The notes below the pieces were generated by a model. The model saw only the letters and a list, made by a program, of their open reading frames with translations. It did not search any database and had not been told where the DNA came from. Shown piece after piece: positions 1 to 64,000 of a DNA stretch of 64,000 nt. Position 1 is the first letter of the stretch, and each line of letters begins with the position of its first letter. This DNA is from Hassallia byssoidea VB512170 (GTDB taxonomy: Bacteria > Cyanobacteriota > Cyanobacteriia > Cyanobacteriales > Nostocaceae): positions 1-64,000 of the forward strand of contig NZ_JTCM02000016.1 in NCBI RefSeq assembly GCF_000817785.2. The letters run 5' to 3'. The position numbers and the translations under genes were made by a program.

Positions 1-131
1 TTCGGGGAGACGCGAAGCGCGAACATAAAAAATACTCGTGGGTGGTTGCGGATCTACCTAACTTGCCTGTCCACATTTGTCGTGGGTTATTGCAGGGGGA
101 ACAAAATAAAGTTGCACACTGGGTTAATTAG
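1..131 (+). CDS. C-terminal end of an unknown protein (partial)
   Basis: An open frame enters from the left edge and ends at a TAG at 129-131. The visible tail reads as ordinary protein (it contains KYSWVVADLPNLPVH and ends HWVN), and it sits 43 bases before the next gene on the same strand, so the two could be co-transcribed. I do not recognise the family from about 40 residues. The first 24 bases resemble a short GC-rich palindromic repeat common between genes in this genome, so the extreme left part may be repeat-derived. Confidence 0.4.
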   Translation, partial: RGDAKREHKKYSWVVADLPNLPVHICRGLLQGEQNKVAHWVN

Positions 132-174
132 TTAAGACAAAGGACAAATAACCAAGGACAATTGAGGAGATATT

Positions 175-594
175 GTGGCGTACTGGGTGAAAATCCTTTA
201 CGAGAGGAAAGAATATGTAATCAATATTGAGCGTGTTAATGCCTTTTGTTATGAACCAAATGGCAGGGTGACATTTTGGCTACCTGATAGTGCGTTGCCG
301 ATTGTGATTAACCCGCAAAGCAATATAGAAGACTATCAAAAGATTCTCAATTATATAGAAAGTGTTACAGCTTTGCAATTAGAGAACGCTTACTGGGTGA
401 AAATTCTTTATGAAAAAAATGAATATGTAATTAATCTCACCTGCATCAATTCATTTTGTCATGAATCTAACGGGAGGATAACTTTTTGGTTGCCAGATGG
501 GACGATTCCGATCATTATTAATCCGGTGAGTAATCCAGATTCGTATCAGAAGGTTATGGATTATGTTTATAAGGCAACGGGATATTCTTTATGA
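175..594 (+). CDS. Small protein made of two tandem copies of one ~70-residue unit
   Basis: A GTG start at 175 follows a good ribosome binding site (GAGGAG at 163-168). The 139-residue product is an internal duplication: residues 2-70 and 71-139 align almost end to end, both starting AYWVKILYE and sharing the pattern EYVIN...FC.E.NGR.TFWLPD..(L/I)PI(V/I)INP.SN...YQK...Y. No signal peptide or membrane segment is visible. The regular alternation of hydrophobic residues suggests a small mostly-beta domain, but I do not recognise the family and assign no function. It may be co-transcribed with the partial gene upstream. Confidence 0.75.
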   Translation: MAYWVKILYERKEYVINIERVNAFCYEPNGRVTFWLPDSALPIVINPQSNIEDYQKILNYIESVTALQLENAYWVKILYEKNEYVINLTCINSFCHESNGRITFWLPDGTIPIIINPVSNPDSYQKVMDYVYKATGYSL

Positions 595-601
595 GTGAGG
601 A

Positions 602-626
602 GTTAGGAGTTAGGAGTTAGGAGTTG
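602..626. repeat. Heptanucleotide tandem repeat (GTTAGGA)
   Basis: Three and a half copies of GTTAGGA directly follow the stop codon of the upstream gene. This is the short tandemly repeated repetitive (STRR) class typical of filamentous cyanobacteria. Confidence 0.85.
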
Positions 627-707
627 AAAAGTATTTTGCACTATTCTTAACTGTAACCCACATTCCCGCCCTGAACTAAAGTACCCTTCGGGAACGCTGC
701 GCGAACG

Positions 708-784
708 GGCTAATAGCTTAAGTCCACGCTTTGTGGACTAGTAAAGGATTTTAGTCCACAAAGCGTGGACTATTGCTATTAGCC
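708..784. repeat. Large two-tier inverted repeat
   Basis: The 19-base arms 721-739 and 753-771 are perfect reverse complements. Outside them, GGCTAATAGC (708-717) pairs perfectly with GCTATTAGCC (775-784). The whole could fold into a long cruciform or RNA hairpin with a 13-base loop. There is no T-run after it, so it looks like an interspersed palindromic repeat rather than a terminator. It lies in the gene-free stretch 595-1098. Confidence 0.85.
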
Positions 785-881
785 AGGGAATTTATTCCTT
801 GGCGGTTGTTGGCACTGATGCAAGATTTGCGTTTCAAGAAAGCCTGGATTATCCGATAAAGTTATAGCGTATGTAGAACAA

Positions 882-1045
882 AAAATTGCATAAGCCAAAA
901 AGTGTTTGATATTTTGCACCCGACGATTAAAATCGCGGTTCATCTTGCACACAAACGCTCGTCTGCCTGCGCGGACTAATTAGCGTTCTTCTTTGCGCCT
1001 CTGCGTCTTTGCGTGAGATATAAAATTGCATAAGCCAAAAAGTGT
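882..1045. repeat. 24-base direct repeats flanking a dispersed repeat
   Basis: AAAATTGCATAAGCCAAAAA plus GTGT occurs at 882-905 and again at 1022-1045, 140 bases apart. Between them (about 987-1018) lies the 'CTTTGCGCCTCTGCGTCTTTGCG' type of dispersed repeat common in Nostocales. A related CGCAAAG repeat recurs near 31660-31750. No gene is visible here. Confidence 0.7.
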
Positions 1046-1098
1046 GAGATATATGTTTTAGGTAGATAATCAGACTCACACTATCCCTAGAAATACTT

Positions 1099-3423
1099 AT
1101 GCATCGACAAAGCCATCGCCTCACCTTCGTTGTGCTACTCACCGCTGTTTTGATGCCTTTTTCTGCCAAATTAACTGCACCATTCCAAGCGTCGCAGGTG
1201 TTGGCGCAAACAACCGATGCACGGAAAGCTGAAGCAGACAGACTCAAACAACAGGGTATTCAGCAGCTTGATATCAGTCAATTCGAGGCGGCATTAAAGT
1301 CTTTCCAACAAGCATTAATTATCTATCGAGAAATTAAAGACCGTCAAGGCGAGGGAAAGGCGCTGGGCAATCTGGGCATTGCTTACGCTAACTTGGGGGA
1401 CTACACTAAAGCAATTGAATATGAACAGCAGTGGTTGGCGATCGCACGAGAAATTAAAGACCGTCAAAGCGAAGGAAAAGCGCTGGGTAATCTGGGTCTT
1501 GCTTACTATTACCTAGGGAACTACGCTAAAGCGATTGAATATCAACAGCAACATTTAGCGATCGCACGAGAAATTAAAGACCGTCAAAGCGAAGGGAAGG
1601 CGCTGGGTAATCTGGGTCTTGCTTACAATTTCCTAGGGAACTACGCTAAAGCAATTGAATATGAACAGCAGGATTTGGCGATCGCACGAGAAATTAAAGA
1701 CCGTCAAGGCGAAGGTGCGGCGCTGAATAATCTGGGTGTTGCTTACAATTCCCTAGGGGACTACGCTAAAGCGATTGAATACGCACAGCAGGTTTTGCTG
1801 ATTGTACGAGAAATTAAAGACCGTCAAAACGAAGTTGCGGCGCTGGGTAATCTGGGTGTTGCTTACATTGACCTAGGGAACTACGCTAAAGCGATTGAAT
1901 ACCAAAAGCAAAGTTTGGCGATCGCACGAGAAATTAAAGACCGTCAAAGCGAAGGAAACGCGCTGAACAATTTGGGTCTTGCTCTGTTTGAATCTGGCAA
2001 ACTTAGTTTAGCAGAGAGTACTCTAATTGAGGGCATCAAGGTTTTAGAATCTCTGCGCGGTGGATTAGAGGATATCAACAAAGTGTTTATTTCTGACACG
2101 CAAAGAAATACCTACCGCACTTTACAACAAGTCCTGATTGCTGAGAATAAAACCGATGCAGCGCTCGAAATTGCTGAACGGGGACGTGCGAGGGCGTTTG
2201 TGGAGTTACTGAATAAGCGAGTATCGGCAAATAATTCTGTAGTAGATAAGCAACTTGATCCATCTATTGCCCAAATCAAACAAACGGCAAAAGCACAAAA
2301 TGCAACTTTGGTTCAATATTCGATTATTTACGATGCATTCAAAGTTGAAGGTAAACAACAAACTCACGAATCAGAACTTTATATTTGGGTAGTCAAACCT
2401 ACAGGTGAAGTGACTTTTCGCAAAGCTGACTTGAAACCCCTATGGCAAAAAGAGAATACAACTCTTGACAACTTTGTAACTATCAGTCGTAAATCTATCG
2501 GTGCAAGAGGTCGCGGCGATGGTGACGTGAGTTACAATCCGGCTGTGCAAGCACAAAACCGATTTCAACAGCTTCACAACTTGTTAATCAAACCGATCGC
2601 CGATTTATTACCCACCAATCCCAACCAGCGCGTTATTTTCATTCCCCAAGGTTCCCTATTCCTCGTTCCCTTCCCAGCTTTGCAAGATACCAACGGCAAG
2701 TATTTAATTGAAAAACATACCATCCTCACCGCCCCAGCAATTCAGGTATTAGATTTAACGCATCGGCGGAGACTGGGGAGTAGGGAGTGGGGAGTGGGGA
2801 GGGGGGGAATATTAATTGTGGGTAATCCTACCATGCCCAGTGTGCCATTTGCCCCAGGAGAAAAGCCGCAGCAATTAGACAGTTTACCTGGCGCCGAAAC
2901 CGAGGCAAAAGCGATCGCTAGCCTTTTCAATACCAAAGCGATTATCGGTAATCAAGCGACGAAAACAGCGATCGTTCAAAAAATGACTAAAGCCAGAATT
3001 GTGCATTTAGCCACACACGGCTTATTGGATGATTATAAACAATTGGGCGTACCGGGTGCGATCGCTCTTGCCCCATCCGGAAATGACAATGGCTTACTTA
3101 CAGCTTACGAAATCCTTGACCTAAAATTAAACGCGGAATTAGTCGTTTTGAGTGCTTGTGACACTGGTAGAGGTAGAATTACAGGTGATGGCGTAATCGG
3201 GCTATCTCGTTCTTTAATTACAGCAGGTGTCCCTAGTGTGATGGTGTCTTTGTGGAAAGTACCAGACGAACCCACAGCATCCCTAATGAGTGAATTTTAT
3301 AAAAATCTTCAAAATAACCCTGACAAAGCCACAGCCTTACGTCAAGCCATGCTGACAACCATGAAACAGAATCCTCAACCTTTGGACTGGGCTGCTTTTA
3401 CCCTAATTGGTGAGTCAGAATGA
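1099..3423 (+). CDS. Secreted TPR-CHAT protein (caspase-like peptidase family)
   Basis: The 774-residue product starts with a signal peptide (about residues 1-36, ending VLAQ). TPR repeats follow at about 45-300. Six of these units are encoded by near-identical DNA with an exact 120-base period: CGAGAAATTAAAGACCGTCAA recurs at 1327, 1447, 1567, 1687, 1807 and 1927. The C-terminal half is a CHAT domain with the expected caspase-like dyad, His640 in HLATHG and Cys687 in SACDTG. The family comprises predicted cysteine peptidases that use TPRs to recognise partners; the substrate is unknown. Residues about 555-572 (RRRLGSREWGVGRGG) are encoded by a GGGAGTGGGGAGTGG-type tandem repeat lying in frame inside the CHAT domain. 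Confidence 0.9.
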   Translation: MHRQSHRLTFVVLLTAVLMPFSAKLTAPFQASQVLAQTTDARKAEADRLKQQGIQQLDISQFEAALKSFQQALIIYREIKDRQGEGKALGNLGIAYANLGDYTKAIEYEQQWLAIAREIKDRQSEGKALGNLGLAYYYLGNYAKAIEYQQQHLAIAREIKDRQSEGKALGNLGLAYNFLGNYAKAIEYEQQDLAIAREIKDRQGEGAALNNLGVAYNSLGDYAKAIEYAQQVLLIVREIKDRQNEVAALGNLGVAYIDLGNYAKAIEYQKQSLAIAREIKDRQSEGNALNNLGLALFESGKLSLAESTLIEGIKVLESLRGGLEDINKVFISDTQRNTYRTLQQVLIAENKTDAALEIAERGRARAFVELLNKRVSANNSVVDKQLDPSIAQIKQTAKAQNATLVQYSIIYDAFKVEGKQQTHESELYIWVVKPTGEVTFRKADLKPLWQKENTTLDNFVTISRKSIGARGRGDGDVSYNPAVQAQNRFQQLHNLLIKPIADLLPTNPNQRVIFIPQGSLFLVPFPALQDTNGKYLIEKHTILTAPAIQVLDLTHRRRLGSREWGVGRGGILIVGNPTMPSVPFAPGEKPQQLDSLPGAETEAKAIASLFNTKAIIGNQATKTAIVQKMTKARIVHLATHGLLDDYKQLGVPGAIALAPSGNDNGLLTAYEILDLKLNAELVVLSACDTGRGRITGDGVIGLSRSLITAGVPSVMVSLWKVPDEPTASLMSEFYKNLQNNPDKATALRQAMLTTMKQNPQPLDWAAFTLIGESE

Positions 3424-3460
3424 TTGTACTGCTTTAGTACATAGACCCGTAGTAAGCGAT

Positions 3461-4170
3461 TCATCGCTTATCTTGGGTACTAAAGTCCCCACTACGAGCA
3501 ATAATTAATTCTCCAATGCGCTTCAATATACTCACTACCTGGTATAATTCTGAATCGCGTTCAATAGATAGCGCATAAGACCGTGCATACTTAGGTTGTT
3601 CTTGTTTAATTAACTTAACAAAAACAAACTCCCTACCGTTGACAAGTAAACCAAAAGTTGGTTGTGCAGAATTTGGGTTATCAAGCATATAAGCGAGTGC
3701 TTGGGGTAGGGCTACCATCACATCAAGTTTACTGCTTTTAGATTCGATAACAAGTACCCAAAAACGCTTTTGAATAACAAGGACATCAATATTTCCTTTA
3801 ACAACAAAGCCCTCATCTTCAGCAGAAATCTCAATAGATGTCTCGGTTTCAATCTCAAAAGGAGGTTGATAAAATCCAGCTAAATCGAGTAGAGGAGACA
3901 ATATTACCATCTTTACCGCCTCTTCTGACATCGGACGGCGCTTATTCAAGTTAAAATAATTGCTTTGCACTCGTGCGTAGACGCGTTCGCCCTTGGCGTT
4001 GCCGCAGGCTAGCGGCTTGTCTGTGACATCGCTTGTTTTTCACCATCAGTCAGAGTCGGTAAATTCTCTGCCCACTCTGAAAAAAAGTCGGTATCTTTGA
4101 TAACTTGCAAACCAAATTTTTCTTCTAATTCGTAAAGACTGATATCTCTAGCTGGAATTGTTTTAACCAT
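3461..4170 (-). pseudogene. HSDR_N-like (PD-(D/E)XK) nuclease-fold protein, broken by a short repeat
   Basis: Two pieces of one gene lie in different frames. The 5' piece (ATG at 4168-4170) starts MVKTIPARDISLYELEEKFG and runs to GEKQA, then reads into foreign sequence and stops at 4009-4011. The 3' piece resumes at about 3970 (RVQSNYFNLNKRRP) and continues through SPLLDLAGFY and GNIDVLVIQ...WVLVIESK, the D...ExK signature of the type I restriction R-subunit N-terminal fold found as stand-alone cyanobacterial proteins. About 55 bases in between (roughly 3972-4027) form a GC-rich repeat containing CTAGCCTGCGGCAACGCC. The two parts are 200 bases apart start to start, not a multiple of three. 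The start lies 4 bases after the ROK kinase stop, so the two were probably co-transcribed. The 3' piece alone (3461-3970, GTG start) could still be translated. Confidence 0.75.
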
Positions 4171-4174
4171 AAAT

Positions 4175-5071
4175 CTAACATCCCAAATGGTGTTGCAATG
4201 CCAACTTTGCTGCACCCACCATTCCCGCAGAATTGCCCAACTCAGCTTGCAATATTTGTAACCCCACGCGAGAAGTAGCAAGCACTCGTCGCTCAATTTC
4301 TGCCTTAACAGTTGGTAAGAAAAACTCAAAACTAGCGCTGACACCACCACCAAGAACGATCGCCTGCGGTGTCAATACATAAACCAAACTACTCAAACCA
4401 GCGCCTAAATCCTTACCATAATTTTGCCAAAAAGTCAACGCCTCCGCATCTCCCGCTTGCGCCAAAGCGCCCAATTTCGCTGGTTCTTTCCCGGTGCGGC
4501 GACGAATTGCCACGACGGAAGTATACTGCTCCAAAGAACCTTGATTACCGCTATTACACATTGGACCTGAGGGATTTAAGGTAATCAAACCTAACTCTCC
4601 GGCGGCTCCTTGATGCCCAACAAACAATTTACCATCTAAAATAACCGCGCCACCAACCCCAGTTCCCAAAGTCAGTAAAATCAGGTTTTGAAAATGGCGA
4701 CCGGCACCTAACCAAGCTTCTCCCAACCCCGCACAATTAGCATCATTAGCGAGAATCGTAGGTTTGCCAGTTTTCGCTTCTAACCAATCCGCCAAAGGGA
4801 CATCATGCCATCCTGTCAGGTTGATGGCAACTTTGGCAATGCGTCCAGCAGCATCCGCAGGACCGGGAGTACCGACACCGATCGCCATGCTAAGATTATC
4901 TGGGTCAATTTGAGCGATCGCATCCACCATCGCCGCTACAACTGTCTCAGGTGTTGCTGGTTGGGGAGTCGCCACAGTCAAAGATTGCAAACAAGCACCA
5001 TCCGCAGCAAATCGCCCTAACTTAATCGCCGTTCCCCCCAAGTCAATACCGATTACTTGAGAATTCACCAC
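4175..5071 (-). CDS. ROK-family sugar kinase (glucokinase-like)
   Basis: The 298-residue protein has the ROK layout. An N-terminal ATP-binding motif (GIDLGGTAIKLG) is followed by the catalytic Asp in LANDANCAGLGE, LTLGTGVGGAVI, the sugar-contacting GELG, and a C-terminal IVLGGGVS. It should phosphorylate a hexose, most likely glucose, with ATP. The ROK zinc motif, normally CxCGxxGCxE, reads CNSGNQGSLE here: only the first Cys remains. This suggests a zinc-independent member, a variant I believe is normal in cyanobacteria. The gene sits just upstream of the broken HSDR_N-like gene and 50 bases after a small membrane protein gene. Confidence 0.9.
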   Translation of the reverse strand: MVNSQVIGIDLGGTAIKLGRFAADGACLQSLTVATPQPATPETVVAAMVDAIAQIDPDNLSMAIGVGTPGPADAAGRIAKVAINLTGWHDVPLADWLEAKTGKPTILANDANCAGLGEAWLGAGRHFQNLILLTLGTGVGGAVILDGKLFVGHQGAAGELGLITLNPSGPMCNSGNQGSLEQYTSVVAIRRRTGKEPAKLGALAQAGDAEALTFWQNYGKDLGAGLSSLVYVLTPQAIVLGGGVSASFEFFLPTVKAEIERRVLATSRVGLQILQAELGNSAGMVGAAKLALQHHLGC

Positions 5072-5121
5072 ATTAAACCCAAAAGCGCAAATTTTCAGAT
5101 TTCAAAAGCATCTTAGCGCCT

Positions 5122-5313
5122 TTAGGTCTTAGCGCGAAAATCTTCTAATTCCGTCTGCTGGGGTGCAACGCTGAATGCAGCCACACTCACGGGATGAAAA
5201 CTAGATTTCGCCTGCAAAGATGTTACCGGCGCACCTCGTAAAATACCTGTCAGGGCGACAGAAAGCATAAATCCACCAGCAGCAGCCACGATTAAAGAAA
5301 GGTTATCTTTCAC
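5122..5313 (-). CDS. Small single-pass membrane protein
   Basis: A 63-residue product with one N-terminal hydrophobic segment (LSLIVAAAGGFMLSVALTGI, about residues 5-24) and a short polar tail. The position, 50 bases before the ROK kinase on the same strand, fits a co-transcribed small gene. I do not recognise the family. It could be a small anchored protein or have an uncleaved signal sequence. Confidence 0.55.
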   Translation of the reverse strand: MKDNLSLIVAAAGGFMLSVALTGILRGAPVTSLQAKSSFHPVSVAAFSVAPQQTELEDFRAKT

Positions 5314-5326
5314 ACAAATCTCTCAA

Positions 5327-5515
5327 TTGGTTGTTAGTTGTTAGTTGTTAGTTGTTGGTTGTTGGTTGTTAGGTGTTGGTTGATAGTTGTTGGTTGATAG
5401 TTGTTGGTGGATAGTTGGAGCGTTGTTGGTTGGCGCTTAACAGTCAACAGTTATCCACTACCCACTATCCACTATCCACTACCCACTATCCACTATCCAC
5501 CAACTACTAACCAAT
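5327..5515. repeat. STRR block: GTTAGTT/GTTGGTT units then CCACTAT units
   Basis: Between the small membrane protein and the ABC permease lie many degenerate 7-base units. The left half is of the TTGTTAG/TTGTTGG type (about 5330-5415) and the right half of the CCACTATCCACTACC type (about 5450-5502). The halves are roughly complementary, so a long imperfect hairpin is possible. Confidence 0.8.
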
Positions 5516-5520
5516 TCAAA

Positions 5521-6417
5521 CTACTTCCGGATACTATTTTCTTTCCGCAAACGGGGATTGACAAATTCATTTAACCCCTCACCCAGCAGCGACAACCCAA
5601 CCACCATTAAAGTCATCGCCAAACCAGGAAAAAGCGTAGTCCACCAAATACCTGTGGGTAGTGCTTCTAAAGCTTGTTTTAAATCGTGTCCCCATTCTGC
5701 CACTTCTTCGGGAAGTCCTAGCCCCAAAAAGCCCAAACCCCCCAACACCAAAATTGCATCGGCAGCGTTGAGGGTGAAAAGTACGGGTACACTTTGAATT
5801 ACGTTGAAAAAGAGATATTTAGAAAGAACTTGCCAAGTGTTCGCACCCATTGCTTGTGCGGCTTCAATGAACACTTCAGTTTTAACGCTTACAGTGTGGT
5901 TGCGGACAACGCGGTAATATTGGGGAATGTAAGCAATACTAATTGCGATCGCTGCATTTAATATTCCCCTTCCCACCACAAACGCCAGCGTTACGGAAAG
6001 CAACAGCCCCGGTAAGGTATAAATGCTATCCATAAAAAACAGCAAAACCTTATCAACTCTACCGCCCAGATAGCCACTCAGCATCCCTAAAGGCACACCG
6101 ATAAACATACTGAGTGAGGTAGCCAAGATAACCACTTGCAAAGCAGCTTGAGCGCCGAAAACAGTGCGCGAGAACACATCATAGCCCAAGCGACTAGTGC
6201 CAAACCAGTGTTTCCCGGAGGGTGCATCGTGAATCGGATTCGCGAGAAAATCTGTAGGATCTTGCAGCCATCCCCAAGCTTGAAAGACCGGAGCGAAAAA
6301 AGCCAGGAATACGAAAAACAAAGTAATAGCTATCCCAGTCAGCATTAATTGCCGAGATAAATTGGGATTGCTGGCAAAACTAAAAAATCTGGGTAGCGGT
6401 TTTTTGATAACGGTCAT
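5521..6417 (-). CDS. ABC transporter permease, DppC/OppC type
   Basis: From the ATG at 6417 (MTVIKKPLPRFF) the product has 298 residues. The open frame extends 26 codons further upstream, but those residues do not look like protein. It has an N-terminal membrane segment, then DVFSRTVFGAQAALQV, the EAAQAMGA cytoplasmic loop that contacts the ATPase, and several further membrane spans ending GEGLNEFVNPRLR. This matches the second permease of peptide/nickel importers in the inner membrane. No partner permease, ATPase or binding protein gene is next to it, so it is an orphan that must pair with subunits encoded elsewhere. Confidence 0.88.
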   Translation of the reverse strand: MTVIKKPLPRFFSFASNPNLSRQLMLTGIAITLFFVFLAFFAPVFQAWGWLQDPTDFLANPIHDAPSGKHWFGTSRLGYDVFSRTVFGAQAALQVVILATSLSMFIGVPLGMLSGYLGGRVDKVLLFFMDSIYTLPGLLLSVTLAFVVGRGILNAAIAISIAYIPQYYRVVRNHTVSVKTEVFIEAAQAMGANTWQVLSKYLFFNVIQSVPVLFTLNAADAILVLGGLGFLGLGLPEEVAEWGHDLKQALEALPTGIWWTTLFPGLAMTLMVVGLSLLGEGLNEFVNPRLRKENSIRK

Positions 6418-6500
6418 GAGCGATCGCAGGTCCGAAGAGCAAGATACGCTGACTATTTTACATATCAGATGAATTAAGGCAAGATGCAAACACAAAAATT

Positions 6501-6594
6501 AGGAATTGGGAATAGGTAATTGGTAATTGCCCATTGCCCATTCTCCATTCTCAATTCCCCATTACCCATTACCCATTACCCATTCCCCTACAGA
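6501..6594. repeat. STRR block (GGTAATT / CCCATTA units)
   Basis: A run of about 13 seven-base units of the TTGGTAA and then CCCATTA types fills the gap between the ABC permease and NTRC genes and reaches the last codons of NTRC. Confidence 0.8.
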
Positions 6595-7955
6595 TTACTT
6601 TCAATCAACTTGCGGTACTCGGTTTTTTGCTTGACGCCTTTAACTTCGTTGATCAGTTCTTTATCTTTGAACAGTTGAATCGTCGGTGTTCCTGTGACGT
6701 TAGCATTTTGGGCAATATCGCGGTCTTTGTCGATGTCAATTTCTACAAAGTGGATTTTACCATCAAATTCATCCACCACTTTATTTAAGATTGGTTTGAG
6801 GGTATGGCAAGGACCGCAGCCAGGAGAAACATATTTGACAAGGATTAGGCGATCGCTTTCGTGGAACAACTTCCGTAAAGCATAACCCCCCGCATGGCGC
6901 GTTGCATTGATATCAAATTCTTCTGGGGTTTTCTTCTCAGCAGGCTGATGTTCTAATTCATTATCTGAAGTTTCCGGTTTTTGATGAAATTCTTCAATCA
7001 AACCAGTAGAAGACAACCAGCGTTCAGCCAGCATTGCCGCCATACAGCCAGTACCCGCAGCCGTAATTGCTTGACGAAACTCATGATCTTGCACGTCACC
7101 AGCCGCAAACACGCCTTCTACACTCGTTTCTACAGTACCGTGTTTGGTGACAACGTAACCCACCTCATCCAGTTCTATTTGTCCTTCAAACAACGACGTA
7201 TTCGGCTTGTGACCAACAGCGTAGAATAAACCCTTAACATGCAGTTGACTTTCTTCACCGGTTTTGCTATTGCGGATTTTCACTCCTTCCATGTGACCGT
7301 TACCGAAAATATCCGCAGCTTCGGTGTTCCAATGTACCTGGATTTTCGGGTTACTCAAAACGCGGTCTTGCATCGCTTTCGAGGCACGCATTTTCTCAGA
7401 ACGCACCAATAAATTCACCTTTGAACCGTATTTCGTCAGGTAAATCGCTTCTTCTGCTGCCGAGTCACCAGCACCAATTACAGCCAATTCTGCACCGTGG
7501 AAAATCGGTGTAGCACCATCACAGATAGCACAAGCCGAGATACCCCGACTCCAGAATTCATGTTCGCTGGGTAAACCCAAACGCTTTGCGGTCGCACCTG
7601 TGGCAATAATAATACTGTGGGTTTTAAATTCCCGTTCCTCAGAGCGGACAGTAAAAGGACGCTGAGTTAAATCAACTGATATCACATCTTCAGTATATAA
7701 CTCCGCTCCCCAACGCTCCGCCTGAGCCTTCATTTGATCCATCAGTTCGGGTCCGGTAATTCCTCGCGGAAACCCCGGAAAGTTCTCAACTTCAGTCGTT
7801 GTCATTAACTGTCCCCCTGGTAAACCCCCAGCTTGGAAGCCTTCAAATACCACAGGTTTCAAGTTAGCCCGTCCCGCATAAATCGCCGCTGTGTATCCAG
7901 CAGGACCAGAACCGATAATTACTAAGTTTTCTACTGTAGGATTAGTCATAAACAA
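6588..7955 (-). CDS. ntrC (NTRC-type trxB-trxA fusion): NADPH-thioredoxin reductase fused to thioredoxin (NTRC)
   Basis: The 455-residue protein joins a flavoprotein thioredoxin reductase to a thioredoxin. FAD binding is at GSGPAG (about 15-20), the redox-active pair is C142-A-I-C145, and NADPH binding is at [10 protein letters not shown] (161-170). A linker from about 320 to 355 leads to a thioredoxin domain with C380-G-P-C383. NTRC uses NADPH to reduce 2-Cys peroxiredoxins and other targets in oxygenic phototrophs. Translation may start at ATG 7955 or two codons later (ATG 7949, MTNPT). The symbol is given in the plant/cyanobacterial sense and should not be confused with the nitrogen regulator NtrC. 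Confidence 0.96.
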
Positions 7956-8156
7956 ATAAGCGAACTCATAACGACTTCGGTTAGTATAGCATAATTAATT
8001 TGGATTTTGTAGTCGGCGCTTCAGCGCTGAAATCTGAGAAAACGAAACCCCAAAAAGAAAGATTTTTTTCCCAGGTGATATGAAAGCGATCAAAAGTGGG
8101 CAAGTTATATCTAGAAAGCAATCAAAATATTACATCGAAACTTTCCGGAGAAACTT

Positions 8157-8699
8157 ATGCTTAAGCCAGAACTGCAAGCCAAATTCCTGCAACACATCAA
8201 CCGCAAGAAAAAAGATGATGAAGGTTTTACTCTTATTGAATTGCTAGTGGTAGTAATTATTATCGGTATTCTGGCAGCTATTGCTTTACCATCGCTACTT
8301 GGTCAAGTCAACAAAGCCAAACAGTCTGAAGCTAAGAATAACATTGGTGCTGTGAACCGCGCTCAACAGGCATTTTTTTTAGAATACCAGGGTTTTGCTA
8401 GCAGTCTTTCATCTTTGCAAGCAGGTGTTAAAACTCAAACTGATAACTTCAGTTATGTTGTCGCTAGTGCAGCTGCTAGCGCTAGTTCTTTTGTACAAGT
8501 AGTTGCCGTAGCGCAGAAACCTGCTTTGAAATCCTATTATGGCGCAACTTATACAGCAGTTGGAGATGGTAATACTTCTGAAGCGCTAACATTAGCGGTT
8601 GCTTGTGAGTCAATTGTCCCAACTAGAACCGTTGCTAGTATATCTACTGCTGCTGCTGCTACTGGCTGTCAAACTGGTTTTACTTCATTAGCAAGGTAA
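8157..8699 (+). CDS. pilA: Type IV major-pilin-like prepilin
   Basis: The 180-residue prepilin has a 23-residue charged leader, cleavage at G23/F24, and a mature N-terminus FTLIELLVVVIIIGILAAIALP with the key Glu at mature position 5. Two Cys near the C-terminus (ACESI and ATGCQ) can form the usual D-region disulphide. The middle is rich in Ala and Ser, a possible O-glycosylation surface. A Shine-Dalgarno (GGAGA at about 8148) precedes the ATG. The next gene, 102 bases downstream, is an OGT-like glycosyltransferase, the order I recall for the hormogonium pilus locus of Nostoc punctiforme. Confidence 0.93.
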   Translation: MLKPELQAKFLQHINRKKKDDEGFTLIELLVVVIIIGILAAIALPSLLGQVNKAKQSEAKNNIGAVNRAQQAFFLEYQGFASSLSSLQAGVKTQTDNFSYVVASAAASASSFVQVVAVAQKPALKSYYGATYTAVGDGNTSEALTLAVACESIVPTRTVASISTAAAATGCQTGFTSLAR

Positions 8700-8801
8700 G
8701 TCAAACCAGTCTGAAAAACTTTAATTTTTGTGGAAGTGGGTGGTGTATACACTACTCACTTTTAACTTTGTAATTTTCACTTTTAGTTGTGAACTATTTA
8801 T

Positions 8802-11036
8802 ATGAATACTCGATCTTTACTGAATATTAATCCAGCTGCATTGCAGCAAGCTTACGATTTTATCATTCAAGGTAATTATCTTCTAGCTGCAAATTTATAT
8901 GAGCAAGCTATTGACACCGAACCTAATATTAAGTGTCATTATTGGTATTTAGGATTAACCTTGCTTTTACAGGGACAAGAAGTAGAAGCGCAAACGACTT
9001 GGTTTATGGTGATGATGGAAGGTGAACCGGAAGAAGTCGATAGCTGGAATCAAGAATTAGTAGAAATTCTGGAAACAGAAGCCAAACGCCGTGAAGCACT
9101 CGAAGAATATTCCGTTGCCTGGAAAATTAGGCATCAAATCAAAGAAATTTACCCCCAAGATATTCATAATCTCTTACATTTGGTGCAGCTATCCGTCAAG
9201 CTGGAGATTTACACAGGCGATGAACTAACCGAACTGGGTTTAATTGAAATACTTCAGTCCGAACCAGATTTAGTAGTAAACATACAGCATTTAATGCAAG
9301 TATTGAGGAGTATTTTAACAATTACTTTTTCACATCCTGCCTTATTAGATTTTGTTCAAGTTTCTTTAAAATATATCAAAAATAACTTAGAGGATTTTTA
9401 TAATATTTTGTTACCAGCAGCGATGGAAATTGCTTATTCGCAAAAACAAAGCGCCATTGCCGCTAGGCTTGGAGAAATGTATTTGCAATTAGAGCCAGAA
9501 AATCCAGATTTTTTACTAAATTTATCAGGATTTTATCAAAACGCTGGTGAGTACGCTCAAGGTATAGAAACTGCAAAAAAATCATACTATTTATTAAAAG
9601 AGTTAGCAGATTTGATTTTTGCAAATCGTCAGATTATGCGTGGTTTAATGACTGCTGGCGGATATTGGCAAGAGGCTTATGAGACACATTATCATCAAGA
9701 ATCACTACTAAAATCACTGATTGCAGAACAACCCACTTATATTAAAGATTTACAAGTATCAAGACTTTACAATGCAAACTATTTTGCACCTTATATAGAA
9801 GACAATCCCAGGAAAAATAGACAGTTTCAAAATCAATTAATGCAGTTGTGTCAAAAAAATACCGAAAATTTTGCTAAACAAAAAGTAGAGCGGTATCGTG
9901 ACAGTCTGTTAAACCGCAAACAATCTAATAAGTCTTCAGATAGAAGATTAAAAATCGGATACGTATCTCATTGTCTCAAAACTCATTCAGTTGGTTGGCT
10001 AGCACGCTGGCTATTTGAACATCACGATAGTGAAAATTTTGAAATTAATGCTTATTGCTTATTTAATCAACCTATTTTTGATCCATTATATGAATGGTAT
10101 TTAGAGAAAGTATCAAAAGCTTATAACTCTAACAATGTTTTTCAAATTGCCGAGCAAATTCATCAAGATGAAATCGATATTTTGATTGATCTAGATAGCA
10201 TTACCCTAGACCTGACTTGTCATATCATGGCAATTAAGCCAGCACCAGTGCAAGCAACTTGGTTAGGTTTAGATGCTTCAGGTATCCCCACAATTGATTA
10301 CTACATTGCCGATCCTTACGTTTTACCAGAAACCGCTCAAGAATACTACAGTGAAAAAATATGGCGTTTACCTCAAACTTATATAGCTGTAGATGGATTT
10401 GAGATAGGTGTACCAACATTACGTCGTGATGACTTAAATATCGAGAGTGATGCAGTCGTTTATATTTGCACCCAGCGAGGTTTCAAGCGACATCCAGATA
10501 CAATGCGGTTGCAATTGCAAATTATTAAAGAAGTGCCAAATAGCTACTTCTTAATTAAAGGTATGGCTGACGAAAAATCTACTAAAAATTTCGTTTATCA
10601 GCTAGCTGAAGAAGAAGGTGTAGATTGCTCCAAACTGCGTTTCCTCCCAGAAGTTTTATCGGAAGCAACTCATCGTGCCAATTTAGGAATTGCTGATATT
10701 GTGTTAGATACTTATCCTTACAATGGTGCCACAACAACTTTAGAAACTTTGTGGATGTGCATTCCAATGGTGACAAGAGTAGGTGAGCAATTTGCTGCTC
10801 GCAACAGTTATACCATGATGATGAATGCAGGTATCACAGAAGGCATTGCCTGGACAAATAAAGAATATGTAGAATGGGGTGTGCGTTTGGGTAAAGATGA
10901 AGCTTTACGGCAGAAAATAGCCGTGAAACTCAAAGCATCGCGGAAAACTGCACCACTTTGGAATGCCAAGCAATTTACTCGTGAGATGGAGAAAGCTTAC
11001 CAGCAAATGTGGCAACGGTATATTGAAGGCTGTTGA
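8802..11036 (+). CDS. ogt: TPR + GT41 (OGT/SPINDLY-type) glycosyltransferase
   Basis: The 744-residue cytoplasmic protein has TPR-like helices over the first ~370 residues and a GT41 catalytic region from about 381 (RRLKIGYVSHCLKTHSVGWL) to the end. Typical motifs are PAPVQATWLGLDASGIPTIDY (first catalytic half) and DIVLDTYPYNGATTTLETLW with the following PMVTRVG (donor-binding half). The family transfers a sugar, usually GlcNAc, to Ser/Thr. The position right after pilA suggests a role in pilin modification or hormogonium motility. I recall a report that the gene in this position in Nostoc punctiforme is needed for hormogonium development and motility; the acceptor is an inference. Confidence 0.88.
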   Translation: MNTRSLLNINPAALQQAYDFIIQGNYLLAANLYEQAIDTEPNIKCHYWYLGLTLLLQGQEVEAQTTWFMVMMEGEPEEVDSWNQELVEILETEAKRREALEEYSVAWKIRHQIKEIYPQDIHNLLHLVQLSVKLEIYTGDELTELGLIEILQSEPDLVVNIQHLMQVLRSILTITFSHPALLDFVQVSLKYIKNNLEDFYNILLPAAMEIAYSQKQSAIAARLGEMYLQLEPENPDFLLNLSGFYQNAGEYAQGIETAKKSYYLLKELADLIFANRQIMRGLMTAGGYWQEAYETHYHQESLLKSLIAEQPTYIKDLQVSRLYNANYFAPYIEDNPRKNRQFQNQLMQLCQKNTENFAKQKVERYRDSLLNRKQSNKSSDRRLKIGYVSHCLKTHSVGWLARWLFEHHDSENFEINAYCLFNQPIFDPLYEWYLEKVSKAYNSNNVFQIAEQIHQDEIDILIDLDSITLDLTCHIMAIKPAPVQATWLGLDASGIPTIDYYIADPYVLPETAQEYYSEKIWRLPQTYIAVDGFEIGVPTLRRDDLNIESDAVVYICTQRGFKRHPDTMRLQLQIIKEVPNSYFLIKGMADEKSTKNFVYQLAEEEGVDCSKLRFLPEVLSEATHRANLGIADIVLDTYPYNGATTTLETLWMCIPMVTRVGEQFAARNSYTMMMNAGITEGIAWTNKEYVEWGVRLGKDEALRQKIAVKLKASRKTAPLWNAKQFTREMEKAYQQMWQRYIEGC

Positions 11037-11078
11037 TACTATAGCAATCATATTTGATTTGTGAAAATTGCAAACATC

Positions 11079-11111
11079 AGAAGCCCGGTTTATTGAATAA
11101 ACCGGGCTTCT
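11079..11111. terminator. Hairpin between convergent genes
   Basis: AGAAGCCCGGTTTA pairs with TAAACCGGGCTTCT around a 5-base loop (TTGAA), a 14-bp stem. It lies between the stops of the convergent OGT-like and multidomain glycosyltransferase genes. There is no strong T-run on either side, so it may terminate weakly in both directions or be a dispersed palindrome. Confidence 0.6.
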
Positions 11112-11208
11112 TGCCTCTCACGAAAGATTTAGGATTGCTATGTTTTTAGAGTATTGAAAATAAAGGCATCAAAAAGGAATGTCCTTATTTTATTAGTCTC
11201 TAAGTGCC

Positions 11209-14200
11209 TTATCTTTTACAATAGTGGGGTGTCATACCGATAAGGCTGTCTAAATCGTAGGATAGTAAATTTTCTGCTTTCACTTGTGCGATCGCCTGTT
11301 TATTTTCACGTTCCAAAACAATTCTCGCCTGAATGCGAGACAACATAGCTTCCCACTGAATATTCGCCAAATTACCAACTAGAGAAATTTCTAGTCCTTC
11401 TGTTATATCCAAATCTTCTTCCATCAGCATATTCATTGTCACACCAGATAACAAAAGTTCGGCATCCTCATGATAAATTTCACTAGTATCAATTAGTAAG
11501 GTTGTACGGTTACTATCGGGATGAGTTGCGATCGCGCCAATCACTTTTTGCAATTCTAAAGCGAGTAATTCTTCTGGCTGTGACCAATCTGGAAATATAA
11601 TTAAATTAGTTTCTTTGAGATTTAATCGTTGAAGAGTAGTATCAATTAACACTGAGCTAACTTCTTGCGCCATTTTTGACCAGGAAAACTGCTTCGCTTG
11701 TTTTAATCCAGCAGCAATCAGAGAGTTGCGAACAGATGGCTTTTGTATCTCACACAGCGCATTTGCCATACCCTCAATATCATCATCTTGCACATATAAT
11801 GCTGCTTTTCCTGCTACTTCTGGAAGTGAAGCGTTGGGACAAGTAATCACAGGACAACCACAAGCGATCGCTTCCAAAACTGGCAAACCAAAACCTTCAT
11901 ATTGGGAAGGATAAATCAGCGCTATTGCACCAGAGTAAGCTATTTTCAATTCTTCATCACTAAGTTGCAACATATGGACAGTACTACCCGATGTATATCC
12001 TCTTAATTGTTCATCGAGTAAGCCTCTAGTGCCTGTACAGACAATATCAAATGCTTGTTTGCTATGAAGTTGAGCAAAAGCCGCTAAAAATAGAATAGTA
12101 TTTTTATAGCCGCCTATACTCACTATTATAAAATAGGGTTTAGAAATGCCGTACTTGGTTTGAAAGCGATTAATATCTTCCTGAGTCGCTGGCGAAAATA
12201 TTTGATGATTAACGCCATTTTTGGCAATTTTTACCGATTCTAAGGATATTTGAGGAAAACACTTTGTCAAATCCCGTGCGGTATTTTCTGAAACTGCGAT
12301 ATAGGCTGCTGCATGTTGGATTCCATAGTGTTTTTCTCGCCACATGGGATTATTTAGATTCCATCCAAATACTTCGGGAATCATGTCATGTGCCAAAAAT
12401 ACAGAAGCTGTCGTAGTCGGTGTTGTGTAGTAAGTAGAGATAAATAAATCAGCACCTTCTTCATTGCATACTTCTTGTAGCATTTCCCGGTCAGCGTCCG
12501 TGTTATCGTAATTATAATGCGGTAAAGTACGATATCTAATACCAGAAACTTTCGGAGCGGTTCCAGCACGATCAATTACAAGAATATACTTCGCAAAACC
12601 GTTGTTTACCCATTCTTCTAATAAGGATTTCCAGACACGAGCAATACCAGTTTGGTAAAGCTGAAAGAAGACACCATCAACAATAATTATTGGCTTGGTT
12701 TTTTTTATTTTTGGAATTTGTGTTTGCACCTTATCTGGTGGTACAAATAACCAATTAGTGCTATTTGATGATTTTTTGGCAATTGGTACTAGACCATATG
12801 ATTCACTAATATCAACCATTGTGTCGTCTTGTACCCATGAAAAATATTGCCGCAGCAACACAGGAAATTTAGTTTCTTCCTGCAAAGCTTTCCACTGTTC
12901 AACAGCATTTGTATAACCATAGTATTGTTCTTTAAATTGTAATTGTTCTGGTGTTACATATGCAAAATGTTGAAACACCAAACCATATTTTTCAGTTTCA
13001 TCATGCAGAAAAGGATTTAAATTCGCAACATTTTGCCATTGACCATTTGGCAAAGGTTCTTCTAATCTTGGTGGTTCATGTGCTACCCATACGGCTCCAG
13101 GTTTATATCGCCACGTTCTTAACCACTCTTGTTGAGGATTTTGAGTATAACAATTGCGAGTGCTGATAATTAAATTTTCTCCGACAAAATACCAGCACCA
13201 ATAAAAAGCAGCAGTTTTGTTAGGATTATCAATAAACATCTGTCGAGCAGTACTAAACTGCTCAACTGTCCATAATTCATCTACATCTAATTGCCAGAGT
13301 AAACATTCTTCATGGATGTTAAAGAGTGGCTCATTTACCATTTCCCGTTTTCCATTCCAAAAGATACCTTCTGGCTTGCGATAAACTGTAATTTGGTCGG
13401 GATATTGGCTTGCCAGTTCATCTAAATATTCTGTTGTCCCATCATTGCTCCAACCATTATGGTGGATTTTATCACTTATATGTCCGCCCTGTTGGATACT
13501 CCATCCAGTATCGTGCTTTAATTCTGCTACACCCTCAACAATGTGCCAATGCCATTTAAATGGTAGTTGTTTGAAAGCTTCAATGTGATAGCGGATAAAC
13601 GGTTCACCGTTTAAAACAATAGTAAAAAAGTGAATTGGTAAATTTGAGTAGTTCTCTATTTTCGGGCTAACTTTTAATTGAGAATTGTTTGCTCTTTGAA
13701 AAACTGAATAACCATTACGAAGAGAAATATTTTGAGTAACTATTTGATAATTGGTATCTGCAAGTAGTCTTTGATGATTTTGATAGTTTTTGAAAGCGTT
13801 GATATCATCAAGTAAAATATACTTAGCACCATAAACTTCATCTAGCTCACTTAAACCAGTAAATTCTGAGCCATCAATTAATACTACATCAAAGTATTCA
13901 ATATTATTTTGTTCCTTAATTTTTTTAATTCCATTTTGAGGTACACCTGACTTGTTTAAATATTCAATATCTTGATTAAGCCAGTCTAAGATTTGCCGAA
14001 GGGGATAATAGTTTAAATTTGTCCTGGTTGTATTGTAAAAATTAATTAATTCATTTGGAGTGGGAAAATTTTCAATCGCAACAGATGAAAGGTTATAGCA
14101 TTTAACAAAAGAATCATTCGCATAATTTTTTTTGAGTTGACTAAATCTAGTTTGAGAAACCTCCATGCAGAAGAGTGTAGGCTTATTTGGGTTTTTTCTA

Positions 14201-15069
14201 ATGCCTGTTACAAAGGCTTCTGTACTTCCTTCGCCTGAAGATGAACCAATTTCTAAAATTGTTTTAATGTCTTGTGTTCTAGCAATTATTTGAATTAAAT
14301 TAGAAAATTCGTCGTTTTTAATTTCCGCTGATATCAAGTTATTTAGTTGAGAATTTAATACGGGCTCATTTAAGTTCTTCTCAATCAAAACTTGTACATC
14401 CAGAGAAATTTCATCATAGTTCCATTCTGATGTGTGAATTGTTTTTGGGTTTGCTAAGTAAAAATGACGTCCGCCATTTCGTGGATCTATCTGTGAATAG
14501 CGACGAACTTTAGCGCGTCGTTTTTCTTCGTTATTAATAAAAAAATCTAAATGATATATACTTAGTTCAGTTAAACATATTCCTTCATGATTTAAATTAT
14601 GAAGGGTTTCGTGAATCAACCCAGTATAAAATAAGTTTTTGTTATATTTAAATAAACGACGCTGAAAATCAGGATAGTGTGGTTTAGTAGTAATATAGTG
14701 ATGCTTGCTGAAAGTGCTAATCCACTTCCTAGGAATCCAAAAATTATCGGTATCTAACTCGCTGTTAGATTCTTTAATAAAACGTAAAAACTCTTTTGTA
14801 CTTTGATTAATAAATTCGTCAGAGTCAAGAACAAAAACCCAATCTGTTTGAACTGAACTCAAATATACATTCCGCTGTTGTGCATGATTCCCAGACCATG
14901 CTGAATGGATGATGTTAGCTTTATAATTAGATGCAATTTCACAAGTTGAATCTGTACTACCACCATCGACGATGATTAGCTCGTCACAAATATTCTCTAA
15001 AGATTCTAGAGCAATGGCTAATGTTTTTTCGGCATTTTGCACCATCATGCACACAGAAAGACTAGGCAT
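11209..15069 (-). CDS. Four-domain glycosyltransferase / methyltransferase-like protein
   Basis: One 1286-residue chain carries, in order: a GT2 family domain (about 1-230, with IIVDGGSTDST and the D82-x-D84 motif in VLDSDEF); a class I SAM methyltransferase-like domain (about 255-460, ILEIGSSSGEGS and VVLIDGSEF); a second GT2-like domain (about 475-770, with HNGWSNDGT and WQLDVDELW); and a GT4-type domain (about 805-1165, ending YPSQYEGFGLPVLEAIACG). The last 120 residues are not assigned. It probably builds or decorates a surface glycan or a glycoprotein sugar. It converges on the pilA-ogt pair. The end of the last domain is intact and no frameshift is seen. Confidence 0.88.
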   Translation of the reverse strand: MPSLSVCMMVQNAEKTLAIALESLENICDELIIVDGGSTDSTCEIASNYKANIIHSAWSGNHAQQRNVYLSSVQTDWVFVLDSDEFINQSTKEFLRFIKESNSELDTDNFWIPRKWISTFSKHHYITTKPHYPDFQRRLFKYNKNLFYTGLIHETLHNLNHEGICLTELSIYHLDFFINNEEKRRAKVRRYSQIDPRNGGRHFYLANPKTIHTSEWNYDEISLDVQVLIEKNLNEPVLNSQLNNLISAEIKNDEFSNLIQIIARTQDIKTILEIGSSSGEGSTEAFVTGIRKNPNKPTLFCMEVSQTRFSQLKKNYANDSFVKCYNLSSVAIENFPTPNELINFYNTTRTNLNYYPLRQILDWLNQDIEYLNKSGVPQNGIKKIKEQNNIEYFDVVLIDGSEFTGLSELDEVYGAKYILLDDINAFKNYQNHQRLLADTNYQIVTQNISLRNGYSVFQRANNSQLKVSPKIENYSNLPIHFFTIVLNGEPFIRYHIEAFKQLPFKWHWHIVEGVAELKHDTGWSIQQGGHISDKIHHNGWSNDGTTEYLDELASQYPDQITVYRKPEGIFWNGKREMVNEPLFNIHEECLLWQLDVDELWTVEQFSTARQMFIDNPNKTAAFYWCWYFVGENLIISTRNCYTQNPQQEWLRTWRYKPGAVWVAHEPPRLEEPLPNGQWQNVANLNPFLHDETEKYGLVFQHFAYVTPEQLQFKEQYYGYTNAVEQWKALQEETKFPVLLRQYFSWVQDDTMVDISESYGLVPIAKKSSNSTNWLFVPPDKVQTQIPKIKKTKPIIIVDGVFFQLYQTGIARVWKSLLEEWVNNGFAKYILVIDRAGTAPKVSGIRYRTLPHYNYDNTDADREMLQEVCNEEGADLFISTYYTTPTTTASVFLAHDMIPEVFGWNLNNPMWREKHYGIQHAAAYIAVSENTARDLTKCFPQISLESVKIAKNGVNHQIFSPATQEDINRFQTKYGISKPYFIIVSIGGYKNTILFLAAFAQLHSKQAFDIVCTGTRGLLDEQLRGYTSGSTVHMLQLSDEELKIAYSGAIALIYPSQYEGFGLPVLEAIACGCPVITCPNASLPEVAGKAALYVQDDDIEGMANALCEIQKPSVRNSLIAAGLKQAKQFSWSKMAQEVSSVLIDTTLQRLNLKETNLIIFPDWSQPEELLALELQKVIGAIATHPDSNRTTLLIDTSEIYHEDAELLLSGVTMNMLMEEDLDITEGLEISLVGNLANIQWEAMLSRIQARIVLERENKQAIAQVKAENLLSYDLDSLIGMTPHYCKR

Positions 15070-15174
15070 ATAATATTCAAGCTCCTTTATTTGATAATTT
15101 GTGTAATAACAATGATGTACAAGTTATTAAAGTTTTGCCGAGCAACAAAAACAGTAGTTTGTTAGCGATCGCTC

Positions 15175-15564
15175 TTACTTCTTTCCTACTTGTTTCTTCA
15201 TCTGCTCTAACAAAGCTTTATACTCTTTGCGTTCAGGTTGCAGTTTTACCAGTTTCTCTAACGGTTCAACAGCCCCTTTAACATCTTTTAGCTGTAGCCT
15301 CGCATTTACCAACCCCTCTAAAGCCACTCGGTTTTCTGGTTCGCGTTGCAAAACCAACTCAAAACCCCGCTGTTGTTGTTTTAATGAAGACTCAACAGAC
15401 GCAGTTGCTGACTGGGGTTTCTGAGTAGCCTTTTCTATTGCAGGAATCACCGCAAACGCTGTAGAACCGGCGAAGGAGATTATAGACACAAATCCAGCAA
15501 TCTTTTGCAGACGCTGCGATCGCTTCATCCGCGCCATCATGTATTCTTTTTCAGATATAGCCAT
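15175..15564 (-). CDS. Membrane-anchored TPR protein
   Basis: The preferred start is ATG 15564 ([20 protein letters not shown]), giving 129 residues; the open frame extends 17 codons upstream without protein-like sequence. After a basic N-terminus comes one membrane segment ([21 protein letters not shown]), then a short low-complexity stretch and one to two TPR units ([39 protein letters not shown]). This small protein type is common in cyanobacteria. Function unknown; it probably acts as a scaffold at the membrane. Confidence 0.85.
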
Positions 15565-16518
15565 CTTTGAACTGCTGTAGTAACTTGACTGAATTTGGCT
15601 GAAGGCAAAATACAACTATATACGGATTGACTAAATAATCAATTTATGCGTTGCAAGAACGAGATATTTTGCCGATCAGAGCAAAATCGCTCTGAATGAA
15701 ATCGACCCGACTCTCATCGGTAATTGCCCATGCTCAGGATACCCATCGACAACTCAGGAACTAACATTTGTGCGAAAAATTTCGCAGCAATAATGCGCGA
15801 TTTTCTTGGATTTGGCTGTCGCGCAACCTCAGAGTGCTTGCCCTGAAACAGCTTGGGCGTTTTTTTGCGCTTTGCTGTGGTGCGATCGCCTTTTACAAGT
15901 CTCAAATTATTACTTCTGCGTGCAATAAAAAAATACACCCATCGGCAGTTAGTGTAGAATTGTTTTTAGTATCATAGTTATAGAAGCGCAAAACCGCTGT
16001 TTGTAATTTGCCTTTGCGATTTGTGACAAGCAAAAATATTAAATTTAGATAAATATGTCCGGTTAGTTAGTCCAACCCTAAATATTTGCGGTATCGTGAA
16101 TAACGTTTCGCTCAAAGAGACGGTGAATATTTCCAGGCAACTGCAAAGTTTACCCTTAGTCAAAAATTTCCACTGAACCCCTTGTGCTATAAGTTGCTTA
16201 TCACTCATACGCCTGCTTTGTGTTACTAGAAAAAATAAAGTCTTACTAGCCGTCCTTACAATTGCTATATCTGCAAGTTCCAGGACGACTAATTTTTTTG
16301 CTCGGTGTCTACAACTGCTTGGTGGTATTTTAGTTTTGAGGTAGTGATTACCGTACAAAACCGAAATCATCACAACGCAACTAGAGTTAGTTATGGTACA
16401 GTTAAGAAGTTAAGACTGGCTTTGCCAAAGTACAACTCTACGCATCGGCAAAAATCCCCCAAGGGAAAGCAGTTTTGATTAAGAATTTACCATACAAAAT
16501 CTGAATTCATTCGAGGCT
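15565..16518. other. ~950-base gene-free stretch with two terminator-like hairpins
   Basis: Open frames here lack protein-like composition. On the + strand two hairpins are followed by T-runs: GCCC...GGGC at 15840-15858 with seven Ts at 15860-15866, and TAGCCGTCCT (16247-16256) pairing with AGGACGACTA (16282-16291, one mismatch) with seven Ts at 16293-16299. A non-coding RNA ending at one of these is possible. No promoter can be assigned with confidence. Confidence 0.35.
16247..16299 (+). terminator. Candidate intrinsic terminator in the gap before the DUF4327 gene
   Basis: A 10-bp stem with one C-A mismatch, a 25-base loop and seven Ts. No annotated gene ends upstream on this strand, so if real it would end a non-coding transcript. 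Confidence 0.4.
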
Positions 16519-16746
16519 ATGACTCAGCAGCAAGTAATTCACCCTATGGTGAAATTGCAGCGTAACGTGCAATCACTCGTAGAATCTAAAATTATCAAGC
16601 CAACCGACAGCATTTGGAAAATCGCGTTGCTTTACGGCAACGAATGGCAGTACTGGAAACAGGAACTGCTAGATTTTGGCTTTACTATGCAAGACCCAAT
16701 TGGCGACTTGTTAGCAGTAGAAGCTTGGGACGAAGAGTCAGACTGA
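16519..16746 (+). CDS. DUF4327-family small protein
   Basis: A 75-residue soluble protein. The pattern QRNVQSLVESKIIKPTDSIW, YGNEWQYWKQELLDFGF and a C-terminal acidic DLLAVEAWDEESD matches the small cyanobacterial family I know as DUF4327. There are no membrane segments and no known catalytic residues. Function is unknown. It is a single gene, with a repeat block directly after its stop. Confidence 0.85.
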   Translation: MTQQQVIHPMVKLQRNVQSLVESKIIKPTDSIWKIALLYGNEWQYWKQELLDFGFTMQDPIGDLLAVEAWDEESD

Positions 16747-16858
16747 GGACAAGGAGGACAAGGAGACAGGGAGACAAGGAGACAAGGAAGAATTTCTCCC
16801 TTGTCTCCCCCCTCTCCCTTGTCTTCCTCATCTTCCCCTACTCCTTGCTCCCCACTCC
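16743..16858. repeat. GACAAGGAG/CTCCTTGTC repeat block with inverted halves
   Basis: Purine-rich units (GGACAAGGAGACA...) on the left and their pyrimidine-rich complements (TCTCCCTTGTCTCC...) on the right, joined by GAATTT, form a long imperfect hairpin. The same repeat type recurs near 20740, 40305, 41930 and inside the aspartate kinase gene near 63700. Confidence 0.85.
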
Positions 16859-16860
16859 TC

Positions 16861-18150
16861 CTATTGGCAAGTAGCTAATGCGGCAGCGAGTTCTTTCGCT
16901 GTTTGGTAGCGATCGCGTGGCAGTGGTTCTGTAACGCGGTCAATAACCTCTTTTAATTTCGGAGTAAAAGTGGGAACGCTTGCCAAATCAAATCGGAAAT
17001 TTCGACCCCGCTGGCGGTAAAACTTAAAAGGATTTTCGCCTGTTAGTAAAAAAATTAGTGTAGGTCCAATCGCGTACAAATCGGATTGTGTCAAAGGTTG
17101 TCCTCGCTCTTGTTCGGGGGCACAATAACCTTCTGCACCAATGCGAGTTCCCGGCGCGGTGCCAATTTCTTTCACAGCGCCAAAATCCAGCACCACTATC
17201 TGATTATTAGAACTTCGCACCATCAGGTTAGCGGGTTTAATATCGCGGTGAATTAGTGGTGGATCTTGCCTGTGGAGATAATCTAATATGTCACAGGTTT
17301 GGATCATCCAGGCGATCGCACGAGAAGGGGTGACAGGTCCTGTGGTATAAACTAATTTTTCTAAATCCTGACCGTGGACTAATTCCATTGCCAGGTATTT
17401 TTTGCCGCTATCCACAAAAAAGTCATAATACTTAGGAATTCCTGGATGACTCAGGGATTTAAGAGTATACGCCTCGCGTTCAAACAATTCTTGAGCCTTG
17501 GCAATTTTCGCCATATCAGCATTCATTTGCTTCAACACCAGCAATTGTGGATATCCAGCAATCCAACCTGCTGCATCCCAAGCTAGATAGGTAGTCCCCA
17601 TACCTCCCTGTCCAAGCGTCCGCAACACCTGATAGTAGCGAATTACTTTTTGCACTGTCAGCGGTTGACCGCAGTGGATGCAAAATAGATTGTTAGGAGA
17701 ATTACCTTCGTGGGTGCAAGTTGAGCGTGAAGTTGCAGGAGTTTTTGCTGAGACTATTTCTATAAAACTCTTTGCAGTTGCTTCGATTTCCCCGCCAACT
17801 TCTTTACCCGCCAATTTAGGAGCGGGTAATTTTATTGGCTGAATTTCAAATTTAAGTAGCGGTCCGCCCTGTGCCAATTGCAACAGGGAATTGTCTGGCA
17901 GCAAACTCTGTGTCACCAAGACACTATTGAGGAAAGTGCCATTTGTGCCTTGGCTAATTACCTGCCAAGAACCACCATTGTTGCCAGAATTAATTTGCTT
18001 AAGTTCTAGATGATACCGAGAAACTAAATTATCAGTTAAAACAACCTGATTATCTGCCGCTCGACCAATCCGAATTACGGAGCAGTCTTCAAAGCACCAC
18101 TGCTTGAGCGGCGTTTTTTCTTGCGCGTCTAACAGGGTCAGAGTAACCAC
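16861..18150 (-). CDS. FHA-domain serine/threonine protein kinase
   Basis: From a GTG at 18150 (VVTLTLLDAQEKTP) the protein has 429 residues. It has an FHA phosphopeptide-binding domain (RIGRAADNQVVL...VSRYHLEL...NGTFLN), then a zinc-ribbon-like CTHEG...FCIHCG, and a Hanks-type kinase. The kinase has the glycine loop GQGGMGTTYLAWD, a VLKQ lysine, the catalytic loop HRDIKPANL and DFGAV. It should phosphorylate Ser/Thr in the cytoplasm. The frame is open 66 codons further upstream, but that part is encoded by palindromic and STRR repeats, so I exclude it. The upstream gene on the same strand encodes a PP2C phosphatase, the likely antagonist. Confidence 0.9.
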   Translation of the reverse strand: MVTLTLLDAQEKTPLKQWCFEDCSVIRIGRAADNQVVLTDNLVSRYHLELKQINSGNNGGSWQVISQGTNGTFLNSVLVTQSLLPDNSLLQLAQGGPLLKFEIQPIKLPAPKLAGKEVGGEIEATAKSFIEIVSAKTPATSRSTCTHEGNSPNNLFCIHCGQPLTVQKVIRYYQVLRTLGQGGMGTTYLAWDAAGWIAGYPQLLVLKQMNADMAKIAKAQELFEREAYTLKSLSHPGIPKYYDFFVDSGKKYLAMELVHGQDLEKLVYTTGPVTPSRAIAWMIQTCDILDYLHRQDPPLIHRDIKPANLMVRSSNNQIVVLDFGAVKEIGTAPGTRIGAEGYCAPEQERGQPLTQSDLYAIGPTLIFLLTGENPFKFYRQRGRNFRFDLASVPTFTPKLKEVIDRVTEPLPRDRYQTAKELAAALATCQ

Positions 18151-18159
18151 AATATAAGG

Positions 18160-18455
18160 TAATGTTAGTTGGTAGTTGTTAGTTGATAGTTGTTGGTGAA
18201 CCACTGCGTTGGGGAGGCAGTGCGGTCTTCTCCCAAAGGGAGAGGCTAGCGCCAAGGGGAGCCAGTCGCTTGCGGGGGTTCCCCCCGTTGTGCGACCTGG
18301 CGTGTTTCCCCAAGTGGAGCATCTGCCGTCGGCTCTGCCGACAGTCACGCAAGTGGTGAACCCGAAGGGTTGTTAGTTGGTAGTTGGTAGTTGTTAGTTG
18401 ATAGTTGTTGGTTCTTAGTTGTTGGTTGACGGTTAACAGTTATCAACTATCCACG
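18160..18455. repeat. Nested repeat block: palindromic repeat inside GTTAGTT array
   Basis: GTTAGTTG-type 7-mers run from about 18165 to 18193 and again from about 18369 to 18430. Between them sits a ~165-base GC-rich element with several hairpins, for example GTCGGCTCTGCCGAC near 18330. It looks as if the palindromic element entered an older STRR array. It separates the PP2C and FHA-kinase genes. Confidence 0.75.
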
Positions 18456-18461
18456 CTCCCA

Positions 18462-20471
18462 CTAACTATTTTTTTGACTTTCGACGTTGGGACGGACTTT
18501 TGCCCGGATGAGTACAGCAGTAATGTTGTCATGACCATTGTGTTGATTCGCTAAATCAATTAACTCTCGGACTCCGCGTTCTAAGTTAGCACCATAACTT
18601 AGCAGCGGTTCTAAGTGAGTAGAAAAATGAATTTCTAGTAAATCATTATCTGATAAACCGTCCGAAGCGAGGATGAAGAGTGTATCTTGATTAATCTCGA
18701 AAAATTGCACATCGGGATTAATCAAGTTTTCGTCTCGTGGACCCAGAGCTTGAGTAAGTTGATAAGCATCTGGGCGAGCGTAAGCTAAATTTGGTTCAAC
18801 TCCACGAGCAATTTCCCGTTGACCGACTTCATGATCTACCGTTATTTGTTTAAGTTTGTCCTTGCGAGTCAGCTTATACAAGCGACTATCCCCCACATGA
18901 GCAACTGCTGCTTGAGTGTCTTGGATTAAAAGCATTACCAAGGTAGTGCCCATGCGACCGACGCCAGAACGGGCATCTTGTTGATTAACATCGTAAATTG
19001 CCTGATTTGCTAAAAGTACTGCCTCAGCGATGCTGTCTTCACTTGGGAGTTGGTTAGAAAGCCAATGTTTTTGGAAGTATTCTCGCAGGGTGGTAACTGC
19101 CAACTCACTGGCGACTTCACCACCAGCGTGTCCACCCATTCCATCGCAGAGAATATATAAACCACGGGCTTGCAAAGCTCGGTTTTTGGGCAATTCTAGT
19201 TTGTTAATTTTGGTTTCAACACCAAAAAAGTCTTCATTGTGTTGGCGTTGACGCCCAACATCCGTGCGTCCTGCATCTTCTAGGCTGATTAACTGCATCG
19301 GCAGCACCACTGTTGGCATATCATCGCCTCTAGGGGCGGTATCTTCTGTGTCGTCTAATTGCAGGATAGTCGGCGATGGAGTATGTTCTTTTACTGTTGG
19401 TTCGGTTGCGGTTGTGGCTGGTTGCAGTTCAGCGGCGATCGCCTCCAAACGCGATCGCAATTGAGCGATCGTTTCAATCTTACCTAACTCAATCTCGCCT
19501 AACAACTGTATCACAGAGCCAGATTGAGTGCGTTGCGACTGTCTAAATAACGCCTGCCAAACACGTCCCAAAGCTTCAATTGTTAAAGGTTGCGCTTCGG
19601 CATCTGACAATTCAGCAGAATTCTTTGTATGTCTTTCTACGTTTAATTTTTGTAGTGCCAGCGTCTGGTCTTCATCCAAGCGCAAATTCGATAACTCCAA
19701 CAGACTTTGACGACAATTCAATGGTTCTAATAGCGCCCATAGTTGAGTCATCTGATAAAACCAATGTAATATTTGTAACGAAGTTATATTATCATCTTGC
19801 CATAATTCGGCTAAATACTGCCAATGCGATCGGTTCTCAATGAGTACCACCATTCTCTGGTTTTCCTGCCATGCATCGTGAATTGATGGTATTTCTGGGT
19901 GAGACCCTGCTTGCAAAGCAATATAAGGTTTAGCGAGGTTAGGAATTCTGGCTGCTTCGGTTGATGGCGCAATCAAATTGTTTTGCTGATTTCTTAGTAT
20001 TGCCAGTAGCGGCGACACTTGATATGGTTGGCAGTCTAAAACTCTCACGCACAGCTCAGTATGAGCGGCAACTTCTGATAGTGCTGGTAGCGGATCTAAC
20101 AGTTGATAGCGCTGTTGCGAGTCTAAATAAGAGCCAACCGGGAGTTCAGAAAAGGCGATTAAGCCAGAAGGAAAGCTCGCTTGGGCGAATTGGGGTGAAA
20201 GACAGACAAGGGGAGAATCATCTTCTAAGCTTTTTATCTTTTGATCTTCGGGTTCACTTTCCTTGACTTCCTCGACAAAAGTCTCTTCTTTGGCAATAAT
20301 TGCCCACCAAATTGTGCCGCATTCCGCGCCGCAGTTGTGACATCGTTCTGTATTGACAGCCACAGCGCTACTGCATTTTGGACAAACCTTTTGCGTCAAG
20401 GACGTGCCACAGTTTTGACAGAACTTGTTGGTATTAGAGTTTTCAAATTTACACTGGGGGCAAATCAGCAT
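18462..20471 (-). CDS. Zinc-ribbon + degenerate kinase-like + PP2C phosphatase
   Basis: The 669-residue protein starts with two zinc ribbons (CPQCKFENSNTNKFCQNCG and CPKCSSAV...CHNCG). Residues about 105-340 follow a protein-kinase outline (GSYLDSQQRYQLL..., HPEIPSIHDAW, VVLIENRSHWQYLAELW), but no HRD or DFG motif is seen, so this is probably a pseudokinase. From about 405 to the end is a full PP2C phosphatase with DVGRQRQHNED, LCDGMGGHAGGEVAS, AHVGDSRLY, ASDGLSDND and GHDNITAVL, the metal-binding Asp set. It should remove phosphate from Ser/Thr and probably opposes the FHA-kinase downstream. ATG at 20469-20471. Confidence 0.9.
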   Translation of the reverse strand: MLICPQCKFENSNTNKFCQNCGTSLTQKVCPKCSSAVAVNTERCHNCGAECGTIWWAIIAKEETFVEEVKESEPEDQKIKSLEDDSPLVCLSPQFAQASFPSGLIAFSELPVGSYLDSQQRYQLLDPLPALSEVAAHTELCVRVLDCQPYQVSPLLAILRNQQNNLIAPSTEAARIPNLAKPYIALQAGSHPEIPSIHDAWQENQRMVVLIENRSHWQYLAELWQDDNITSLQILHWFYQMTQLWALLEPLNCRQSLLELSNLRLDEDQTLALQKLNVERHTKNSAELSDAEAQPLTIEALGRVWQALFRQSQRTQSGSVIQLLGEIELGKIETIAQLRSRLEAIAAELQPATTATEPTVKEHTPSPTILQLDDTEDTAPRGDDMPTVVLPMQLISLEDAGRTDVGRQRQHNEDFFGVETKINKLELPKNRALQARGLYILCDGMGGHAGGEVASELAVTTLREYFQKHWLSNQLPSEDSIAEAVLLANQAIYDVNQQDARSGVGRMGTTLVMLLIQDTQAAVAHVGDSRLYKLTRKDKLKQITVDHEVGQREIARGVEPNLAYARPDAYQLTQALGPRDENLINPDVQFFEINQDTLFILASDGLSDNDLLEIHFSTHLEPLLSYGANLERGVRELIDLANQHNGHDNITAVLIRAKVRPNVESQKNS

Positions 20472-20705
20472 TGTGGAAGTTCCTTAATTCCCGTTCCTGG
20501 CGTGCTTCTGACCACTACAATCGATGCATTGCCACAAATGTCGGCTGCTTATAGTAGACCGACAAAATATTGTGGTGTCAACAGTGAATTTTGGTGACAG
20601 TATTAATTCTTACGCATATTTTCAAAATATGTGAAATACAGGCAAGCCTATCCCTCAGAATAACCTGCCATTAAAAATTAGCAAGCCCATATTTAAACAC
20701 ATATC

Positions 20706-20914
20706 TTGATTGTTTGGGGGAGTGTCCGAGTGGGGGAGTGGAGACAGGGGGACAAGGGAGAATTTGTTTTTCTATCTTCCCCTGCTTCCCCTGCTTTCCC
20801 TGCTTTCCCTGCTTTCCCTGCTTTCCCTGCTCCCCCATCTCCCCCATCTCCCCATTCCCCCCAACCCCACTTCGTGGGGACCCCAAAGCCCCCCATTCCC
20901 CCTGCCCCCTGCCC
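20706..20914. repeat. Low-complexity block with ~5 copies of a 9-mer (CTGCTTTCC)
   Basis: The block has a purine-rich left part (GGGGGAGTGGAGACAGGGGGACAAGGGAGAATTT), then tandem CTGCTTTCC units at about 20782-20831, then C-rich units. It belongs to the same repeat family as 16743-16858. Open frames within it, on both strands, are repeat artefacts. The rest of the gap 20472-20705 shows nothing clear. Confidence 0.85.
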
Positions 20915-22591
20915 TCATCCCTCACTGCTTACTGGTAGTAAAATCGTAAAACAGGTACAGTTTGATTGACTTTCAACCTCGATTGTGCCTCCAAGGGAAA
21001 GAGTGAGTTTTTGTACTAGTGCCAATCCTAATCCGGTTCCCCCTTGCTTCCAAGGATCGTTGCTGGGAATGCGATAAAATTTGTTAAAAATGAGCGGTAT
21101 TTCTGTGGTGGGAATTTCCACACCAGTATTAATTACTTGGAATTGAATTTGTTTTGATTTTAATTGAGCGCTGAGGGTGATTTGTGCTTCTGGTGGGCTA
21201 AATTTACAAGCGTTGGTGAGCAGTTCGATTAAAATACGTTCGAGACTGAAGGGATCGCAAGTGAGTGGGGGAAGATTGGCAGCTATATTTATCTGCAACT
21301 CTTGCTGAGAAATGTTGCGATTGCGTGCTTGAAATACCTGCAACACCCGGCAAAGCCATTGCTGTAGTTGAATTGTTTCTAATACCAACGGTTTAGCGAC
21401 ATTATCGAGCTTTTGCAAATCCAGGAAATTATTAATTAGGTTAATTTCGCGATCGCACTCGTTGTCTAAAATTTGAAAGTAGCGAGCTGCTTTTGAGCGT
21501 TCTGTTTCTGGCTTGTCTATTTCCAACAAAAAGTTTTGCTCTTTTTTCAGTGAGATTCCCAGCATCTGAATCGCCATTTTCATATTAGTTAGTGGCGTGC
21601 GTAATTCATGGGAAACTGTACTGAGAAATTCATCTTTGAGACGATTGAGGCTTTCAATTTCATCAAATTGTGCTTGTGCTGCTTCTTGAGTTTCTTGAAG
21701 AGCAACTTCTGTTAATTTGCGCTCTGTGATGTCAATACAACTACCAATGTAACCAGCAAAGTTACCTGTGGATGTAGACCTGGGAACCCCAGAATCTAAA
21801 ATCCAACGATAATTGCCGTCATGTCGCTTGAGCCGATATTCCATCTTGAATTTGGCTCGTGCATTAAAGGCAGATTCATAGGTTTTAAAGCAAAAATCTT
21901 GATCTTCAGGATGTACGTTTTCCAACCAGCCTAAACCTTGCTCTTGTTCTAAGCTGCGTCCGGTAAAATTTAACCATGATTGGTTGAAAAAATTACATAA
22001 CGAGTCGCTTCCAGACATCCACAACATAACTGGTGCTGTGTCAGCCATAGTGTGAAAGCGTTGTTCGCTTTCTCGTAACAAGTCTTCTGTCTGTTTCTGA
22101 GCGGTAATATCCTCGCAAACCATCAAAATCAGCGGATTTGCCTCTTCAGTTGGTAATATCCGCGCTGCGATTTTTACCCAAACAATTTTTCTGGCATTTA
22201 AGCGAAACTCCCAATTAGTAATTTCGCTTTCGGGTGACACTGTTAATAATTCTTTGAATGCATTACTTAACCTTTGCTTGTCTGACTCCTCAAACAAGTT
22301 AAAAATTGAAGTTTGGATTAGTTGTTCCCGTCTATATCCCAGACTGTCTGCACCAAATTGGTTTACAGACAAAATTTTCCCTGTTGCATCCAAGGTGAAG
22401 TACACAGAAGGTGTATTTTCATACAAACTGCGATACCACTGGAGTTCTTCTTGGGTACGACGCAGGGTTTCTGGGGTGCAAAGTTCTAAATCGGTAGCTC
22501 GTTCAGACACAACTTCCAGATGTACAGGTGTTACAGACAAAATATCTTTTTGACGAGTGTAATGCCAGCTAGATTGCTGATTGCGGCTCAT
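20915..22591 (-). CDS. PAS-PAS sensor histidine kinase
   Basis: The 558-residue soluble kinase has two PAS/PAC domains (about 50-170, ending CEDITAQKQTEDLL, and about 175-300, ending GSCIDITERKL). A short coiled coil leads to HisKA with the phosphorylated His328 (STVSHELRTPL) and a HATPase_c domain ([21 protein letters not shown]). There is no membrane segment or receiver domain and no response regulator next door, so it is an orphan kinase. The signal is unknown. The stop lies at the edge of the adjacent repeat block. Confidence 0.92.
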   Translation of the reverse strand: MSRNQQSSWHYTRQKDILSVTPVHLEVVSERATDLELCTPETLRRTQEELQWYRSLYENTPSVYFTLDATGKILSVNQFGADSLGYRREQLIQTSIFNLFEESDKQRLSNAFKELLTVSPESEITNWEFRLNARKIVWVKIAARILPTEEANPLILMVCEDITAQKQTEDLLRESEQRFHTMADTAPVMLWMSGSDSLCNFFNQSWLNFTGRSLEQEQGLGWLENVHPEDQDFCFKTYESAFNARAKFKMEYRLKRHDGNYRWILDSGVPRSTSTGNFAGYIGSCIDITERKLTEVALQETQEAAQAQFDEIESLNRLKDEFLSTVSHELRTPLTNMKMAIQMLGISLKKEQNFLLEIDKPETERSKAARYFQILDNECDREINLINNFLDLQKLDNVAKPLVLETIQLQQWLCRVLQVFQARNRNISQQELQINIAANLPPLTCDPFSLERILIELLTNACKFSPPEAQITLSAQLKSKQIQFQVINTGVEIPTTEIPLIFNKFYRIPSNDPWKQGGTGLGLALVQKLTLSLGGTIEVESQSNCTCFTILLPVSSEG

Positions 22592-22941
22592 AGATTTAAA
22601 CTTGCACCCAAGCGAGAAGTGTCAACTAGGCGGTAAGAAAAAAATATTATTATACAGGTTTTAAATTAATTTGTGTGAAAGGTGCAAATAAAAACTTATG
22701 TAAAGACTAAGCTTTATATTGTATGGTTCTTTAATTGATAGCTCAAAACTTGCGATTGGAAATATTGATTAATCTATCTTGAAAATAGAGAGGCTTAGGC
22801 AGTTGGGTTAGGAGCGCTTAGACAAAAGGTCAGAAAAAGAGATTTTTATCGATATTAGTATAAACAGTTCATGTTCTGGTTGAATATTAACCACAATTAT
22901 TCAAATATAGGTAGGGAGCCTTCCCCCCTTAGAAGCAACGC
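22592..22941. other. 350-base gap without visible features
   Basis: AT-rich sequence between the histidine kinase start and the pseudouridine synthase stop. I see no gene, hairpin or repeat that I can support. Confidence 0.5.
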
Positions 22942-23556
22942 TTAAGGCTTAAAAATAGATGCTTTTTTTTGTGGTTTCGTTAAATTATGCAACAATTTGA
23001 CTTCTTCTGGCGTAAGTTCGCGCCACTCTCCTGGTTGTAGACGATCTAATTTTAAGTGGGCGATCGCTATCCTCACCAATCGCAAGGTAGGAAACCCCAC
23101 AGCAGCAGTCATCCTTCTCACCTGCCGATTTTTCCCCTCTGTCAAAGTCATTTCTAGCCAAGCTGTGGGGACATTTTTTCTAAATCTGATCGGTGGATCG
23201 CGATCGCTTAACAACGGTTCTTCTGACAAAAGTCGTACTTTTGTCGGTCGAGTACGGTAATCTTGAATTTGCACACCTGTTTGCAATTTCTGCAAAGCCT
23301 CTGCATCCGGAATTCGCTCTACCTGTACTAAATAAGTCCTTTCATGTCCAAATTGAGGATGAGAAAGACGATGTTGCAATTGTCCGTTATTTGTCAATAA
23401 TAATAATCCTTCACTGTCCCAGTCTAAACGCCCGACAGGGTACACATCAGCCACTTCGATGTAATCTTTTAGGGTACTGCGGTTAGGTCTATCTTTTGTA
23501 AATTGGCTGAGAACCCCGTAGGGTTTGTAAAAAATGATATAGCGATAGTCATTCAT
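22942..23556 (-). CDS. rluE: RsuA/RluE-type rRNA pseudouridine synthase
   Basis: The 204-residue protein starts directly with the catalytic fold ([14 protein letters not shown]) and has no S4 domain, as in RluE-type enzymes. The catalytic Asp is in [18 protein letters not shown]. Later motifs are TYLVQVE and the [12 protein letters not shown] segment that contacts RNA. It isomerises a uridine of 23S rRNA (position 2457 in E. coli RluE) to pseudouridine. The exact target here is inferred from the domain layout. Confidence 0.87.
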
Positions 23557-23572
23557 TGTTTAAAAATACCTT

Positions 23573-23621
23573 ACAGGCTATAAGCCTGAAGCTATACAAA
23601 CAAAGCCCGCCTACGCGGGCT
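23573..23621. repeat. Two small palindromes (dispersed repeat)
   Basis: CAGGCTATAAGCCTG (about 23574-23588) and AGCCCGC-CTAC-GCGGGCT (23604-23621) lie between divergent or spaced genes. The second is the 'GCCCGCCTACGCGGGC' palindrome that also appears, interrupted, at 27154-27264. The remaining gap up to 23879 holds only HIP1 sites (for example near 23770). Confidence 0.7.
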
Positions 23622-23879
23622 ATAATCCTGCTAGCTTGCGCTTTTAGATTTAGGTGACGAAGATTATTTAAACATAACTTTCCTTGGATGTTTGGACTTA
23701 GCCAAAGGTGATTTTGCCTGGTGGAGTAGATTGCGAGTAGAAGAGTGCGATCGCGCTTTTGGTCTTTTGGCTGAGGAGTGCGATCGCTTTATATCATCAG
23801 CAATGAGTTGGAAATGATAATGTAAATCTGACAAGTTATTGTGTTTTTAACAGCTTGTCGGCTACTACCTTTAGAATAA

Positions 23880-25001
23880 TCACTGCAAGTCAGCAAAAGT
23901 TTCTGTTGCCATTCTTAGTCTTTCCTTTAGGTTATGTTCGTTAGTTAAATCGCGTATTTTTACAGATATAGCCAGAAAATTTTTATTACTAAGTATAGTA
24001 TTATATTGTTTTTTAAATTCATCGAAATTTTCAATATTACCTGATTCTAGTCTTTTCGCTATACCAACCATGACTGCCTCGAAAAAAGTTGGAACAAATC
24101 CTTTCTCTCCTTTAAAAGCTTTGTTACCGATGCATTTGTTAATAATTTCAATTGTCGGTATAAATGCTTTTTCTATTTTCGCTTGAGAATAACAGTTAAG
24201 CTGTCTATTTTTGTTCATAAAATTATTAAGAAATTTTTTCAGCGACGGCTTGTAGTTGTTCCCCTCAAAGTAAAGTGCTATGAATCTTAGAATGAGTTCT
24301 TGGTCTTTCTTATTTTTCTCCTTATTGCCAAATATATTACGCCAAGCTTCATTATTATTCATTTCACCAATCAAATCGTTGAAATTTCCGTGGAAAATGC
24401 AAGCACGGATTTCTTGGGGTTTTAATAAAGTACCTCCTGTATTAAGTCTTTCAAAAATGTAGTAAATGCTCTCTTCGTTATTATCGCGTGGCTCAATCAC
24501 GGTTGCCGATAAAACGGAGTTGTCTAATTGTCGTCTTTCTGCATCAAGGAGTGATTCATATTTTTTACCCTCAAACTCTCGATGAACACCTTTCAAAGAG
24601 AAAGATGTCCGACTATTGGGAAATTTCCCCTCGTAAAAAGATTTAACACTAATTAATCTTTGCTGACCATCAAGTACTAACAGCTTATTTGTTTGTGAAT
24701 CTTTTGCAAGGAAAATACCAGGAACTGGTAGATTTAATAATAGAGATTCTACTAAACGCGAAGCTTGTTTAGGTTTCCATACATAAGCACGTTGAAAATC
24801 GGGAATATATATGTCATCGTTTCTTAAGCGCTTCACTATGCCTTCTACATCAAAATCGGTTCGAGAAACTGATATTGAAAACCTGGAAGGAAGGATATCA
24901 TCATCTTCATCTTCCTGATTTTCCTCAATTTGTGTTTCCTGTTCTTCATCCGCTAGACCCTCTAAGGGGTATCCATCCCTGTTTTCTTGAAACGTACTCA
25001 T
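23880..25001 (-). CDS. DUF262-domain protein (ParB/GmrSD-N-like nuclease family)
   Basis: From ATG 25001 (MSTFQENRDGYP, after a GAAAGGG site) the product has 373 residues. An acidic N-terminus (EENQEDEDDD) precedes a DUF262 domain with IPDFQRAYVWKPKQASRLVESLLLNLPVPGIFLA, VLDGQQRLISV (the DGQQR signature) and FERLNTGGTLLKPQEIR. DUF262 is the ParB-like, nucleotide-using half of GmrSD-type modification-dependent restriction enzymes, but many stand-alone members exist. No DUF1524 partner domain is present here, so an intact type IV restriction enzyme is not shown. The role may be defence-related; this is inference. Confidence 0.85.
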   Translation of the reverse strand: MSTFQENRDGYPLEGLADEEQETQIEENQEDEDDDILPSRFSISVSRTDFDVEGIVKRLRNDDIYIPDFQRAYVWKPKQASRLVESLLLNLPVPGIFLAKDSQTNKLLVLDGQQRLISVKSFYEGKFPNSRTSFSLKGVHREFEGKKYESLLDAERRQLDNSVLSATVIEPRDNNEESIYYIFERLNTGGTLLKPQEIRACIFHGNFNDLIGEMNNNEAWRNIFGNKEKNKKDQELILRFIALYFEGNNYKPSLKKFLNNFMNKNRQLNCYSQAKIEKAFIPTIEIINKCIGNKAFKGEKGFVPTFFEAVMVGIAKRLESGNIENFDEFKKQYNTILSNKNFLAISVKIRDLTNEHNLKERLRMATETFADLQ

Positions 25002-25188
25002 ACTGTGACACCCTTTCTCAAATGACTGAATTTTATAAATGTACACAGTTATAAATAATACCAAAATAATGGTTTATCTGCCTTGACGCACTCCACCACT
25101 TCTCAACCGAGTGCGAGACGCAAAGCTTTCGCCCCCATCAAAGTACCGTAAAATAATATCGAAATATAAGCTTTTTAAAGGAGCAGTT

Positions 25189-25365
25189 ATTCTTCCCACA
25201 GCACAACAAGCTTTAAAGTGTGTTTACTTGTGTCAAGCATTGACAACTGTTTACAAACCAATTTATATGGTGCGTCTGGATAAACGCACAGGCAAACTGT
25301 TCATCCTCGCTGGAGATGATATACAAATTTTGATTAGTCGTGATGGAAACTGGGACTATTTATGA
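25189..25365 (+). CDS. DUF6888-family small protein (start codon uncertain)
   Basis: The conserved part reads LPTAQQALKCVYLCQALTTVYKPIYMVRLD...GKLFILAGDDIQILI...GNWDYL, which I place in the cyanobacterial DUF6888 family. The best ribosome binding site (AAGGAG, 25178-25183) is 5 bases before an ATT codon at 25189, exactly where relatives begin Met-Leu-Pro-Thr. ATG 25111 is in frame 26 codons upstream but adds non-conserved sequence; ATG 25267 would cut the domain. The stop overlaps the next start (ATGA). Function unknown; the gene pair resembles a two-gene module. Confidence 0.7.
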   Translation: MLPTAQQALKCVYLCQALTTVYKPIYMVRLDKRTGKLFILAGDDIQILISRDGNWDYL

Positions 25366-25574
25366 GCAAACCAAATTTTGATGCTATGAGTGAAGCTGAA
25401 TTAAGAGCCTACGTCATTGCACACCAAGACGATCAAGAAGCTTTTTACGCATTTGTAGATCGTTTGAAGGCAAAACCTCCCTCTGCGGTTTATCCTGCAT
25501 CGATGACACCAGAGCAAATCCATCAAGCAATATTAATGCATGTTCAGCAGAAACAGAAATTAAAAGACGCATAG
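25362..25574 (+). CDS. DUF6887-family small protein
   Basis: A 70-residue protein starting MSKPNFDAMSEAELRAYVIAH and ending in an amphipathic helix (MTPEQIHQAILMHVQQKQKL), the pattern of the DUF6887 family. Its ATG overlaps the stop of the DUF6888 gene by four bases, so the two are translationally coupled. Paired families of this size are sometimes toxin-antitoxin modules; nothing in the sequence proves this here. Confidence 0.8.
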   Translation: MSKPNFDAMSEAELRAYVIAHQDDQEAFYAFVDRLKAKPPSAVYPASMTPEQIHQAILMHVQQKQKLKDA

Positions 25575-25626
25575 AACACTGCAACCACGCATACCACCTT
25601 GCTTACCTCATAATTTGTTAACTTAC

Positions 25627-25657
25627 TTGCGCCCACCCACAACGAAAGTGGTACAAT
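25627..25657 (+). promoter_or_regulatory. Likely promoter of the thiC leader
   Basis: TACAAT at 25652-25657 is a good -10 box; a weak -35-like TTGCGC lies at about 25628-25633. Transcription from here would start at about 25664, right at the 5' edge of the TPP riboswitch. Confidence 0.5.
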
Positions 25658-25661
25658 CAAC

Positions 25662-27139
<1,478 letters not shown>

Positions 27140-27153
27140 TAAATAGCCTGCAA

Positions 27154-27264
27154 TAAATAGCCCGCACCCTAGAAGGGTGGACGGCAGTCGCCTCAACGGG
27201 GGGGAACCCCCGCACAGCGCTGCCTCGGCTATACGAACAAGAGCTTACCTACGTGGGCTATTTA
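27154..27264. repeat. Palindromic repeat interrupted by a second repeat
   Basis: TAAATAGCCCGC (27154-27165) and GTGGGCTATTTA (27253-27264) are the two ends of one palindrome. The centre holds a foreign GC-rich element with its own hairpins (ACCCTAGAAGGGT and CGGGGGGGAACCCCCG). It could still form a terminator-like structure after thiC. Confidence 0.75.
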
Positions 27265-27302
27265 TGTCGATATAATTTGATACTAAAACATTACTTTGGT
27301 TA

Positions 27303-28916
27303 TTAAACAGAAACTTTTTTGCTAATATAATCGACAGCCTGTTGAACTGTTGTAATTTTTTCAGCAGCTTCATCAGGAATTTCAATATCAAATTCCTCTT
27401 CCAAAGCCATAACTAACTCTACCGCATCTAAAGAATCTGCTCCTAAATCTTGAATAAAGTTGCTGCTGAGGGTTATTGTGTCTGCTTCAACTGATAACTG
27501 TTCAGCAATAATATTTTTTATTTTTGTAAATATTTTTGCTTGGAAATTATAGTTTATTGAAGGCTCTATTGCTAAATTTTCGGTTTCTGTTTGGGTGATT
27601 TGAGAATTGTTAGCTAATTTTTCTTCTCCTTCATCTTCAGATTCGTCTCTAATTTGGAAATAGTAATATAGATTAGCAACAGCCAAATCTGATGCTTGTT
27701 GTAAATTCGATGGAACTAAAGTTTTGTAACCAGCGTTAGCAGCTTGTTGATTAATATAAAGTTCCGACTGTTGGCGTAGTTGAGAATCGAACAAGTATAA
27801 TAGCTGGTCGCGTAGAGAGTAGAAATGAGATTTACCTGCTAAATCTTCGTATGTTAATTGTTCTGGTGGTGCTAAATTGGTATCTTGGCTAATTATCAAA
27901 TCTGAGTTATTGAAATCAGCGCTGGTTAAAAGTTTTAATTCTGATGATGGAAGCGATACTCCTTGGGAGTCACTTCGCGATCGCATCCAATCAATATGAT
28001 TTTGCCATGAGTTTAATACTTCTAAATCGTGATTGTAAATACGGGTAATTTCCGGAAAGAGAAAATCAAGCTCATCGTGGGATTCACAACTATTAATAAT
28101 ACCGACAGCATCTTGACAAACTTTATCCTGCAACTGAGATATTCGCTCACTTACCGCTGACATTTCATTTTGTACTTGATAAGTTGCAATAATTCCCTGT
28201 TCAATTATCCAAGCACATTCGAGTCTTCGTAGTTGTCCAGCAGCAGAGGTTTCTTCTAACAAATGGGGGTTTGTATAATCTGCCAAAGCTTCAAATAACA
28301 TTCCCCTCGCACCGTCAATTTCAGCATTTCTGCGACTTGCATCTTGTAATTGCATCGCTGAACGAAAGCGATTTATTGCTTGGATAAACAACCCATACGC
28401 TCGTACTAAAACTATACGGTGTTGTTCAAATTTGATGTCTTGGGATATCTCCTCAATTATTTGCCTAATTTCTGCTCCTTGGTCTTTTAAGGCTTGCTTG
28501 AGGTCAATAAACCCATTTTTGACCTCTAACCGCATTTGCTCAACTTCTTTTCTAAGTTTTAGTGTTTGATGCAAGTTTATCGCTGTCAATGCAATACCCG
28601 CTACTGTTCCCACACCAATCAAAGCTGTAGTTCCTTGCAGCACTCCCAAACTAGTTTGTATGCTTTGCAAACCTTTCATAACATCTGCAAAGCCTCGCTG
28701 CGTTTGGTACATTTGCACCCCACTAGTAATAAATTGAGAAGCAGCTAGCAGCGGAGATAGAGGACTGTTGCCGACAGTAGCAGCGATCGCATGACCAACA
28801 AACTCTCCTGTAACAGCATCTCTAGCCATACTTATTGGTACACCGTTGCTAAAAACTGGAATATATTTGCCAGCTTGAATACCCGCTTCGATTAAAGGAG
28901 AAAATTGGAATTGCAT
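27303..28916 (-). CDS. Membrane/coiled-coil protein with C-terminal acyl carrier protein domain
   Basis: The 537-residue protein ends in a complete acyl carrier domain (about 458-537): [20 protein letters not shown] and [20 protein letters not shown], nearly the fatty-acid ACP sequence, with Ser495 of the DSL motif as the phosphopantetheine site. The N-terminal part has a hydrophobic segment (about 91-115, [20 protein letters not shown]) between helical regions, then a strong coiled coil ([16 protein letters not shown]). About 280 helical residues and an acidic linker follow. The coil-hydrophobic-coil pattern recalls helical membrane-inserting proteins. I do not recognise the N-terminal family. 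It is divergent from a dynamin-like gene, with 142 bases between starts, so they may share control. Confidence 0.88.
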
Positions 28917-29058
28917 AGCTGTGGATTGATAGAAGTTTTATTGCTTCGAGGCTAACTTGTTTAGAAAAGTGAAAATAACCGTATTTACTCGGTATATTGA
29001 TAAATTTTGTCTAAACCTGGGAATAATAAATTTGAAAAGTCTACGCATCGCATAATTT

Positions 29059-31620
29059 ATGGATACTTCCCTCGTTAATCCTCAGATTGTTGATTTGTTA
29101 TCACGGATTAGTGGACAAAAACTGACTCAACGCGAATTTACCCCACCCGTAATATTTTTGGCAAATTTGGTAACTATACTACTCGGAGTCATATTTGTAG
29201 ATGGCATAGTCGCAGAGTCAGAAAAGCAAAGACTACTAAAAGCTCTTTATCGATTTAGTACCCCGGAAAGTGGTGTGCGGCGATTAACACATTTAATGAT
29301 TAAGGGAATCAAAGAAAACCAGCTTTATAAAAAAATTAATGATTTACTTACTGTCAGTATTCCCCTTTCTGATTCCGAAAAGTTATTATTGATTGCTTTT
29401 GGCTATCAAATGTCAGCCGCAGATGGCAAAATGAACTTTCGTGAGAAGCAATATTTGGAAATAGTAGCCAAAAAATTAGGTATTAATCAAAAACATTTGG
29501 CAGTTTTAGAAGCTGGATTTACTAATCAAAATATTGTCGATTCTATTGCTTTAGAAGAAGTACGATTTTTGTTAGATCCTTCTCAATTTCATAACTTAGA
29601 TTTGATGTTTGTTAAAGCTGCAAGCGATATGCTAGCGACTTTACCTGCTAAACCCGAAAACAAAGTAATTAAACGGACAAAAAAATCTTACGACGAATTG
29701 AAACAATTCCAAAAGCATCAAAAAGAATTAGATTGCTTTTGTTTTCGTCTTTTCCAGATAGTAGAAGATTGTCAAGAGCGCGGTTTCTTAGCTTACACTT
29801 TGATTGATGAAGTCCGTAAGGTATCTAAACAATTACAATCGCCGAGTTTTCGTTTAGCAGTTGTAGGAGAATTTAGCCAAGGTAAATCAACATTACTAAA
29901 TGCTTTACTAGGTGAAGAAATTCAACCAGCAAGAGAGATTCCTTGTAGTGGTGCAGTAACAGTATTGAAATATGGAACCCAAAAGCGGGTAATCTGTCGA
30001 TATAAGGATGGAAGAGAAGAAGAAATTCCATTTAGTGAGTATCAACTAAAAGCAACAATTTCCGAAGATGCAGCACTCGGATGTCTTAGCGATGAACTAG
30101 CAAATAACGAAATTGAGGAAATAGTTTTTGAACATCCAGATTTAGAATTATGTAGCAGCGGAGTAGAAATTATAGATTCCCCAGGATTGAACGAACATGC
30201 GGAACGTACCGCAATTACTCAAAGAATACTCAAAGATACAGACGCAGTAATTTTTCTAACTAATGCTTCACGTTCGTTAACTCAAGGTGAACGTGACTTG
30301 CTGCGAGATTTGAAGATTCAACTTAATCACGGTAAAGAAAATCAACCAGCTAAGAACCTTTTTGTAGTCGGTAACTTTATGGATTTGGTGCGAACTGAAA
30401 AGGGACGCGAACAAGTCCAAGAAAGAATAAAAAGATTTGTACAAGGTGAGAATCCTCTCATTTCTGGTGAAAACCGCGTTCACTTTATTTCTGCTCAATC
30501 TGCTCTAAATGCTTTTTTGCAGGGTAATGAAGATGAGTATTCTAAAAGTTTTGATAATTTTACTCAGTCTCTTGAGAATTTTTTGATAAATGAGCGTGGA
30601 GTAATAAAAAATAATCGCTCTGTTGCCGATATTAATTATTTAGTTCAACAAAGTTTAAATGGATTGGAACAAGCTGAACAAATATTAGATGGTAAGGTAA
30701 CTATTTCTGAAGTTGAAAAACAGAAAATATTTGAACAAATTGGTGAAGCAAGCGGTCGTGATGTCAGAATCCGTTTAGTAGCTTCTCAATTAATAGAGCA
30801 AGTGATTTCAGAAGCGGCTGAATCTTGGGATAAATGGTGCGAAGGATTAGGCGATCGCATGGCTGAAAAAAGCAAACACTGGTCTTCTGAACACAGTCCT
30901 GTCTGGAGTCAAGATAAACTAATCAAAGATTATACAAATCACTTTCTCAAAGATTTATCTAAAGAAATAGACAAATGGGGAAACCAACAACTTAAAGATG
31001 TCATATTGCAAAATAATCTCAAAGTTTTAGATGCAAATATTGAGTATGAGCTAGATGCAATTAAATCTAAATTTAAAAACATTGAACAGCAAGTAAAAGC
31101 CAATTTTAGCGAACAGCTTCAACTGTCCATAAATGGTATAAATGATGATTTTATGGGTTTAGGAGGATTTGGTGGCGGTTTAGGGATAGGTGGTGCTTTA
31201 GCTGTTGGATTACTGGCATTTACAGGAATTGGCTTCGTTGGAATAATTATTGCCAGTTTAGCAGCAACAATTGCTGGTTCGTTTGGTTTGGGAATGTTTG
31301 ATGTTGATGGATTGCATCACCAGATTAAAATGAAAATTTTTGAAATAGGATTTCAAAAGTTTGATGAATCAATGGATAAAGTTTCTGAAAAGTTACACGA
31401 AATTACTACTTCAGTTTTTGATAGCAAGGTTGAATCTGCAAATCGAGTAATTGCTCAAGCGATCGCGCTTTACGAAAATCTCATAGAACAGCACGAACAA
31501 GCACACAAAGAAACTGTAGAAGAACAGCAAACGCAGAAGGCTTGGATATCTGAAAAACGTCAAGAAATTGAGAAAGTCAAAAATGATATCGAAGCAATTT
31601 TACAACAATGCGTTGTTTAG
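29059..31620 (+). CDS. TerB-domain dynamin-like GTPase
   Basis: The 853-residue protein has a TerB-like helical domain (about 30-150; paired motifs VDGIVAESEKQRLL and ADGKMNFREKQYLE). This is followed by a dynamin-family GTPase: P-loop GEFSQGKST at 270-278, the switch Thr in PCSGAVT, DSPGL at 373-377 and NFMD as the fourth motif. A helical stalk follows, with a hydrophobic glycine-rich segment at about 696-748 (GGLGIGGALAVGLLAFTGIG...) that could insert in membrane like the paddle of bacterial dynamin-like proteins, and a C-terminal coiled coil. It should remodel or fuse membrane in a GTP-dependent way. The N-terminal TerB domain and the ACP-fusion neighbour are unusual. Confidence 0.9.
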   Translation: MDTSLVNPQIVDLLSRISGQKLTQREFTPPVIFLANLVTILLGVIFVDGIVAESEKQRLLKALYRFSTPESGVRRLTHLMIKGIKENQLYKKINDLLTVSIPLSDSEKLLLIAFGYQMSAADGKMNFREKQYLEIVAKKLGINQKHLAVLEAGFTNQNIVDSIALEEVRFLLDPSQFHNLDLMFVKAASDMLATLPAKPENKVIKRTKKSYDELKQFQKHQKELDCFCFRLFQIVEDCQERGFLAYTLIDEVRKVSKQLQSPSFRLAVVGEFSQGKSTLLNALLGEEIQPAREIPCSGAVTVLKYGTQKRVICRYKDGREEEIPFSEYQLKATISEDAALGCLSDELANNEIEEIVFEHPDLELCSSGVEIIDSPGLNEHAERTAITQRILKDTDAVIFLTNASRSLTQGERDLLRDLKIQLNHGKENQPAKNLFVVGNFMDLVRTEKGREQVQERIKRFVQGENPLISGENRVHFISAQSALNAFLQGNEDEYSKSFDNFTQSLENFLINERGVIKNNRSVADINYLVQQSLNGLEQAEQILDGKVTISEVEKQKIFEQIGEASGRDVRIRLVASQLIEQVISEAAESWDKWCEGLGDRMAEKSKHWSSEHSPVWSQDKLIKDYTNHFLKDLSKEIDKWGNQQLKDVILQNNLKVLDANIEYELDAIKSKFKNIEQQVKANFSEQLQLSINGINDDFMGLGGFGGGLGIGGALAVGLLAFTGIGFVGIIIASLAATIAGSFGLGMFDVDGLHHQIKMKIFEIGFQKFDESMDKVSEKLHEITTSVFDSKVESANRVIAQAIALYENLIEQHEQAHKETVEEQQTQKAWISEKRQEIEKVKNDIEAILQQCVV

Positions 31621-31649
31621 TAATTTCCTTGGTTGTCTTAACATCTTAA

Positions 31650-31761
31650 TAAATTTTTTCAACGCAAAGGTACGCAAAGGAAAACGCAAAGTCTCGCGGA
31701 GAACCTCTGCGCTACTCTGCGCTTACCGAGAGCGTAACTTTGCGTTTTTATTATTGATTTA
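31650..31761. repeat. CGCAAAG-type dispersed repeat with inverted ends
   Basis: AACGCAAAGGTACGCAAAGG on the left and AACTTTGCGTTTTTATT on the right are complementary, with a CCTCTGCG/CTCTGCGC centre. The T-rich right end could serve as a terminator for the dynamin-like gene. It is related to the repeat near 987-1018. Confidence 0.7.
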
Positions 31762-31861
31762 ATAGTGCGATCGCCCTACAATCATTGTCAAGAGTACAAT
31801 ATCTCAGTATATTAAAGATAAAATTACTAAAAAAATATTAATAACAGCTAAAAAGAGAAAA

Positions 31862-32842
31862 TTACAAGATAAAGATCCGATCGCGTCCTTGGATTTTCGC
31901 TTGATTTAGAGCTTTCTCTGCTTTGGTAATCAGCATATTTATAGATAATTGCTCAGAAGGAATAATACTCGCAACCCCGATGCTAAGGGTAAGGTGTTCG
32001 CTTACTTTTGAATCAGCATGAATTATACCGCTAGCTTTGACAGCAGCGCGAATTGCTTCTGCAACACCAAAAGCTGTTTCCGCAGAAGTATTTGGTAAAG
32101 CGATCGCAAATTCATCACCTTTGTAACGCGCTACCAAATCAGCCGATCGCCTTTTGCTGTTATTAATCGTGTAAGCAATTTGACATAAGCATTCATTCCC
32201 AGCTTCATATCCGTAAGTATCGTTATAAGCTTCAAAAAAATCAATATTACACAAAATTAAAGAAAGAGGTAACTGTACCCCTTGCAATCTCTTCCATTCG
32301 CGCTGTAAATACTCACTAAAATAACGATAGGTGGCAAGCTGAGTCAAACTATCAAACAAAGCATGACGTTGTAATTCTCGATTCGACGTTTCCATCTGTA
32401 CTGTCAGCAGACACTCTTTTTGAATTTGTTGTTGAAGTCCGGCGATCGCTCCCCTTGATGCTAGCAAGCGACTAACTCGCAAACTCAATTTGACATAATC
32501 GATTGGTTTTGTGATATAATCTGTCGCCCCCACTTGAAAAGCTTTATTAACCGATTCTTTATCATCAAGAACAGTAATCATTAAAATTGGCGGACAATTT
32601 TCACCCAAAGCCTCTCGCATTTTGGCGCAGCAACTAAAACCATCCATCGCCGGCATCATCGCATCTAATAAAACCATATCTGGCAAATGCTGTTGACAAA
32701 TATCCAAACAGTGCTGTCCACCACACGCTTCTTGGACTCGATATCCTTCTTTCTCCATAGCTCTTTTCAGCACTAGTCGCAAAGTTTTTTCATCATCGAC
32801 AACAAGAATTAATGGTGGCTTGTTTTGGTCTGATTTAATCAT
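31862..32842 (-). CDS. Response regulator with GGDEF-like domain
   Basis: The 326-residue protein has a receiver domain (about 10-125; phospho-acceptor Asp in [13 protein letters not shown], Lys in ITKPID) and a GGDEF domain (about 160-325). The signature reads YKGDEF instead of the usual YGGDEF, and the metal region reads [11 protein letters not shown]. Synthesis of cyclic-di-GMP is therefore possible but uncertain. The start overlaps the stop of the hybrid kinase gene by four bases (32839-32842), so it is very likely the kinase's direct output. Confidence 0.92.
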
Positions 32843-35800
32843 TTTGCCTCCTGTGAAGATTCTAATTGCAAAGCAGCTTCTACCCGTTGATACTCTTTTT
32901 CAAGTTGTAAAACCAGAGTAGAAGCACTGATAGTTTCAGCGCGTCCCATCGCTTCTAATTGAGAGCATAATTGAGCTAGAGGCATTGCCCCGATGGTGAC
33001 ACTCAAAGACCTTAAAGAATGAGCCGTACTGCGTAAAAGTGCCGCATCTTTTTGCTCAACCGCAGAAGCGATCGCACTCAATCTTTGTGGTGCATCTTCT
33101 AAATAACTATCAATAATTTCTGCCATCATTTCTGCATTGTTGCCTGTCATTTGTTTTAAACCTTGAAACGTTTCCGCGTCGATCGCTGGTGTAACATCCT
33201 GAGAAACTATTTCTTGCCGAAGAGCTAATTTTTCTTGGTTGACATCAGATGTTTCAATAGCTGAAGTGAAATCAGATTGCCGCAAGCGTTTGTAATTTTC
33301 CAAAGATTGGATCAGAGCCTCAACGCGAATCGGTTTGCTGATATAATCATTCATGCCGGCGCTGAGGCACTGTTCCTTATCGCCCTGCATCGCATGAGCG
33401 GTTGTAGCAATAATCCAAGGGCGATCGCACTGCGACCATTCCTCACAAATATGCCGCGTCGCTTCCAGTCCGTCCATTTCCGGCATTTGCACATCCATGA
33501 AAACTAGATCGTAAGACTGACGACGCAAAGCTGTCAGTGCTTCAAGTCCATTATTCGCGACATCCGCACGGTAGCCCAACCGCTGTAACATTTGTAGCGC
33601 TACCTTCTGATTTAAAGCAATGTCCTCTACCAGCAGAATGCGTAACGGCAACTCTTGGCTGATACGCGAATTAAATATTGGGGCTGAGAACGGCAAAGGT
33701 AGGACACAAATTCGTTGCCTGCATAACAAACGAATTAATACATCATACAAATGCGATTGCCGAATAGGTTTACTTAGAACGGCTATAAATTCAGCTTTTG
33801 CGCCAAGTTCTTTCTGTGTTATTTTACCAACAGAACTCAGTATTACCAACGGCATTTCTTCACACCCTGGTAGAGAATGGATGCGTTCTGCCAAACTTAA
33901 ACCATCCATCTCTGACATGTGCATATCCAAAACGGCAATATCAAATTGCTCTTGTGATGTAATAAATTCCAAAGCTTGCAAACCCGACTTAGCCGCTTGG
34001 ACAATCATGCCCCAGTTATAAGCTTGTAAAGCAATAATTTGGCGATTAATGGCGCTGTCATCTACCACTAGCAGCCGTTTGCCAACTAAATTTGATTGAA
34101 GACCCTGAAGGTCAACCATTTCTGAGAAAGCCGACTCAGCTACGAGGGTGAAATAAAATGTAGATCCGATGTCAACGCAGCTTTCTACCCACATCCAACC
34201 GCCCATCATTTTGCTCAAGCGCTTGCTAATTGCTAAACCCAATCCAGTACCGCCATAGCGACGAGTCGTGGAAGCATCAACTTGACTAAAAGGCTTAAAT
34301 AGTCGCTTTATCTGTTCTTTGGGAATGCCAATACCAGTATCCCTGACCGCAAATTGAATTTCATAATAGGTAGACTTATTGCACTCAGGTGAAAGGCTAA
34401 AAGGCAGCCAGTCGCTTGGGCAAGTCTCCGTATGAGTGGAAACTGCCGTTAAAGGGTAAAGGTTTTTCTTATTCCTTTCCCCCTCTTCAATTAGTTTTGC
34501 TGTCACAGAAACAACGACTTCGCCAACTTCTGTAAATTTAATTGCATTACTGAGTAAATTCACTAAAATTTGCCGCAATCGCGTATTATCTCCGACAATT
34601 GCTGTCGGAGTTTGCGGATCGATCAGGTACGCTAAATCTATGCTTTTCGCAGCTGCTTGAGGAGCTAATAAATCTAAAGCTTCTTCTATGCAATTCCGCA
34701 GGTTAAAAGGATGTTTCTCTAAGTTCAACTTGCCAGACTCAATCTTGGAAAAGTCTAAAATATCGTTAATCACGGCAAGCAAAACATCGCTGCTGCTGCG
34801 AATAGTTTCTACAAAGTCTTGTTGTTGTTCGGTAAGTTCCATATCCAGCAACAGCCCAGTCATCCCAATCACTGCATTCATTGGGGTACGAATTTCGTGA
34901 CTCATCATCGCTAAGAATTCACTTTTGGCTCGGTTAGCAGCTTCAGCTTCTCGTGTTGCTTGTTCTAAGGCGAGATTTTTGACGGTGAGTTCTTGACGTT
35001 GTTTGGTTTCCTGTTCTAAGAGATTTGCTTGAGCAAGAGCAATTCCCACTTGGGCAGCGACAGATTCCAGTAGCTCAACTTCATCGCTTGTCCAAGAGCG
35101 AAAGTCGTCGCACTGATGCAATGCAATCAACCCATTTGGTTCCCCTTGGTAGGATGTCCGAATTGCTAACATCGATTTCAAGTTAATTTGGCGACAGATG
35201 GATTCTACAGGTTTTAACAGAGGTTCACTATAAACATCTGGGGAAACATGCGCCAAGTCTTGAGCTAACAACTTCTCTAGATAAGGATTATCGATAACAG
35301 GAATTTCCAAACCAAGCATTGATATATAGCCTGGTTCTAAATACTCAGCCATAACCTTAATTTGAGGAATCGGCGTAGAAATAGATTCATAAATAGCACA
35401 GCAATTAACACCAAACGTTTGACCAATTTGGATTGCAGTGGTCTGAAAAATTTCTTTGGCGCTTAGGCTTTGGCGAATTTCTTGGGTAATTTGTTTGAAT
35501 AGTAAAGTACGTTGAAATTGTTGTTGGAGGGCTGTTTGTGTTTGATGGCGCTCAATTTCGCTGCCAAGCCATTGTGCCATCAACTTTAAAAGTTCCTTGT
35601 CTGACGATTTGAATGGTTTATATCGCCGGGAGCGTGACCAGAAGCAGAGGGTGCAATAAAGTTTACCTGCCACTAATACTCGTGTGCCGATGTAGGACTC
35701 TATTCTCAACTTCGAGTATGCTGGGTGGTTTTGCCAAGATGAAATATTGTGACGATCTACAGTTAAGGGTTCGTCAGTGTTTAAAATTTCCGAGCAAAAA

Positions 35801-37569
35801 GTTTGTTTGAGGTCAAAAGTATCTCCGGAAGCTAGAGAATTGTTGGGCGATCGCGCCATGATTATTTCATAGCTCGCGCTTTTAATTCGTGCCAAAATCC
35901 CAAAATCTAAATCAAATGTTCGACATCCCATTGCTAACAGTCTCTGGATGCGTTGCTCAAAATTTCGGCTGCGATCTGCTGCTACCTCATAAAGCGATCG
36001 TACCGATGCTTCATTTTCTCGCAGTTCGGCTTCGACTCGTTTCCGCTTTTGTTGAGCTTCTGCATCTTTAATGACAATTGTCAAGTAATTGGCAACTTCG
36101 GTGAGCGTAGCAATTTCATGTTCGCTCCACTGTCGGGGTTCTGGGGACTCAAAACAAAGTAAACCTGTAAGTCCGTCTGAATCTCGTAACGGTATATCCA
36201 AAACAGCTTGAGTGTTACCTGCCAACATCCCAGGCATTAACGATACCAAACGTTTATCTTGAGTCACGTCTTCAATTATCATCGTCTTACCGCTAATTAA
36301 AGCCTGGAAATAATCACCAGCAGTACTTAGGTCAACGACAAACCCTGTAATTCGGGGCATTCCTTCTGGTTCCACAGAATGAACCACCTTTAACATGCCT
36401 TGCTCATTAATAGTCGAGAAAGCCACACGTAAAGTTTGAAAATACTTGCTAATTTGTTCGACAGTATGCGAAATTACTTGTGTGACAGACATTCCGGAAG
36501 TGATGTTAGTTGCAATATTATTCAGCAGTCTCAAGCGAATCTGACTTAAAAGCAGTGCTGACTCTGCGTGCTGACGCTGGATAATAAATTCTTGTAATTG
36601 CTGCTCTCTTTCCCGTAAAGTTGACTCTGTGTGCTTATGCTGGGTAATTTCTCTCTCTAGTTGCAGCTTTGCTTTTTCTAATTGCTTTGTCCGCATTAAA
36701 GTTTTTTGGGCAAGGTAAACAGCTAATGCTAGCAGCCAACCACCGAGCAACCCTCCAATTAATACTACCGTTGGCAGATACGATTGAGCCTTATTTAGTA
36801 ACTTTCGTGTTGGCTTTATCCGCACCTGCCATTTAGCATTATAAAAGTCAATTTCTGTTTGATAGCTCCATTTTTTATGATGTTGCTTATTCTCATAATT
36901 GTTATTGTAAATCTCTTGTTTTCCGTCGAAAATACTAATTGTATACTTACGTAATTCTTTCTCTTTAAAAATCGAGTCTATTAACGGTTTAACTTGAAAA
37001 ATACCAATAATAAAGCCATCATTTTTTTGCTCAGTACGCAAAGGAAAGTAAATATAAAATCCCTTACCTCCTTGAACTAAATTTCTAGACTGAGTTACAA
37101 TTATCTTTTGACTTGTAAGGGCAGATTCTAAAATAGCTTGTAGTTGCGAATCAACTTTCAAATTCAAATTTTTTTCGACTGACTTACCTGCTACAGGTAC
37201 AACCCAGCGGATATGGTATGAAGAATCTACCCACTCTATCGCTTGGAGACCACTGTAATGTCTGATGAAATACTTTGCATCGGCTTCCCACTCCTGCCTA
37301 GTATTGCCAGTACGAATTGAAGAGCGATTTGCCATCCGCTCTAGTACTTGAACACGAGTTTTTAACTGTGCTGTAATTTCCGTTTTTACAGCAGATGATT
37401 GCTGTTCAATTAGTTGTTCAATTTGCTCTTTTTCTTTAGCAAGTAATCCCTGCCAAAGTAAAATAGTTATAAGTGAAGTACCAATTGCAATAAGAATTGG
37501 TAACTTTCCTGGCATCGGTTGTTTAATACAAAGTTTTAGCCAGGAATAATATCTATTTTGTTGAGTCAC
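32839..37569 (-). CDS. CHASE-GAF hybrid histidine kinase with two receivers and HPt
   Basis: A 1576-residue membrane sensor. Order: membrane segment (about 21-42), extracytoplasmic CHASE-type domain (about 70-240), second membrane segment (about 268-290), coiled coil, three GAF domains (about 350-850), HisKA with His891 ([16 protein letters not shown]), HATPase_c (about 990-1150), two receivers ([13 protein letters not shown] near 1165 and [12 protein letters not shown] near 1310), and a C-terminal HPt domain ([10 protein letters not shown] near 1516). It has every module of a multistep phosphorelay, ending at the REC-GGDEF protein encoded next. In the HATPase domain, residues encoded by about 34390-34480 ([20 protein letters not shown]) are an extra segment that looks repeat-derived. 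Confidence 0.93.
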
Positions 37570-37921
37570 TTGTTCATCTTTATCTTTAGAAATAACTGGG
37601 CACGTTCAAACGTAATTATGTCCGCCACGAACATCCACGGCAGACGAATTATATTAACGCCTACTTATCTATATAAAGTCTCATATTATTCAACTAATTA
37701 GATATCGTATAATTGCGGAAAGTTCATAAATAATTAATAATAAATACTGATTTATCTTTACAAAAATTTAAATACTACCAATAGTATAGACTTTGCTTTT
37801 GATACATAATTTAAATTCGTAGCGATCGCTTTAGCGCTCAAAATGCCAATCTTCTCCTCGTTCCTTGCTAAAGAGCAAAAAACGAGGTGTGAACCTCTCT
37901 ACACAGCGTAAGAGATGCACT
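37570..37921. other. 352-base gap upstream of the hybrid kinase
   Basis: AT-rich sequence that should hold the promoter of the kinase-regulator operon on the minus strand. One HIP1 site lies near 37822. I see no strong hairpin or repeat. Confidence 0.45.
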
Positions 37922-38545
37922 TTAATCAGTAAGCTGCTGATACCTTTGCTGAATATCCTCAATCGTAAACACCGCTTCAAACTTCAACCCCACCGACTGA
38001 TAAAACTCAGCACCACCCTGTAAGCGGTCTATCAGTGAAATTACTTTAGTAACGGTATAACCCGCATCTCTAAGTCGTTCCACCGCTTTCATCGCCGATC
38101 GCCCTGTAGTCACCACATCTTCCAACACCACCACTGTTGAATTCTCTGGCAAAGTGGGACCTTCAATATATGCTTTTGTGCCGTGTCCTTTAGCTTCTTT
38201 GCGAATAATTAAAGCGGGTATTGGTCGATTTTCATACGCAGAAACCACACTAACTGCTGTGACAATTGGATCTGCACCCAATGTCAAACCAGCTACAGCT
38301 TGCGTGTCTTCTGGTAGTCGGGATAGAAGAATGCGACCAATAGCCAAAGCACCTTGAGGATTAAGTGTTACCTGCTTCCCATTGATGTAATAAGAACTCG
38401 CTTGCCCAGAAGAAAGTATAAAATCACCTTCTTGATAGGCAAGTCGGCAAAATAAATTCAGCAACTGTTGGTGCAGAATATTAAAATCGGCAGTAGATGC
38501 CCACAATTCAGACTGGGTAAAGGTTTCAGCTTGATAATTCATCAC
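37922..38545 (-). CDS. pyrE: Orotate phosphoribosyltransferase
   Basis: The 207-residue enzyme joins orotate and PRPP to make OMP in pyrimidine synthesis. It has FILSSGQASSYYINGKQVTL near the N-terminus, GLTLGADPIVTAV, LIIRKEAKGHGT (the flexible loop with catalytic Lys) and the PRPP-binding motif VVVLEDVVTTGRSAM. Length is normal. ATG 38545; an alternative ATG is the second codon. No other pyr genes are nearby. Confidence 0.95.
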   Translation of the reverse strand: MMNYQAETFTQSELWASTADFNILHQQLLNLFCRLAYQEGDFILSSGQASSYYINGKQVTLNPQGALAIGRILLSRLPEDTQAVAGLTLGADPIVTAVSVVSAYENRPIPALIIRKEAKGHGTKAYIEGPTLPENSTVVVLEDVVTTGRSAMKAVERLRDAGYTVTKVISLIDRLQGGAEFYQSVGLKFEAVFTIEDIQQRYQQLTD

Positions 38546-38644
38546 AATACATTAAAAGTTGTGCTACACCAAAGGTTGAACTCATCAAAGTTCTGAAATT
38601 AAGCATAAGTTAAGATTCGCCCATCGTATTGAGGAGTAATAAAT

Positions 38645-39076
38645 ATGGGTATAAAATTTCAAGCTGTTGGCGGTTTATTAGTGCTGCTAGCTGCGAGTAT
38701 TAGCATCCCAGCTTTTGCGGATGACAAGGGGACAACTAATTATGAAACAGCAAATGAAGTATTCGATCGAGCTTTCTTTAAAAACGATCGCAATTTCTAC
38801 GGCAATAACACTTTTAAAAGGCAAATAGACTGGCTGGTAGGACCTGGTTCGTTGTTCCGCAATTCCTTCCCGGAAAGTGAAATAGCCCGTGATGCTGAGT
38901 TAGTTAACGTTGTTTATCGCGACGTTCTTAATCAGCAAGTTGGCAACGATCCATATATTCGCACGCCAGATTTACCCAATCCTTATAATACATCTTTAAT
39001 GATGTCTCCTCGCTTAAACTCCAGCAAGCTCAAAACCGGCACTGAATTTAGGTTTGATACTGTACCACCTCGGTAA
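38645..39076 (+). CDS. Exported protein of unknown function
   Basis: A 143-residue protein with a clear signal peptide (MGIKFQAVGGLLVLLAASIS, cleavage after IPAFA, about residue 25). The mature part is polar and rich in Asn, Asp and Arg (FDRAFFKNDRNFYGNNTFKRQ, RDVLNQQVGNDPYIRTPDLP) with no Cys. A good Shine-Dalgarno (GAGGAG at about 38631) precedes the ATG. It is probably periplasmic. I do not recognise the family; related short secreted proteins are common in Nostocales. Confidence 0.8.
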   Translation: MGIKFQAVGGLLVLLAASISIPAFADDKGTTNYETANEVFDRAFFKNDRNFYGNNTFKRQIDWLVGPGSLFRNSFPESEIARDAELVNVVYRDVLNQQVGNDPYIRTPDLPNPYNTSLMMSPRLNSSKLKTGTEFRFDTVPPR

Positions 39077-39148
39077 AATACCGCTACGCTAAATCAATAG
39101 TCATTCGTGATGAACTAATGACTATTGACCAAAGTCCAAAATTATTGG

Positions 39149-39230
39149 CGTTGTATATTTTCGGGATAATTTTGCGATCTGTGTCAAAAATTGAACGTAT
39201 TGTAGAGACGTTCCACCGGAACGTCTCTAC
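39149..39230 (+). repeat. ~82-base interspersed repeat, copy A
   Basis: It ends in a hairpin, GTAGAGACGTTCC-ACC-GGAACGTCTCTAC (about 39202-39230), and begins CGTTGTATATTTTCGGGATA. A second copy lies on the other strand at 54331-54413. The two match over the full length with only scattered differences, so the unit is longer than the hairpin alone. Confidence 0.85.
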
Positions 39231-39265
39231 CACGGTTATGCAATGCCAAATTTATCATGATTCAA

Positions 39266-39338
39266 TGCGCCCTACTGGAATCGAACCAGTCTGAAAGCGA
39301 ATTATGAGCTCGCTGCCTCCCCAATCGGCCAAAGGCGC
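39266..39338 (-). tRNA. tRNA with anticodon CAT (Met, or Ile if modified)
   Basis: The reverse complement folds as a full cloverleaf of 73 nt. The acceptor stem is GCGCCTT/AGGGCGC (one G-T pair) with discriminator A. The D arm is GCC-GATTGGGGA-GGC, the anticodon arm GCGAG-CTCATAA-TTCGC, the variable loop 6 nt, and the T arm ACTGG-TTCGATT-CCAGT. The anticodon CAT is at 39304-39306. It could be elongator Met or a lysidine-type Ile tRNA; the first pair G-C argues against a cyanobacterial initiator only weakly. The 3' CCA is not encoded. Confidence 0.85.
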
Positions 39339-39594
39339 TTATTTAGGTTTGAGATTGCTATGAGTTCTTAGCCCTATTGCTAATTTTAGCGTTAGGTAGC
39401 AACCTCACGACTCGATTTTAGCATGAGTTCACTAACTGTAAACACTCTACAATAGTTTAGCAGATTTTATCCTACATCATTTGACACAGAAATAGGGCAG
39501 ACTAATATTGATTAAGTCTTTTAAAGATTGAGGTACACAGCTTCAATCATTTCACATAAATAGACTATCATTCTTTGGCAATAGCTTCTTGGCA

Positions 39595-48190: not shown

Positions 48191-49630
48191 ATGCCAGTTC
48201 TAGCTAGCGAAATCAAGTTTGGTACAGACGGCTGGCGGGGCGTGATTGGTGATGAATTCACCTTTGAACGCCTCGCCTTGGTCGCGCCAATTGCGGCGCA
48301 AGTATTATTTAACACATATAAATCTCCGGTGAATAGCCGGACAATTATTGTCGGTTACGATCGCCGATTTATGGCGGAAGATTTCGCCCGTGCTGTTGCT
48401 GATAGTGTCACGAAGATCGGATTTGATGTATTATTGAGCGAAACCTTTGCCCCAACTCCGGCTTTTAGCTGGGCAGCAAAACAACTCAATGCGTTGGGTG
48501 CGCTGGTAATTACAGCAAGTCATAATCCGGGAAAATATTTGGGATTAAAAGTCAAGGGGGCTTTTGGGGGATCGGTGCCGCCAGAAGTAACCCATGAGAT
48601 AGAAGCGCTTTTGTCTGATAAAGTGCAAACTGCTGCAACTCCAGGCAAAATCGAAATGTTCAACCCTTGGGGCAGTTATTGTCAAGGGCTAGAAGGCAAA
48701 GTTGATATTGCCAAGATTCGAGAGGCGATAAATTCAGGTAAACTGACGGTATTCGCCGATGTGATGCATGGAGCGGCATCTGGTGGATTGGCGATGCTGC
48801 TAGGAAATCAAGTAAAAGAAATAAATAGCGATCGCGATCCGCTTTTTGGTGGTGGTGCCCCAGAACCGTTACCCAAATACATGAAGCGTCTATTTGAAGT
48901 GATGAAGACGCACCGCGAAAGCAATCAAGGTTTGACGGTAGGATTAGTATTTGATGGAGATTGCGATCGCATCGCCAGTGTAGATGGTGAAGGTAACTTC
49001 CTCAGTTCACAAGTATTAATCCCGATATTAATCGACCACCTAACCTTAAGGCGCGGTTTTAAAGGTGAAATAGTCAAAACTGTTAGTGGTTCTGACTTAA
49101 TTCCCCGCGTTGCCGCACTGCACAAGTTATCAGTATTTGAAACAGCAGTTGGTTACAAATACATCGCCGATCGCATGTTAGTATCGCAAGTATTACTAGG
49201 CGGTGAAGAATCAGGCGGAATTGGCTATGGTAGCCATATTCCCGAACGCGATGCACTGCTATCAGCATTATACGTGCTAGAGGCAATTGTTGAATCAAAA
49301 CTGGATTTAGGCGATTATTACCGTCATTTGCAAGAACAAGCTGGTTTTGATTCGGCATACGATCGCATTGATTTACCTCTAGCTAGTATGGATGTGCGAT
49401 CGCGTCTTTTGCAACAACTGCAAAAAGAACCTTTAACAGAAATTGCCGGACTTGCAGTAACTGATTGTCAAACAATTGACGGCTACAAGTTCCGTTTAGC
49501 TGATAATAGTTGGTTGATGATTCGTTTTAGCGGAACTGAACCAGTTTTACGCTTATACTGCGAAGCGCCAACACTCGAACAAGTGCATCAAACTTTGGCT
49601 TGGGCGAAAGATTGGGCAAATTCTGTTTAA
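48191..49630 (+). CDS. Phosphohexomutase (phosphoglucomutase/phosphomannomutase family)
   Basis: The 479-residue enzyme has the four functional loops of the family: the phosphoserine loop TASHNPGKYLG, the metal loop VFDGDCDRIA, the sugar loop GGEESGGIGYG and the phosphate loop RFSGTEPVLRLY. It moves a phosphate between C1 and C6 of a hexose. The substrate (glucose, mannose or glucosamine phosphate) cannot be settled from motifs alone. The start MPVLASEIKFGTDGWRGVIG is typical. It stands alone. Confidence 0.93.
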   Translation: MPVLASEIKFGTDGWRGVIGDEFTFERLALVAPIAAQVLFNTYKSPVNSRTIIVGYDRRFMAEDFARAVADSVTKIGFDVLLSETFAPTPAFSWAAKQLNALGALVITASHNPGKYLGLKVKGAFGGSVPPEVTHEIEALLSDKVQTAATPGKIEMFNPWGSYCQGLEGKVDIAKIREAINSGKLTVFADVMHGAASGGLAMLLGNQVKEINSDRDPLFGGGAPEPLPKYMKRLFEVMKTHRESNQGLTVGLVFDGDCDRIASVDGEGNFLSSQVLIPILIDHLTLRRGFKGEIVKTVSGSDLIPRVAALHKLSVFETAVGYKYIADRMLVSQVLLGGEESGGIGYGSHIPERDALLSALYVLEAIVESKLDLGDYYRHLQEQAGFDSAYDRIDLPLASMDVRSRLLQQLQKEPLTEIAGLAVTDCQTIDGYKFRLADNSWLMIRFSGTEPVLRLYCEAPTLEQVHQTLAWAKDWANSV

Positions 49631-49733
49631 CAAAGTGTAGTAGCATAGATAAATATGCCTATGCTACTACAATTGTTAGTTTAGTTTGCGAACAGGGAAT
49701 CCTAAAGCAAACACCAGCTTAGGAGTGATTATT

Positions 49734-50318
49734 ATGGAGTTAAACAACTTCAGCCTTAGTATTTCGCCAGGAACTGAATTATCTGGAGGTTATGTACAGC
49801 TAGAACATAACACCCAGTACAACGTAGTTTTGGCTAACAAGCGTGCTATGCGTTGTGATGCCAAGCTCGAAATTGATGGCAAGCATGTGGGAACGTGGCG
49901 ACTTGAAGAGTATGATTCAATTGTGCTGGAACGTCCGGCTCATGATACCGGACGATTCACGTTTTATAAATTGGGAAGTGCTGAGGCATCCATTGCTGGT
50001 ATTAGTAAAGAGGATGCAAATATCGGCTTAGTCAAAGTTACCTTTACTCCAGAACATCAAGTTCAAACACGGACACGAACCGGTTACAGTTCACCTCCTG
50101 TAACAAGGGGAACGATAGAAGAAGGCACAACACGTTCGTTTAGTGCTGGTGGTACAGGGTTATCTGGTGAGAGTAAGCAGCAATTTGGCAATGCGACTGC
50201 AATTGATTACGATTATTCACAAGCTACTGTAATTCACCTGCGGTTAGTAGCAAGAGCTGACGAACCGCGTCCGCTGACTCCGTTATCGAATCCAGTACCC
50301 CCACCGATTCACTTGTAG
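49734..50318 (+). CDS. Beta-rich protein of unknown function
   Basis: From ATG 49734, 8 bases after AGGAG (49721-49725), the protein has 194 residues; the frame is open 16 codons further to a TTG. A predicted beta-sandwich-like first half (GGYVQLEHNTQYNVVLANKR, CDAKLEIDGKHVGTWRL, HDTGRFTFYKLGSAEA) leads to a Gly/Ser/Thr-rich linker and a short last strand (ATVIHLRLVARADEP). There is no signal peptide or membrane segment. I have an impression of similar sequences in diverse bacteria and large DNA viruses, but I give no function. The stop is 10 bases before rdgB, so the two may be co-transcribed. Confidence 0.8.
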   Translation: MELNNFSLSISPGTELSGGYVQLEHNTQYNVVLANKRAMRCDAKLEIDGKHVGTWRLEEYDSIVLERPAHDTGRFTFYKLGSAEASIAGISKEDANIGLVKVTFTPEHQVQTRTRTGYSSPPVTRGTIEEGTTRSFSAGGTGLSGESKQQFGNATAIDYDYSQATVIHLRLVARADEPRPLTPLSNPVPPPIHL

Positions 50319-50328
50319 AAAAACGACA

Positions 50329-50904
50329 ATGACAAGACTTGTGGTTGCAACCTCAAATCCAGGTAAGTTGCGGGAAATGCAAGCTTACCTGGCTGATTTA
50401 GGTTGGGAATTGACCCTAAAACCTGAAGAATTGGAAGTAGAGGAGACAGGGGACACCTTTGCAGCAAACGCTTGTTTAAAAGCCTCTCAGGTGGCTAAAT
50501 CGACAGGAAATTGGGCGATCGCCGATGACTCTGGTTTGCAAATTGATGCCCTTGGTGGCGCACCAGGAGTGTATTCTGCACGTTATGGCAAAACTGACTC
50601 TGAACGCATTGCCAGGGTATTGAGAGAATTGAAGGACGAACCGAATCGGCAAGCGCAATTTGTGTGTGCAGTAGCGATCGCAAGTCCGGATGGAGCGGTG
50701 GCGCTACAATCTGAAGGTGTTTGTCGTGGCGAAATTCTCTCTTCTCCCCGTGGTAATGGTGGTTTCGGTTACGACCCAATTTTTTATGTTCCAGAAAAAC
50801 AATTAACCTTTGCCGAGATGACACCAGACTTGAAACGGTCAATTAGTCATCGAGGTAAAGCAATTGAGGCTTTACTTCCCCAATTGGAGAAAGTTAGGAG
50901 TTAA
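50329..50904 (+). CDS. rdgB: XTP/dITP diphosphatase (RdgB/HAM1)
   Basis: The 191-residue enzyme removes non-canonical purine triphosphates (XTP, dITP, ITP) from the nucleotide pool. Motifs are VATSNPGKLREM at the N-terminus, AIADDSGLQIDAL, SARYGK, NGGFGYDPIF and SHRGKAIEAL near the end. Length is normal. It starts 10 bases after the upstream beta-rich gene. Confidence 0.95.
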   Translation: MTRLVVATSNPGKLREMQAYLADLGWELTLKPEELEVEETGDTFAANACLKASQVAKSTGNWAIADDSGLQIDALGGAPGVYSARYGKTDSERIARVLRELKDEPNRQAQFVCAVAIASPDGAVALQSEGVCRGEILSSPRGNGGFGYDPIFYVPEKQLTFAEMTPDLKRSISHRGKAIEALLPQLEKVRS

Positions 50905-51018
50905 AAGTTAGGAGTTATGAGTTATGAGTTATGAGTTGAAGAATATTCTTAATTCAAAACTCAAAGCCCAAAACTTTTTATTCCTAACTCCTAACTCCTA
51001 CTCCTACTCCTAACTTTT
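50900..51018. repeat. GTTAGGA/GTTATGA units with inverted TCCTAAC half
   Basis: GTTAGGAGTTAAAAGTTAGGAGTTATGA-type 7-mers lead into complementary CCTAACTCCTAACTCC units. The block lies between the convergent rdgB and glnB genes and could act as a two-way terminator. Confidence 0.85.
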
Positions 51019-51369
<351 letters not shown>

Positions 51370-51440
51370 TTACTTCTAATAGCTTCGTTTATCTATCTAA
51401 GCAGATCATCTATCTGACGCTTAAAAAAGCAGCTCTGGCG

Positions 51441-51482
51441 ATTTTATCCTCAAATTAGCATTTTTTCGGTATTTTTCGTCAT
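51441..51482 (-). promoter_or_regulatory. NtcA-like promoter upstream of glnB
   Basis: On the minus strand ATG-N8-TAC (plus 51469-51482) lies exactly 22 bases upstream of a TAAAAT -10 box (plus 51441-51446). NtcA sites are GTA-N8-TAC at about 22 bases from the -10, so spacing fits but the first half-site is imperfect. glnB is a known NtcA target in cyanobacteria. Confidence 0.45.
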
Positions 51483-51549
51483 AAAAAGGAAAATTGTCCA
51501 TTTTTGAGCAGTTTTGCGGAGATATTCAAGAGAGTAGATTTAAGCTATT

Positions 51550-52137
51550 TTACCGAGTTTGATGCTCAAAAAACGGACGTACAATCACATACCCAACGCC
51601 AAAAGCTGTAAGTATGATTAATAAAATGGCAATGACTAACGACCAAACACTGACTTCTTTCGGCTTTGGTTCACTATCGGGATAATAGCGTACATCTTCC
51701 TCTTCTATGAAAACTGGTTCGGGTACGGGGGGAGAGAAGTCTGAACTGCCGAAACCGTCAGGCACATTTTCCAAAACTGCGGGTGAATAAAGACGAGAAA
51801 CCCGCTGTTGTTGTCGTACTTGGTTTAGGGGATGTCTGGTTTGATTTTTCAAATCGCCATTCGCGTGAGGAATTTGGTTATGCTTAGTTGCAGGTGAGGT
51901 ATCAACCAAATTTTGCAGGTGTGAAAAAGACTGAACAACTTTGGTAATTTCTTGTCGGAGTAGTTGATTTTCCTGCACTAATTGTTTATTTTGGGCGGTG
52001 AGTGCATCTAACATTGCCTCTGCTGCTTGCAATTCTCCTGCCAAATCCCGGTATATAGATAGTGGTACAGAGGGAGAATAGGCTTTAGGGTTTGCTGTAG
52101 ATGTATCACTGGGAATAGAACCTGTGCTTGTTCGCAT
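51550..52137 (-). CDS. Coiled-coil protein with C-terminal membrane anchor
   Basis: The 195-residue protein has a Ser/Pro-rich N-terminus and a coiled coil (about 35-70, GELQAAEAMLDALTAQNKQL and VQENQLLRQEITKVV). A disordered basic-then-acidic middle follows (EPVFIEEEDVRYYPDSEPKP), and one C-terminal membrane span (VWSLVIAILLIILTAFGVGY, about 165-187). It is tail-anchored with the bulk probably in the cytoplasm. Function unknown. Confidence 0.8.
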   Translation of the reverse strand: MRTSTGSIPSDTSTANPKAYSPSVPLSIYRDLAGELQAAEAMLDALTAQNKQLVQENQLLRQEITKVVQSFSHLQNLVDTSPATKHNQIPHANGDLKNQTRHPLNQVRQQQRVSRLYSPAVLENVPDGFGSSDFSPPVPEPVFIEEEDVRYYPDSEPKPKEVSVWSLVIAILLIILTAFGVGYVIVRPFFEHQTR

Positions 52138-52320
52138 CGGTAGTTTAGTATCAAAAATGAATGTAATTAGATTATTCGGAACTGCTATTAGAAAGAGTCA
52201 GCCCGGAAACTATGCCCAAGAATAATAGAAAAATGCCCACAAGAGCAAAGAATTTTTCTTTACATTTTTTAATGAAGGACATACGCAAAGTGGGGAGGCT
52301 GGGGAAGATGAGGGAATTTG

Positions 52321-53142
52321 TTAATTTTTTAACAATGGGAAAAAATGTCTTACAGGACCTTGCCCTTTGCCTATATCTAAAGCGTGAGATAGTGCAGTAG
52401 TAAGGTAGTTTTTTGCTTGTTGCACTGCTGTGAACAAGTCTTTTCCCATTGCTAGATTAGCAGCGATCGCCGCCGATAAAGTACAACCAGTACCGTGGGT
52501 ATTTTCTGTATCAACTTGCTTTGTTGATAAAGTTTCCAGATTTTGCCCATCAAAGTAGATATCAACACCTCGCAAACTCTCCTGCATTCCTCCACCCTTT
52601 ACTAAAACAGCTTTCGCCCTCAATTCGCGATGAATCATTTGCGCTGCTGCTTTCATCTCATCCAAGGAATTAATCTCTAAGTTAGTTAAAATCTGTGCCT
52701 CATAGCGATTTGGCGTGACAATTATCGCTTTGGGGATGAGGAGATGGCTTATAGTCTGCACGGCATCATCAGAAATCAATTGCGCCCCGGTGCGTGATAC
52801 CATTACAGGATCGACTACTAAGTTATCGATTTGTAAAGTTTCTACTTCTTGGGCAACAGCGGCAATGATTTCCTGGTTAAGTAACATTCCCGTTTTCGCT
52901 GCTTGCACGCCAATATCTTCAACTACGGCGTGAATTTGGGCGATAACAGCTTCTTTTGGCATTGCATCAACCCGTGCCACTCCTACAGTATTCTGTGCTG
53001 TAACGCAGGTAATAGCGCACGTACCGTGGACGCAGTGAAAAGCAAAGGTGCGTAAATCAGCTTGAATTCCTGCACCTCCACCGCTATCTGAACCAGCGAT
53101 GGTTAATGCAACAGGTGTTTTGGATGTTGTTTGGGTGTTCAT
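52321..53142 (-). CDS. thiD: HMP(-P) kinase ThiD
   Basis: The 273-residue enzyme phosphorylates hydroxymethylpyrimidine (phosphate) in thiamine synthesis. Motifs are LTIAGSDSGGGAGIQADLRTF at the N-terminus, VDPVMVSRTGAQL, VTPNRYEAQIL and the ATP/anion-hole motif NTHGTGCTLSAAIA. It works directly after ThiC, whose gene lies 25 kb away under a TPP riboswitch; no riboswitch is seen here. Confidence 0.96.
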   Translation of the reverse strand: MNTQTTSKTPVALTIAGSDSGGGAGIQADLRTFAFHCVHGTCAITCVTAQNTVGVARVDAMPKEAVIAQIHAVVEDIGVQAAKTGMLLNQEIIAAVAQEVETLQIDNLVVDPVMVSRTGAQLISDDAVQTISHLLIPKAIIVTPNRYEAQILTNLEINSLDEMKAAAQMIHRELRAKAVLVKGGGMQESLRGVDIYFDGQNLETLSTKQVDTENTHGTGCTLSAAIAANLAMGKDLFTAVQQAKNYLTTALSHALDIGKGQGPVRHFFPLLKN

Positions 53143-53160
53143 AATGCAGGAATTAAACTT

Positions 53161-53207
53161 GTAGTAAGCACTTTAGTGCTTATTTTAAGCACTGAAGTAC
53201 TTACTAC
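53161..53207. repeat. 21-bp imperfect palindrome
   Basis: 53161-53181 pairs with 53187-53207 at 19 of 21 positions around a 5-base loop. It lies between the divergent thiD and RNase D-like starts, so it is a dispersed palindrome or a control element, not a terminator. Confidence 0.75.
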
Positions 53208-53298
53208 GAAAGAAGTTTATAGCTGATTTGGGCTGGCAAAATGTTAAGGAAAATTGTAACTTACTTGTGCTGTCCCAATTATCAGGAAATATTAGCTA

Positions 53299-54222
53299 AT
53301 GCCTTACTTGACATCAGTCGGCGAAATTCGTTCTCTTGTTGCCGAATATACCAATGCTCAAACTTTATGGATAGATACAGAAGTAGCTGATTATAAAAGT
53401 AAAAAACCGAGATTATCGCTGATTCAGGTATTAGATGATGCCAAAGATATGAGTGGCGATCGCGTTTACCTTTTGGATGTATTAAATCAACCCGATATCG
53501 TCGCTGACTTTATTAGCCAAATTATGCTAAATCCTTCTATTGAAAAAGTCTTTCACAATGCTAGCTATGATTTAAAACTTCTGGGTAATAAAAAAGCTAA
53601 AAATATTACTTGTACTTTAGAAATGGCAAAGAAAATTCCCTACTATATATTGCCATTATCCAACTATCAACTCAAAACTTTAGCTGTGGAACTTTGTAAC
53701 TTTAACAATATTGACAAACAAGAACAAAGTAGCAATTGGGGCAAACGACCCCTAAGCGAAGAACAAATAGAATATGCTTATTTGGACTGCATTTATCTTG
53801 CTCAAGTTCACAAACGTTTGATAGAATTAAGTCAAGAAATTAGCCCTGACCCAGCAAAAGAAGATTTAATATCACTCGCAGCTAGATATCAGCAGGTTCA
53901 GCAAGAATCTAAACTGGTAAATTCCGAGTTTGAACATCTGCAAGAACGTGTTAAACAAGCGATGCAAGCTCAGAAGTTATCGGAAACCTCAGATTTGAAA
54001 CTTACAAGCTACGAACGGGAAACTGTGAAAGTGCCGTTTACAGAACTGGTAAAGCTAGTACAAACTGAAGGTATTAATTTAGATTTTCCCATTACACTGA
54101 CGAAGAAACTAAAGACAGATTTAGGAGAAAATATCGAACAATTATCTGTAGATGCAGAAAAAACAACTTCATGGCGACTGACTCCTAAAAGCCAGATGGA
54201 TGATATTGAGGAGGAATTTTAA
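53299..54222 (+). CDS. RNase D-like 3'-5' exonuclease
   Basis: The 307-residue protein has the DEDDy exonuclease motifs: LWIDTEVADY (Exo I, D and E), VFHNASYDLKLLG (Exo II, D) and EYAYLDCIYL (Exo III, Y and D). It should degrade RNA or DNA from the 3' end with two metal ions. No HRDC domain is seen; the last ~100 residues (about 205-307) are a different, mostly helical region rich in Lys, Glu and Thr. So it is RNase D-like rather than a true RNase D. Confidence 0.88.
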   Translation: MPYLTSVGEIRSLVAEYTNAQTLWIDTEVADYKSKKPRLSLIQVLDDAKDMSGDRVYLLDVLNQPDIVADFISQIMLNPSIEKVFHNASYDLKLLGNKKAKNITCTLEMAKKIPYYILPLSNYQLKTLAVELCNFNNIDKQEQSSNWGKRPLSEEQIEYAYLDCIYLAQVHKRLIELSQEISPDPAKEDLISLAARYQQVQQESKLVNSEFEHLQERVKQAMQAQKLSETSDLKLTSYERETVKVPFTELVKLVQTEGINLDFPITLTKKLKTDLGENIEQLSVDAEKTTSWRLTPKSQMDDIEEEF

Positions 54223-54330
54223 TTTAGATTCCCGACTTCACATATAGTTGTCGGGAATCTGGTTTTTCAATATAAGCAACATGAAACACTGATACTTGCT
54301 ACATAAGATACCATTTTTCGGAAAATAATC

Positions 54331-54413
54331 GTAGAGACGTTCGGTGCGGAACGTCTCTACAAAACGTTTAATTTTTGACGTGTATCAGAAAATTATCCCG
54401 GAAATATGCAACG
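54331..54413 (-). repeat. ~83-base interspersed repeat, copy B
   Basis: Reverse-strand copy of the unit at 39149-39230. It contains the hairpin GTAGAGACGTTCGG/TGCGGAACGTCTCTAC and ends near 54413 in the CGTTGCATATTTCCGGGATA block. The rest of the gap 54223-54560 shows no gene; a TCCCGAC-type inverted pair lies at about 54228-54256. Confidence 0.85.
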
Positions 54414-54560
54414 TCTAATCCTTAATTAAAGCTATTAAATATGAGGAAAGCCTGTCAATTGACTTTGCACCTCATGGAAAAATTAGTATTATTTTTTAGT
54501 TGAAGTAATTAGATTTTGGTACTAATTTCATCCGGGCGTAATAGCGGTTTATAGTAAATT

Positions 54561-55400
54561 ATGATGGGGTTATTTGAGCAAAAGTGGACAGGGATTGGAA
54601 AAGCATTTGCCATCGCTATGCTTAGTGCATTTATCGCAACTGCAATTATTTCCTGTGGTAACAACAAAAGTGTATTGGTAACAGAAATAAAAGTGAGTCC
54701 TCCAAACCGTCGAATTGGTACAGCATCGAAAGCTGGGGACTTTTATATTCAAGGGCAAAGTCAGCATGTAAAAGGAGACTCGCAAGCAGCGATCGCATCT
54801 TTTACGCAAGCGATTAACCTTAATCCTAACTATGCCGAAGCTTACAATAGCCGAGGACTTGCTTACTTTGATTTGGGCAACAAACAGGGAGCGATCGCCG
54901 ATTATAACGAAGCGATTCGTATCAATCCCAACTTTGCCGAACCGTATAATAACCGAGGAAATGCGCGTGCTTCTTTAGGAGACAGCAACAACGCGATCGC
55001 CGATTACACCGAAGCGATTCGGATTAATTCTAACTATGCTGAAGCTTACAATAACCGGGGAAATGCTCGTTCAGCCATGAAAGACATAAATGGGGCAATT
55101 GATGATTTCGATCAAGCGATTCTCCTTGATTCTAGATATGCCATAGCCTATAATAACCGGGGTAACGCCCGCCAAGCCAACGGAGATCCTCAAGCAGCGA
55201 TCGCCGATTACAACGAAGCGATTCGCCTCAATCCCAACTTTGCCCCAGCTTACAACAACCGAGGCAACGCCCGCGCCGCAAATAACGACAAACAAGGAGC
55301 AAAAGCCGACTTGCAACGCGCTGCAACTATTTTTGAGCGAGAAAATAATCGAGAATTATACCAACAAGTGATGAACAATCTCAAAGAATTGGGGCAGTAG
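54561..55400 (+). CDS. TPR lipoprotein
   Basis: The 279-residue protein has a lipoprotein signal (AFIATAIISC, lipobox IISC at about Cys32) and then about six TPR units of 34 residues (for example NPNYAEAYNSRGLAYFDLGN and NPNFAEPYNNRGNARASLGD). The units are closely alike, so the array has probably grown by duplication. It should sit at the outer face of the plasma membrane or in the outer membrane as a protein scaffold. Partners are unknown. The start may be either of two adjacent ATGs (54561 or 54564). Confidence 0.88.
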   Translation: MMGLFEQKWTGIGKAFAIAMLSAFIATAIISCGNNKSVLVTEIKVSPPNRRIGTASKAGDFYIQGQSQHVKGDSQAAIASFTQAINLNPNYAEAYNSRGLAYFDLGNKQGAIADYNEAIRINPNFAEPYNNRGNARASLGDSNNAIADYTEAIRINSNYAEAYNNRGNARSAMKDINGAIDDFDQAILLDSRYAIAYNNRGNARQANGDPQAAIADYNEAIRLNPNFAPAYNNRGNARAANNDKQGAKADLQRAATIFERENNRELYQQVMNNLKELGQ

Positions 55401-55413
55401 AAAAAAGAATCAT

Positions 55414-57069
55414 TTATTCTTCAACAACAGGAGTGCGGAGGTTTTCTATTAAAAGTTGAATTTCTGCTGGAGGAGGAGGAGTCAAGCGAGAAACTACCAA
55501 AGTCACAGCTAGGTTGATTAACATACCCAAGGTGCCAATTCCTTCTGGAGAAACTCCAAAAAACCAAGGTTCCACACCCGCAAACTTGACGCTGACGATG
55601 TAAATTATTGTGAAAATTAAACCGCTCAACATACCAGCGATCGCCCCATAAGAATTGGTGCGCTTGTCGAAAATTCCCAAGACAATCACTGGAAAGAAGC
55701 TAGCAGCCGCCAAACCGAAAGCAAAAGCCACCACCTCACTGACAAATCCTGGCGGATTTACCCCAAAGTAGCCGGCAAGAATAAGGGAAAAACCTACCAT
55801 GACGCGCCCAACAAACACCCGTTTTTTTTCGGAAGCTGTTGAATCTATCATACGGTAGTAGACATCATGGGCGATAGAACTAGAAATTACTAGTAACAGA
55901 CCTGATGCCGTAGACAAAGCAGCCGCCAACCCACCAGCTGCTACCAACGCAATCACCCAAGGAGCGAGTTTCGCCACTTCTGGGGTAGAAAGCACAATAA
56001 TATCTCGGTCAATTTTAATCTCGTTGGTGTCTTTATTTGGAGTTAACTGAAGACGCCCATCCTTATTTTTGTCATCAAAGGCTAGCAGTCCTGTTTTTTC
56101 CCATTTTCTCGCCCAGTCTAGCTGCTGCACTTCGGCAAGCGTATGATTGTGCAGAGAATCGATTAAGTTGTAGCGGGCAAACATCGAGAGTGCAGGAGCC
56201 GTAGTATAAAGAATAGCAATGAACAACAGCGCCCAACCCGCAGAGTAGCGTGCCGCACGTACACTCGGTACGGTGTAAAATCGGACGATGATATGGGGCA
56301 AGCCAGCAGTACCTACCATCAACGCAATCGTGGTGAACAGCACATCGAGCATCGACTTGTTGACAAATGGCTGAGTATACTCAGAAAACCCCAAGTCAAC
56401 CTGGATTTTATTCAGCTTGTCGGCAACATCACTAAAGGTAAATGCCAGTTGGGGAACAAAATTACCTGTAAGTAACCAGGCGATCGCTATAGCCGGAATC
56501 AAGTAAGCAAAAATCAAAACACAGTACTGTGCCACTTGCGTCCAGGTGATGCCTTTCATACCTCCCAGCACCGAAAAAAACCCGACAATCACCATGCCGA
56601 TAATCACACCTGTATTAATATCTACTTGCAAGAAGCGACTGAAAACAATTCCTACGCCTCGCATTTGTCCAGCAACGTAGGTAAGAGAAACGAAAATTGC
56701 TGCAATTACTGCTACCAAACGAGCGACATTCGAGTAATAGCGATCGCCGACGAAATCCGGCACCGTATACTTGCCAAATTTCCGCAAATATGGAGCCAAA
56801 AGCAATGCTAACAGCACATATCCACCAGTCCAGCCCATCAGATAAATAGAACCGTCGTAGCCCAAAAAAGAAATCAGTCCTGCCATTGAAATAAACGAGG
56901 CTGCGGACATCCAATCAGCAGCAGTGGCTGCACCATTAGCGATTGAAGGTATACCTTGACCGGCAACAAAAAAATCTTTAGTATCTTTGACTCGTGATTG
57001 CCAACCTATGTAAATATAGATGATAAAGGAGAGTCCAACTAACAAAATCGTCCAAATTTCAACTGACAC
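55414..57069 (-). CDS. Sodium:solute symporter (SSS family, DUF4212-paired type)
   Basis: The 551-residue inner-membrane protein has about 13 spans. Family motifs include DFFVAGQGIPSIANGAATAADWMSAASF, GGYVLLALLLAPYLRKFG, GLPHIIVRFYTVP and AAGGLAAALSTASGLLLVISS. It imports an organic acid such as acetate with sodium. A soluble loop before the ninth or tenth span contains DDKNKDGRLQL, a calcium-binding-like D-x-N-x-D-G sequence that I think recurs in this subfamily. The small-subunit gene is 9 bases upstream, so they form one operon. Confidence 0.92.
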   Translation of the reverse strand: MSVEIWTILLVGLSFIIYIYIGWQSRVKDTKDFFVAGQGIPSIANGAATAADWMSAASFISMAGLISFLGYDGSIYLMGWTGGYVLLALLLAPYLRKFGKYTVPDFVGDRYYSNVARLVAVIAAIFVSLTYVAGQMRGVGIVFSRFLQVDINTGVIIGMVIVGFFSVLGGMKGITWTQVAQYCVLIFAYLIPAIAIAWLLTGNFVPQLAFTFSDVADKLNKIQVDLGFSEYTQPFVNKSMLDVLFTTIALMVGTAGLPHIIVRFYTVPSVRAARYSAGWALLFIAILYTTAPALSMFARYNLIDSLHNHTLAEVQQLDWARKWEKTGLLAFDDKNKDGRLQLTPNKDTNEIKIDRDIIVLSTPEVAKLAPWVIALVAAGGLAAALSTASGLLLVISSSIAHDVYYRMIDSTASEKKRVFVGRVMVGFSLILAGYFGVNPPGFVSEVVAFAFGLAAASFFPVIVLGIFDKRTNSYGAIAGMLSGLIFTIIYIVSVKFAGVEPWFFGVSPEGIGTLGMLINLAVTLVVSRLTPPPPAEIQLLIENLRTPVVEE

Positions 57070-57078
57070 AGATTTTCC

Positions 57079-57333
57079 TCACTTCTTGATATTATACTTG
57101 CGGTCTAGCTTATCCATTTGAAAGGCGTAAATGAAAATTAATGCCACAAATATCAAAATTGATCCTTGCTGTGCCATCCAAAAACCAAAAGGTACACCAA
57201 AAAAGCGGATTGCATTTAATGGTTGAACCAACAAAATACTAAAAACTAAGGAAACCAATGCCCAGACAATTAAAAGATTACGGATTAGAGCAGTATTAGC
57301 ACGCCAATAAGACCGACGCTGATGTTCATCCAT
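57079..57333 (-). CDS. DUF4212 small subunit of the sodium:solute symporter
   Basis: An 84-residue protein with two membrane spans (LLIVWALVSLVFSILLV and GSILIFVALIFIYAFQM) and the signature YWRANTALIRNLL and RFFGVPFGFWMAQQGS. DUF4212 proteins are always paired with this symporter subfamily. Its stop is 9 bases before the symporter start, consistent with a two-subunit transporter. Confidence 0.92.
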   Translation of the reverse strand: MDEHQRRSYWRANTALIRNLLIVWALVSLVFSILLVQPLNAIRFFGVPFGFWMAQQGSILIFVALIFIYAFQMDKLDRKYNIKK

Positions 57334-57965
57334 TGTTTTTTATCGTAACTGCATCATAAACGAAAATGACATAAATCATCACGCAACAATCATGTCTTCC
57401 GTTGCGTAAGAAGATTAGGTCAGATTTTCTCATTGAATAGCAATAATTTCAAATTTTCTTCAGAATTCTTAGTTAATTTGCTGATTGTCTGGCGTTGCTG
57501 CTTGAAATGATAGGCGATAAAGCCCAACCTCACATAGAATTGGCATCAAATTCACTACAAAAATTGAAAGTATGTTTTACACATACATCAATATTTTCAT
57601 ATTTTTACTACTTTAATAAATCATAATACTCGTATTAATACTTATAAGCAAGCAAATTTTTAATTAGAAAATTGTGTAAAAAAGTTATCAAATATACTAA
57701 ATATTACAGTGGTGATTATTGTGAACAGCTGCGTAATATGTGTATTCAGATACACATAGATAATCACCATCAAAAGGTCAATTATGATACTTATTTGTAT
57801 TTTTTACAGGTTCAGAGTCGGGATAGCTGCAATAACGCGATCGCCACAACTGCAACTTTCAGCCAGTCCATCTATCCGACTTAATTTAATTAAATAACTC
57901 GCTTTCAGTCTCACTAACAATAAAAACTGCTGATATTGGCTTAACTTCTACACAAGCTTAAATAT
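57334..57965. other. 632-base gap without visible genes
   Basis: Very AT-rich. It lies between divergent genes (DUF4212 minus strand and M50 protease plus strand) and must hold both promoters. An open frame at 57672-57884 has poor protein character. I see no strong hairpin; one HIP1-like site is near 57838. Confidence 0.45.
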
Positions 57966-58574
57966 ATGTTTATCAACACATTAATCACCGATCCGATACA
58001 TTTTTTCAGAATCGTTGTAATTATCATATTTTCTATCACCTTGCATGAACTTGCTCATGGATGGGCAGCGATGAGTCAGGGTGATGATACTCCGCAAAGA
58101 ACTGGTCATCTTACTCTTAATCCTGTAGTTCACATGGGCTGGGAGTCAATCATTTTTCTTTGCATTGCTGGTATTGCTTGGGGACAAATGCCCGTCAATC
58201 CCTCTAAATTTCGCTCTGCAAAGCTAGGCAATATTATAGTATCCGCAGCCGGACCATTATCAAATTTGGCTTTAGGAATTATATTTGTTCTGCTTTTTAA
58301 AGTTTACTCTAACCCTCATCTTTCAGGACTTTTGAGTCTCGAATTTGTTTACTTGACAGCGCGGATAAATTTTATTTTATTTCTGTTTAATCTTTTACCA
58401 ATACCCCCATTAGATGGGTTTCATGTTTGGAGTGAAATTTTTCCCAAATTAAAACAACTAGAAAATACCCAATTCGGAGTTTTTGCTTTGATGCTGTTAT
58501 TTTTAATTCCAAGTTTTGGTACAGGATTAGGATTAATTGCTGACTTAGTTATCAAGGCGATTACTGGCGTGTAA
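57966..58574 (+). CDS. M50-family (site-2 type) metalloprotease
   Basis: The 202-residue membrane protein has the zinc motif HELAH (TLHELAHGWAAM) in the first span and the distant third ligand in NLLPIPPLDGFHV near residue 140. About five spans in all. It is a short, PDZ-less site-2 protease, as are many M50 proteins of cyanobacteria. It should cut a membrane protein within the bilayer; the substrate is unknown. Confidence 0.92.
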   Translation: MFINTLITDPIHFFRIVVIIIFSITLHELAHGWAAMSQGDDTPQRTGHLTLNPVVHMGWESIIFLCIAGIAWGQMPVNPSKFRSAKLGNIIVSAAGPLSNLALGIIFVLLFKVYSNPHLSGLLSLEFVYLTARINFILFLFNLLPIPPLDGFHVWSEIFPKLKQLENTQFGVFALMLLFLIPSFGTGLGLIADLVIKAITGV

Positions 58575-58625
58575 TTATCTGCTTTTCAAGAATTCATCTA
58601 CCAATAAAAAGAAAGGAAAGCTTGA

Positions 58626-59114
58626 GTGTTAAAACAAAAACTTGCAGCGGTTACAGTTGGTGTTGCTTTGAGTTTCGTTGCTGTGAGCGCGCTTTCAGCA
58701 ACGCCAGGGGCAAATATTATCCAATCTAATTTTTCTCTGGTATATGATGTCAACAATGAATCAGGCAAATATTTGATAAACGAAAAATTTTCGTCAGGAG
58801 TGTTGGCAAATTTAGAACTTATCAAAGAAGATAAAATTATCTGTTCTTCAAATTCACTATTTACAAATGGGTTTAACTTATTTGCTAGATTACTAATTGT
58901 TGGCAGCTTCGTTTATCTAGGTGGTCGGACTTATTCACCCTTTGTCGAGCGCTACCTAATAATTTCTAGAGATTTTTTGAAGATTTTATTGAGTATTTTT
59001 TTGTCACTTTTTTTTATCGCTATATGCATTATTACCGTATCAATATTTTTATCACCGCATCATATTTCTGATTCTATGCGTTCTAGCCATAACTGCAACT
59101 TTAAAAATCCCTAA
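58626..59114 (+). CDS. Membrane protein of unknown function
   Basis: A 162-residue protein from GTG 58626, after AAGGAAAG. A signal peptide or first membrane segment (VTVGVALSFVAVSALSA) leads to a short polar stretch with one Cys (KIICSS), then two more spans (LLIVGSFVYLGG and a long one, LKILLSIFLSLFFIAICIITVSIFL). I do not recognise the family. It follows the M50 protease by 51 bases, so they may be co-transcribed. Confidence 0.65.
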   Translation: MLKQKLAAVTVGVALSFVAVSALSATPGANIIQSNFSLVYDVNNESGKYLINEKFSSGVLANLELIKEDKIICSSNSLFTNGFNLFARLLIVGSFVYLGGRTYSPFVERYLIISRDFLKILLSIFLSLFFIAICIITVSIFLSPHHISDSMRSSHNCNFKNP

Positions 59115-59161
59115 TTAGAATATTTCTACTCACTTCCTGCCCAATGAGGATTCTGGACTAT

Positions 59162-60763
59162 TTAGGTGCCGGGTTTGAAATAATCGAGGAGGCGATCGCC
59201 TGAATCAGCGCGAATCAAAGCCACAACCACATCAGGTAAAGCTGTTAAACTGGGGTACACCAAATAGCGTGGTTCCCAACGCGGGCGAAACTTTTCTTTA
59301 TATGCGTGTAACCCTTGAAAGTTGTAGAATCGATTTAAATGCTCGTAAAGATAGTGCAATACCTTCTCTAATTTGTGTGATTCCTTAGTTTCACCAACCC
59401 CAGCCAAAGCGGAAAGACCAAAATTAAAGCTGTCGTAACCCCGCTGTTGGAAATGCTGCAACATACTAATAAATAGAAAGTCCATCGTGCCGTTTTCAAT
59501 CAACTTACGGTGTCGCATCATATCGTTAATGACTTCGTTAAGCTGATATTGTGAGATAATGTTGGTAAAAGCGCTAATTTCACCTTTGGGGGTGTGTACT
59601 ACAGCGATTTCACACTCTTGTAGATAATCTTCGTCAAACCATCCCAGAGAAAAGTGCTTTTCTGAACCTTGCACCATTTGCAGCCACTCATCGCTGACTA
59701 GTTTTAGCTGGTGCAACAAGTCTTTAGAAATAGGTGGTTGGTAAAACTTGACTTGATATCCTTCTTTGGTCAGCCGACTTATTGTTGGTCTGAAGTTTTT
59801 ACCTGCTTTGCCTTGTAAAGTAAAAGTTTTTAAGTCAACGATCGCTTCAGAACCAATTTTCAGCACTCGAAACCCCAACGACTTGTAGCAATCTATGTCA
59901 TTTGGTAAAGTTTGGTAAAATGCCGGATACCAATCGTTGCGTTCGCAGAACTGCTGAAAGCTAATTAGCGTCTCTTTCCGGTCTTCAGTTGGTCCGATGG
60001 GATCTCCTAAAGCGATCGCACCTCGTCCTTTAGGGACGTAAGCAATTACACTGCGACCAGAAGGGCTGAAATAGTAACTTTTATCACTTAATAACGCATA
60101 TGCTGTCAAAGAAGAGCGTCCGTACTTTTCTACAATATTTCTAGCTTGTTGGCGTTCGCTGGGGTCAGCCTGATTACGTATAAATACGGGTTGCAACAGC
60201 ATCACTAATGCAACCGTAAAAGTACTCGCCGCAATAACATATATAGAATTGGCAAAAAATTCTCCGAAGTGCGTCTTTGGTTGCAATCCCAAATTATCTT
60301 CTGTAAAGAACATCGCCAAAGTTTGAAGTATGGCATCACCCCAATTAAAATTTTCTGTAAATTTGCCGTCTAATAAATAAAATCCGATAGTCCCATATGC
60401 CAGAGTAAACAGCAAAGCGCCAATTAATACTCTAACTCCTCGCGCAATCGAAGGACGGTCTGATTTTGCCGTAAAAACATGGCGCATTAAAAGCAATTGT
60501 AATAACAAAACTCCCGAAAGGAGACTTTCTTCGTAGTCAAGTCCTTTCAGCAAATGACTGAAAATAGAAATCACTAGTAACCCAATGGTAAGCATCCAAG
60601 CGATTTTTTTTCTTCTTAATAAATTAGTAGCTAGTGTTAGCAAAATAAAGCCTGTCAGCGCTGCAAATATATGACCGCTGGCACGAATTTCAAAGGGTAA
60701 AAACTGTTTTAACCACTGATTTCGTTCGTGTAAAGTCGGTGTGACTGCTGACAGCAAGTTCAC
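59162..60763 (-). CDS. DUF2156 (MprF C-terminal-type) membrane protein with lost N-terminus
   Basis: The 533-residue protein has about five membrane spans (starting NLLSAVTPTLHERNQWLKQF, then ASGHIFAALTGFILLTLATNL) and a C-terminal DUF2156 domain (about 230-530; SYYFSPSGRSVIAYVPKGRG, GDPIGP, FNFGLSALAGVG), the part of MprF that adds an amino acid to phosphatidylglycerol. In this frame, good membrane sequence (LWSAAFLTALVGVV) continues upstream of the GTG at 60763, but no start codon is left before a TAG. The native N-terminus thus seems lost. The 5' end overlaps the truncated esterase by 74 bases in another frame. Confidence 0.85.
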   Translation of the reverse strand: MNLLSAVTPTLHERNQWLKQFLPFEIRASGHIFAALTGFILLTLATNLLRRKKIAWMLTIGLLVISIFSHLLKGLDYEESLLSGVLLLQLLLMRHVFTAKSDRPSIARGVRVLIGALLFTLAYGTIGFYLLDGKFTENFNWGDAILQTLAMFFTEDNLGLQPKTHFGEFFANSIYVIAASTFTVALVMLLQPVFIRNQADPSERQQARNIVEKYGRSSLTAYALLSDKSYYFSPSGRSVIAYVPKGRGAIALGDPIGPTEDRKETLISFQQFCERNDWYPAFYQTLPNDIDCYKSLGFRVLKIGSEAIVDLKTFTLQGKAGKNFRPTISRLTKEGYQVKFYQPPISKDLLHQLKLVSDEWLQMVQGSEKHFSLGWFDEDYLQECEIAVVHTPKGEISAFTNIISQYQLNEVINDMMRHRKLIENGTMDFLFISMLQHFQQRGYDSFNFGLSALAGVGETKESHKLEKVLHYLYEHLNRFYNFQGLHAYKEKFRPRWEPRYLVYPSLTALPDVVVALIRADSGDRLLDYFKPGT

Positions 60764-61547
60764 TACTCCGACTAGTGCTGTGAGAAAAGCTGCACTCCAA
60801 AGTCCAAAAGGTTTTGGTAGATGCTAATAAATCGCGATCGCTTTTACCTGCATCTAAATACACCCGCAATCGCTTCTTGTCATTAAATGATAACTTTTGG
60901 ACAATTTCTTGGGGGCTATTTTGCGAACCGCTGTTATCAGTAAAGTAACCGCTATGGCTAAACAGAATGTTAAAGTTTTTGAGATAGCGTAACCCAATAT
61001 TAAATGCACCCCATCCTCCAGAAGAAACACCTCCCAACGCCCAAAACTGGGGTTTTTCCAACGTGCGGTAGCGCGACTTGACCACTTTTACTAATTCTAA
61101 ACCAATTAATGTTCCGACTTTGCCATTAGGACCATCATAATAATCGGGGTCATATAAAGGACTCGAACCACGCAGGTCATTACCATCAGGTGTAATTATA
61201 ATACAAGGTGGCAATTTTCCGCTTTGATACAATTCATCAAGTACGTTGAAAATACGATATTTATCAACATAAGCACGGACATCATCATGACCACCATGTA
61301 ATAAAAATATCACCGGATAGCGCTTGTGGAGATTTTTTTGATAGTCAGGTGGCAAAATGACACCATATTGACGTGTACCCATTGCTTGACTGTTAAAGCT
61401 TTCTAATTGAAATTTTAACTTTGTTGCTGTCTCTGCTTTTGGCGCATCTAGTTGCGGCGCACCAAGTATAAAAACGTAATAATATCCAGTTGCGCCAAGT
61501 ATTGCGATCGCACTCGCAATACCAACTAAAATTATTGAAAATTTCAT
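60690..61547 (-). pseudogene. Membrane-anchored esterase, C-terminus lost
   Basis: The 285-residue frame has an N-terminal membrane segment (IILVGIASAIAILGATGYYYV) and an alpha/beta-hydrolase esterase domain (YPVIFLLHGGHDD; nucleophile in GGVSSGGWGAF; acid in VYLDAGKSDRDLLAS). From about residue 250 the frame reads into DNA of the downstream DUF2156 gene in another frame (TLECSFSHSTSRSSEL...), so the usual C-terminal part with the catalytic His is missing. This points to a deletion that joined the two genes at about 60800-60825. The stub is probably inactive. Confidence 0.72.
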
Positions 61548-62002
61548 ATTTTATGTATATATTTTTAATTTTTTATTTGAGGTGTTTTGTAGTTCATAGC
61601 TTTAGAATTAAGAATAAATTTGGTTATTTGTTGGTTGTTAGTAGTTAGTAGTTAGTTGTCAAAAAGAATGCACCTACCCTCGAAGGGTAAGGTTATACTT
61701 ACAAACTTTTCTCGATCGCAGGCTTTAGGCTTGAGGCAGCTGCATTCTGTAAACTTAACTACTAACCACTTTTCTTTGGAAAGAGATACTCCTTGCAAGA
61801 AAAAGTTTAGATAAATAATGTGTCAATCTTGTGTCAACTGGATGGAAAGGTTGCGACTGTTATTTATTAGTTAATATTTCTTCACGCTTATAAGTGTGGA
61901 AATGCCCCTTTTTTAGTTGATTATTTGGTTTACTGCTTTTGCTATAGGCGATCGCCTGCGAATCGCGTCAATATAATTACCATCATCTCCTCAACTCTTT
62001 AA
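61548..62002. other. Gap with STRR and small palindromes
   Basis: GTTAGTAGTTAGTAGTTAG units lie near 61637-61660, and a CCTACCCTCGAAGGGTAAGG palindrome near 61673-61692. No gene is seen. Confidence 0.6.
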
Positions 62003-62310
62003 CAGCAATTCCCCAAAAAACGTTTAAGTTTGGCGATTTGCTTGAGTGCTTTGGGATATCTGGTGGCGATCGGCTACGATATCTTGGGCTTTAGTTATAT
62101 TGGACGTACTCTTGCGGCGAAAAAGATAGCTTTTACTAACTTTATAAGTTCTGTTTTTAGCAATACTATCGGTTTTGCTTTAGTCACAGGTAGTGCTATC
62201 GGTTATCGATTTTACACAAGTTCGGGAGTTTCGTCTGCGGCAGTATAGCATATCGCACAGTTTACTATTTCTTACCTTTGGTAGTAGCCGCACGGTTACT
62301 GGGGCTGTAT
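62003..62310 (+). pseudogene. Remnant of an MprF-type flippase (UPF0104) domain
   Basis: The open frame reads QQFPKKRLSLAICLSALGYLVAIGYD, then YIGRTLAAKKIAFTNFISSVFSNTIGFALVTGSAIGYRFYTSSGVSSAAV, which matches the first part of the lysylphosphatidylglycerol synthetase transmembrane (flippase) domain. It has no proper start, meets a TAG at about 62246, and the expected continuation IAQFTISYLW follows after the stop before decaying. It is a fragment of the kind of protein whose C-terminal half (DUF2156) is encoded at 59.2-60.8 kb on the opposite strand. Confidence 0.75.
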
Positions 62311-62441
62311 TAACTGAAGTATGAAAAAAAAATCATCAACAAAATGTAAAGTTTAGCTTTTGTGTGTCAGCTGATTCTGATAACTTAGTTACATAGCTTA
62401 ATTTACAATGCCTTCAAAGCTTCTTTATTAATTATTTTATT

Positions 62442-64000
62442 ATGGCGCTTATAGTTCAGAAATACGGTGGCAGTTCAGTCGGTTCAGTTGAACGTATTCA
62501 AGCTGTGGCACAGCGCGTATACAAAACTGTGAAAGCCGGAAATTCTGTTGTTGTCGTGGTTTCAGCAATGGGTAAAACCACCGATGGACTTGTCAAACTA
62601 GCGCACGAAATATCAAAAAATCCCAACCGTCGGGAAATGGATATGCTACTTTCGACAGGTGAGCAAGTATCCATCGCCGTGGTAAGTATGGCATTGGATG
62701 AACTCGGACAGCCAGCGATTTCTCTCACCGGGGCGCAAGTAGGAATTGTTACCGAAGCCGAACACACCCGCGCCCGAATTTTGGATATCAAAACCGATCG
62801 CCTAAAACGCCACCTCCAAGAAGGCAAAGTAGTTGTTGTAGCCGGATTTCAAGGCATATCCAGCTTGGAAGAATGGGAAATTACAACTTTGGGGCGTGGC
62901 GGTTCCGACACTTCAGCAGTAGCTTTGGCAGCAGCATTACGAGCAGATTTTTGTGAAATTTATACAGATGTGCCAGGTATTTTAACTACAGACCCGCGTT
63001 TAGTTCCTGAGGCACAGTTGATGGAGGAAATTACCTCAGATGAAATGTTGGAACTTGCCAGCTTAGGGGCAAAAGTGCTGCATCCCCGTGCTGTGGAAAT
63101 TGCCCGCAATTACGGCGTTCCCCTCGTGGTACGCTCAAGCTGGACAGATCAACCGGGTACTTGGGTAACTTCCCCTAAACCACAAGAGCGATCGCTTCTA
63201 AATTTAGAAATAGCGCGTTCGGTGGATAATGTTCAATTCGATACCGACCAAGCAAAAGTAGCTTTATTGCGCGTACCAGATAAACCAGGCGTGGCAGCGC
63301 GGTTATTTGGAGAAATTGCCCGTCAAAATGTCGATGTTGACTTGATTATTCAATCAATACACGAAGGCAATACAAATGACATCGCCTTTACCGTAACAAC
63401 ACCGATATTGAAGCGTGCGGAAGCAGTCGCAGCAGCGATCGCCCCAGCACTGCGAAGTCAAAATGGTGCATCGACAGAAGCCGAAGTAATGGTACAGCAG
63501 CAAATCGCCAAAATCAGCATTTCCGGCGCAGGAATGATTGGGCGTCCCGGCGTCGCGGCTCAAATGTTCATCACGCTAGCGGAAGCTGGCGTTAACATCC
63601 AGATGATATCTACTAGCGAAGTGAAAGTAAGTTGCGTAGTTGACGCCGCACAATGCGATCGCGCTGTTGCCGCACTTCGGGAGGTGTTTGAGATAGAGGA
63701 TGAGGAGACAGGGAGACAGGGAGGACAAGGAGGACAAGGAGGACAAGGAGGACAAGGAGGACAAGGGGGAATTTCTTTCTTGTCCTCCCCCTCTCCTTTG
63801 TCTCCCTTGTCTCCCCCCTCTCCCTTGTCCCCTCCCTCCCCCCATCCCCCCGTCCGAGGTGTCGCTTTAGACATGAACCAATCGCGTTTGGCGATTCGTC
63901 AACTACCAGATCGTCCGGGGATGGCAGCGAAGTTGTTCGGACTATTAGCGCAGCACAATATTAGTGTAGATATGATTATCCAATCTCAGCGCTGCCGAGT
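62442..64000 (+). CDS. lysC: Aspartate kinase (partial, runs off the window)
   Basis: From ATG 62442 ([20 protein letters not shown]) the frame is open to the window edge, at least 519 codons. The kinase part ([49 protein letters not shown]) ends at about residue 245. It is followed by ACT domains ([20 protein letters not shown] and [19 protein letters not shown]) and the beginning of a further pair ([20 protein letters not shown]), the four-ACT layout of cyanobacterial LysC. It commits aspartate to Lys, Thr and Met synthesis, with feedback control by the ACT domains. Between the second and third ACT, residues about 420-470 are a repeat-encoded insert rich in GGQ and then in SP. Confidence 0.95.
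63697..63845. repeat. GGACAAGGA repeat block inside lysC
   Basis: GAGACAGGGAGACAGG and then five copies of GGACAAGGA (about 63722-63768), a GAATTT centre (63769-63774), and complementary TTGTCCTCCCCC units up to about 63840. The block stays in frame and encodes (GGQ)n followed by (S/P/L)-rich sequence. It is the same repeat family as 16743-16858, 20706-20914, 40296-40330 and 41862-41960. Confidence 0.92.

Follow-up and report, generated by a model that had tools for sequence, protein, structure and literature searches.

It is established for BDLP that the GTPase cycle drives polymerisation on a membrane through a hydrophobic paddle. The BDLP of Nostoc, DynA, IniA and LeoA have a GTPase domain, neck, trunk and paddle in common, and passages of PMC4159319 describe two-gene dynamin units in the form of the tandem pairs LeoA-LeoBC and BDLP1-BDLP2. 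Dynamin-like proteins are said in parts of PMC5827413 to be common in cyanobacteria, with the role of most bacterial ones unclear, and DynA delays phage lysis according to PMC8844932. A second set of systems to compare with are the modular cyanobacterial conflict systems in which GUN4 is one of the modules (Kaur et al. 2020, PMC7159879; 2021, PMC8195603; both as far as the sections on GUN4 go), and PMC7159879 assigns GUN4 the role of a tetrapyrrole sensor of photosynthetic status.

The locus that we analysed lies in a window of 64,000 nucleotides, which is positions 1 to 64,000 of contig NZ_JTCM02000016.1 of Hassallia byssoidea VB512170, and has two genes that we call A and D (Table 1). Like LeoA-LeoBC and BDLP1-BDLP2 it is a two-gene dynamin unit, but A is not a dynamin (it has no GTPase match) and the genes are divergent where the pairs described in those passages of PMC4159319 are tandem. 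D has the GTPase, neck, trunk and paddle of BDLP, DynA, IniA and LeoA, and differs from them in its N-terminal TerB domain, its divergent non-dynamin partner, its very variable trunk, and in having some relatives that keep the stalk without the GTPase. A also has exchangeable modules at a fixed position, as the GUN4 conflict systems do, although this is a likeness only; Pfam finds no STAND, MoxR or vWA domain in A or D, unlike the systems in the sections cited from PMC7159879 and PMC8195603. The words "dynamin" and "acyl carrier" do not occur in either paper, and TerB does not occur in PMC8195603. In our search of the open-access literature we found no publication describing the A-D pairing, as the sequence-only reading of the locus had supposed, and no earlier report of the trunk differences that we describe below.

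Table 1. Features of the A-D locus, in positions of the window.
Feature	Positions	Strand	Description and basis
Gene A	27303..28916	-	537-aa protein, core without family match plus C-terminal ACP; ORF list, homologues, model
A core, residues 1-432	27621..28916	-	N-terminal strands, then mostly helical body; portion common to homologues (alignments)
A residues 97-115	28572..28628	-	Peak hydrophobic stretch of core; Kyte-Doolittle
ACP domain, A residues 459-535	27312..27542	-	Pfam, NCBIfam, structure match
Ser495 codon	27432..27434	-	Predicted phosphopantetheine site in DSL; sequence
Intergenic region	28917..29058		142 bp; presumed site of both divergent promoters
Palindrome ACCG-N8-CGGT	28978..28993		Candidate operator; pattern recurrence in homologous intergenic regions
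Gene D	29059..31620	+	853-aa TerB-BDLP dynamin-like GTPase; ORF list, Pfam, PDB-sequence and fold matches
TerB-like domain, D residues 37-147	29167..29499	+	PF05099; optional in homologues
Dynamin GTPase core, D residues 266-417	29854..30309	+	P-loop GEFSQGKST (270-278); Dynamin_N
Helical stalk, D residues 513-853	30595..31617	+	Part common to partners; trunk (about 600-800) varies most
Hydrophobic paddle, D residues 713-731	31195..31251	+	Kyte-Doolittle

The sequence-only reading had described two divergent frames of 537 and 853 amino acids, 142 bp apart, and this layout was confirmed. Across 52 homologous pairs the spacing is mostly 82-89 or 135-150 bp (the others are 72, 178, 203, 1267 and 1520). 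Of 95 intergenic regions at homologous loci, 26 have the palindrome, which is absent from the Microcoleus/Tychonema loci and within 1.70 Mb of locus DNA has 34 copies, 26 of them in A-D intergenic regions. A stricter form of the pattern occurs once in the H. byssoidea genome, inside the A-D intergenic region. Over 59 genomes we counted 25 copies of the stricter pattern (in 21 genomes) against 16 for the control, the same pattern reversed; outside the A-D locus the palindrome may therefore be taken as weak evidence for a shared regulon.

We then asked how often A has such a partner. We told loci apart by the first 300 bases of their A match, which gave 115 distinct ones with 18 duplicates dropped (L061-L114, L120-L199 overlap; L numbers are our locus labels). 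We removed 22 loci with a truncated A and 2 with a broken A, which left 91 where A was intact, meaning that the match starts no later than residue 5, reaches at least residue 410 and lies in a stop-to-stop frame of 400 aa or more. In 87 of the 91 there is a partner frame with homology to the D stalk (E 6e-22 or better), as scored with a stalk profile whose 34 source partners come in many cases from the loci counted here; 85 of these frames are divergent to A, and four are fragments of 98-221 aa (L073, L088, L089, L173). The other four loci are less than 1.1 kb from a contig end, so that every intact A core with enough flank (87/87) has a stalk-homologous neighbour, and a pairing by local coincidence is rejected. 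Distances between A cores and between GTPases are correlated as well (Mantel r 0.75 over 50 loci, with none of 999 permutations as high). The claim that the two genes belong together thus stood. Across the compared loci, A and D form a conserved back-to-back module. What the loci have in common is the A core and the partner's helical stalk; the GTPase, TerB, paddle and C-terminal module of A are optional, strain-variable parts.

A match of any kind turned up in no more than 40 of the 386 cyanobacterial genomes, and the 80 loci that we named (the best 80 of 171) are all cyanobacterial, where "cyanobacteria only" covers these 80 and searches otherwise confined to the phylum. The A tree largely follows the cyanobacterial orders. 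Searched with tblastn, 72,556 plasmids and 50,697 phages contain no match to the A core, and no match was confirmed when IMG/VR was scanned with a pattern for the core.

Protein D is well placed among known proteins. Pfam detects TerB (PF05099, E 1.5e-7, 32.1 bits against a curated cut-off of 24.4) and Dynamin_N (E 3.5e-28), and G270, F272, S273, G275-T278, D373, P375 and G376 are invariant in 17 sequences. The paddle has a mean Kyte-Doolittle value of 2.45 across its 19 residues; model confidence is low at residues 696-725, and none of the 11 stalk-only partners that we looked at has a segment like it. These results bear out the TerB domain, the dynamin GTPase and the hydrophobic insertion that had been seen from the letters alone. 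By sequence D matches BDLP (2j68, E 5e-29) and by fold 2j69 (Foldseek E 7e-18), 5oxf, 6j72 and mitofusins. On the modelled fold, D is a BDLP/mitofusin-type dynamin with predicted GTPase domain, neck, trunk and paddle.

By sequence, the A core gave no such relatives. No family in Pfam or NCBIfam scores above cut-off, and a profile search of PDB sequences gave matches at chance level only, none of them convincing; the known unrelated family that would have spoken against the sequence-only reading did not turn up in these three collections. The predicted structure of A has a mean pLDDT of 82.8. In fold searches with the whole model, the best 50 of 523 and the best 50 of 856 matches were ACP structures, and a viral structure library gave phage carrier proteins plus weak long matches, because the ACP domain fills the match list. 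We rejected kinship of A with the dynamin stalk, as hhalign of A with D gave no similarity. A had been called a hydrophobic membrane protein. The hydrophobic stretch is there, but with a mean Kyte-Doolittle value of 1.77 for the most hydrophobic 19-mer "membrane protein" is insecure, and the stretch would fit a membrane-touching hairpin or a transmembrane helix equally well. By simple Nei-Gojobori estimates, some of them from pairs with high dS, the core has a low dN/dS of 0.10-0.33 and is therefore not itself diversifying.

The partners are much less uniform. In the best 80 of 171 loci we distinguish TerB-GTPase, GTPase without TerB, TerB-stalk and stalk-only partners, a count that scores TerB and GTPase matches and not the intactness of the gene, so that the degraded type I loci L122 and L155 fall under stalk only. 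By hhalign, the stalk-only partner proves to be a homologue of the D stalk (probability 99.9, E 3e-37). In three separate cases the trunk diverges between pairs with similar A cores. For L131 and L132 against eight other Nostoc-type loci, values are 88-95% for the A core, 84-92% for TerB and 41-53% for the stalk; all 16 pairs involve L131 or L132, so this is about one event. The further cases are L070 against L069 and L144 against L063. We did not find a donor for the divergent trunk, the best match outside L131/L132 being 54-55%, and fast divergence may also account for it.

Decay has a pattern too. The 17 truncated A genes that are away from contig edges (counted by eye) all have the C-terminus and lack only the N-terminal end, and five of them, which start at residues 78-84, could be a shorter working form. 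The remaining ones of the 22 are three at contig edges (L066, L068, L195), a whole divergent ORF (L105) and an internal piece (L106). Where pairs have decayed, it tends to be the shared centre that is missing.

At its C-terminus A has a canonical ACP (Pfam PP-binding E 3e-16, NCBIfam acyl carrier protein E 3e-34, structure match Z 17.2 across 80 residues), and the full acyl carrier domain with Ser495 in DSL proposed from the sequence was upheld by these matches and by the residue count. It has the fold and DSL motif of type II FAS ACPs, and is often 70-78% identical to the stand-alone ACPs of relatives, but it differs from them in being fused, in its separate lineage and in the loss of the serine in 3 of 14 cases (DSL is kept in 11 of 14). 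In those three the modification site alone is lost or replaced and the remaining domain is still recognisable. The 16 fused and remnant ACPs are one lineage apart from 18 FAS ACPs (support 97/89), so we rejected a recent copy of a FAS ACP; the tree has 18 of 20 FAS ACPs, those left out being the one of H. byssoidea itself (L200) and that of G132 (L207). Where the serine is retained, the fused ACP plausibly reads acyl or FAS state.

The place of the ACP is a slot with exchangeable contents: none, ACP, GUN4 or an unnamed domain. Among 90 A proteins on a tree the ACP is missing from 76, and 71 have no C-terminal module at all. The C-terminal state changes about 15 times against a shuffled mean of 18.3, an approximate figure, since the tree was made by a quick method and several of its branches are long, and ACP presence is hardly clustered on it (11-12 changes, with 59 of 500 shuffles equally low). 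GUN4 in place of the ACP is clear (Pfam E 1.6e-38), and the core of the H. byssoidea A is 91% identical to that of L122, which has GUN4. At both GUN4 loci the partner GTPase is lost. The X80 modules occupy the same slot, and three of the four have long hydrophobic stretches.

The sequence-only reading had A and D as a membrane-repair or membrane-stress system in which fatty acids are reported, or brought, by an acyl-ACP to the site of dynamin action. That the two genes form a unit is supported by the linkage and the Mantel correlation. For the acyl-ACP part we found no support as a general mechanism: the ACP is mostly missing, GUN4 can replace it, and an acyl-ACP signal cannot hold for all pairs when the serine is gone from three of the fused ACPs. 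The partner undercuts it as well, with one class that is stalk only and has no GTPase.

Our preferred reading, with a probability of roughly 0.4, is that A-D is a membrane-acting surveillance or conflict module with A as the sensor-scaffold and D as the effector. Given the near-obligate linkage, the A core and the partner stalk most likely bind each other. As in BDLP, the GTPase cycle of D would drive polymerisation on a membrane via the paddle. A would hold or release the partner stalk, which is the direction of signalling that we infer, and its C-terminal slot would accept interchangeable input modules, the ACP being one of them. Module exchange, a diverging trunk, frequent losses and the disappearance of the shared centre together suggest such a role, which would be costly and diversifying, for example lysis delay or the sacrifice of a damaged or infected cell, and not housekeeping. 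The delay of phage lysis by DynA and the use of GUN4 as a module in cyanobacterial conflict systems speak for it too. In PADLOC-DB 2.0.0, A matches no model up to E 1 and D matches only the dynamin models LeoA (E 5e-21) and LeoBC (E 1e-13). Neighbour proteins (80 from 20 loci) matched 86 PADLOC families and control proteins (79 from 20 regions) matched 76, without clear enrichment, in a comparison that used simple ORF calls and the first 25 families of each set listed. The evidence against a conflict role is this lack of clear defence enrichment, the lack of plasmid or phage matches, the low dN/dS of the A core, the small number of trunk cases, and the order-wise inheritance, which is unlike many mobile defence systems.

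The same observations give some weight to membrane maintenance, which we regard as possible if rather doubtful. Here A-D would remodel the plasma membrane or the thylakoids, and ACP and GUN4 would signal to the dynamin how well fatty acids and chlorophyll precursors are supplied, a widened form of the original idea. ACP and GUN4 are both tied to the building of photosynthetic membranes. That link, with GUN4 as a tetrapyrrole sensor (in the section cited from PMC7159879), suits such a role, as do the BDLP fold of D, inheritance mostly along cyanobacterial orders, the lack of a clear defence-island signal around the pair and an ACP dN/dS below 1 in 14 of 14 pairs compared (0.11-0.61, crude Nei-Gojobori estimates). 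It sits badly with matches in so few cyanobacterial genomes (40/386), with the A proteins that have no C-terminal module (71/90), with the missing serines (3/14) and with the loss of the partner GTPase at both GUN4 loci, and module exchange and trunk divergence would be odd for it. We consider it unlikely that A-D is an immune or self-recognition module in which the invariant A restrains the dynamin stalk, senses via an exchangeable host-derived bait (ACP, GUN4, others) and fires a dynamin with a strain-variable, membrane-facing trunk, with the GTPase-free relatives acting by the stalk alone.

More improbable again is a pair that works without its ACP, the domain being a passive relic of a single old fusion. 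The single fused-ACP lineage (16 fused or remnant against 18 FAS rows, 97/89) with its many losses (11-12 changes) and the poorly conserved linker of A are what a leftover would give, but the ACP dN/dS is well below 1 (0.11-0.32 in the group of H. byssoidea, Calothrix and Nostoc; 0.39 for the Anabaena-Aphanizomenon pair) and DSL is retained in 11 of the 14. Least probable is that ACP and GUN4 are decoys, integrated copies of host proteins that invaders target and whose disturbance triggers the dynamin: host-like domains are swapped at one fixed slot, X80 modules with their hydrophobic stretches share it and three ACPs changed just the modification site, but no cyanobacterial phage factor targeting ACP or GUN4 is in evidence and the loop changes could be simple relaxation (dN/dS 0.27-0.61 in the clade with loop and serine changes).

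An ACP that is fused to the partner of a dynamin, and apparently long kept yet repeatedly lost or replaced, is unusual. Trunks that differ so sharply among pairs otherwise alike suggest an arms race or a role in specificity. The pair comes with a defined partner gene and one intergenic region for both genes, and homologues without TerB, GTPase, paddle or ACP amount to a natural deletion series, which together make the regulation of a bacterial dynamin directly testable.

The sequence-only reading had paired A, a 537-residue protein ending in an acyl carrier protein (ACP) domain, with D, its divergent 853-residue dynamin partner, and we find the two to be neighbors in relatives as well. Searches of 149 relatives and of named genomes (best 80 of 171 relatives, all 80 with cyanobacterial titles) gave 115 distinct A loci, 91 of them with the A core intact. 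In 87 of the 91, a homologue of the stalk, the helical part of D (residues 513–853), is encoded in a frame within 4.5 kb, divergently in 85 of the 87 and as a fragment in 4 of them; in the remaining 4 a contig end is at most 1.1 kb away. Distances between A cores and between GTPases are correlated (r 0.75, n 50). This linkage argues that A and the stalk act together. We found no publications on the pair among the results listed by literature searches that covered few subscription journals, so absence is not proven.

Features of the A-D region in the window
Feature	Position	Strand	Remark
GmrSD_N (DUF262) protein	23880-25064	minus	close to PADLOC NsnA, E 6e-71; near the pair
DUF6888 protein	25111-25365	plus	divergent to the GmrSD_N gene; also near the pair
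gene A	27303-28916	minus	ORF; divergent to D
gene D	29059-31620	plus	ORF; divergent to A

The domains proposed for both proteins were borne out. A has a 432-residue core, a weakly conserved linker and a canonical ACP (459–535) with Ser495 in DSL. Pfam and NCBIfam searches placed the core in no family above cut-off, and there was no convincing match among PDB sequences. The AlphaFold model of full-length A (mean pLDDT 82.8) predicts short N-terminal strands followed by helices, and hydrophobicity peaks at residues 97–115. D carries TerB (37–147), a dynamin GTPase whose P-loop is invariant, and a long stalk bearing a hydrophobic paddle; its structure model matches BDLP, IniA and mitofusins. The genes are 142 bp apart, and homologous gaps are mostly 82–89 and 135–150 bp. 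Many Nostocales intergenic regions share the palindrome ACCG-N8-CGGT (present in 26 of all 95 regions compared), and 26 of its 34 copies in 1.70 Mb fall between A and D.

The partner varies. Among the best 80 of 171 named-genome relatives it is TerB plus GTPase at 53 loci (51 divergent), stalk-only at 7, TerB-stalk at 6, GTPase without TerB at 4 (two of these, L178 and L179, truncated) and TerB only at 1, at a contig edge; 9 have none of these, 4 of them near contig edges. Stalk-only partners (about 340 aa) match neither GTPase nor TerB and lack the paddle, yet hhalign shows their homology with the stalk of D (E 3e-37). The A core plus stalk is thus the common unit, with GTPase and TerB optional. 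The window's genome has one TerB-GTPase pair and one stalk-only pair (L085, G000:C105). At L062 (8505-9416 and 9457-11217) a 303-aa stalk-only ORF, what remains after TerB and GTPase were lost, adjoins an intact A with GUN4, possibly a fresh origin of the stalk-only arrangement. Five other loci (L115, L116, L117, L118, L119) encode proteins consisting of one or two copies of D's TerB-like domain, and the 15–16 kb around each held no A core, stalk match or strong GTPase match.

The C-terminus of A varies too. Mapped onto a tree with 90 rows of A cores, the C-terminal states are no module in 71, ACP in 13, a further domain (X80) in 3, GUN4 in 2 and ACP plus X80 in 1, and this distribution needs 15 changes; ACP presence alone needs 11 and is hardly clustered (59 of 500 shuffles as low). 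GUN4 takes the place of ACP in the closest relative of the window's A, L122, whose core is 91% identical. The ACP is one among several modules. Since the fused ACPs form a single lineage separate from 18 FAS ACPs, the simplest history is either a single ancient capture that was lost repeatedly or an exchange of ACPs between A genes. DSL is kept in 11 of 14 fused ACPs; L067 has DFL, and in two Tychonema proteins (L152, L156) the modification loop is replaced. ACP dN/dS is 0.11–0.32 in the group of the window's own genome, Calothrix and Nostoc, 0.39 in an Anabaena-Aphanizomenon pair and 0.27–0.61 in the Microcoleus/Tychonema clade. X80 occurs in A proteins of Microcoleus/Tychonema relatives (L166:8001-10466, L169, L156, L175); the two scanned (L166, L175) had no Pfam family there, and those of L166, L169 and L156 contain a long Gly/Ala-rich hydrophobic stretch. 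At L107:7530-7904 (G034) the A tail (residues 408–432) and an 88-aa ACP frame persist, with the rest of the A core gone.

The trunk of the stalk (about 600–800) is divergent between some loci. In 16 Nostoc comparisons of two loci, every one including L131 or L132, A cores are 88–95% and TerB 84–92% identical, yet the first stalk segment is 41–53%. L131 against L127 falls to 36–70% per 40 residues over about 400–800 and returns to 85% beyond; around the trunk, identity likewise drops and recovers in the comparisons L070–L069 and L144–L063. With no donor found, the pattern may reflect either exchange or fast divergence.

Away from contig edges, the C-terminus is retained in each of 17 truncated A genes, and the end facing the intergenic region is missing. 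The truncated D genes also lack the end on that side (L062, L073, L074, L075, L094, L108, L111, L112, L113), and no truncated gene away from an edge shows the reverse; these counts were made by eye. The shared centre is therefore what deletions tend to remove, though five of the 17 A genes start at residues 78–84 and could represent a shortened functional version. At L074, L083, L111 and L113 the intergenic region and both N-termini are deleted and the C-terminal halves almost abut, which is a recurring pattern, not random decay.

We put a conflict or surveillance function at about 40%, favored by module exchange including GUN4, trunk variation and frequent loss. Kaur et al. (PMC7159879, PMC8195603) describe GUN4 as a module in cyanobacterial conflict systems, and PMC8844932 reports that DynA of Bacillus delays phage lysis. 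Several findings speak against it: defence genes are not clearly enriched around the loci (80 neighbor proteins, 20 loci), searches of plasmid, phage and viral collections returned no A core, and the tree matches cyanobacterial orders fairly well. With this evidence on both sides, membrane maintenance is a serious and only slightly less probable alternative. The 80 neighbors include PtuA- and PtuB-like (Septu) proteins, at one of the 20 loci; the GmrSD_N gene is possibly a separate defence gene. By analogy, D should work on membranes in the manner of BDLP, and A, whose fixed slot takes interchangeable modules, looks like a sensor-scaffold.
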